Shown here one piece after another: positions 1 through 36,164 of a DNA stretch of 36,164 nucleotides. The translations under genes were made by a program, and so were the position numbers. The stretch spans positions 1 to 36,164 of the forward strand of contig JAMONS010000069.1 in assembly GCA_027065555.1 (NCBI GenBank), written 5' to 3'. The stretch comes from Hyphomicrobiales bacterium. GTDB lineage: Bacteria > Pseudomonadota > Alphaproteobacteria > Rhizobiales > Devosiaceae. The notes under the pieces are model-generated. The model was not told where the DNA came from. It was given only the letters and a program-made list of their open reading frames with translations, and ran no database searches. Position 1 is the stretch's first letter. Each line of letters starts with the position of its first letter.

Positions 1-5
1 CAAAA

Positions 6-707
6 ATGAGTAAACTTATTTTAGCACTTCCATCAAAAGGGCGGCTTGAAGAACTTTCAAGAGAGGTTTTTGGCAAGGCTGGTATGCAGATTGAAAGAGC
101 AGGCGGGGCACGCTCTTATGCAGGATCTATGCCTAGCTTGTCCAATGTTATTGTGCGGTTTTTGCCCGCTAGCGAAATTGCTAAAGAGCTTATTAAAGGG
201 TCGATTGATGTTGGTATTACTGGCACAGACCTTATCCATGAAACTATTGAAGATGGTGCTAAATCAGTTGAAATTGCGATAGAGCTTGGTTTTGGCAAGG
301 CTAATGCAGTGATAGCAATTCCTGATGTTTGGATTGATGTAACCCATGTGCGAGATTTGGCAGATGTTGCTTCAGATTTTCGTGAGAAGCATGGCCGCTG
401 GCTTAAAATTGCAACAAAATATATTCACCTCACCAGAGATTTTTTTGCAGCCAACGGCATAGCGCAATATAAAATTGTGCAAAGCGTTGGCGCAACCGAG
501 GCTGCGCCAAGTTCGGGGGCGGCGGATTTGATTGTTGATATAACTTCAACGGGATCGACACTTAAGGCAAACGGATTACGCATATTAGATGATGGGGTAA
601 TTCTAAAATCTCAGGCTTGTATAATAGTTTCAAAAACTGCGAAATGGGATAAAGAAAAACAAGAGCTAAAACAAAAGATTGTTGATGCAATTTCTACAAT
701 ATTATAA
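6..707 (+). CDS. hisG: ATP phosphoribosyltransferase, short form (HisG-S)
   Basis: Catalyses the first step of histidine synthesis, joining ATP and PRPP to give phosphoribosyl-ATP in the cytoplasm. The 233-aa protein opens with LILALPSKGRL, typical of HisG, and has the GSIDVGITGTDLI segment and the PRPP-binding-like stretch around residues 170-185 (DLIVDITSTGSTLKANGL). At 233 residues it lacks the C-terminal ACT-like regulatory domain of the long form (about 290-300 aa). Short HisG enzymes work with the HisRS-like subunit HisZ, so hisZ is expected just upstream, outside the window. ATG at base 6 is used; too little upstream sequence is available to see a ribosome binding site. Confidence 0.96.
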   Translation: MSKLILALPSKGRLEELSREVFGKAGMQIERAGGARSYAGSMPSLSNVIVRFLPASEIAKELIKGSIDVGITGTDLIHETIEDGAKSVEIAIELGFGKANAVIAIPDVWIDVTHVRDLADVASDFREKHGRWLKIATKYIHLTRDFFAANGIAQYKIVQSVGATEAAPSSGAADLIVDITSTGSTLKANGLRILDDGVILKSQACIIVSKTAKWDKEKQELKQKIVDAISTIL

Positions 708-920
708 TGAGAAATTCGTGTTATTCTGTCTTTCATTGCTTCACCTTGCCTTTTTACGTGTCCTCTTGATCTTTACCATAGGTCTTGAGTGGAATGAGAG
801 GCTGTAAGATGCTTCGTAGTTCGATAAACTCACTATCGCTCAGCATGACAAAAGGCAAGTTAGCGTGACAAAAGGCAAGTTAGCGTGAATAATTCTTAGT
901 TATTTTGAAGAGGTTTTTAG
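708..920. other. Intergenic region with nested hairpin and 20-bp tandem repeat
   Basis: There is no gene between hisG and the TSUP permease. A nested imperfect hairpin lies at 809-846 (ATGCT pairs with AGCAT; inside it CGATA 822-826 pairs with TATCG 834-838). It runs directly into two exact copies of TGACAAAAGGCAAGTTAGCG at 846-865 and 866-885. The look is that of a dispersed extragenic repeat; no function is evident. Confidence 0.6.
846..885 (+). repeat. Two perfect 20-bp tandem repeats
   Basis: The unit TGACAAAAGGCAAGTTAGCG occurs twice head to tail without mismatch, 35 bases before the next start codon and inside the region that should hold that gene's promoter. Two units only, so copy number could differ between strains. 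Confidence 0.9.
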
Positions 921-1676
921 ATGTTTGAAATAGAATTGCTTGTCCTATTGGGTTTTGTTGGTATGGCGGCTGGTTTTGTTGACGCTATTGCTGGTGGTGG
1001 CGGTTTGATTGCTTTGCCGGTTTTATTGTCGGTAGGTGTTTCGCCAGTTGCGGCAATGGCAACCAACAAGATGCAATCTATTATTGGCACTGCAGTTGCC
1101 TCTTATACTTATTGGCGCAGGGGTTTTTTAAACCTTAAGACGATTATTCCCGCCATAGCTGCAACTTTTGTTGGCTCGTACCTTGGGGCAAATATAATTA
1201 AGCGAATTGATATTTCTGCCCTTATGTTGGTTGTGCCAATTGCACTTATTCTAATTGCGGCATATTTTTTATTTGCTCCAAATTTAAGTGATGAGAATAA
1301 AAAAACCCGCTTAAATTTTATGTATTTTGCGCCTGTTCTTGGGTTTGTGGTGGGGTTTTATGATGGTATTTTTGGGCCCGGCACTGGATCTTTTTTTACT
1401 ATAGGTTTTGTAACTCTTTTTGGTTTTGGGGTGTTAAGAGCAACTGCACATGCCAAAATATTAAACTTTACTTCGAATATTGCGGCGCTTGCTTTGTTTA
1501 TTCCTGCGGGAGATGTCGTGTGGCCAATTGCACTGGTAATGATGGTAGGGCAGGTTATTGGCGCACGGCTTGGAGCATTGAGCGGAATAAAATTTGGGGC
1601 AAAATTTATCAAACCATTGGTGGTGGTTGTTTGCTTGGCAATGGCTTTGAAACTGCTGTTAGAATCTTTGAATTAA
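921..1676 (+). CDS. TSUP (TauE/SafE, YfcA-like) family membrane permease
   Basis: The 251-aa protein is almost entirely hydrophobic, with about eight candidate membrane segments. Near the N-terminus it has the family pattern GFVDAIAGGGGLIALPVLL, followed by the AATNKMQS-like stretch AMATNKMQSIIGT, and in the second half the repeat FYDGIFGPGTGSFFTIGF. These duplicated glycine-rich halves are characteristic of TSUP permeases, which move sulfur-containing or organic anions; YfcA-like members are often of unknown substrate. An AGAGG-like ribosome binding site precedes ATG 921. It converges with tag, leaving only 17 bases between stop codons. The substrate cannot be told from sequence. Confidence 0.9.
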   Translation: MFEIELLVLLGFVGMAAGFVDAIAGGGGLIALPVLLSVGVSPVAAMATNKMQSIIGTAVASYTYWRRGFLNLKTIIPAIAATFVGSYLGANIIKRIDISALMLVVPIALILIAAYFLFAPNLSDENKKTRLNFMYFAPVLGFVVGFYDGIFGPGTGSFFTIGFVTLFGFGVLRATAHAKILNFTSNIAALALFIPAGDVVWPIALVMMVGQVIGARLGALSGIKFGAKFIKPLVVVVCLAMALKLLLESLN

Positions 1677-1693
1677 AGCTCATTAGAAAAACC

Positions 1694-2287
1694 CTAAGGG
1701 CGTTTGAATTCATCTCTTGCAACCTCAATATCTGCACGACAAAAACAATTCTCAACATGATCGTTAACTAAGCCCATGGCTTGCATAAAAGCGTATGCCG
1801 TTGTGGGGCCAAAAAATTTCCAGCCTCGTTTTTTTAGATCTTTTGCTAAGTTTATTGACTGCTCGGTTTTTGCCATTGATTTTAAAACCTCCCAAGTTAA
1901 TTCACTTGGTCTTTCGCTTGGCTTTGGTTCAAACTGCCAAAAATATTTAGCTAGTGAGCCAAATTCATCAACTAGCTCAAGCGCAATTTTTGCATTGTTT
2001 ATTGTGGCTTCAATTTTTCCTTTGTGGCGAACAATGCTAGCATTTTGTAATAATTCTTCAACATCACCATCGTCAAATTTTGCTACCTGTACAAAATCAA
2101 AGCCAGCAAAAGCTGCTCTAAACGCTTCACGTTTTCTTAAAATCGTTAACCAAGAAAGCCCCGATTGAAACCCTTCAAGACAGGCTTTTTCAAATAGGCG
2201 AATATCATTATCTACAGGCCAACCCCATTCTTTATCATGATAAGCTCTATATTGCTCATCGCTATTCCCCCAAGGGCATCTATCCAT
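1694..2287 (-). CDS. tag: DNA-3-methyladenine glycosylase I
   Basis: Removes 3-methyladenine from alkylated DNA in base excision repair. The 197-aa protein matches the usual Tag length. It begins MDRCPW and has RAYHDKEWG, LEGFQSGLSWLTIL and, near the end, NDHVENCFC. Cys4, His17 and the C-terminal His and Cys residues fit the zinc-binding set known for Tag, and the GFQSGLSW helix holds the substrate pocket. AAGGAAG lies at good spacing before the ATG at 2287. It is divergent from the L,D-transpeptidase gene, with both promoters likely in 2288-2453. Confidence 0.96.
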   Translation of the reverse strand: MDRCPWGNSDEQYRAYHDKEWGWPVDNDIRLFEKACLEGFQSGLSWLTILRKREAFRAAFAGFDFVQVAKFDDGDVEELLQNASIVRHKGKIEATINNAKIALELVDEFGSLAKYFWQFEPKPSERPSELTWEVLKSMAKTEQSINLAKDLKKRGWKFFGPTTAYAFMQAMGLVNDHVENCFCRADIEVARDEFKRP

Positions 2288-2453
2288 AATATCTTCCTTT
2301 ACCTTCTTTAAACCATATAAAAAAATGAAATTTTTACCACACTAATTCACGATATATTGTTCAGTTTAATCTAAATAAGGGGTAAATTAGCTTTAAGGTC
2401 AATTCTTTTATTGGTCTCTTTTATGTTGTGCAAATTAGTATGTGAGTATTGCC

Positions 2454-3071
2454 ATGTTTAAAAAATCTAAACCCCAAAAGGGTATCTTTAGCCTGTTTAC
2501 AAGCCTAGCAATGGCTTCCATAATAAGTACCAGTGTAAGTGCAGGAAATATTTATCCTCCCCCTGCTGGTATGGGCGTTAGCAAACATGTTTCAAATAAT
2601 TTAACCCTGCATGTAAAAAATAATGTGCCAGCAAGATTTATTCGCCAAGTTGTGCCATATAAAACTAGCCAACCAGTTGGAACAATAATTGTAAATACCT
2701 CTCAAAGGCATCTTTATTTGGTGTTAAAAAATGGCTATGCCATGCGTTATGGTATTGGTGTTGGGCGGGTTGGATTTACGTGGAGTGGCACACATAAATT
2801 AACCGCAAAGAAAAAATGGCCCGGCTGGACACCGCCAGCTGAAATGCGAAAACGTCAGCCTGAATTGCCAAAATATATGAAAGGTGGAATTGATAATCCA
2901 CTTGGTGCTAGAGCATTATATATTGGCTCAACCCTATATCGTTTGCATGGAACAACCGAGCCTTGGAGCATTGGCAAAAGTGTATCCTCTGGTTGCATCC
3001 GTTTAACCAATCAAGATGTTACAGATCTTTATAATCGTGCAAGAATTGGTGCAAAAATTGTGGTAATTTAG
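2454..3071 (+). CDS. L,D-transpeptidase (YkuD family), exported
   Basis: Probably a periplasmic enzyme that makes L,D cross-links in peptidoglycan or anchors proteins to it. The 205-aa protein has an N-terminal signal segment (hydrophobic FSLFTSLAMASIISTSVSA). The catalytic YkuD domain starts near QPVGTIIVNTSQRHLYLVL and ends in the active-site motif, read as HGTTEPWSIG followed by SSGCIRL, with the nucleophilic Cys and conserved His and Arg. ATG 2454 is preferred because the signal peptide starts there; an in-frame GTG at 2442 would add four residues. Neither start has a strong ribosome binding site. Several paralogues are normal in alphaproteobacteria, so the exact role is open. Confidence 0.92.
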   Translation: MFKKSKPQKGIFSLFTSLAMASIISTSVSAGNIYPPPAGMGVSKHVSNNLTLHVKNNVPARFIRQVVPYKTSQPVGTIIVNTSQRHLYLVLKNGYAMRYGIGVGRVGFTWSGTHKLTAKKKWPGWTPPAEMRKRQPELPKYMKGGIDNPLGARALYIGSTLYRLHGTTEPWSIGKSVSSGCIRLTNQDVTDLYNRARIGAKIVVI

Positions 3072-3539
3072 TTTTGGCTAGATTGAGAGCAAATATTTAT
3101 ACATCATAGGGCTTAATAGCTGAACAAATGCCAAGGGTGAAATGCCTCTTTATGTATATTTCTCCTGCCTTGCGCAGAAATGTCAATGCTGGGGTTATAA
3201 AAGGGGTTGGATATTTTTAAAATGGTACCGCCTCCCTGAATCGAACAGGGGACCTCTAGATCCACATTCTAGCGCTCTAACCAACTGAGCTAAGGCGGCA
3301 CAAATTGCATAATGCGTGGCGGAACATAGGGCTAGTTTTGCACCATGACAAGAGCGGATTTAGTGCTTTTAATAAAAAAACCACTAATCTATCAATTTTT
3401 ATGCGTTAACCATAAATATAATTGCCCTTAAAACCGCTGTGGTTAACCTAGACCGTGTGCAGGTAACAATATATCTTAAAAAAATATGAAGATTTTTTTA
3501 CTAATGTTTCATATTGGCACAAAATTAGGTTAAGTACTG
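3072..3539. other. Gene-free region containing only tRNA-His
   Basis: Apart from the tRNA on the minus strand at 3223-3299, no protein gene is supported here. 3300-3539 is AT-rich and should hold the promoters of the tRNA (minus strand) and of the PAS protein (plus strand). I cannot assign clear -35/-10 boxes. Confidence 0.55.
3223..3299 (-). tRNA. tRNA-His (GTG anticodon)
   Basis: Read on the minus strand this is a 77-nt cloverleaf with encoded CCA. The acceptor 5' arm is GCCGCCT and the 3' arm AGGCGGT, giving a G1:U72 wobble and discriminator A73. The anticodon stem-loop is CTAGA-ATGTGGA-TCTAG, with anticodon GTG (plus-strand 3263-3265). The T arm is CCCTG-TTCGATT-CAGGG. The base 5' of G1 is T, so no G-1 is encoded. 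Loss of G-1 with A73 is a known feature of alphaproteobacterial tRNA-His, whose HisRS has adapted. Confidence 0.97.
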
Positions 3540-5963
3540 GTGATTATGGGTAGTGAGTGGATAAAAACTGATGTTGGCAAGCAGGTTGTTGGTCATTTAT
3601 TTGATAACAGGCCTGTGTGGCTTTATTCATTAGCTGGTGCAGAATTAGTTTGGTGTAATCCAGCAGCACATCTTTTGAATGCAAAGCAAAAAAATAATAA
3701 CCCAGTTCTTGCCCCGCTTACAACTTCATTAAAAACTCAAGTGGAGCATATATTAAAACTAACTCCTATCGGGCGGTCTAGTTTGGCTAGAGTGCGTTTT
3801 GGTAGCAAAAGCGATCAGATTTTTGTGACCTGCTCATGCACCCCGATTAAGTTTGGAAAAGATGAAAAATCTATACTTATTATTGGTGTTGATAAAATTA
3901 AAAAACCAATAATGGAGAAATATTCAAACTCACCAAAAATTATGAATAATCTGTTTGAGCCAAATGCTGGTTTTGTTGTTTTAGATGATGAAAAACAGGC
4001 AATTATGGGATCAGATGATGAATTGTTAAATTTTAAAAAAGATGGCTTTAATTCATTTAAGCAAAATTTTGGTGAAGTGATAGAATTTCCAATTGCTAAA
4101 ACTTCCTCAACCATTTTTTTATTGTTAGAGAAAAAAAGCAAAAGTGAGAATTTTCCAATAGCAGAAAAATCTCGCAACTTATCTTCTTTGGTTGAAGGTG
4201 AAATAAAGGGTAAAATAGTAAAAACCCAAAAGCTAGAAATAGAACAAGAAAAAATAATAACAGAGGTGAAATTATACAAAGTTATTGGCAAAGGATTTGA
4301 AGAGGCCAAAACTATTTCTCACTCAGGAAAAATTTCTAAACAAGCAGCTAATGGACAAAGAAGCGCAAATTATAATTTTGAAGAATTATCTAGAATTTTA
4401 TTAAAGAAAACATCAAGAGAAGTTGAAGTTCAAGAGGGTGAGTTAGTTGATGCAAAAGAAAATCTGCACAATGAGAAGAGTGAAAAAAGTTTAGAAAAAA
4501 CAGACAATGACTTGCCTACTTCTTTAGTGCATTTGCCGCAAGAAACTTTGATATTAAATCGCCTTCCGCTTGGCCTTTTGATTTTTAGAGATCAAGAAAT
4601 TGTTTTTGCAAATAGAGAGATGCTTAAAATAACTGGTTATGATGATTTAACAGACCTAAGAAATTCAGGGCTTGCATCATTATTTCCAGCCTCTAAACCA
4701 TCTGAAAGTGATCAAGCAATTGGGCCAATCACTCATTTGCAAATGAAAGAAAAAGCGCAAATCGCAGTGAATGCTCGATTGCAGGTTATTACTTGGCAGG
4801 GGAAATCATCATTTTTGCTTTCAGCTTATAAAAAAGAAGAAAAACCCCCTCAAGCTAACATAAGTGATGTTGATGCAGTAAAATATGGAGTTCGGGAGTT
4901 TGCTTCAAACCTAGCTCAAATTGAAAAAAGTGGTTTTTTTATTACAGATCGATCTGGCATTATAAATAAAATTAATGCCGCTTCAGCTTCGATGTTAAAT
5001 AAAGGAATTCGCGATCTTGTTGATGTTCCAATCAGTGAAGTTATAAAGTCGGATAATTTGGTGGATTTGCGGTTTTTCTTAGAGCAGGATGCAAAGTCGG
5101 CTCATAAAAACCAGCCCTTTGTTTTATTAAAAACACTTGATCCAAATATTGAAATATTACTTTTTACTGAAGGGCGAGCAGGAGTTATTAGCTCTTATTT
5201 TGGGATAATTAGAGAAGTAAAAATTAGCCCAATATTGCATAAAAAACATTTTAGTGGAATTGAGCCAGAAATTCTTGAAAATTTAAGTCGCTCAATGCGT
5301 CGCCCTTTAAATACAATTATTGGGTTTTCAGAGCTTATTTCGTCACATACATTTGGCTCATCAGGCAATGCTCGTTATGATGAATATACTAGAGATATAA
5401 AAACTGCTGCTGGAGAATTGGTAGGCGTTGTTGATGATCTTGAAACAATTATAAAGTTAAAAGATACAAAAAATCTGCCGGCCAATATTGATTTTGACTT
5501 AGTGGAATTACTCGAAAAATGCCTATTTAGAACTCGCTCTTTTGCTAACAAAAAACAGGTGTTAATCCGCTCCGCTATTTCAAGCCATTTGGGGAGAATA
5601 AAAGCCGATGAAGCATCGCTTGAACAAGCAATTTTGAATTTAATTGCCTCTGCGATTGAACAAACCCCACGAGGTGAATTGGTGGTAATTTCTGCCCAGC
5701 AACAGCAAAATGGGGCTGTGGTTATTAATATCCGTGATTCTGGAATGAATAATAAAGAAGACCTAACTAATTTTGTTGTTTTTCGTGATGAAAAATCCCC
5801 AGATGGTGTGGTGAACTCGCCAATAGTCTCAAGCGTTGGTCTTTCGCTAACTCGCTCATTGCTTGCTGTAAATACTTGTAGCTTAGATATTGAGCCAAAT
5901 GTAAATGAAGGCACAACGTTTTCATTAAGCATTCCTGCTAGTTTATTATCCAAGCCAGCATAG
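3540..5963 (+). CDS. PAS-domain histidine-kinase-like protein lacking the phospho-acceptor His (PdhS/DivL-type candidate)
   Basis: An 807-aa soluble multidomain protein. A PAS-like fold lies at about 20-130 (WLYSLAGAELVWCNPAA), a charged low-complexity linker at about 180-320, a clear PAS domain at about 335-430 (NRLPLGLLIFRDQEIVFANREML), another at about 455-560, and a HisKA-like dimerisation helix at about 575-640 plus a HATPase-like domain at about 685-800. The H-box reads LSRSMRRPLNTIIGFSEL where active kinases have SHELRTPLN, so residue 584 is Arg instead of His. The ATPase N-box is also altered (DEASLEQAILNLIASAIEQT), and the G box is only DSGMN. It is probably a pseudokinase acting as a sensor or allosteric partner in cell-cycle phosphorelay, as known for DivL-like proteins. 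GTG 3540 has AGGT nine bases upstream; ATG 3546 is the alternative. Confidence 0.8.
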   Translation: MIMGSEWIKTDVGKQVVGHLFDNRPVWLYSLAGAELVWCNPAAHLLNAKQKNNNPVLAPLTTSLKTQVEHILKLTPIGRSSLARVRFGSKSDQIFVTCSCTPIKFGKDEKSILIIGVDKIKKPIMEKYSNSPKIMNNLFEPNAGFVVLDDEKQAIMGSDDELLNFKKDGFNSFKQNFGEVIEFPIAKTSSTIFLLLEKKSKSENFPIAEKSRNLSSLVEGEIKGKIVKTQKLEIEQEKIITEVKLYKVIGKGFEEAKTISHSGKISKQAANGQRSANYNFEELSRILLKKTSREVEVQEGELVDAKENLHNEKSEKSLEKTDNDLPTSLVHLPQETLILNRLPLGLLIFRDQEIVFANREMLKITGYDDLTDLRNSGLASLFPASKPSESDQAIGPITHLQMKEKAQIAVNARLQVITWQGKSSFLLSAYKKEEKPPQANISDVDAVKYGVREFASNLAQIEKSGFFITDRSGIINKINAASASMLNKGIRDLVDVPISEVIKSDNLVDLRFFLEQDAKSAHKNQPFVLLKTLDPNIEILLFTEGRAGVISSYFGIIREVKISPILHKKHFSGIEPEILENLSRSMRRPLNTIIGFSELISSHTFGSSGNARYDEYTRDIKTAAGELVGVVDDLETIIKLKDTKNLPANIDFDLVELLEKCLFRTRSFANKKQVLIRSAISSHLGRIKADEASLEQAILNLIASAIEQTPRGELVVISAQQQQNGAVVINIRDSGMNNKEDLTNFVVFRDEKSPDGVVNSPIVSSVGLSLTRSLLAVNTCSLDIEPNVNEGTTFSLSIPASLLSKPA

Positions 5964-6040
5964 GTTTTAATAAATTTTTTGCTAAAGCCAATAATGAAAT
6001 CTCCCTAAATATTTGTTTTGACTTTATTTTTTAAAAGAGA

Positions 6041-6057
6041 TTTGGAATAGTTCCAAA
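6041..6057. promoter_or_regulatory. Irr-box (ICE)-like palindrome upstream of the iron-binding protein gene
   Basis: TTTGGAATAGTTCCAAA is a perfect 7-3-7 palindrome. It has the layout of the Irr operator (TTTAGAAnnnTTCTAAA as I recall it), with one symmetrical substitution per arm. It lies about 40 bases upstream of a TTGACA box and ahead of an iron-transport gene, as expected for an iron- or heme-responsive regulator. The consensus is from memory. Confidence 0.6.
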
Positions 6058-6096
6058 CTAGAATTTGCTATCTAACATGTTGATTTTACTAATTTC

Positions 6097-6125
6097 TTGA
6101 CAGTTTTTCATGTGCAGGCAAAAAT
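6097..6125 (+). promoter_or_regulatory. Candidate sigma-70 promoter of the iron transport genes
   Basis: A perfect TTGACA (6097-6102) is followed after 17 bases by AAAAAT (6120-6125), a weak -10. Transcription would start roughly 35 bases before the ATG at 6169. The strong -35 and proper spacing support it; the -10 is poor. Confidence 0.45.
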
Positions 6126-6168
6126 AAACATGCCACCTAAGACTTTCAATCTTTTGTAAGGAAAGCAA

Positions 6169-7200
6169 ATGACTAATATAAAACAAATTCTAACTGCTGG
6201 AATTTCTGCTCTAATAATTTCTGTAAGTATCCCCTCTGCTTTTGCCAGTGATACTGTAAATATATATTCTTACCGCCAACCAGAGCTTATTGCGCCGTTA
6301 CTTGAGGCTTTTACCAACGAAACTGGGATAGAAGTAAAGGCATTATACCTTGGAAAAGGTGTGCTTGAGCGCATTAAAGCCGAGGGTAAAAATTCTCCTG
6401 CAGATGTAATCTTAACGCTAGATATTTCACGCCTAGTAGGACTAAAAGAGGGCGGGGTGACTCAAAGTGTTGTTAATACTAAGATTGATGCTAATATTCC
6501 TTCTCAATATCGTGATAGTGAGGGCAATTGGTTTGGCTTAACAACACGTGCAAGAGTTGTTTTTGCTTCACGTGAGAGAGTAGAGCAGAACATAATTACA
6601 TATGAAGAATTAGCGGAGGAAAAATGGAAAGGGCGTATTTGCACCCGTTCGGGGCAGAACGCTTATAACATTGCACTTATTGCTTCGATGATTGCAAATA
6701 TTGGTGAGGAAGAAACAAAAACTTGGCTTAGAAAAGTTAAAGCTAATCTTGCCCGTTCTCCTGCTGGTAATGATAGGGCGCAAGTTAAAGCAGTTTATTC
6801 AGGTGAATGCGATATAGCAATTGGCAATACATATTATGCAGGAAAAATGCGCACTAATGAAGAAAACCCCGAGCAAAAAGAATGGGAGGCATCGGTAAAA
6901 ATATTATTCCCCAATAGTGAGGGGCGTGGTACGCATGTAAATCTTTCTGGTATGGCGATGGCGAAATATGCGCCCAATCCAAAAAACGCACTTGCTCTTA
7001 TGGAATTTTTATCAAGTGCTAAAGCACAAGAGATTTATGCAGAGCAGGTTTATGAATATCCAATAAAAGCTGGTACTAAAATTTCGCCAATTGTTGAGAG
7101 CTTTGGTAAAATTAAACCAGATAATCTTGCACTTGAAGAAATAGCCAAAAATGCTGCGATAGCATCACGCATGGTTGATGAAGTTGGGTTTGATAACTAA
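6169..7200 (+). CDS. fbpA: Fe(3+) ABC transporter periplasmic binding protein (FbpA/FutA-like)
   Basis: Binds ferric iron in the periplasm and hands it to an inner-membrane permease. The 343-aa protein has a signal peptide of about 26 residues ending near PSAFA-S. The mature start SDTVNIYSYRQPELIAPLLEAF is typical of class 1 ferric-binding proteins. Tyr residues that usually ligand iron are seen in the IYSYRQ region and in the later GNTYYAGK segment. Also typical are SPADVILTLDISRL and SGMAMAKYAPNPKNALALMEFL. AAGGAAA lies six bases before ATG 6169. The permease follows after 16 bases. An Irr-like operator lies upstream. Confidence 0.93.
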   Translation: MTNIKQILTAGISALIISVSIPSAFASDTVNIYSYRQPELIAPLLEAFTNETGIEVKALYLGKGVLERIKAEGKNSPADVILTLDISRLVGLKEGGVTQSVVNTKIDANIPSQYRDSEGNWFGLTTRARVVFASRERVEQNIITYEELAEEKWKGRICTRSGQNAYNIALIASMIANIGEEETKTWLRKVKANLARSPAGNDRAQVKAVYSGECDIAIGNTYYAGKMRTNEENPEQKEWEASVKILFPNSEGRGTHVNLSGMAMAKYAPNPKNALALMEFLSSAKAQEIYAEQVYEYPIKAGTKISPIVESFGKIKPDNLALEEIAKNAAIASRMVDEVGFDN

Positions 7201-7216
7201 TGAAAGTTATAACCTA

Positions 7217-8914
7217 ATGCGCAAAGAAGATAAATTATCATGGTGGCAAGCATTGTCTGGCTTTCGCCCCTCTTTACTTATAGATAGGCTAGGGTTGGAT
7301 AGGTTAAGCCTAGTATTAATCATCATTGCCCTTTTGGTTGCCATGCCAATTTTCACTCTTTTTGTAATAGCATTAAGTGGTGATTTTAGCTCACTTTCTC
7401 ATTTAGTAAAAAACGTAATTCCACATGCAAGCAAAACAACTTTTTTATTGTTGTTTGGAATAGCATTTCTCACCGCAATCATTGGCTCTTTAAGTGCTTG
7501 GCTTGTTAGCTTTTTTGAATTCCCCTTTAGAAAAACCCTAAGCATAGCTTTAATGCTTCCTCTGGCCGTTCCAACCTATATCAACGCTTACGCATTTGTA
7601 GAATTTTTTGGCTTCACAGGCCCAATTCAATCATTGGTTCGAAATATTTTTGGCTTTACCTCAAGTCGTGATTATTGGTTTTTTGAAATCCGCTCATTAG
7701 GGGGCGCAATCATTGTCTTATCTTTAGTTTTATATCCATATGTATATTTATCAATGCGAGCAATATTCTATCTGCAAGGGCGCAAAGTTATTGAAGCTGC
7801 CAGTTTGCTCGGTGCAGGGCATGGGCGCATTTTTACTAATATTTTATTACCACTAGCACGACCAGCATTAGCCCTTGGGGTTATTTTAGTTTTGATGGAA
7901 GCTATAAATGACATTGGGGCAATGGAATATCTTGGTGTGAAAACTCTGACTTTTTCAATCTATTCAGTATGGCTAAATCAGGGAGATTTTGCAGGAGCTG
8001 CACAAATAGCCCTCATCCTTTTAGTGATAATTCTTGCTCTGGTTATTTTTGAACGCTTAGCCCGCAATAAACAAGTATTTAGTGAGAAAGAAGCAAGTAT
8101 AAAAATTAATGGGTTTCAAAGAGTAAAACTAAATGGCTTTGCAAAATGGGTAGCTTTATTTGCAAGCCTAACTCCTGTTATTCTTGGCTTTGGTATACCA
8201 TTTTTTATTCTTGGTTTTTTTGCTTTGCGCTCATTAAAAACTGGTTTTGATGCAAGTTTAATAAATGCACTTTTTACCTCTATATCACTTGCCACCATTG
8301 CCGCAATAATAACCGTAATGGTTGCACTTTTTCTCTCCTACGCAATAAGAATAAAAAATACAAAAACCATCAGAACATTAGTGCGTTTAGCAACACTTGG
8401 CTATGCCTTACCTGGAACAATCATCGCTTTGGGCATATTTTTACCTCTTGCTCGATTTGATAATTTTGTAGATTTTTATATGCGAGATTGGTTTGGCTTT
8501 TCAACTGGCTTACTTCTCACAGGCTCTAGTATAACTTTAATTTTTGCCTATGTGGTACGCTTCATGGTAATTGCAGAGGGAACAATTTCAGCAGGATTTG
8601 AAAAAATTCCAAACACTTTAGACCAAGCCTCGCTTTGTTATGGCAAGAGCCGATTTGACACTTTCTTTAAAATTTTACTTCCACTAATGCGACCCGCAAT
8701 TGCAACTGCTGCATTACTAGTTTTTATCGATGTGTTAAAAGAACTTTCAGCAACCCTTATGCTACGTCCATTTGGGCTAGAAACACTATCAATCTATATT
8801 CATGATTTGGCCTCTCGTGGGCGGATTGAGCAAGCAGGGCTTGCCTCGCTAATCATTATGCTAGCTGGGCTTATTCCTATTATAATTTTGATGAAAACAT
8901 TGCAAAAAAGTTAA
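7217..8914 (+). CDS. fbpB: Fe(3+) ABC transporter permease (FbpB-like, duplicated)
   Basis: A 565-aa inner-membrane protein with about twelve hydrophobic segments in two homologous halves. Each half carries an ABC permease EAA-type loop: EAASLLGAGHGRIFTNILLP in the first half and DQASLCYGKSRFDTFFKILLP in the second. A single fused permease is the usual FbpB/ThiP-like layout. ATG 7217 is chosen because GAAAG lies about ten bases upstream and the start then clears the preceding stop. TTG 7175 or ATG 7178, overlapping fbpA, are alternatives. No ATPase gene follows, so FbpC must be encoded elsewhere or shared. Confidence 0.9.
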   Translation: MRKEDKLSWWQALSGFRPSLLIDRLGLDRLSLVLIIIALLVAMPIFTLFVIALSGDFSSLSHLVKNVIPHASKTTFLLLFGIAFLTAIIGSLSAWLVSFFEFPFRKTLSIALMLPLAVPTYINAYAFVEFFGFTGPIQSLVRNIFGFTSSRDYWFFEIRSLGGAIIVLSLVLYPYVYLSMRAIFYLQGRKVIEAASLLGAGHGRIFTNILLPLARPALALGVILVLMEAINDIGAMEYLGVKTLTFSIYSVWLNQGDFAGAAQIALILLVIILALVIFERLARNKQVFSEKEASIKINGFQRVKLNGFAKWVALFASLTPVILGFGIPFFILGFFALRSLKTGFDASLINALFTSISLATIAAIITVMVALFLSYAIRIKNTKTIRTLVRLATLGYALPGTIIALGIFLPLARFDNFVDFYMRDWFGFSTGLLLTGSSITLIFAYVVRFMVIAEGTISAGFEKIPNTLDQASLCYGKSRFDTFFKILLPLMRPAIATAALLVFIDVLKELSATLMLRPFGLETLSIYIHDLASRGRIEQAGLASLIIMLAGLIPIIILMKTLQKS

Positions 8915-8983
8915 GTTTATTACTTACATTGTTAAAATAATGCTCTAAAGGGGAAATGAAACTTATTTTTTGGAGCTTTGATT

Positions 8984-10471
8984 ATGCATCTTCACCACCT
9001 TAAAAAAATATTCTTATCATTGGTTTTGGTTGTTTTTTCACTTAGCAATGTTTATGCGCAATCTAGCGAAATAAAACTTGGCATAGTGCTTGAGCCACCT
9101 CATCTTGACCCAACAGCAGGGGCGGCAGCTGCTATTGACGAAGTTGTTTATGCCAATGTTTTTGAAGGTCTTACTCGTATTGATGAAAATGGAGCGGTTT
9201 TACCATCGCTTGCAACTAACTGGGAAATTTCATCTGATAATTTAAGCTATACATTCTTTTTAAAAGAAAATGTTACTTTTCATGATGGTGAGAAATTTGA
9301 TTCAAGTGATGTATTATTCACATTTGATCGTGCAATGAGTGAGGATAGTGTGAATGCTCAAAAAGGAATTTTTGCAGTTATCGAAGAGGCAAGAGCGGTA
9401 GATGAATACACAATTGCAATTCAATTAAAGCGACCAAGCGGTGACTTTTTGTTTAATATTGGGCGTGGTGATGCGGTTATAGTTTCAAAGAAAAGTGCAA
9501 ATGCTAACAAAACTAACCCAATTGGCACAGGGCCATTTAGATTTTCTTCTTGGAATAAAGGCTCAAAGTTAGTGTTAGAGGCTTTTGATAATTATGTTGG
9601 TGATCCCATCTCGCTTACCAAGGCAAGTTTTATTTTTATATCTGATCCAAACACAGCAATAGCGGCGATGTTAGCTGGTGATATTGATGGTTTTCCGATT
9701 TTTCCTGCACCTGAATCAATGGATATTTTTGCCAATGATGATCGTTTTAATGTGGTTATTGGAACAACTGAGGGTGAAACAATCCTTGCAACCAACAATA
9801 AGGCGACCCCGTTTAACAACCTTAAAGTGCGCCAAGCTATTGCTCATACAATTGATAGAAAAGCAATTATTGATGGTGCTATGTTTGGATATGGTACGCC
9901 CATTGGGTCGCATTTTGCACCGCATAATCCATATTATATTGATAAAGTAAATACCTACCCGCTTGATCTTGAAAAAGCCAAACAGCTTTTGGCAGAGGCT
10001 GGTTATGAGAATGGATTTAAAGCAACTTTAAAACTTCCTCCTCCTCCTTATGCACGTCGTGGGGGGCAAATTATTGCCTCACAACTTCGCCAAATTGGTA
10101 TTGAATTAGAGTTGATAAATATTGAGTGGGCGCAATGGATAGAAGATGTTTTTACTAAGAAAAATTATGATCTAACTATCGTGTCTCATGTTGAGCCATT
10201 TGATATTGGGATTTATGCAAACCCTGATTATTATTTCCAATTTGATAATGAAGATTTCAGAGCAATAATGGTTCAACTTGAAAATACCACAAATGATGAT
10301 GGAAGAAGAGCATTAGCATATTATGCGCAGGACTTTCTTGCTCGTCATGCAGTTAATGGCTATTTATTTCAGCTAGCTAAAACTGGCGTTTGGAATGCTA
10401 ACATTGATGGAATGTGGGCAAATGCGCCAGTTGAGGGCAATGACTTAAGCCAGATGAAGTGGGTTAAATAA
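8984..10471 (+). CDS. ABC transporter binding protein, peptide/nickel family (SBP_bac_5)
   Basis: Periplasmic binding protein of a peptide/nickel-type importer, 495 aa. It has a signal peptide ending near SNVYAQ and then KLGIVLEPPHLDPTAGAAAA, the family start. YANVFEGLTRIDENGAVLPSLATNW and YTFFLKENVTFHDGEKFDSSDVLFTFDR are close to the family signature. GGAG sits eight bases before ATG 8984, which decides the start over TTG 8978. It heads a four-gene operon with two permeases and a fused ATPase. Family members bind di- or oligopeptides, opines, nickel or glutathione; the ligand is not readable from sequence. Confidence 0.93.
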   Translation: MHLHHLKKIFLSLVLVVFSLSNVYAQSSEIKLGIVLEPPHLDPTAGAAAAIDEVVYANVFEGLTRIDENGAVLPSLATNWEISSDNLSYTFFLKENVTFHDGEKFDSSDVLFTFDRAMSEDSVNAQKGIFAVIEEARAVDEYTIAIQLKRPSGDFLFNIGRGDAVIVSKKSANANKTNPIGTGPFRFSSWNKGSKLVLEAFDNYVGDPISLTKASFIFISDPNTAIAAMLAGDIDGFPIFPAPESMDIFANDDRFNVVIGTTEGETILATNNKATPFNNLKVRQAIAHTIDRKAIIDGAMFGYGTPIGSHFAPHNPYYIDKVNTYPLDLEKAKQLLAEAGYENGFKATLKLPPPPYARRGGQIIASQLRQIGIELELINIEWAQWIEDVFTKKNYDLTIVSHVEPFDIGIYANPDYYFQFDNEDFRAIMVQLENTTNDDGRRALAYYAQDFLARHAVNGYLFQLAKTGVWNANIDGMWANAPVEGNDLSQMKWVK

Positions 10472-10485
10472 GAGGAAAAGCTCTC

Positions 10486-11439
10486 GTGCTTGTTTTTTTT
10501 ATTCGTCGGCTAATTGGCTTTGCACTTACGTTATTTGTTGCAGCTTTAGCAATATTCTTGTTGCTAGATATTTTACCTGGTGATCCTGCAAGATTTATTC
10601 TTGGAATAAATGCAGACGAGCAGAGTGTAAATGTTTTGCGTGAGCAAATGGGTTTGAATTTACCGCTATGGCAGAGATTTTTTAACTGGATTTCTTCACT
10701 TCTTGTTGGAGATTTTGGCCTTTCTTTCTCGCAAAATTTGCCAGTGCTTGACCTTATAATAGAGCGTGTGTTTGTTTCATTCCCGCTTGCGATTTTTGCA
10801 ATGTTAATATCAGTTTTCATTGGCCTGCCAATTGGTATTATTGCGGCCATGAGGCATGGTAAAGCTAGCGATAGTGTTTTGATGACTTTAGCTCAAATAG
10901 GCATTGCCATTCCAAATTTTTGGTTCGGCATGCTTTTGGTTTTAGTTTTTTCAGTAATGATTAGCTGGTTTCCAACGGGCGGTTTTATTTATTGGAATGA
11001 AAGTTTTTTTGGCGCAATTAAATCATTAATTTTGCCTTCAATTGCTTTGGCTCTGCCACAGGCCGCAATTTTAGCTCGAGTAATGCGTACGGCTTTGGTT
11101 GATGTTGCAAGTGCGGATTATATACGAACTGCACAAGCAAAAGGCCTTACAAAAGGGCAGGCAATTCTGCGGCATGGAGTTCAAAATGCGTTTCTTCCAG
11201 TGTTAACAATTCTTGGTTTGCAATTTGCATTTTTAATTGCTGGAACAATAATTGTAGAAAATGTTTTCTATTTACCGGGGTTGGGTAAGCTAATTTTTAT
11301 AGCTATTTCAGAGAGGGATTTAGTTTTAGTCCGTGGTGCTTTAATAATTTTAATCATTGTAGTTACCTTCACAATGTTAGTTGTAGATTTGCTTTATGCT
11401 CTGGTTGATCCACGCCTTAGATCAAGGGGAAAAGCATGA
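10486..11439 (+). CDS. ABC transporter permease, DppB/OppB family
   Basis: A 317-aa inner-membrane permease with about six hydrophobic segments, starting LVFFIRRLIGFALTLFVAAL as DppB-type proteins do. The GDPARFILG motif follows the first segment. The EAA loop reads DYIRTAQAKGLTKGQAILRHGVQNAFLPVL. It starts at GTG 10486 after a GAGGA ribosome binding site. The next permease overlaps by four bases (ATGA), which indicates translational coupling. It pairs with the DppC-like protein to form the translocation pore of the importer. Confidence 0.94.
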   Translation: MLVFFIRRLIGFALTLFVAALAIFLLLDILPGDPARFILGINADEQSVNVLREQMGLNLPLWQRFFNWISSLLVGDFGLSFSQNLPVLDLIIERVFVSFPLAIFAMLISVFIGLPIGIIAAMRHGKASDSVLMTLAQIGIAIPNFWFGMLLVLVFSVMISWFPTGGFIYWNESFFGAIKSLILPSIALALPQAAILARVMRTALVDVASADYIRTAQAKGLTKGQAILRHGVQNAFLPVLTILGLQFAFLIAGTIIVENVFYLPGLGKLIFIAISERDLVLVRGALIILIIVVTFTMLVVDLLYALVDPRLRSRGKA

Positions 11440-12308
11440 AATACTCAAATGAAAACAAGAGTGTTTTTAAAAAAGCATGGGGGCATTTAAACCTAAGAAT
11501 TGGCGTGTTCGGCACATTAATTTTTGCGCTTATGGCTATTGTTTCTATATTTTGGACACCACATGATATTAAATATTTGGATATTTCAAATCGGTTTTTA
11601 GGTCCAAGTGCGCAATATTTACTTGGTACTGATTTTTTTGGCCGTGATATGCTCTCTATGTTAATGTCTGGTGCATTAACTTCATTCATCGTTGCACTTG
11701 TTGCGGTAGGAATTGGCTTGTTTTTTGGTGTTCCATTGGGGTTATTAGCGGCATCTTATGGCGGTTTATTTGAGTGGCTAGTTTTGCGAACAAATGATTT
11801 TTTATTTGCTTTTCCTGCTATTATTTCAGCAATCATTATCACAACAATTTTTGGCCCCAGCGCAATTAATACGATAATTGCGATAGGTATTTTTAATATT
11901 CCTGTTTTTGCCCGAGTGGCACGTGGCGGTGCGCTTAGTATTATTAGCCATGATTTTGTTGCAGCATCTCGTTTGAGTGGGAGGAGTAATTTTAGCATTT
12001 CATTTGTGCATCTTTTGCCAAATATTGCCTCGTTATTAATTGTGCAAGCTAGCGTTCAGCTATCTCTTGGTATTTTGGCGGAGGCAAGCCTTAGTTATAT
12101 TGGGCTTGGCACTCAGCCACCCGCAACCAGTCTTGGCTTGATGTTAAAAGAGGCGCAATCATTATTCTTGCTTCACCCGATGTTGGCAATTTTGCCAGGG
12201 CTTACAATTATTTTTATTGTAATATTCTTAAACCTTGCAGGAGATGGATTGCGTGATGCGCTTGATCCACGTTTAGCAAAACAAGGAAGTCTTGAAAGTG
12301 CTGGTTGA
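11436..12308 (+). CDS. ABC transporter permease, DppC/OppC family
   Basis: The second permease of the peptide-type importer, 290 aa. It has an N-terminal membrane anchor (LRIGVFGTLIFALMAIVSIF), the periplasmic stretch with YLLGTDFFGRDMLSMLMSGA typical of DppC, and an EAA loop reading DFVAASRLSGRSNFSISFVHLLPNI. The C-terminus GDGLRDALDPRL is the family ending. Its start overlaps the previous stop as ATGA. Its end overlaps the ATPase gene, so the three genes are tightly coupled. Confidence 0.94.
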   Translation: MKYSNENKSVFKKAWGHLNLRIGVFGTLIFALMAIVSIFWTPHDIKYLDISNRFLGPSAQYLLGTDFFGRDMLSMLMSGALTSFIVALVAVGIGLFFGVPLGLLAASYGGLFEWLVLRTNDFLFAFPAIISAIIITTIFGPSAINTIIAIGIFNIPVFARVARGGALSIISHDFVAASRLSGRSNFSISFVHLLPNIASLLIVQASVQLSLGILAEASLSYIGLGTQPPATSLGLMLKEAQSLFLLHPMLAILPGLTIIFIVIFLNLAGDGLRDALDPRLAKQGSLESAG

Positions 12309-13848
12309 GGTAAAAAATCTATTCATTAGTTTTGGTGCAAAACCTGCAGTTGATGGCATTAGTTTTTCTATTAAGGCTGGTGAGAGATTTGGTTTAATAG
12401 GTGAAAGCGGTTCAGGCAAATCCTTAACTGCTTTGGCACTTTGCGCTCTTTTACCTTCGGGTGCAAAATTGGCAGGGGATATTATTTTTAATGACAAACC
12501 TTTGCCCGCAAGTGAAAAACAAATGGCAAAATTGCGTGGTAATAACATTGGCATAATATTTCAAGAACCTATGAGCGCACTCAACCCTTTGATGAAAATA
12601 AAAGCGCAAATTGGCGAAGCAATAAAATTGCATTTCCCAAAGAAACAAACAAAAAACCGAGTTAATAAATTATTGCTTGAGGTTGGTCTTGAGCTACGTC
12701 ATGGTAATCGTTATCCTCATCAGCTATCTGGTGGGCAACGCCAAAGAGTGATGATTGCTATTGCATTGGCGGCTGAGCCAAAACTGCTAATATGTGATGA
12801 GCCAACTTCTGCGCTTGATCTAATTACTCAAAAAACCATTTTAGAATTACTTGATAAATTATGCCAAGACCGAAAAATGGCTCTCTTGTTTATCTCTCAT
12901 GACTTAAAGGCTGTAGCTTCTTTATGTGAAAATGTGGGGGTGTTAAAATCTGGCAAATTAGTTGAAGTTGCAAACTCAAAGCAAATTTTTGAAAACCCAA
13001 AAAATGATTATACAAAAATACTTGTTAATGCCGCAAAAGTCATTGTGCCAGCTTTAAGCGATTTATCAACTCATAATATATTATTTGAAGCCAAAAATAT
13101 CACTAAGGTTTTTAATCAAAATGCTTGGCTTTCTTTAACAAAACAAGAGCCAATAATTGCTGTAAACAATGTCTCTTTTTCTATTAAAACCAGTCAAGCT
13201 GTGGCACTTGTTGGGCCATCGGGTTGCGGTAAGTCAACGCTTGCTCGTATGGTTGTTGGGCTTATGCAACCAAGTGGTGGGCGTTTTAGACTTTTAGGAG
13301 AAAATTATGGTGATAAACCTCATCTAGATAGGCATTTGCAGCGAGAGTTATCTTTAGTTTTTCAAGATCCATATAATAGTTTTAACCCACGCCAAAAAGT
13401 TGGTGTTTCTTTAGCTGAGCCATTAAGGCTTAGTCATTCCAGCTCAAAAGACAATAAATTAAAGGCAGTTATTGAGGCGATAGAATTGGTTGGTCTTTCG
13501 CCAGATTTTCTTAATCGCTACCCGCATGAATTTTCTGGTGGTCAGCGTCAAAGACTTGCAATCGCTCGAGCAATTGTAAGCAAGCCTGCGCTTATTGTGC
13601 TTGATGAGCCTGTATCAGCCCTTGATGTTTCAATCCGTGGTGAAATTTTAGATTTATTAAATCATTTGCGTTTTTCGCTTGGTATTTCTTATTTATTAAT
13701 CAGCCATGATCTTGATATGGTTCAGATGATTTGTGATGAAATAATTATTATGCAAAGCGGGAAAATTGTTGAAAAAGCAAATCCTTATGATATTTTTAAT
13801 AACCCAAAACATCAGCTAACAAAAGACTTGCTAGCTGCAAGATTATAA
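12298..13848 (+). CDS. Fused dual ABC ATPase of peptide-type importer (DppDF/YejF-like)
   Basis: A 516-aa cytoplasmic protein with two complete nucleotide-binding domains in tandem, doing the job of separate DppD and DppF. The first half has Walker A GESGSGKS, signature LSGGQRQRV and Walker B LLICDEPTSALD. The second has GPSGCGKS, FSGGQRQRL and LIVLDEPVSALD. Each is followed by an H-loop of the form LLFISHD or LLISHD. GTG 12298 is preferred over TTG 12292 because AAGGAAG at 12283-12289 fits its spacing. The start lies inside the end of the DppC-like gene. The gene ends the operon and converges with the lipoprotein gene. Confidence 0.93.
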   Translation: MLVEVKNLFISFGAKPAVDGISFSIKAGERFGLIGESGSGKSLTALALCALLPSGAKLAGDIIFNDKPLPASEKQMAKLRGNNIGIIFQEPMSALNPLMKIKAQIGEAIKLHFPKKQTKNRVNKLLLEVGLELRHGNRYPHQLSGGQRQRVMIAIALAAEPKLLICDEPTSALDLITQKTILELLDKLCQDRKMALLFISHDLKAVASLCENVGVLKSGKLVEVANSKQIFENPKNDYTKILVNAAKVIVPALSDLSTHNILFEAKNITKVFNQNAWLSLTKQEPIIAVNNVSFSIKTSQAVALVGPSGCGKSTLARMVVGLMQPSGGRFRLLGENYGDKPHLDRHLQRELSLVFQDPYNSFNPRQKVGVSLAEPLRLSHSSSKDNKLKAVIEAIELVGLSPDFLNRYPHEFSGGQRQRLAIARAIVSKPALIVLDEPVSALDVSIRGEILDLLNHLRFSLGISYLLISHDLDMVQMICDEIIIMQSGKIVEKANPYDIFNNPKHQLTKDLLAARL

Positions 13849-13852
13849 CTTT

Positions 13853-14269
13853 TTATAGTTTCATGGCTTTCACTAAAATATCATTAGTTTCTTCATATTC
13901 AATTAGCTCTGGGTTTTTTGGTTCGGGGGCAGGGTGGCAAAGCGAATAGCCAATGAATGTTCCTGCCGTTGTTCCCATAGCATCAGCAAAAATATCTTCC
14001 ATGCTAAAGCCAGAGCCACCAGGAAAGTCGTCATAAACTTCTTTTGCGATGCCAGCACCCATGCCAGCAGCTGCTCCAGCGGCAATTGCATATTCTTCAT
14101 CTGCCACACATGCAGCTAGGGCGGAGATTGCTCCAGTTGCGCTAAAATGCAAAGCCTTATCTGATGATAAAGTCATACAGCCAGAAAGTGCTAATGAGAG
14201 TGAAATTGCCAAAGCACCAAAGCGCAAAGTTTTAAGAGAGGTTTTTTTATTACAAATGCTTTTAATCAT
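13853..14269 (-). CDS. Small glycine/alanine-rich lipoprotein (YfiM-like)
   Basis: A 138-aa protein with a lipoprotein signal: a hydrophobic stretch, then LALSGC as lipobox, which predicts a lipid-modified Cys. After it come SDKALHFSATGAISA and a glycine-rich AAGAAAGMGAGIAKEVYD, then GFSMEDIFADAMGTTAGTFIGY. The last two resemble YfiM-type lipoproteins (SxDKxxHF, AGxxKExxD, DxxAxxxG). ATG 14269 is chosen because the signal peptide starts there and an AGGG lies about ten bases upstream; the frame stays open to 14404 but that extension looks non-coding. Function unknown, probably outer-membrane associated. Confidence 0.75.
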   Translation of the reverse strand: MIKSICNKKTSLKTLRFGALAISLSLALSGCMTLSSDKALHFSATGAISALAACVADEEYAIAAGAAAGMGAGIAKEVYDDFPGGSGFSMEDIFADAMGTTAGTFIGYSLCHPAPEPKNPELIEYEETNDILVKAMKL

Positions 14270-14366
14270 TAGCAAAGCCCTAAATATTGAACAAACATAA
14301 ATTACTATTCTCTTATGAAGGCAACAGGCTAAATTATGGTTAATGAGGGGTGAATTTTTAAAAAGT

Positions 14367-15404
14367 CTAAATTGGTCGAGCAAAATGCCTAAAAATTGTT
14401 TCAATACTTGCTAATACTTCTTCACTTAATTCTAGCTCACTTGCCTCTATGTTATTTTTTAGTTGAGGAAGCGAAGTTGCTCCTATTATTACTGAGGTCA
14501 TAAATGGTTTTGTAAGACAATAAGCAATTGCCATTTGGCATGGATCAAGTCCATGGTCATTTGCCAAATTATAATAAGCCCTAATTGCAGGTTCGCTATA
14601 ATCATTATGTCGCCACATGTCTTTTGATATATCGCCTCGGCTTCCCTTTGGGCAGTTACCATCAAGATATTTGCCGCTTAAAGCCCCTGCAGCAAGCGGA
14701 GACCAAGCCAAAAGCCCAACATCTTCATGATGGGAGAGTTCTGCTAAATCCAAATCAAATTGGCGTTGTAGGAGTGAATATTCATTTTGCACTGAAACCA
14801 TGCGAGGTAAATTATGCTCTTTAGCTAATTCAAGATATTTTGAAATCCCCCAGGAGCTTTCGTTTGAAACACCAATATGGCGAATTTTACCCTCTTTAAC
14901 TAGCTCGTTTAGCGTCTCTAAAATGCCAATCATTTGCTCTGGTACGGTTTTTTTATCTTGATTTGATGGGTCAAACCCCCAAGCGTTTTGAAAATGAAAA
15001 GAGCCACGATTTGGCCAATGAAGTTGATAAAGATCTATATAGTCCGTTTGTAGACGCTTTAAGCTGCCCTCAAGAGCTTCTCTAATGCCGTTTGGCGTAA
15101 TAATTTCGCCATTACGAATATATTTAAAACCAACCCCAGTGATTTTTGTAGCTAAAATCCATTTATCTCGTTTGTTTGATTTTTTAAACCAAGAGCCAAT
15201 ATATTTCTCGGTAAGGCCTTGGGTTTCTTGTTTTGGTGGCACGGCATAAAGCTCTGCGGTGTCCATAAAATTAATTCCCATCTCTTGGGCAAGCTCTATT
15301 TGCTGATGAGCCTCTTTTTCTGAGTTTTGCTCACCCCAAGTCATAGTTCCAAGACAAATCTCACTAACCATTAAATCTGTACGGCCAAGATTATTCAAAA
15401 TCAT
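14367..15404 (-). CDS. tas: NADP(H)-dependent aldo-keto reductase, Tas-like
   Basis: A 345-aa TIM-barrel oxidoreductase that should reduce aldehydes or ketones with NADPH. It begins LNNLGRTDLMVSEICLGTMTWGEQN, characteristic of Tas/YghZ-type enzymes. The catalytic tetrad is visible as Asp and Tyr in MDTAELYAVP, Lys in WILATKITG and His in YQLHWPNRG. The cofactor segment near the end reads SVIIGATSLPQLKNNI. ATG 15404 has AGGGA upstream; a TTG three bases earlier is less likely. It is the last chromosomal protein gene before the tRNA-fMet island. Physiological substrate unknown. Confidence 0.93.
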   Translation of the reverse strand: MILNNLGRTDLMVSEICLGTMTWGEQNSEKEAHQQIELAQEMGINFMDTAELYAVPPKQETQGLTEKYIGSWFKKSNKRDKWILATKITGVGFKYIRNGEIITPNGIREALEGSLKRLQTDYIDLYQLHWPNRGSFHFQNAWGFDPSNQDKKTVPEQMIGILETLNELVKEGKIRHIGVSNESSWGISKYLELAKEHNLPRMVSVQNEYSLLQRQFDLDLAELSHHEDVGLLAWSPLAAGALSGKYLDGNCPKGSRGDISKDMWRHNDYSEPAIRAYYNLANDHGLDPCQMAIAYCLTKPFMTSVIIGATSLPQLKNNIEASELELSEEVLASIETIFRHFARPI

Positions 15405-15733
15405 CAAGTAAATCCCTTTTTGTTTTTTTATAGCTTAAATGGGTAATATAAGCATAGCAAGCAGGAGTTAGCTAAGCCTCAAAACTCTATTTTTTATCTT
15501 CCATTTTAAGTAAAAATAAAAAACTGCACATTTTAGACAATTTTCTCTTTCCAATTACACAAACTATCCCTATATAGACCTCTGCACATGAAATATTGTG
15601 CAAAAAGGTTGCCACAATACAGAGTAACCAGTTTGCCCGCAGAAGCGATAGCTTTGAGGGCAGACAAAATAAAAAATCCGGGCTAGCTCGGTGGTCGTTA
15701 GAAAATGCTATTCTAACCATCTATAAAAATTGT
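15405..15733. other. Gene-free region upstream of tRNA-fMet with two hairpins
   Basis: No convincing protein gene. An imperfect hairpin at 15634-15662 (TGCCC pairs with GGGCA; inside it AAGC-GATA-GCTT) and a perfect 7-bp hairpin at 15697-15717 precede the tRNA. A 77-codon minus-strand frame across 15487-15720 has no homology I recognise and no clear ribosome binding site, so I leave it out. Confidence 0.5.
15697..15717 (+). promoter_or_regulatory. Hairpin directly upstream of tRNA-fMet
   Basis: GTTAGAA (15697-15703) and TTCTAAC (15711-15717) form a perfect 7-bp dyad around a 7-base loop. It ends 16 bases before the tRNA and five bases before a TATAAA (15722-15727) that could be the tRNA -10 box. 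It may be an operator or part of the promoter. Confidence 0.35.
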
Positions 15734-17419
<1,686 letters not shown>

Positions 17420-17433
17420 AATAGAGATTACTT

Positions 17434-17655
17434 TCAATTAGTTTTCTGTTTATTTTTAGCTTTATCAGAAGCAATAAGCTCAAGCTTAAATTGCTCCTTT
17501 GCCGCTTGGCGAGCCAGTAATTTAACCAAAGTAACTAAACGCAAATCAGGCTTACTATCTTTTCCTGATATTGATTCACAAAAATCAGCTTGTAAAGAAA
17601 TTTCATCAACATCACAAACACGAGACGGCACTAAAGAGTTTTTATCTTTATCCAT
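17434..17655 (-). CDS. 73-aa companion protein of the recombinase
   Basis: A small charged protein, MDKDKNSLVPSRVCDVDE to a Lys/Asn-rich end, immediately upstream of the recombinase; its stop lies 14 bases before the recombinase ATG. It has AAAGGTG about nine bases before ATG 17655, better than most shadow frames. The central part LRLVTLVKLLARQAAKEQFKLEL is a likely amphipathic helix. No signal peptide or membrane segment. I do not recognise the family. Being co-transcribed with the integrase, it could be a recombination directionality factor or regulator, but that is only position-based inference. Confidence 0.65.
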   Translation of the reverse strand: MDKDKNSLVPSRVCDVDEISLQADFCESISGKDSKPDLRLVTLVKLLARQAAKEQFKLELIASDKAKNKQKTN

Positions 17656-18760
17656 TCAATAACACCTTTTCAAAAATTAAAAAAGGCGGGCAGAGAAATA
17701 ATAAATCAATTCTCACTAAATGTCAAGAAACTATAATAAAAACAATGAGTTACACAATTCAATCTATTTGAACAACTATTCTATAATACTCATTACAAAT
17801 CAATATAATTCTAGCTTATTCATAATTAAGCACAAAAGTGCCGTAGTTATAATAATACATAAAAACAAAAAACGCTTTAGATAAAGCATGGCAGGGATAA
17901 ATTATATCAAACTATATTCCTAAGAACATTAAGAAAAAATCCATGCATAAAAACAATGTTTATTTTCACAAACTATCGCCAGTGAGTTTGACAAATAAGA
18001 ACTCATAATAAGTTTATTTATCTGGTCAATAAACATCAAAATTATTTTTGGTATTTCGTGTGATAAAATTTGCAGAATTTTGCTTCTGAAACATCGATAC
18101 AAATTGATGATGCAAAAATAGAACTTAAGAAAATTTTACTCACTACAAAAAGCAAAAATTATTTAAAAACATCACTCCAATTCTCATTTGAAAATTCGAT
18201 GAAAATAGAGCATTTATAGCGATGAAAATTTAAGGAAAAAGAAGCGTTTGGATGGCGCGAAGCGGTAAGGCAAGATAAAAGGCCTGTGGGCTATTCACCC
18301 CAAACCCCCTACTGCACATCACTTTAAATAGCCCACAAAAAAAATTACGTGTGGGCTATGTTTTTTTACTAAGTCATTGATTTCATTGAAATTCACTAGC
18401 CCACAAATTCACGAATATTGAGTAAAATCAATGGGTTAGGCGTTTTTAATTTTGCAAGATTTTTCACTCATATTTATTCATAATTTACCCGTCTATTTTC
18501 CTAGAAAAAAGTCAAATTTTAACAAATTTAACGACAAAAAAATGACGCATAATTCTTAATTATTTACTAAAAAAGACCTTTTGCAGACTATAATAAATTC
18601 AAATGAAGACTAAAAAACATCACTATAATTATCCATTTTGATACTTAATGGTTTAAATTAAGTCACTAAATTTCGAAGAAAAACATAATTTATTTGGCAT
18701 AAATTACAAAAATAGAGTATTTCTTTTTTAACAATTGATTCCAATAGGTAAAGAGAAATA
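17656..18760. other. 1.1-kb gene-free, very AT-rich stretch
   Basis: No protein gene is supported in either strand. It must carry the promoter for the recombinase operon (minus strand) and that of the restriction-modification gene (plus strand). Its most structured part is 18240-18410: a relatively GC-rich block followed by four copies of GTGGGCTA in alternating orientation. This may be a non-coding RNA, a protein-binding site, or a remnant of an origin of transfer or replication; none can be proven by eye. Confidence 0.55.
18285..18407. repeat. Four GTGGGCTA repeats forming two inverted pairs
   Basis: TGTGGGCTATT (18285-18295) pairs perfectly with AATAGCCCACA (18327-18337) over 11 bp. GTGGGCTA (18351-18358) pairs with TAGCCCAC (18397-18404). 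Because all arms share the same core, alternative pairings are possible, for example 18327-18337 with 18351-18358. There is no T-run consistent with a simple terminator for the flanking genes. TAGCCCAC recurs at about 28207 inside another repeat of the island. Confidence 0.75.
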
Positions 18761-19372
18761 ATGATAGAAAATGTATTTCAAGGAGGTCTTTTTACCAGCG
18801 ACTTTTTAATAGAGTCGATCAAAAATAATGTTGATTGGAAAAATATTGAAGACGAAACAATTGATACATTTCAAACAAAACTAGAAGAAATTTATGATGT
18901 ATTTCCAACAGAACAAACGCCAAATGAAACGCGCACTGAAGATGATTTAATTTGGAAAATCCTAGCCGTGCTTGGTTGGGATCAATTTATGCGACAGCAA
19001 AATCTGACTACCAAAGGACGAGATGATGTGCCTGATGGTTTGCTATTTGCTAACAAAGAAGCAAAAGCACAAGCTGATAGCTTTTCTGAGGAATGGAAGC
19101 GATACCAATTTGGACTATCAATTGTTGAATCTAAAAGATGGAAATGTCCACTTGATAGAAGCTCAGCACAGGTTGGTGAAAAACTTGCTCCATCCACTCA
19201 AATGTTACGTTATTTGCGCCGTGCTGATGATATAACTCAAGGCAAATTAAGATGGGGCATTCTAACTAATGGCGGTAAATGGCGGTTATATTATTCTGGC
19301 GCAAAGAATGTCTCAGAGCATTTCTTTGAAATTGATCTTGCAGCAATTCTTGGAATAAAAAGGGCATGGTGA
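18761..19372 (+). pseudogene. N-terminal (nuclease) fragment of Eco57I-like restriction-modification protein, frameshifted
   Basis: 203 codons forming the amino end of a type IIG-like restriction-modification enzyme. It contains a PD-(D/E)XK-like nuclease core: Asp in GRDDVPDGLLF and the E-x-K pair in LSIVESKRW, followed by LRRADDITQGKLRWGILTNGGKWRLYY, as in type I/IIG restriction subunits. The frame stops at 19372, shortly after a run of five A at 19357-19361. Removing one A gives LGIKGHGDGLFALNEEEK and continues into the next frame without interruption. It is therefore the 5' part of one gene, switched off or damaged by a +1 slip. Confidence 0.85.
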
Positions 19373-22300
19373 TGGCTTATTCGCCCTAAATGAAGAAGAA
19401 AAACGCCATGCTCTACGTATATTTTTACTTATCTTTCGTTGTGAAGCATTTTTACCAACCACAACAGATAATCGCACATTTCATTTGCGAGCAATTGATG
19501 AGGGTAAGTTTTATGAAGAGCGAGTTTCAAATAATTTATCAAACCTAGTTTTTGAACAAATATATCCTTTATTAGCAAGGTCAATTGCTAATAAAGCGCC
19601 AGAAGTAGATTTACATGAGGTGCGTGAAGCTACCTTAATCTTGCTCTATCGCTTATTATTCATTCTTTACGCAGAAGACAGAGATTTACTCCCAGTAAAT
19701 GACAAACGATATGATGATTATGGTTTAAGGGATAAGGTGCGCCTAGATATTAAAAAGCGCAAAGATGAAAATGACGTTTTTTCAGATATAGCCACACGCT
19801 ATTGGGCTTCTTTTACTGATCTTTGTAATTCAATAAGCAAGGGCGATACATCAATTGGTTTACCTCCCTATAACGGCGGTTTATTTGATGAAGAAAGAAC
19901 CCCCTTATTAAAAGATATTAGTCTTTCAGATCAAATTATGGCTGATGTAATTGATAAATTATCATTTGAAAGCACAGGGGATACAAGAAAATATATCAAT
20001 TATCGTGATTTAAGCGTGCAACAACTTGGCTCAATTTATGAAAGACTGCTTGAACATGAGATAATAAGAGAAGGTGAGACAGTTGATATTCGTCCAAATA
20101 TTTTCGCTCGCAAAGGCTCGGGAAGTTATTATACGCCTGATGAATTAGTCATTCTAATTATAAAAGAAACATTAGAGCCTTTAATCAAAGCGCATTATAA
20201 AACCTTTGAAGACAAAGCTAAAGAGTTAGAAAACAGCTCTTCTGATAGTGATGAAAAACTAAGAATATTAAAAAAATTAGACCCAGCAGAAAAACTACTA
20301 AACTTAAAAATATGCGATCCAGCTATGGGTTCAGGGCATTTTCTTGTGTCACTAGTGGACTATTTAAGCACAGAAGTAATTTCTGCAATGGCGGAAGTTG
20401 ATGAAATAACGGGGCAAATTGGCTATATATCACCGCTTGCCAATCGTATTGAAGATATTCGCTCAACCATTTTACACAATGCTGAAGAGCGAAATTGGAG
20501 TGTTAAAAAAGATCAACTTGATGACCGTCATATCATTCGCCGCATGGTGCTAAAACGTTGCGTCTATGGTGTCGATAAAAACCCAATGGCTGTTGAATTG
20601 GCAAAAGTTGCATTATGGTTGCACAGCTTTACGGTTGGTGCGCCTTTATCTTTTCTTGATCATCACTTACGTTCAGGAGATAGCTTATTTGGTTATTGGG
20701 TAGATCAAGGCATTAAAAAAGCCGCATCTTATGGTTCACCTTTATTCTTGCATGAATCAATTAAATCTGCGCTTGGTTCAGCATCTTCAATGCACGCTAT
20801 TGAAAAACTGCCCGATGCTGAAATTGCTGAAGCGCACCTTTCAAAAGATATTTTTGAAGGTGTGCAAGTAATGATAGCACCGCTAGATAGATTTTTATCT
20901 CTATTACAAGCAATAAATTGGCTTAATTTAAAAGGCAAAGAAAATACCAAAGCTATTCAAGGATATTTTGATGGCTCTTTTGGTGATCCTTTTGATATTG
21001 CATTAGGCAAAGTAAAACTAAAAAAGCGTGACAAGTATGAGGTTATTTTTTCACAAATATTAGAGCAAGCAAGTGAAATTATAGCACAGGAGAATTTTTT
21101 AAATTGGCAAGTAGCTTTTCCTAATGTTTGGACAGATTGGGAAAATGAAACTCTCAATGGTGGTTTTGATGCGGTGATTGGCAATCCCCCTTGGGATAGA
21201 ATGAAACTACAACAAGTTGAATGGTTCGCTGCAAGAAAACCAGAAATTGCAATGGCGCAACGTGCTTCAGATAGAAAGCAGATGGTAAAGGAATTACAAG
21301 AAACAAATAATCCGCTTTATGCTGATTATAAAAAAGCCAAAACCCAAGCAGAAACAAGCGTTCGCATTGCACGCACAAATGGTGATTATCCTTTGCTTTC
21401 TGGCGGTGATATAAATCTTTATTCCCTATTTGTTGAGCGAGCGATGCAATTGGTTAAGCCAAGTGGCATGATAGGTCTTTTAACACCATCAGGTATTGCT
21501 TCTGATAAAACAGCATCAAAATTTTTCAAGGGCGTGGCAACTGGCGGCAGGTTAAAAGCGCTTTATGATTTTGAAAACCGCAGAACTCGGTTTAATGAAG
21601 CCCCATTCTTTCCAGATGTTGATAGTAGATTTAAATTTTTAGCATTTATCGCAAGCCCATCACCAACCAATGAAGCGACACAATGTGCATTTTTTTTGCA
21701 AGATATATCTGAATTATCAAATCCAGACAGACGATTCACGCTAACAGCAAAAGACTTCGCACGGGTAAACCCAAACACTGGAACAGCACCAATTTTTCGC
21801 TCTCGCAAAGATGCAGAGCTAACCATGAAAATCTATAAACGCCTGCCTATTCTTGTTGATCGTTCAAGTGGAAATGAAGTGAAGGCTTGGCCAGTGAAAT
21901 ATCTTCGCATGTTTGATATGACAAACGATTCTGGCTTCTTCCGCACACGACAGGAACTTGAAGAAAATGAAGGCGCATATCCAATTGGCAATAATCACTT
22001 TGGCAGCGCAACAGGGGAGTGGGTGCCGCTTTATGTCGGTCGTATGATTCACCAGTTTGACCACCGCGCTGCTTCGGTAAAAGTCAATGAGGAGAATATT
22101 CACAACGCAGCCCTGAGTGGCGATGTTTCGCTTGAGGAAAAGGCTGACCCATCGTTCCTGCCAACACCGCAATATTGGGTGTTGAAAAATGAGGTGAAGT
22201 TTCCAGCAGGGTTAGAATGGCTTATTGCATTTCGTGACATTGCGCGTGCAACTGACGTGCGAACAATGATTTCAACAATCGTGCCCTTATGTGGATTGGG

Positions 22301-22853
22301 AAATACCGCTCCAATTATTATGCCCGAAGATATTGATTTCTATCGTTCGCAGGCCGCCCTTCTACAAGGAAACTTCGGGTCGATAGTTTTCGACTACATC
22401 GCTCGTCAAAAAACTCAAAGTACACATCTAAACTGGTACCTCATTGAACAACTCCCCGTTGTGCCACCACACCAATATGAATCCACAAAATTTGGCTCAA
22501 AAACAGCGGGAGAAATTGTGCGTGAGATTGTTCTCGAACTCACATACACCGCTCACGATATGGCACCATTTGCTATTGATATGAGATATATTGATAACAA
22601 GGGCAAGGTCAAACCACCCTTCATTTGGGACGAAGAACGCCGCTTAAAACTACGTGCTAAACTAGACGCAATATTCTTCCACCTATACGGCATTACTAAT
22701 CGCGACGATGTCCGATACATCTATTCCACCTTCCCAATTATAGAACGCCAAGAAAAAGAAACCTACAATAACCACTACCGCTCCCAAGAACTATGCCTAG
22801 CCTACATGAACGCTTTGACAGCAGGAAACCCAGACGCGGAGATTGATTTATGA
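19362..22853 (+). pseudogene. Methylase and specificity part of Eco57I-like restriction-modification protein, separated by +1 frameshift
   Basis: The downstream part of the gene started at 18761; from TTG 19485 it is 1,122 codons, but homologous sequence clearly begins at the frameshift. It carries DNA adenine methylase motifs: motif I DPAMGSGHF (about residue 278 from 19485) and the NPPW catalytic motif in VIGNPPWDRM (about residue 566), then a target-recognition region. The fused nuclease plus methylase layout fits type IIG or related phage-defence enzymes. No good start codon with ribosome binding site exists in this frame, so full protein needs the repaired frame. The stop lies just before the TrlF-like gene. 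Confidence 0.88.
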
Positions 22854-22869
22854 TTTTGAGGATGAGAAC

Positions 22870-25692
22870 ATGAACTATGCTTGTTGGAAAAAATGTGATT
22901 TTCAGCTTCACACACCCCGCGACCCAAATTGGAAGGGTGCGCGTATATTAGGCATAGAAGACAAAAACCCAAAAAGCGGAAAAGTCGTTACAGCAGAGGA
23001 TGTAGAAACCGCTCGCAATAAATGGGCGGAGCTATTTGTGGATTCATGTGTTAAAAAAGGATTACAAGCAATAGCTATTACCGATCATCACGAAATGATA
23101 ATGATACCTTATGTCCAAAAGCAAATCGCCAAACGCTTGGAACACGATACAAATTTTGATCTCTGGCTGTTCCCAGGCATGGAACTAACGGCTAGTGGTG
23201 GCAAACAGTGTTTGATTATTTTTGACGCAGATCTTTCAGAAAACTGGAGGCAACAAGCTCAAGGTATATTAGGAATTGAATATGCAGACTTAAATGAAAA
23301 AAGCTCTCAAAGTCCAAAAGTAAAACAGCTTTCTTACAACTATGCCGATATTGGTCAGCTTCTTGACGGACTAAATGGATTGCGTGGCAAGTATATAATT
23401 CTTCCTAATGTTTCTCAAGGTAACAGCCACACCGTTTTGGTTAATGGTGAGCACGCAGATTTTCGCAGAATGCCATACGTTGGTGGATATTTGGATACGG
23501 GACAAAACATTGGTACAATAGGTACAAAAAATCGAACTCGATTATCTGGGAAAGATAGCAATTGGTCAGAGCGCTGTATTTATCCAATACCAACGTCGGA
23601 TAGCCGACAGGCAGATTATTCGACTCTGGGGACAAACAATGCCTGGATAAAACTTGCTGAACCTACAGCGGAAGCCATTCGACAAGCATTCTTAGGTTGT
23701 CGATCTCGGATTAGTATTGAACAACCAGAGTTACCATCGTTGTCAATTGCTATTGCAGACATTAAAGGGTCAGCAATTCTCGACCAAACTATTCTTAATA
23801 TTAGCCCAGAATTCAGTTCGGTTATTGGGGGACGCGGAAGTGGGAAAAGTTCATTTCTTGAATATGTTGCATTTGGTTTGGGACGCAGTTGTTACGATGT
23901 TCCGCGTGACCACTATTCAGGCACGGAAAGAATGAGCAGCCTAGTAAAAGATACAATTGTCTCAAAGGGAGCAATTGTTTCACTAACGATTGTTCAAGAT
24001 GGCGCAGAATTTCAAGTTGTGCGAGGATCAGCAAATGCATATCAACCTCAAATTACCTATCCTGATGGTTCTACCCAAATGGTAACAGTTAGAGAGCTTC
24101 GGGCGCTTTTCCCCGCTGTTGTTTATAGCCAGGGTGAGTTATCGGAAATTGGCAAACAGGCAGGAAAGAAAACACAGCTCTCTGATTTGCTTCAATTTGT
24201 GGACTCTGATTATAAACGCCAAGATGAGCAGTTTTCCTCGGATATTGAGACCGCTAAAAACTCCACAAAGAGTGCAGTTCAGAAACTAGTGGAAAACTGG
24301 AGTCTTCAATCAAAATTAAGAAAAATGACGACGTCCAGAGATTCTTTGAAGCAACGGGTCACGGCGCTCGAAAAAACATTGCCGACACTATCGAAAGACG
24401 ACCAGGCGATAGTGGCTTATTACGAAAACGCCACGGAATTTGAGTCGAAGAGACTTCAGGCTTCAAAACATGCAGATCAAATAGTGAGTTCTTTGGATTC
24501 CCTAACCATCGAATTCCTAAGTGAGAGAAATTTGGATTCAGTATTGACGGATGAAGCGAAAGCAATTCAACAGGAATATGCTGATCTGTTTAAGGTATTT
24601 ACGCAAGGACTAACGAAACTGCAAAATGACGTAAAGGCAAAAAGATCAACTTTTGCAAAAGCGGAAGATGAATGGGGTATCAAATTTAAAGATGCGCGCT
24701 CAGCCAGAGATGCTGCGTTAGAGAAATTGGGTGAGCATAAAACTGTAACCAGCCAAATCATCAAGCTTCGTGAAGATATTACTCAGCTTACCAATGATAT
24801 TGGAGATTTAGATGCGCGATTGAAATCTGCAGGTGATCCTTCGGAAGACTTGAAGCTTAGGTTACGCGGATTGAAGGAGATAAGCGAGCGACGTGCAGAC
24901 CAAACACGAGAATGGGCTAAGGAGATTGAAAATCTATCCAGCGGAAAGATAAAAGCGGCTGTCGATAATACAGGAAATATATCGGAAGTAAGGGAAGCAG
25001 TTGAAGCCCTTGCAGCAAAAACCGGTTCTCAAGAAGGCACTAGGATGCGAGAAATTGAAGAAGTGCTCGCCTCTGACTCAGTCTGGGATTTATTAGATCA
25101 ACTTCGCAGCGACTGTCACTCTTTGCTCTATTGGCAGCAAATTGGTGCCGCAACTGGCGAAGAAAGACCTGATTGCACTAACTTGATGAAAATTTTAGGT
25201 GATACCGACCGCATTCGAACTTCAATAGCAGAACTAATGGATACTTCACGTGTTGAGGCTATATCTGCTGCTGTTCCCAAGCCAGAAATTACTCTTTCAT
25301 ATTGTGATGGAGCAAAAGAAATATCCTTCGAAAAAGCTTCCGAAGGTCAAAGGGCAGCTGCCTTACTGTTCATGCTTTTAGAACAGCCTGGCGGACCTTT
25401 GATTATCGACCAACCTGAAGGCGACTTGGACAACAAAATTATATCTGAATTAACAGACAAACTCCACACTGCGAAGCAACATCGCCAATTGATATTTGCA
25501 AGTCATAACGCTAATATTGTTGTCAATGGTTCCTCAGAACTAGTTGGCCACCTTGAGGTGAGCGAAGCTGGCGAGCGAAAGTTTGAATGTTCTGGAGCAA
25601 TTGACGATCCATCAGTTTGCTTACTTATCACTTCAACAATGGAGGGCGGTGAGAAGGCGTTTAAAGATCGCCAAGATAAATACGGTTACTGA
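22870..25692 (+). CDS. PHP-domain/SMC-like ATPase (TrlF family)
   Basis: A 940-aa protein. The N-terminal PHP phosphoesterase-like domain (about 1-270) has FQLHTPRD, IAITDHHE and FPGMELTASGG with metal-binding His, Asp and Glu. An ABC/SMC-type ATPase follows: Walker A GGRGSGKSS at about 320, a long coiled-coil region at about 430-720, signature SEGQRAAALLF at about 823, Walker B LIIDQPEGDLDN at about 843 and H-loop FASHNANI. ATG 22870 has GAGG nine to ten bases upstream; TTG 22843 overlaps the previous gene. It is 16 bases after the methylase stop, so probably one operon. Such PHP-ATPases are linked with nucleic-acid damage and restriction loci; substrate unknown. Confidence 0.9.
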   Translation: MNYACWKKCDFQLHTPRDPNWKGARILGIEDKNPKSGKVVTAEDVETARNKWAELFVDSCVKKGLQAIAITDHHEMIMIPYVQKQIAKRLEHDTNFDLWLFPGMELTASGGKQCLIIFDADLSENWRQQAQGILGIEYADLNEKSSQSPKVKQLSYNYADIGQLLDGLNGLRGKYIILPNVSQGNSHTVLVNGEHADFRRMPYVGGYLDTGQNIGTIGTKNRTRLSGKDSNWSERCIYPIPTSDSRQADYSTLGTNNAWIKLAEPTAEAIRQAFLGCRSRISIEQPELPSLSIAIADIKGSAILDQTILNISPEFSSVIGGRGSGKSSFLEYVAFGLGRSCYDVPRDHYSGTERMSSLVKDTIVSKGAIVSLTIVQDGAEFQVVRGSANAYQPQITYPDGSTQMVTVRELRALFPAVVYSQGELSEIGKQAGKKTQLSDLLQFVDSDYKRQDEQFSSDIETAKNSTKSAVQKLVENWSLQSKLRKMTTSRDSLKQRVTALEKTLPTLSKDDQAIVAYYENATEFESKRLQASKHADQIVSSLDSLTIEFLSERNLDSVLTDEAKAIQQEYADLFKVFTQGLTKLQNDVKAKRSTFAKAEDEWGIKFKDARSARDAALEKLGEHKTVTSQIIKLREDITQLTNDIGDLDARLKSAGDPSEDLKLRLRGLKEISERRADQTREWAKEIENLSSGKIKAAVDNTGNISEVREAVEALAAKTGSQEGTRMREIEEVLASDSVWDLLDQLRSDCHSLLYWQQIGAATGEERPDCTNLMKILGDTDRIRTSIAELMDTSRVEAISAAVPKPEITLSYCDGAKEISFEKASEGQRAAALLFMLLEQPGGPLIIDQPEGDLDNKIISELTDKLHTAKQHRQLIFASHNANIVVNGSSELVGHLEVSEAGERKFECSGAIDDPSVCLLITSTMEGGEKAFKDRQDKYGY

Positions 25693-25865
25693 CGAAATAT
25701 TACTGCTGCAATGGAACTAATTTGATGAATACAGATCAAAGAAAGTTTAGACGGATTTTTTATTTTACATACCAGGCCGCACGCGCCTTCTCATATTTTC
25801 TTATTCGTCTTGCACCAACTAATTCACGCAAACAATCTTAGGAATTTTGCACTTTCCTTTAATCA

Positions 25866-26366
25866 CTATTGTCTCATGCGATAACGCGTTGCACGACCTT
25901 GACCAATCTTTTCCAAACGTTTTAGTTCCACGAGTTTCTTAATTGATGCCTCGATAGTTCGTTGCGCAAAGCCTAATGCTTTTACAGCATCTTTGCGAGC
26001 GAACTCTGCTTCATTTCGATTTTGTATCCATTGCCACAGAGCAAGTTGTTTTTCAGAAAGCAGGTTTTCGATACTCTCGCTTTCAATGAGAGCCAATGCG
26101 TTATTAGCCTGAGATTTAACAATCTCAAGAAAATAGACTAGCCAAGGGAAAATGTCTTCGCTCTTTGTTTTCCAACTCGACTGCGCCTTATTCAACGCAA
26201 GATAATAATCTGCCTTACGTTCTTCAATCAGCTTTTCATGGGAGATAAGACTAGTAAACATATAGCCTTGTTGAAGTAACATAAGATTAGTCAGCAAACG
26301 AGAGGTTCTACCATTACCATCTTGAAATGGGTGAATAGCTAGATATTCAAATATAAAAATGCTAAT
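25866..26366 (-). pseudogene. 3' half of a fic gene (contains the FIC motif)
   Basis: Read on the minus strand from about 26366, the frame gives ISIFIFEYLAIHPFQDGNGR and then TSRLLTNLMLLQQGYMFTSL, continuing to a winged-helix-like end KLVELKRLEKIGQGRATRYRMRQ. HPFQDGNGRTSR at 26298-26333 is the complete FIC catalytic motif of an AMPylase-type enzyme. There is no start codon at a sensible place and an in-frame stop lies just upstream, so this is a remnant. The missing 5' part matches the fragment at 30477-30808 on the same strand, about 4.1 kb away. Confidence 0.88.
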
Positions 26367-26476
26367 TCATCTTAACACTATAATTCTACAATCATCCTAT
26401 GTGATATTATGTGAGTTAATGTGAGAAAAATAAAATTCAATATGAAGTAACTATAATAAATATCATGATTTTATGA

Positions 26477-27730
26477 CTACTTAATACTAGCAATTCTCCT
26501 TGGAACTTTTGCCTTCTGAATTAACTTGATATTCACCTCACTCACACCATGAAGCTTTGCCAATTCTTCCCACTTAGCTAAGGCACTTCTTGTTTGTTCA
26601 ATTATTTTATCAATTGAAACTTTGCTCAAGTTTGCATCCAATCCTAACTTTATCAAATGATCTATATTTGGATTTTTTCCTTCACCCATCACCATGGTGC
26701 TTTGCTCTCCGCGTGGTCCAGATGAAAATGTGAGGTCATAGGCTGGAGAAAGTTTCCACTGCCCATCTTTATCCATTAAAAAGCTGAAGTTTTTGGCGTG
26801 ATCATCTCGATTATGCGCTAACACATTAAATACAGCCAGTTGATACATTTTCTCAACCTCACGAACATCGCGGGTTAACGACCCTGTTAAAGCAATTAAA
26901 TCTTCATAATCCAATGATGGCATACGAAAATCTGAATGTAATAATCCGCAAGCAGTGTGCATGTGGAAACGTTTGTCACCATCTCTATCAAAACGCCTAA
27001 TAGCAAAATATCCTGCGCCATGTTTGGCTGGAAACAGATGCACATCAGGCATGTTTATACCTGCTTCTTTAGCCATAAGCGCATAAACATACTCAATCGC
27101 ACCAGCATCATTGCCATCTTGGTTATTTGCAAATTTAACTATCCATGGTGCGTATTCAGCAGACAGGTCATTTACACCATGAATGATATGTGTTCGGTTT
27201 TCATCAACGCCAATCAAAGCTTTAGGGCGCGCGCCAGCCGACGATCCATTTAATGCTAAAAGCTCTTGTAAAACTTCATCAGAAGTGCCGTCTAATACTT
27301 CTTGTGCTTGTTCTGCTAAATTGTCTAAATTGATAGCATCATGTCTTTCATCGGCACTATAGTCAGGCTCAAAAACTAGTGCGCCCATACCATTAGTGCC
27401 AACATGCGCCAAGCGATCTAAAGGTGTAATTTCTGGTAGCAAAATGCCTTGAGCGCGAGCAAAACGATCAAACAATAAACGCCCCCAGCCATCTGGTAAG
27501 CTGTCATTAAATACACCAGGTAAGCCATCAAATAGATTATAATCAAAGCTAGAAACACCAGATTTTAGTGGCAAACGAAAAGGTGATATTTCTAATCCAT
27601 GTTCAATAAACGTACGATTATATTCAAAGTAAATAACATGTTCACGAGCTGCCAATCTTCCAACAGGAATGACTTTCTCACCAAAATTCAAGCCAACCTT
27701 TATTTCCGTTGCAGATAGATAATTTTTCAT
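26477..27730 (-). CDS. hipA: HipA-family serine/threonine kinase toxin
   Basis: A 417-aa kinase, close to the normal HipA length. The N-terminal domain includes VGRLAAREHVIYFEYN and FDGLPGVFNDSLPDGWGR. The glycine-rich loop is GSSAGARPKAL, where HipA proteins autophosphorylate on Ser. The catalytic segment HNRDDHAKNFSF (about residue 305) and the metal-binding AYDLTFS follow. E. coli HipA phosphorylates glutamyl-tRNA synthetase and causes dormancy; the target here is unknown. ATG 27730 overlaps the hipB stop as ATGA, so translation is coupled to the antitoxin. All active-site residues look intact. Confidence 0.95.
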   Translation of the reverse strand: MKNYLSATEIKVGLNFGEKVIPVGRLAAREHVIYFEYNRTFIEHGLEISPFRLPLKSGVSSFDYNLFDGLPGVFNDSLPDGWGRLLFDRFARAQGILLPEITPLDRLAHVGTNGMGALVFEPDYSADERHDAINLDNLAEQAQEVLDGTSDEVLQELLALNGSSAGARPKALIGVDENRTHIIHGVNDLSAEYAPWIVKFANNQDGNDAGAIEYVYALMAKEAGINMPDVHLFPAKHGAGYFAIRRFDRDGDKRFHMHTACGLLHSDFRMPSLDYEDLIALTGSLTRDVREVEKMYQLAVFNVLAHNRDDHAKNFSFLMDKDGQWKLSPAYDLTFSSGPRGEQSTMVMGEGKNPNIDHLIKLGLDANLSKVSIDKIIEQTRSALAKWEELAKLHGVSEVNIKLIQKAKVPRRIASIK

Positions 27731-28053
27731 TTACGTCGCCCTCTTTGGCGAGTGGGTTTGTCATTGGTGTTTAGAACCTCATCAATGGAGGAAAAAGCCG
27801 TTTGCTTTATCTCACTAGCTTTTAAAATATCCTCCAAACCGCCAAGCACCATCTGAAGCTTTAAAAATGATTCCAAAGAAATCACACCTTTTTGCTCAAA
27901 TTTGCGTAGTGTTGGTAATGGCACGCCAGAGCGTGTCGATAAACCTTCTTGTGTAAGTTCCATATCTAAACGTTGCATACGGGCATTTTTAGCCAATTTT
28001 TTCTGTGCATTTAATAATGTTATAAGTAATACCATATTATTACAAAACTCCAT
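27727..28053 (-). CDS. hipB: HipB-like Xre-family antitoxin/repressor
   Basis: A 108-aa protein with a helix-turn-helix at about residues 30-70: MELTQEGLSTRSGVPLPTLR followed by KFEQKGVISLESFLKLQMVL. The C-terminal tail is basic and flexible (KPTRQRGRRK), as often in HipB. It precedes hipA with a four-base overlap, the standard antitoxin-toxin order, and should repress the operon and restrain HipA. Its start (ATG 28053) has no obvious ribosome binding site; ATG 28035 is possible. A copy of the recombinase-tail repeat lies upstream at 28182-28262. Confidence 0.9.
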   Translation of the reverse strand: MEFCNNMVLLITLLNAQKKLAKNARMQRLDMELTQEGLSTRSGVPLPTLRKFEQKGVISLESFLKLQMVLGGLEDILKASEIKQTAFSSIDEVLNTNDKPTRQRGRRK

Positions 28054-28181
28054 TTCTAGTAGCTAAGTAATATTATAGTATTAGAAAAGGCAAATTGCAA
28101 GTGTGCAATATATAGGGTAATCTTACTAAATTTCAAATTATGTTCACTCAGGACGAAGCATGCACATGATCTTTAAGAGAA

Positions 28182-28262
28182 ATTTACCTCTAGCTAACCC
28201 ACAAATAGCCCACGAAACAATCAAACATGAGATAAATACCAAACATCTGGCATTGGAAGGCA
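28182..28262 (-). repeat. Recombinase-tail repeat, copy A
   Basis: The minus strand reads codons for CLPMPDVWYLSHV-stop (28262 down to 28221), followed by a non-coding part through GCTAACCC. It aligns without gaps to copy C over 47 bases with 39 identities, differing mainly at third codon positions. The core repeat of the attachment site is not found beside it. Confidence 0.75.
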
Positions 28263-28297
28263 TTACCCGACCTCCTTAAGTCTTTCTCCTTTTCAGG

Positions 28298-29323
28298 TTA
28301 AAGATTATTTTTTAAAAACTCTCCAACCAGTATTTTAATCTCTGCATGAATATCATCACGTTTGCGCTTGCCAGTTTCTGAACAAATCGGTTCCTCACTT
28401 TCTTGTTTAATAATATCCTCACCCATCGCAGTGCAAACACCAAGGAAACTGAAATGAGTTGCCTGTTTTATATTGACGTAATTTGAATTTTTTATTATTG
28501 TTGCAATTCTTTTGCCATCCAAACCAACTGGCACTTCGCCTTTTGATCCAAGATTAATTATTAATGATGGTAGTTTTATTTCAATTAAACTTTTACTGGT
28601 GAAAGCTTTTGAAAGCGCAGGGTCAATCACTACAATAGCTTTAATACGCTCGTCTAAATTACTTTGCTCAAATTTAGACGCATCAATTTGTGAAAGATTT
28701 ACACCTGCAAAATTAAACCATCTACAATCAAGCATGTTTGGAAATTGCTCACAATATTCAATATATTTTTGCTTTTTAACTTGCGCCCCAGCTAACCCCA
28801 AAACTGTATAACCACCTAATGAAAACCCCACCGCCCCAATTCTGTTAAAATCTGGTTGCAGGTCAATAGTTGGCGCTTTTTGCATATAATCAAGAATGGA
28901 GGTGAAATCTGCTGACCTCTGCCAAATTTTCAAAGTTTCTAAAGCAATAGAATTACCAGAGGTAGATCCAGGATGATTTGTTGAAACAACAATCATGCCG
29001 CGATTAACTAAAGAGTAGGCAATCCAGCTGATATTTTGTGCATTCCCACCCGAGCCATGTGACAATAAGACTAACGGAAATTTCTTAGATTGCGAGGTTG
29101 CGCCAACGCTCACTTCAACTCCAGTAAAAACAGCATTTTCTCCAAGCATCTTCATATCACCGTCTTGTTTGCTTGGGTACCAAATATGAAACTGCAAGGG
29201 ATTATCACGATGGGCAACTTCAATTTCTATTGTTTGATAACCAGGTGCTGCTTGTGTTAATTGCATGCTAAATAGCAAAGATATAATACCAATAATGGTT
29301 TTTAATATATATTTTCGTTTCAT
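28298..29323 (-). CDS. Exported alpha/beta hydrolase (dienelactone hydrolase/PAF-acetylhydrolase-like)
   Basis: A 341-aa protein with a signal peptide (LKTIIGIISLLFSMQLTQAAPG). The alpha/beta hydrolase core has an oxyanion segment LLSHGSGGNA, the nucleophile elbow GAVGFSLGGYTVLG (Ser near residue 167), an acid after VVIDPALS, and a late His in ATHFSFLG. The pattern IWYPS near the start with HGSGG is common in esterases of the platelet-activating-factor acetylhydrolase/dienelactone group. AAAGG lies eight bases before ATG 29323. It is divergent from the AraC-type gene, which likely controls it. Substrate not evident. Confidence 0.88.
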   Translation of the reverse strand: MKRKYILKTIIGIISLLFSMQLTQAAPGYQTIEIEVAHRDNPLQFHIWYPSKQDGDMKMLGENAVFTGVEVSVGATSQSKKFPLVLLSHGSGGNAQNISWIAYSLVNRGMIVVSTNHPGSTSGNSIALETLKIWQRSADFTSILDYMQKAPTIDLQPDFNRIGAVGFSLGGYTVLGLAGAQVKKQKYIEYCEQFPNMLDCRWFNFAGVNLSQIDASKFEQSNLDERIKAIVVIDPALSKAFTSKSLIEIKLPSLIINLGSKGEVPVGLDGKRIATIIKNSNYVNIKQATHFSFLGVCTAMGEDIIKQESEEPICSETGKRKRDDIHAEIKILVGEFLKNNL

Positions 29324-29386
29324 AATTTCGACCTTTCAAGTGCAAACAAATTATGCGACATCATTGCAAATAATGTAAAATGATAC

Positions 29387-29430
29387 GTCCTATATCGTGA
29401 TTAAGGTCGACCAGAAACGCAATTTAGGAC
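29387..29430. promoter_or_regulatory. Concentric dyad operator between hydrolase and araC-type gene
   Basis: GTCCTA (29387-29392) and TAGGAC (29425-29430) are inverted around the same centre as a perfect 8-bp palindrome GGTCGACC (29405-29412), with exactly 12 bases on each side. The interior arms also match at about half of positions. Placed in the only intergenic space of a divergent pair, it is a good candidate site for the AraC-type regulator. Confidence 0.55.
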
Positions 29431-29468
29431 ATAGTGAAACAAATTAATTATTGCTAAGGCCAATATTT

Positions 29469-30470
29469 ATGATCATGCTACCTTTGTCATTTCTCATCAG
29501 CGCGGCAGCGCTATTTGTGCTTTATTTCCAATGGTCAGGCTCAGAGCCAAAATCACGAAATATCTGGTTTATGAGTTTTTTGATAATATTAGCATTTCAA
29601 TCAGCGCTTATTGGCGTGCGCTTTGGTTATGGTATTGATTGGTTTGGCGATATACAACCGCTAATTGCAGCTATGCTTCCTCCATTAGCCTATCTAAGTT
29701 TTAAAAGACCCTCTGCAAGTATAAAAACTTTAGTATATGCTCTACCTATAATAATTATATTTTTTTCTGTCATTTTATTGCGTGACATTGTTGATTTTTT
29801 ACTTGCTCTTAATAATTTATTTTATGCTTTTGCACTGTTGCAATTAGGCGTAGGCGGTATTGATGCGATGGGCTGGGTAAAGATCGATCAAACTCGTCTG
29901 GTAAACCGTTTGCTATGGCTCGTTTGTGCTGCTCTTGTTATTTCAGGCGTGACAGATCTGTTCATAACCTATGACTTTTGGACAACCAACGGCAACAATA
30001 TTAGCAAAATTGCTGGATGGGCATCACTAAGCGGCTCTTTTTTGGCAATACTTATTACATTTAGCGTAGTTGGCTGGAATAAACACAAGATTCAAAAAAT
30101 GAGAAATAGTGATCCAGAGGTTCAAAAGGAGGTTTTTACTCAACTAGAAAATCTTATGAAACGTGAGCGCTTGTTCATTGATCCAGACATCAACCTCAAT
30201 CGCATTTCTAAGCGAATGATATTGCCAATTCGTGATGTCTCAAGAGCTATCAATATAATAACTGGTCAAAGCGTTTCACATTATATCAATAAATTGCGGG
30301 TTGAAGAAGCGTGCACTTTGCTGCAAAAACCTAAAATGCAAATAACTGCAATTGTTTATGCTTCTGGGTTTAATACTAAATCAAATTTTAATAGAGAGTT
30401 CGTAAGAATAATTGGTAAAACACCATCACAATGGCGCTCATCTTTTGTGTTACGATGTAGTAAAACCTGA
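29469..30470 (+). CDS. Membrane-anchored AraC-family transcriptional regulator
   Basis: A 333-aa protein with about six or seven hydrophobic segments in the first 200 residues (SFLISAAALFVLYFQWSG, NIWFMSFLIILAFQSALIGV and others), then a cytoplasmic AraC-type DNA-binding domain at about 225-330: INLNRISKRMILPIRDVSRA and ITAIVYASGFNTKSNFNREF, followed by GKTPSQWR. That layout suggests direct sensing at the membrane with DNA binding in the same chain. ATG 29469 has AAGG about ten bases upstream; TTG 29451 is the alternative. Divergent from the hydrolase. Confidence 0.9.
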   Translation: MIMLPLSFLISAAALFVLYFQWSGSEPKSRNIWFMSFLIILAFQSALIGVRFGYGIDWFGDIQPLIAAMLPPLAYLSFKRPSASIKTLVYALPIIIIFFSVILLRDIVDFLLALNNLFYAFALLQLGVGGIDAMGWVKIDQTRLVNRLLWLVCAALVISGVTDLFITYDFWTTNGNNISKIAGWASLSGSFLAILITFSVVGWNKHKIQKMRNSDPEVQKEVFTQLENLMKRERLFIDPDINLNRISKRMILPIRDVSRAINIITGQSVSHYINKLRVEEACTLLQKPKMQITAIVYASGFNTKSNFNREFVRIIGKTPSQWRSSFVLRCSKT

Positions 30471-30476
30471 TGCAAT

Positions 30477-30808
30477 TTAGCGGATATTATTTTCAGTAAT
30501 GGGCATATCTTCAAATGCCTGAAAAATTAAATCCATTGCTTCGGCATAACCTGCGACCTCTTGTTCGTCACGAGTATCAGTTTTTGCATCTTTATATTAG
30601 AAAGTAAAATTTCAACCTGAATATCAGTGAGTTTTGCTCCTTCAATCCGTGTAGATGAACCGACGCTTTCAACTGTTGCTACTTTTCGTAACGCATTCAA
30701 ACGATCAGGTGATAAATTCTTCAAGGCTTCCCAACGTCCTTTGAATTCATCAATTTCCACTACCAATTTCACAAGGTCTTGAGCAAGGGCTATATTCGGC
30801 TCAATCAT
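30477..30808 (-). pseudogene. 5' fragment of a fic gene, frameshifted and truncated
   Basis: From ATG 30808 it reads MIEPNIALAQDLVKLVVEID, then WEALKNLSPDRLNALRKVAT and VESVGSSTRIEGAKLTD, the standard N-terminal region of larger Fic proteins with the SSxIEG segment. Near 30590 the frame slips; in the other frame the expected sequence continues as TRDEQEVAGYAEAMDLIFQA and then FEDMPITENNIR, followed by a stop at about 30477. The catalytic FIC motif is missing here but is present in the fragment at 25866-26366. The two pieces probably came from one gene. Confidence 0.85.
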
Positions 30809-30874
30809 AGTATTTCTAATCTTTTATATTCAATTTAATATCCAATTATACCCGATTTGTCTAATGCAGATTCC

Positions 30875-30936
30875 ATTTGCCTCTAGCTAGCCTGCACATA
30901 TCTTACGCATGAGATAAATACCAAACGTGATGGAGT
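30875..30936 (-). repeat. Recombinase-tail repeat, copy B
   Basis: The minus strand reads HVWYLSHA-stop (30929 down to 30903). It shares TTTGCCTCTAGCTAGCC-like sequence and CATGAGATAAATACCAAAC with copy A, with an 11-base deletion between them. It lies just upstream of the fic 5' fragment. Confidence 0.7.
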
Positions 30937-30944
30937 CGGAAGAT

Positions 30945-30982
30945 ATAGGCTCATTCATCTTATACTGATTGAATGAGCCTAT
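30945..30982 (-). terminator. 13-bp hairpin after the YcaO-TfuA operon
   Basis: ATAGGCTCATTCA (30945-30957) and TGAATGAGCCTAT (30970-30982) form a perfect 13-bp stem with a 12-base loop, 26 bases past the last gene of the operon. The T-tract after it is weak, so it may be a poor intrinsic terminator or an RNA-stabilising hairpin. Confidence 0.6.
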
Positions 30983-31008
30983 TTAAGGTTTAAATAATTT
31001 AAGCAAAA

Positions 31009-31269
31009 TTAGTTATTATTAGATAAAATATAAAGAACCCTGTAAATATCGAGTGTGTTATGCAATCCCATTTTTAACAAAATATTAGATTTATGCGCCT
31101 CTACTGTCCTATAACTGATGTCATACTCTCGAGCTATTTCTTTAGATGTTTTACTGTTAACGACTTCCTGAAGTATCTGTCGTTCTCTGCTAGTTATTCT
31201 TTTCAACCCTTGAATTGCAAACATAAGCTGCTCATCAGGTATAGTAATTGAAACAAAATTTTGTGGCAT
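31009..31269 (-). CDS. Single-domain LuxR/GerE-type DNA-binding protein
   Basis: An 86-aa protein that is essentially only a LuxR-type helix-turn-helix: ITSRERQILQEVVNSKTSKE followed by IAREYDISYRTVEAHKSNIL, then LKMGLHNTLDIYRVLYIL. It has no receiver or autoinducer domain. ATG 31269 follows AGGAG at ideal spacing; a longer frame from TTG 31311 is less likely. It is the last gene of the operon, 87 bases after tfuA. Small orphan LuxR regulators can work with another activator; here the BTAD protein at the operon's head is an obvious partner. Confidence 0.87.
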   Translation of the reverse strand: MPQNFVSITIPDEQLMFAIQGLKRITSRERQILQEVVNSKTSKEIAREYDISYRTVEAHKSNILLKMGLHNTLDIYRVLYILSNNN

Positions 31270-31356
31270 TAATTTCTCCTGTTTTTTCAGCTCTTTGCGG
31301 CTGTAAGACAAGAAGAAAATAAAAAGCGTTACACTAACGTTAATCTAATAAATTAT

Positions 31357-32079
31357 CTAACTATTTAATTGTGTTGTTTTATTTTTTAAATTATTTAGAG
31401 CAACTGTCCATGTGCGAGGCTGCTCCAGTTTCCACGAAATTTTCGTCTCAGAATTTTGTTGTGGAAGTTGCTTCATAAAATTAATAAGTTCAATTGCATC
31501 AATTTGTTTTTGACTGATAAAGTGTTTTTTATATTGTTTTTTCAGATAGTCTGCATTGGATAAACTAGATACTATTGCCTCAATGCTACGTTCTTTAAAG
31601 AAAGTTTTTCGTGCATTTTTTAACATCCTATCAGCCTGATCATGGTTAATACACTTACATTTTTGCATATGGGCAAGTGTTGCCTCAATATCTACTAATG
31701 CATCTGTAAAAGGTGGACTGCCTAACTCAGATGGCCCATGTAATAATGCAACAGCTGCATCATCGTCTAAACTCCCGTCAATGTAGGAATGAGCAATTTT
31801 CCCGATTGGAATCATGCCAAACTTGGCACATTCTGCAGCACGTAAGGCACCCATAGACGCAGCACCAACTACAATAATATCTTTTTGTAAGGCAAATAAT
31901 ATTTCTTTATGCCAAACTGAAGCAATAGCTTCAAAAACTCCATCAACTAAACCAATAACATTAGCACCATCTAAAACTGCTCGAGCCAAATCTCCATGGG
32001 CAGCAGGTGGTCTTAGTTCAATTGAATCAAAATCAATATCCGCACCATAAATACTGGAGCCTGCAAATAATATTTTCAT
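31357..32079 (-). CDS. TfuA-like protein (partner of YcaO)
   Basis: A 240-aa protein with the TfuA core: FAGSSIYGADIDF, IELRPPAAHGDLARAV, VIGLVDGVFEAIASVWHKEI, VVGAASMGALRAAECAKFGM and DDDAAVALLHGPSELG. The family is named from the trifolitoxin locus of Rhizobium; TfuA proteins act with YcaO enzymes to make backbone thioamides, shown for archaeal methyl-CoM reductase and for some bacterial peptides, probably by handling sulfur. The start overlaps the ycaO stop as ATGA, which supports a two-part enzyme. The C-terminal part (about 150-240) is less typical. Confidence 0.92.
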   Translation of the reverse strand: MKILFAGSSIYGADIDFDSIELRPPAAHGDLARAVLDGANVIGLVDGVFEAIASVWHKEILFALQKDIIVVGAASMGALRAAECAKFGMIPIGKIAHSYIDGSLDDDAAVALLHGPSELGSPPFTDALVDIEATLAHMQKCKCINHDQADRMLKNARKTFFKERSIEAIVSSLSNADYLKKQYKKHFISQKQIDAIELINFMKQLPQQNSETKISWKLEQPRTWTVALNNLKNKTTQLNS

Positions 32080-33329
32080 GCTGCTAACAAAACCTTCAAA
32101 GCTCTGATGTTAGGGCGCCAATTAATATTAGATTCACGGTCTTCAAGCATTGGAACAACCAATTTCATCACAGAAAAATCAAACTCATCACCACATAAAG
32201 GAAACGCAAAAACATCACTAATCCCAACTCTCACTAATGCACCAATTGTATTATTGAGAAGTTTGTTTAGTGAAGCATCAAGTGGCAAACCATTTATCAT
32301 TTTATTATCTGGAACTACAGCGAGCTCAAGTAACTCTACATGTTCACTTGCAGCATGTTGGCAATATTCATCTGGAATGATATCATCACGAGAACCAGCA
32401 ATTGAGGTTATTCTAGTTTGTGCGGCTTCCGTAATTGCACGAATAGCTGCCCGTGAGGCAATCGGGTGAGCGCCATAACCTGCAGCAAGGTCAAAATGTT
32501 TATACTCATGTTTTCCATTTTCGCCAATTATTGCCATAACACAGGGTACTCCTATATCACTAGTTTGATTAAACAGTCTTAATCTTAAGCCTGCATTTTC
32601 AACTTTCTGGCAAAGCTCACCTACCGCAACATCATTAAAGGTTACAGGGTTAATGAGTGTTTTAATTTGATCTTCTTTACTTTTCAAAGACCAAAGAGTT
32701 CCTGCATCACGTTCTATTAGCTCGCATAAACCATGAAAAATTGCTTCTTCATCGCAATTACCTGATGCTAGACCATTTGTTGATTTGCATATCCCAGGCA
32801 AATCATTATTTTCACCATCTATATTTACAGCATCAAGCGGAATAAGAACTTCTTCTTGCGTTAAAAGGTTTTTACCTTCAATCCATCGAAGTTTTTTATT
32901 GCGAAAAATTTCTTCACCAATCGGCAGAAGATATTTAATATCTACTAGAGGAAATCCCTGCTTAAATAACTCATCCATACTTTTAACTTTTTTCGTTACA
33001 AGTGGATTTTCGGCAATAGCAAACTCAACTGCTTCCATAACAGCAGAAGCACAAGCCGCATCTTTAGTAAGACCCTTGCCTTGATTATTGGCAAGGGTTT
33101 TAGAGTTAGGTCGAAAAGCAGCAAAACAAGGGATACCAATTCGATCCAATCCAGTTTGATCAGCAATTCGGGTAATACCTAGTTGTTCAAAAACTAACTT
33201 TGCTCGAGTGACTGTTTCATCTGGTGATATTATGCGGTCTGAATATTGAGTTGCAGTGTTTAATTTTTGGGTGCCTTTTTTCAACGAAAAACTACTATCA
33301 ACCAAGAAGCACGTAATTATGGATTTCAT
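32076..33329 (-). CDS. YcaO-domain ATP-dependent cyclodehydratase/thioamide synthase
   Basis: A 417-aa YcaO enzyme, which activates peptide-bond oxygen with ATP. The N-terminal half has TRIADQTGLDRIGIPCFAAF and the ATP-binding helix ASAVMEAVEFAIAE (about 93-106). Later come SGNCDEEAIFHGLCELIERD (about residue 200) and SRAAIRAITEAAQTRITSIAG. The end, MLEDRESNINWRPNIRALKV, lacks the PxPxP tail seen in azoline-forming YcaO proteins that need an E1-like partner. With TfuA overlapping downstream, thioamidation is the most likely chemistry. Start ATG 33329 lies eight bases after the 61-aa gene; its ribosome binding site is weak, so coupling is likely. Confidence 0.92.
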   Translation of the reverse strand: MKSIITCFLVDSSFSLKKGTQKLNTATQYSDRIISPDETVTRAKLVFEQLGITRIADQTGLDRIGIPCFAAFRPNSKTLANNQGKGLTKDAACASAVMEAVEFAIAENPLVTKKVKSMDELFKQGFPLVDIKYLLPIGEEIFRNKKLRWIEGKNLLTQEEVLIPLDAVNIDGENNDLPGICKSTNGLASGNCDEEAIFHGLCELIERDAGTLWSLKSKEDQIKTLINPVTFNDVAVGELCQKVENAGLRLRLFNQTSDIGVPCVMAIIGENGKHEYKHFDLAAGYGAHPIASRAAIRAITEAAQTRITSIAGSRDDIIPDEYCQHAASEHVELLELAVVPDNKMINGLPLDASLNKLLNNTIGALVRVGISDVFAFPLCGDEFDFSVMKLVVPMLEDRESNINWRPNIRALKVLLAA

Positions 33330-33337
33330 CAGCTTTA

Positions 33338-33523
33338 TTAAGCAGTATTAATTTGAAGTGCAATATGTGCGGCTAAGCAAGATATAGAAGAAATGAATTT
33401 TTCCTTTCTTTTTCCACTAAATCTAAGAGACGACAATCTAATTTCTTCCCTTTTACCTGTGCGAGAATCGTGAATATGAATAACATTCTCATGTTGAGTA
33501 TAACTAATACTAATATTTTTCAT
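33338..33523 (-). CDS. 61-aa protein, candidate YcaO-TfuA substrate or partner
   Basis: A small basic protein starting MKNISISYTQHENVIHIHDS, with RTGKREEIRLSSLRFSGKRK and the end SSISCLAAHIALQINTA. AAGGAG lies seven bases before ATG 33523, the best ribosome binding site in the operon, so it is probably made in excess over its neighbours. It is eight bases before ycaO. It has one Cys and no signal peptide or double-Gly leader cleavage site. I recognise no family. It might be the peptide modified by YcaO-TfuA, or a small recognition subunit. Confidence 0.7.
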   Translation of the reverse strand: MKNISISYTQHENVIHIHDSRTGKREEIRLSSLRFSGKRKEKFISSISCLAAHIALQINTA

Positions 33524-33600
33524 TATTATCTCCTTTAAAAGAGACATTATAAAAGCGGTTTTATTAAAGCACATCAGTATTAATTGGTAACAATGAATAC

Positions 33601-35595
33601 CTAGTCAAAACCTGCTAGATATAGAGCAGTTTTATAATGACTAACATCATCATGATTACTCATAGGAATCATTATTTCCCAATATTCAATTTTAAAATCA
33701 GGGTATTCAAGCAAATAATCATTTTTAAAATTTCTAGCTTCTTCTCCATTACCTAACATTGCATGACAAGCTGCAACCAAGCGCAAATTTGAAGGAACTA
33801 ATAATTTTACTTTGGATATTAAGCCCAAGGCCTCTTGATATTTTCCAAGAAAAAATTTACTACAACTCTGCATCCAATAATAACAGTCAGGCGGCAAAGG
33901 ATTAAGCTTCATTGCTAGATTGACTTGCTTAAGAGCCTCGTCATGTTGTCCATTATGACAAAATATATCCGCTTTGTGAGCAATTATATCTGCGTGATAC
34001 GGGGCAAAAGAGGAAGCAAGTGAAGTGCTTTCTCTTGCACCCTCAATATCACCTAAATATAGTTGAGCCACCCCCATCTCCCAATGTCCGCCTGGTATTG
34101 TTGGGTCTTTTTTAATAATATTGCTTGCCATGTGCTTCGCTTTCAAAAGCAATTCATGATCAGGGCGTCCTAAAAGAAACCACTCAAGATGATAAGTTCT
34201 AGCTAACATTTGTTGAGCTAAATAAAATTCTGGAAACAGTTTCAACGCATGCTTAAGTGTTTTTCGTGCAGCACGAATATTTGGCAAATCGCCTATACTC
34301 AATCTCTCTTTTCCTATCAAATAAAAGGTATAGGCATCGGCGGAGCCAGTATTGCGAAAATTGGAAAGGACATAACGGTCAATTTTCAACCCAATCATAT
34401 TTATTACAGATTGAACTATATCGGTATAACTTTTACGAAACACATCAGGGGTTAAAAGAACTTCCTCCATCATCAAAACCTCTCCGCTTGATACAGAAGT
34501 CAATTTTATCAAAAGTCTCTTTTCTTTTTTATCCAAATAAGCATTATCTGGCACCAAGTTCGTTGAAATAATATAATCAACATCAAGAATTTGCTGCGTT
34601 TGTAAATGTTCTAATTTTATAAACTGCCTTGCAGTGTGCGGGGCAAGGACAACAAAATTATGTGTTTGGCATAAAGCTAAAGTCATATCTTCAATAACAA
34701 AATTTGCTAATTCATAATCTGAGGTCGCTGATTTATTCGAGCCAGAGCCTAGCGGAAGCAATAACAAACGAGGAATAGGATTATCATTGATTTTGCTTTT
34801 CTCTTCTGAATGAAAGTTTCTATTATCGCTTGGCAACTCATTGTTAGCAACAGTTGCAGAAAGAAAGGAATATTTGTGTTGAAGGTGTGGGGTCATCTCG
34901 GGGAATAAACGTGCAATCAGTTTAATGGTTGAAGTTTTAGGGGCTATTTGCAGATCCTCATTTAGTTTTTGTGCAAACTCCTCAAAGTGCCGTTGCGCCC
35001 TTTTATATTCACCCCTTCTAGAAAGAAGTAAAATGAGAGATTGCAAAACTTCTTCATTATAAGGATGAATAGAAAATAAATATTCTAGTGCTTTAATTCC
35101 CTCACTTCCACCTATATGCAACGCTCCATCAAGCGCAATTTGCAAAAACCGATTTGAATAATTCTGGCGTTGTATCAGAAGCCATTTACTCAAATCTTCT
35201 CCTAAGTTATCACCCAGTCCTTGTAAGAATTCTTTACCAAAACTAACAACATAATCTATCAATTCATCTGGCTTAGTTAGCTTATCAATTGATAGAAATT
35301 TACAAAGATCGCATGAAATAGAACTTACCAAAGCTAGTTCTTTATAATCTGTTTTAATAAACTCAAATGAATTTTGTTTTTCAAAGCAACGTATTCTTGT
35401 CAACAATTGTCGTAAATTCAAATTAGCTAAATCAGTGGTGCGATTTTCCCAAAGACAGCCCGCTAACATAGATCGTCTTACAGACCCTCCATACTTAATT
35501 AAAAGCAATGCCACCATAATATAGGCTTTTTCTGGCAACCCTTGAAGAGATTGGTCACCATTCTTAATACAAGGAAACCCAAATAAATGAAACAC
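33601..35595 (-). CDS. BTAD/SARP-like transcriptional regulator with TPR domain
   Basis: A 664-aa cytoplasmic regulator. Residues about 1-95 form an OmpR/SARP-type winged helix (LFGFPCIKNGDQSLQGLPEK; RRSMLAGCLWENRTTDLANL; NLRQLLTRIR). A bacterial transcriptional activator domain follows at about 105-240 (ALEYLFSIHPYNEEVLQSLI; RRGEYKRAQRHFEEFAQKL). The middle (about 275-400) resembles the FlgO/CyaA-regulator-like domain often found with it, and TPR helices fill about 420-650. The start is GTG 35595 preceded by GGGGG. It heads the YcaO-TfuA operon, 77 bases before the 61-aa gene, and likely activates it. Confidence 0.88.
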   Translation of the reverse strand: MFHLFGFPCIKNGDQSLQGLPEKAYIMVALLLIKYGGSVRRSMLAGCLWENRTTDLANLNLRQLLTRIRCFEKQNSFEFIKTDYKELALVSSISCDLCKFLSIDKLTKPDELIDYVVSFGKEFLQGLGDNLGEDLSKWLLIQRQNYSNRFLQIALDGALHIGGSEGIKALEYLFSIHPYNEEVLQSLILLLSRRGEYKRAQRHFEEFAQKLNEDLQIAPKTSTIKLIARLFPEMTPHLQHKYSFLSATVANNELPSDNRNFHSEEKSKINDNPIPRLLLLPLGSGSNKSATSDYELANFVIEDMTLALCQTHNFVVLAPHTARQFIKLEHLQTQQILDVDYIISTNLVPDNAYLDKKEKRLLIKLTSVSSGEVLMMEEVLLTPDVFRKSYTDIVQSVINMIGLKIDRYVLSNFRNTGSADAYTFYLIGKERLSIGDLPNIRAARKTLKHALKLFPEFYLAQQMLARTYHLEWFLLGRPDHELLLKAKHMASNIIKKDPTIPGGHWEMGVAQLYLGDIEGARESTSLASSFAPYHADIIAHKADIFCHNGQHDEALKQVNLAMKLNPLPPDCYYWMQSCSKFFLGKYQEALGLISKVKLLVPSNLRLVAACHAMLGNGEEARNFKNDYLLEYPDFKIEYWEIMIPMSNHDDVSHYKTALYLAGFD

Positions 35596-35756
35596 AATGT
35601 TCTACCCCCATAAAATAAAAGAATCATATTTATCAAATAAATAGTAGAACTGATTTTTTTGCTTTACGTAACCCTATTCATACATGTTTTATGATTTAGA
35701 AAGGAAGGTTTAAAGACTTTAGGAAAGTTGCTTAACATCATGGAATTGAATTCATA

Positions 35757-35825
35757 AACTAACCTGTTCAGAACCCACTAAACAGTCACGCATGACACAA
35801 ATACCAAACATCAGGCATAGATAGA
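35757..35825 (-). repeat. Recombinase-tail repeat, copy C
   Basis: The minus strand reads CLSMPDVWYLCHA-stop, with the TGA at 35786-35788. From the attR core at 35907 the frame is open through to this stop, in the frame that would continue the recombinase gene if the island ends were joined. It aligns with copy A (39 of 47 bases). Confidence 0.78.
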
Positions 35826-35895
35826 CATTTTCTAATATCGATAAGTAATTGTTTTAACTCAGCTTTACCCCCTCGCAAGTTATGAGTATTGCATG

Positions 35896-35930
35896 CCCCC
35901 GCAACCAATTTAATTTACACTAGCAAAATA
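35896..35930 (+). repeat. attR: right direct repeat of the island
   Basis: CCCCCGCAACCA (35896-35907) copies the tRNA-fMet 3' end including CCA, and CACTAGCAAAATA (35918-35930) follows at the same spacing as in attL. The rest of the tRNA is absent here, as expected for the far end of a tRNA-integrated element. Confidence 0.87.
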
Positions 35931-35958
35931 AGCTTTCGCACAAACAAGTAATGGGTAA

Positions 35959-36164
35959 TTATGTAGATGTAGGTAATCTATTTTTGTCTAGCCATTGACC
36001 CAGTTGTTTCAAGTTTTTTGCAAACTGTTCAAGCTCTGAATTTTCAATTGAACAAAAAACTTGAAAGAGTTCGGGACCTATTCCTTCTCGTATTTCGCCC
36101 AATAATGCTATAGCTTCAGGTTTAACGATAACTTTTTTTACGCGTCTGTCGCTTGCAATGCCGA
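35959..36164 (-). CDS. C-terminal part of a MarR-family regulator (partial, runs off the window)
   Basis: The minus strand is open from the window edge to TAA at 35959-35961, giving 67 residues: GIASDRRVKKVIVKPEAIAL, then LGEIREGIGPELFQVFCSIE, ending in NRLPTST. The DRRVKKVIV stretch is the wing of a MarR-type winged helix, and the rest fits the C-terminal dimerisation helix. The gene starts beyond the window. It is the first gene outside the island on the right, so its 3' flank borders attR. Confidence 0.75.
   Translation of the reverse strand, partial: GIASDRRVKKVIVKPEAIALLGEIREGIGPELFQVFCSIENSELEQFAKNLKQLGQWLDKNRLPTST

Follow-up and report, generated by a model that had tools for sequence, protein, structure and literature searches.

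A putative precursor peptide gene preceding the ycaO-tfuA pair in Devosiaceae and its counterparts in Rhizobiaceae

Organization of the ycaO-tfuA Operon

The DNA considered here (referred to as the window) is a stretch of 36,164 nucleotides from a Hyphomicrobiales bacterium of the family Devosiaceae, and it represents one contig of a 2.06-Mb draft genome. On its minus strand, a BTAD/TPR regulator, a small gene, ycaO, tfuA and a luxR-type gene follow one another in this order, with an overlap of 4 bases between ycaO and tfuA, both of whose reading frames are open. The features of this operon are as follows.

33601-35595, minus strand: regulator-like protein of 664 aa with BTAD and TPR repeats, kept directly upstream of the small gene
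33530-33536, minus strand: ribosome binding site AAAGGAG, 6 bases before the ATG of the small gene
33338-33523 (stop included), minus strand: small gene, putative YcaO-TfuA precursor peptide of 61 aa (ORF, homologues)
32076-33329, minus strand: ycaO, 417 aa (Pfam YcaO, E 3.6e-58)
31357-32079, minus strand: tfuA, 240 aa (Pfam TfuA, E 5.7e-39)
31009-31311, minus strand: small LuxR-type (GerE) HTH protein, downstream of tfuA

By sequence, the nearest solved structures for YcaO and TfuA are 6pe3 (MJ1094, archaeal; E 1.3e-28) and 6xp8 (E 1.9e-22), respectively. The NCBIfam models nearest to the pair are those for the thioamidation of McrA glycine, viz. TIGR03266 for YcaO and NF033432 for TfuA, and the scores of both proteins (206.5 and 156 bits) lie below the equivalog cut-offs of these models (365 and 235.2 bits). 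The YcaO protein similarly falls short of the cut-off for the azoline-forming SagD-type cyclodehydratases (TIGR03604; 102.5 vs. 219.25 bits).

The small gene starts with the ATG at 33521-33523 and its stop codon is at 33338-33340. A longer reading of 78 aa is available in the same frame from the ATG at 33574, but the 61-aa start is preferred because the ribosome site, which is part of the upstream sequence ttttAAAGGAGataataATG, belongs to it. No comparable site precedes ycaO or the luxR-type gene, the regulator has a GGGGG stretch, and tfuA has GAAGG 13 bases upstream. The preliminary description of this DNA had credited the small gene with the best ribosome binding site of the operon, and this holds upon inspection of the five starts; the spacing of eight bases that it gave is also exact (33330-33337, from the stop of the small gene to the ycaO ATG). 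The 61-aa ORF is a real protein-coding gene as originally written, which is confirmed by its ribosome site and its homologues. A homologue from the same genus, matching at 44% over 55 aa (E 2.4e-8), occupies the same operon position, and in each of the six pairwise comparisons among the four window-clade genes described below, conservation is lowest at the third codon position, a pattern expected of protein-coding sequence. No credible match for the 61-aa protein was found in Pfam or NCBIfam.

Conserved and Variable Parts of the Window-Type Small Protein

The nearest homologues of the small protein are encoded at three loci, L109 (same genus as the window), L110 and L111, and the window clade is thus a small one of four sequences. 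The small gene changes fastest in the operon. In the comparison with L109 it retains 44%, as against 71% for YcaO, 74% for TfuA, 74% for the LuxR-type protein and 56% for the regulator, and in that with L110 the corresponding values are 34, 62, 65, 60 and 47%. Three parts can be distinguished in the protein.

33434-33523, minus strand: residues 1-30, conserved N-terminal part and putative leader (alignment, AF2)
33377-33433, minus strand: residues 31-49, basic variable linker, including Cys49 (alignment)
33341-33376, minus strand: residues 50-61, LAAHIALQINTA, putative core module (alignment, repeat in L111)
33365-33373, minus strand: codons of A51-A52-H53, invariant in 4/4 window-clade genes and in both L111 repeats

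In the AF2 model, residues 1-30 of the window protein form a three-stranded beta meander (strands 4-9, 14-19 and 25-29), and all four sequences share the hairpin motif I...I.D..TGK.E. Within this small clade (n = 4), eight residues of the hairpin are invariant (M1, I4, I17, D19, T22, G23, K24 and E26), as is the AAH of the tail, and the linker has no invariant residue; the mean pairwise identity is 0.41 for residues 1-30, 0.19 for the linker and 0.38 for the tail. The AAH-bearing tails read LAAHIALQINTA in the window, LAAHVLIKLSTT in L109 and IAAHVWTRIPTAKAAQ in L110. In L111 the tail module is present in two copies, VAAHVLYRESPG-IAAHVLYRDTPIKAA, both of the form V/I-AAHVLYR-E/D-S/T-P. An exact repeat as long as the seven residues AAHVLYR was seen in none of 20,000 shuffles of this protein (the longest, observed three times, was of 6 residues). 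Compared over 11 codons, the copies are identical in 24 of 33 bases. All differences within AAHVLYR are synonymous, so that it is the protein sequence of the repeat that has been preserved, which is what two core copies would lead one to expect. The tfuA frame of the metagenome-assembled genome with this duplicated module (L047/L111) contains an in-frame TAG, reflecting either sequencing error or decay.

A basic middle followed by a Ser/Cys/Ala/His-containing tail had been noted in the preliminary description, and the linker is both basic and variable. The same description had named an alignment of homologues taken from next to YcaO-TfuA pairs as the means of telling a precursor from a partner protein, the latter being expected to show even conservation along its whole length. 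The alignment of the four sequences shows a conserved leader-like part, a variable linker and a conserved tail module that is repeated in one of them, and conservation in this clade is uneven. Of the features that had been counted against a precursor, the single Cys is indeed present, but it carries less weight now as none of the three nearest homologues has a Cys at position 49 (they have Q, E or G instead), and the N-terminal hairpin is predicted as described, but it coincides with the conserved leader-like part, which weakens the doubt. A Cys-based reading (an azoline or a Cys-derived core) is ruled out by the same lack of conservation of Cys49.

Distribution of the Small Gene and Its Linkage to tfuA

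Of the 136 genomes of the family, 25 have TfuA, and so do 21 of 385 genomes sampled from the class, the window's own genome being included in both. A single-sequence search with the small protein matched 2 of 61 relatives (the window included), and among the 385 class genomes the window itself was the sole match; as such searches find few homologues, the distribution was followed via TfuA and YcaO. Twenty-eight loci of the family were fetched and, upon omission of L084, where the contig ends inside tfuA and no ycaO is present, 27 remained besides the window. In 26 of these the regulator immediately precedes ycaO in the same orientation, and the remaining one (L082) begins at a contig edge. Inspected by eye, each of the 26 complete regulator-ycaO gaps contains a small ORF, and at L082 the end of such an ORF is visible; as these counts have no chance control behind them, the case rests on sequence conservation. 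The layout of a small gene followed by ycaO, on which the earlier proposal of a precursor had drawn, is one that recurs in the Devosiaceae ycaO-tfuA loci.

The gap ORFs of the 27 loci were sorted by eye into seven that resemble the window (type A), 14 plus the partial L082 that belong to a second family of about 72 aa, beginning with MRYVIIGQKDS... and relatives (type B), and five that are neither. The latter (L059, L063, L065, L071 and L073) have no recognisable hairpin. Those of L063, L065, L071 and L073 end in PRIPSRKFF plus two residues, and they are possibly a third type of precursor. By eye, no second recurrent small ORF was seen between the regulator and ycaO in the Devosiaceae loci. 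A luxR-type gene follows tfuA in eight of the 27 loci, viz. all seven of type A and L059, and it is absent from the other 19.

Beyond the family, 24 class loci (L085-L108) received a cursory look. One of them (L086, 4658-5074, reverse complement) contains, upstream of another ycaO-tfuA pair, a 138-aa ORF with five copies of DDSQRHAANFIGT, which is a different and strongly repetitive candidate precursor. A candidate of yet another family comes from a metagenome-assembled genome of the Alphaproteobacteria (L157, 5540-5824), where a 94-aa ORF preceding ycaO has GEGTDGI-like units repeated in its tail. A scan of named genomes gave at least 80 ycaO loci. Among those listed, the regulator is directly upstream in 26, all of which have a small ORF in the gap (some of 31-33 aa with TTG starts); the 54 of 80 listed loci that have no regulator directly upstream were left out of the systematic count of small genes. 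Loci with both the regulator and a small ORF include those of Devosia, Antarcticirhabdus, Agrobacterium, Rhizobium and Neorhizobium and one metagenome-assembled genome labelled Gammaproteobacteria (L110), and several of the named-genome loci are the same operons as in the Devosiaceae set. In an Aureimonas locus (L121), no small gene of this kind precedes ycaO.

Profile searches of the 136 family genomes gave eight strong matches and a weak one (E 0.0086) for type A, and 14 strong matches and a weak one (E 0.006) for type B. All of the strong matches are in tfuA-bearing genomes; the two weak ones are not, and they look like chance. These searches are partly circular, because most of the strong matches are themselves rows of the alignments (8/8 for type A and 9/14 for type B), and their informative part is the absence elsewhere: neither profile found a clear copy of the small gene in the 111 Devosiaceae genomes that lack tfuA. 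In an order-wide profile search (347 genomes), three weak matches (E 8e-4 to 6e-3) were obtained beyond three Devosiaceae; their surroundings gave no match to ycaO, tfuA or the regulator, and they were taken as chance. Homologues lying away from any ycaO or tfuA had been named earlier as evidence that would count against a precursor. Within the Devosiaceae no clear one came to light in the 111 tfuA-less genomes, but there are counter-cases in the rhizobia (see below). Across relatives, the conserved gene is thus found beside an intact ycaO-tfuA pair with rhizobial exceptions.

The neighbouring genes were clustered for 32 loci (ORFs of at least 80 aa, families present in at least three loci, judged by eye; L060 and L112 are the same operon). 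The recurring neighbours are the regulator, ycaO, tfuA, the luxR-type gene (seven loci), antisense frames and some genes shared among Rhizobiaceae. A family of ABC-type ATPases was found in five of the 32 loci, kilobases off and at differing distances, and no protease or transporter/exporter was seen at a fixed place beside the operon in this set.

Rhizobial Counterparts of the Type B Family

In Rhizobiaceae, the same slot before ycaO is occupied by a protein of about 70-115 aa, with an N-terminus of the form VVVIG.PGE.GLWLADLDAGTVTPL and a tail such as VDLAVAVSSA..VFSGHVDG or similar. Of 323 plasmid records with a YcaO match, 25 were listed and 11 of these were opened, and five more were opened from another set of 17 records. 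The small protein of 115 aa encoded by the Rhizobium rhizogenes plasmid pC5.7c carries the tail module three times; its best 18-residue self-match has 11 identities, in comparison to at most nine in 1,000 shuffles. Small genes are found in tandem at two loci, L231 and L232, and in Allorhizobium pseudoryzae the two precede ycaO. At L227, the first part of the small gene alone was recognised. In two rhizobial records the upstream regulator is annotated as a 'peptide antibiotic resistance protein'.

The exceptions to the linkage with tfuA are found in this group. At L218 and L221 (Sinorhizobium plasmids), the regulator, the small gene and ycaO are present and there is no TfuA match within 3.5 kb on either side, so that ycaO is without an adjoining TfuA in two of the 11 plasmid loci opened. 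On a Rhizobium tumorigenes plasmid (L232, 2000-2716), the regulator is followed by two tandem homologues of the small gene; the fetched 5 kb gave no match to ycaO, and TfuA is matched nowhere on this plasmid, which is one replicon of the strain.

Two further observations were made at these loci. Plasmid pC5.7c (L217/L226) has two successive ycaO operons. In the first, the regulator is accompanied by a 72-aa small gene and ycaO, and tfuA is represented by no more than a short match; the second has the small gene for the 115-aa protein with three repeats, together with ycaO and tfuA. A gene for an iron-containing redox enzyme lies nearby. Additionally, a further conserved small protein is encoded downstream of ycaO/tfuA at L216 (5477-5707), L221 (4798-5031) and L222 (5517-5765); when ORFs of at least 80 aa were clustered, a family with this position was found at five rhizobial loci, and it was not seen to recur in the Devosiaceae loci.

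The dN/dS values for type B genes are 0.13 and 0.03 in two Devosia pairs and 0.12 in one Rhizobiaceae pair, and by these sequence comparisons the type B small protein is under purifying selection at the protein level. In the alignment of 37 type B sequences conservation is uneven, the mean column entropy of the successive thirds being 1.51, 2.28 and 1.93, and a His is present within the last 16 residues of 22 of the 37 proteins.

Relationship of the Leaders to Each Other and to Known Folds

When the type A and type B profiles were compared by hhalign, their hairpins aligned in register over about residues 1-30. This match is weak (E 0.011-0.017, probability 2.7-3.8%, score 16.1), but none of 100 column-shuffled type A profiles reached its score. 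AF2 predicts three strands and two short helices for type A (mean pLDDT 70) and strands 4-8, 15-19 and 24-28 for type B (mean pLDDT 62, falling below 50 in the tail; in the rhizobial type B model residues 51-60 and 63-74 are under 50). The same three strands, at about 4-9, 14-19 and 24-29, are thus predicted in both families by models of moderate confidence, and it is likely that the two have a leader in common.

Profile comparison with PqqD gave a score of 15.2 for type B, which was reached by one of 100 column shuffles, and of 10.5 for type A, whereas a positive control consisting of two PqqD halves scored 133.9. A distant relation of the leader to the RRE fold is entertained because the score of type B with PqqD is near that of type B with type A (16.1), and the signal for it is a faint one. 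The first three PDB matches by Foldseek are to the lasso protein TbiB1 (E 0.10-0.14, probability 0.47-0.63). At E ≤ 10, no PqqD/RRE match was obtained for 21 type B members against Pfam or for nine window-type members against NCBIfam, in searches where the HMMER filters drop most weak matches. Four of the 21 type B members matched a hepatitis C virus domain weakly (best E 4e-4, below the cut-off), which was taken as chance.

Proposed Function and Alternative Explanations

Based upon these results, the small gene likely encodes the precursor of a thioamidated RiPP (ribosomally made, post-translationally modified peptide), with a folded leader and an AAH core. The gene order, the pattern of conservation and the repeats are directly seen in the analysis. 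The window clade (n = 4) and the rhizobial repeats both fit the scheme of a conserved leader followed by a core that varies or is repeated, and the earlier proposal that the small gene is a YcaO-TfuA precursor is now supported by its conserved hairpin, its variable linker and the repeated tail module of one homologue. Residues 1-30 would fold into a small beta sheet and, as the leader, guide the substrate to YcaO-TfuA, and one or more thioamides would be placed in the C-terminal AAH module. In this step, YcaO would activate a backbone amide with ATP and TfuA would supply the sulfide, as papers on these families describe; in excerpts of PMC8120280 and PMC13063428, TfuA helps the sulfide to arrive, in some cases from a ThiS-like carrier. 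A ThiS gene, present on contig C37 of the same genome, could be the sulfur source. The module might then be released by ordinary cellular peptidases, no recurrent protease being found beside the operon, and the BTAD/TPR regulator together with, in the window-type operons, the LuxR-type protein may control expression. Several observations go against this interpretation: no leader cleavage motif was noted in the small protein, no protease or exporter recurs at a fixed position next to the operon, the AAH module does not vary within the window clade but is conserved there, five Devosiaceae gap ORFs have no recognisable hairpin, L121 has no such gene, some rhizobial copies occur without TfuA, and the match between the window-type and rhizobial hairpins is weak.

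The strongest structural rival sees in the small protein a stand-alone recognition element (RRE/PqqD-like), which presents another substrate to YcaO-TfuA, because its predicted strands are followed by helices and a lasso RRE protein comes first in Foldseek. Three strands and then helices is the order of elements in an RRE. The leading TbiB1 match (E about 0.1) and the type B score of 15.2 against PqqD, as high as which only one in 100 column shuffles came, are consistent with this possibility, but it leaves the tail modules that are repeated two and three times unexplained, the families of Pfam and NCBIfam gave no PqqD/RRE match, the window-type profile scores 10.5 with PqqD, and by eye no second small ORF recurs between the regulator and ycaO. 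We regard this explanation as quite improbable. It is unlikely, though somewhat less so, that the small protein is thioamidated in its tail and yet kept whole, like McrA or uL16. Repeats of the module and tandem genes fit the release of several copies of a product, and the small gene diverges fast; on the other side stand the predicted folding of the N-terminal part, the lack of a protease or exporter recurring beside the operon, and a precedent for protein-level thioamidation (excerpts of PMC13063428).

A regulatory or coupling role for the ORF, e.g., as an inhibitor of the BTAD/TPR regulator or mainly in opening the ycaO start, would account for the absence of a ribosome site of ycaO's own, as ycaO starts 8 bases past the stop of the small gene, and for the adjacency of the regulator gene, next to which two rhizobial small genes lie without ycaO or TfuA. 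The conserved AAH, the tail repeats and the purifying selection indicated by dN/dS of 0.03-0.13 in three type B pairs make such a role very unlikely. ThiS is similar in length to the small protein. Certain YcaO enzymes work with a ThiS homologue in addition to TfuA, as stated in the available text of PMC13063428, and the small protein could in principle be such a carrier of sulfur. This was ruled out, its probability being negligible: a terminal Gly-Gly is found in 0/37 type B and 0/9 type A proteins, no ThiS model matches, and the genome has a separate ThiS.

With the small gene taken as a precursor, the metal-site chemistry of X-X-His leads to a further idea, which is speculative and in our estimate doubtful. 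Histidine-module thioamide peptides (with AAH as the module in the window clade and, frequently, FSGH or HEG in the rhizobia), released as short peptides with an N-terminal X-X-His and an adjoining thioamide, might bind copper or nickel and be the native substrate still missing for the rhizobial loci from which TfuA is named.

Comparison with Known Systems and Significance

The thiovarsolin system of Streptomyces varsoviensis (varA-varY-varT) likewise combines a short precursor with ycaO and tfuA. According to the accessible parts of PMC6511847, these three genes alone suffice for thiovarsolin B, varA contains repeated cores, precursors of the family range from non-repeating to five repeats, and the cluster has no specific protease. 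In both systems the number of core copies varies among relatives (one to five in the thiovarsolins, from the same parts of that source). The thiovarsolin core is APR/GPR, in contrast to the AAH-centred module here, in which APR/GPR is not found, and a BTAD/TPR regulator and an alphaproteobacterial host also set the present operon apart. In the window, only regulators accompany the ycaO-tfuA pair and the additional var genes are absent; the latter were also not seen among the recurring neighbours (clusters judged by eye), one rhizobial locus having the nearby iron-containing redox enzyme gene. The Std-type YcaO-TfuA RiPP of Streptomyces thermodiastaticus (SNKEWQE core) similarly has a short precursor with a conserved C-terminal motif; its cluster contains MNIO, RRE partner, carbamoyltransferase/peptidase and permease genes, unlike the window operon with its regulators only (excerpts of PMC13174530, where four characterised classes are counted besides its own). 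In the case of the McrA-glycine thioamidation pair, whose models are nearest here but with scores below the equivalog cut-offs, the substrate is a large enzyme.

The same enzyme pair is found in the rhizobial tfuA loci and in the proteobacterial TfuA clusters that were mined by a 2021 study (PMC8120280). From the available sections of that paper, over 500 clusters came from Rhizobium, precursors were predicted in bulk, and all YcaO-TfuA peptides known in 2021 were from Actinobacteria although most clusters were proteobacterial. Its main text contains no occurrence of Devosia or BTAD, and its supplements may list these peptides. In 2015, the substrates of TfuA-associated YcaOs were described as then unknown in a paper that cites the 1996 tfuA work (PMC4603692, in part). 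Among the papers listed by the literature searches, none joins Devosia or BTAD with TfuA, and while the thioamide-peptide kind is known, the small-gene family reported here looks to be uncharacterised. It provides a concrete candidate family of substrates for YcaO-TfuA in Devosiaceae and Rhizobiaceae, with a proposed boundary between leader and core and a prediction of the motif that is modified. The operon is minimal, and three genes would be enough for a test in E. coli.
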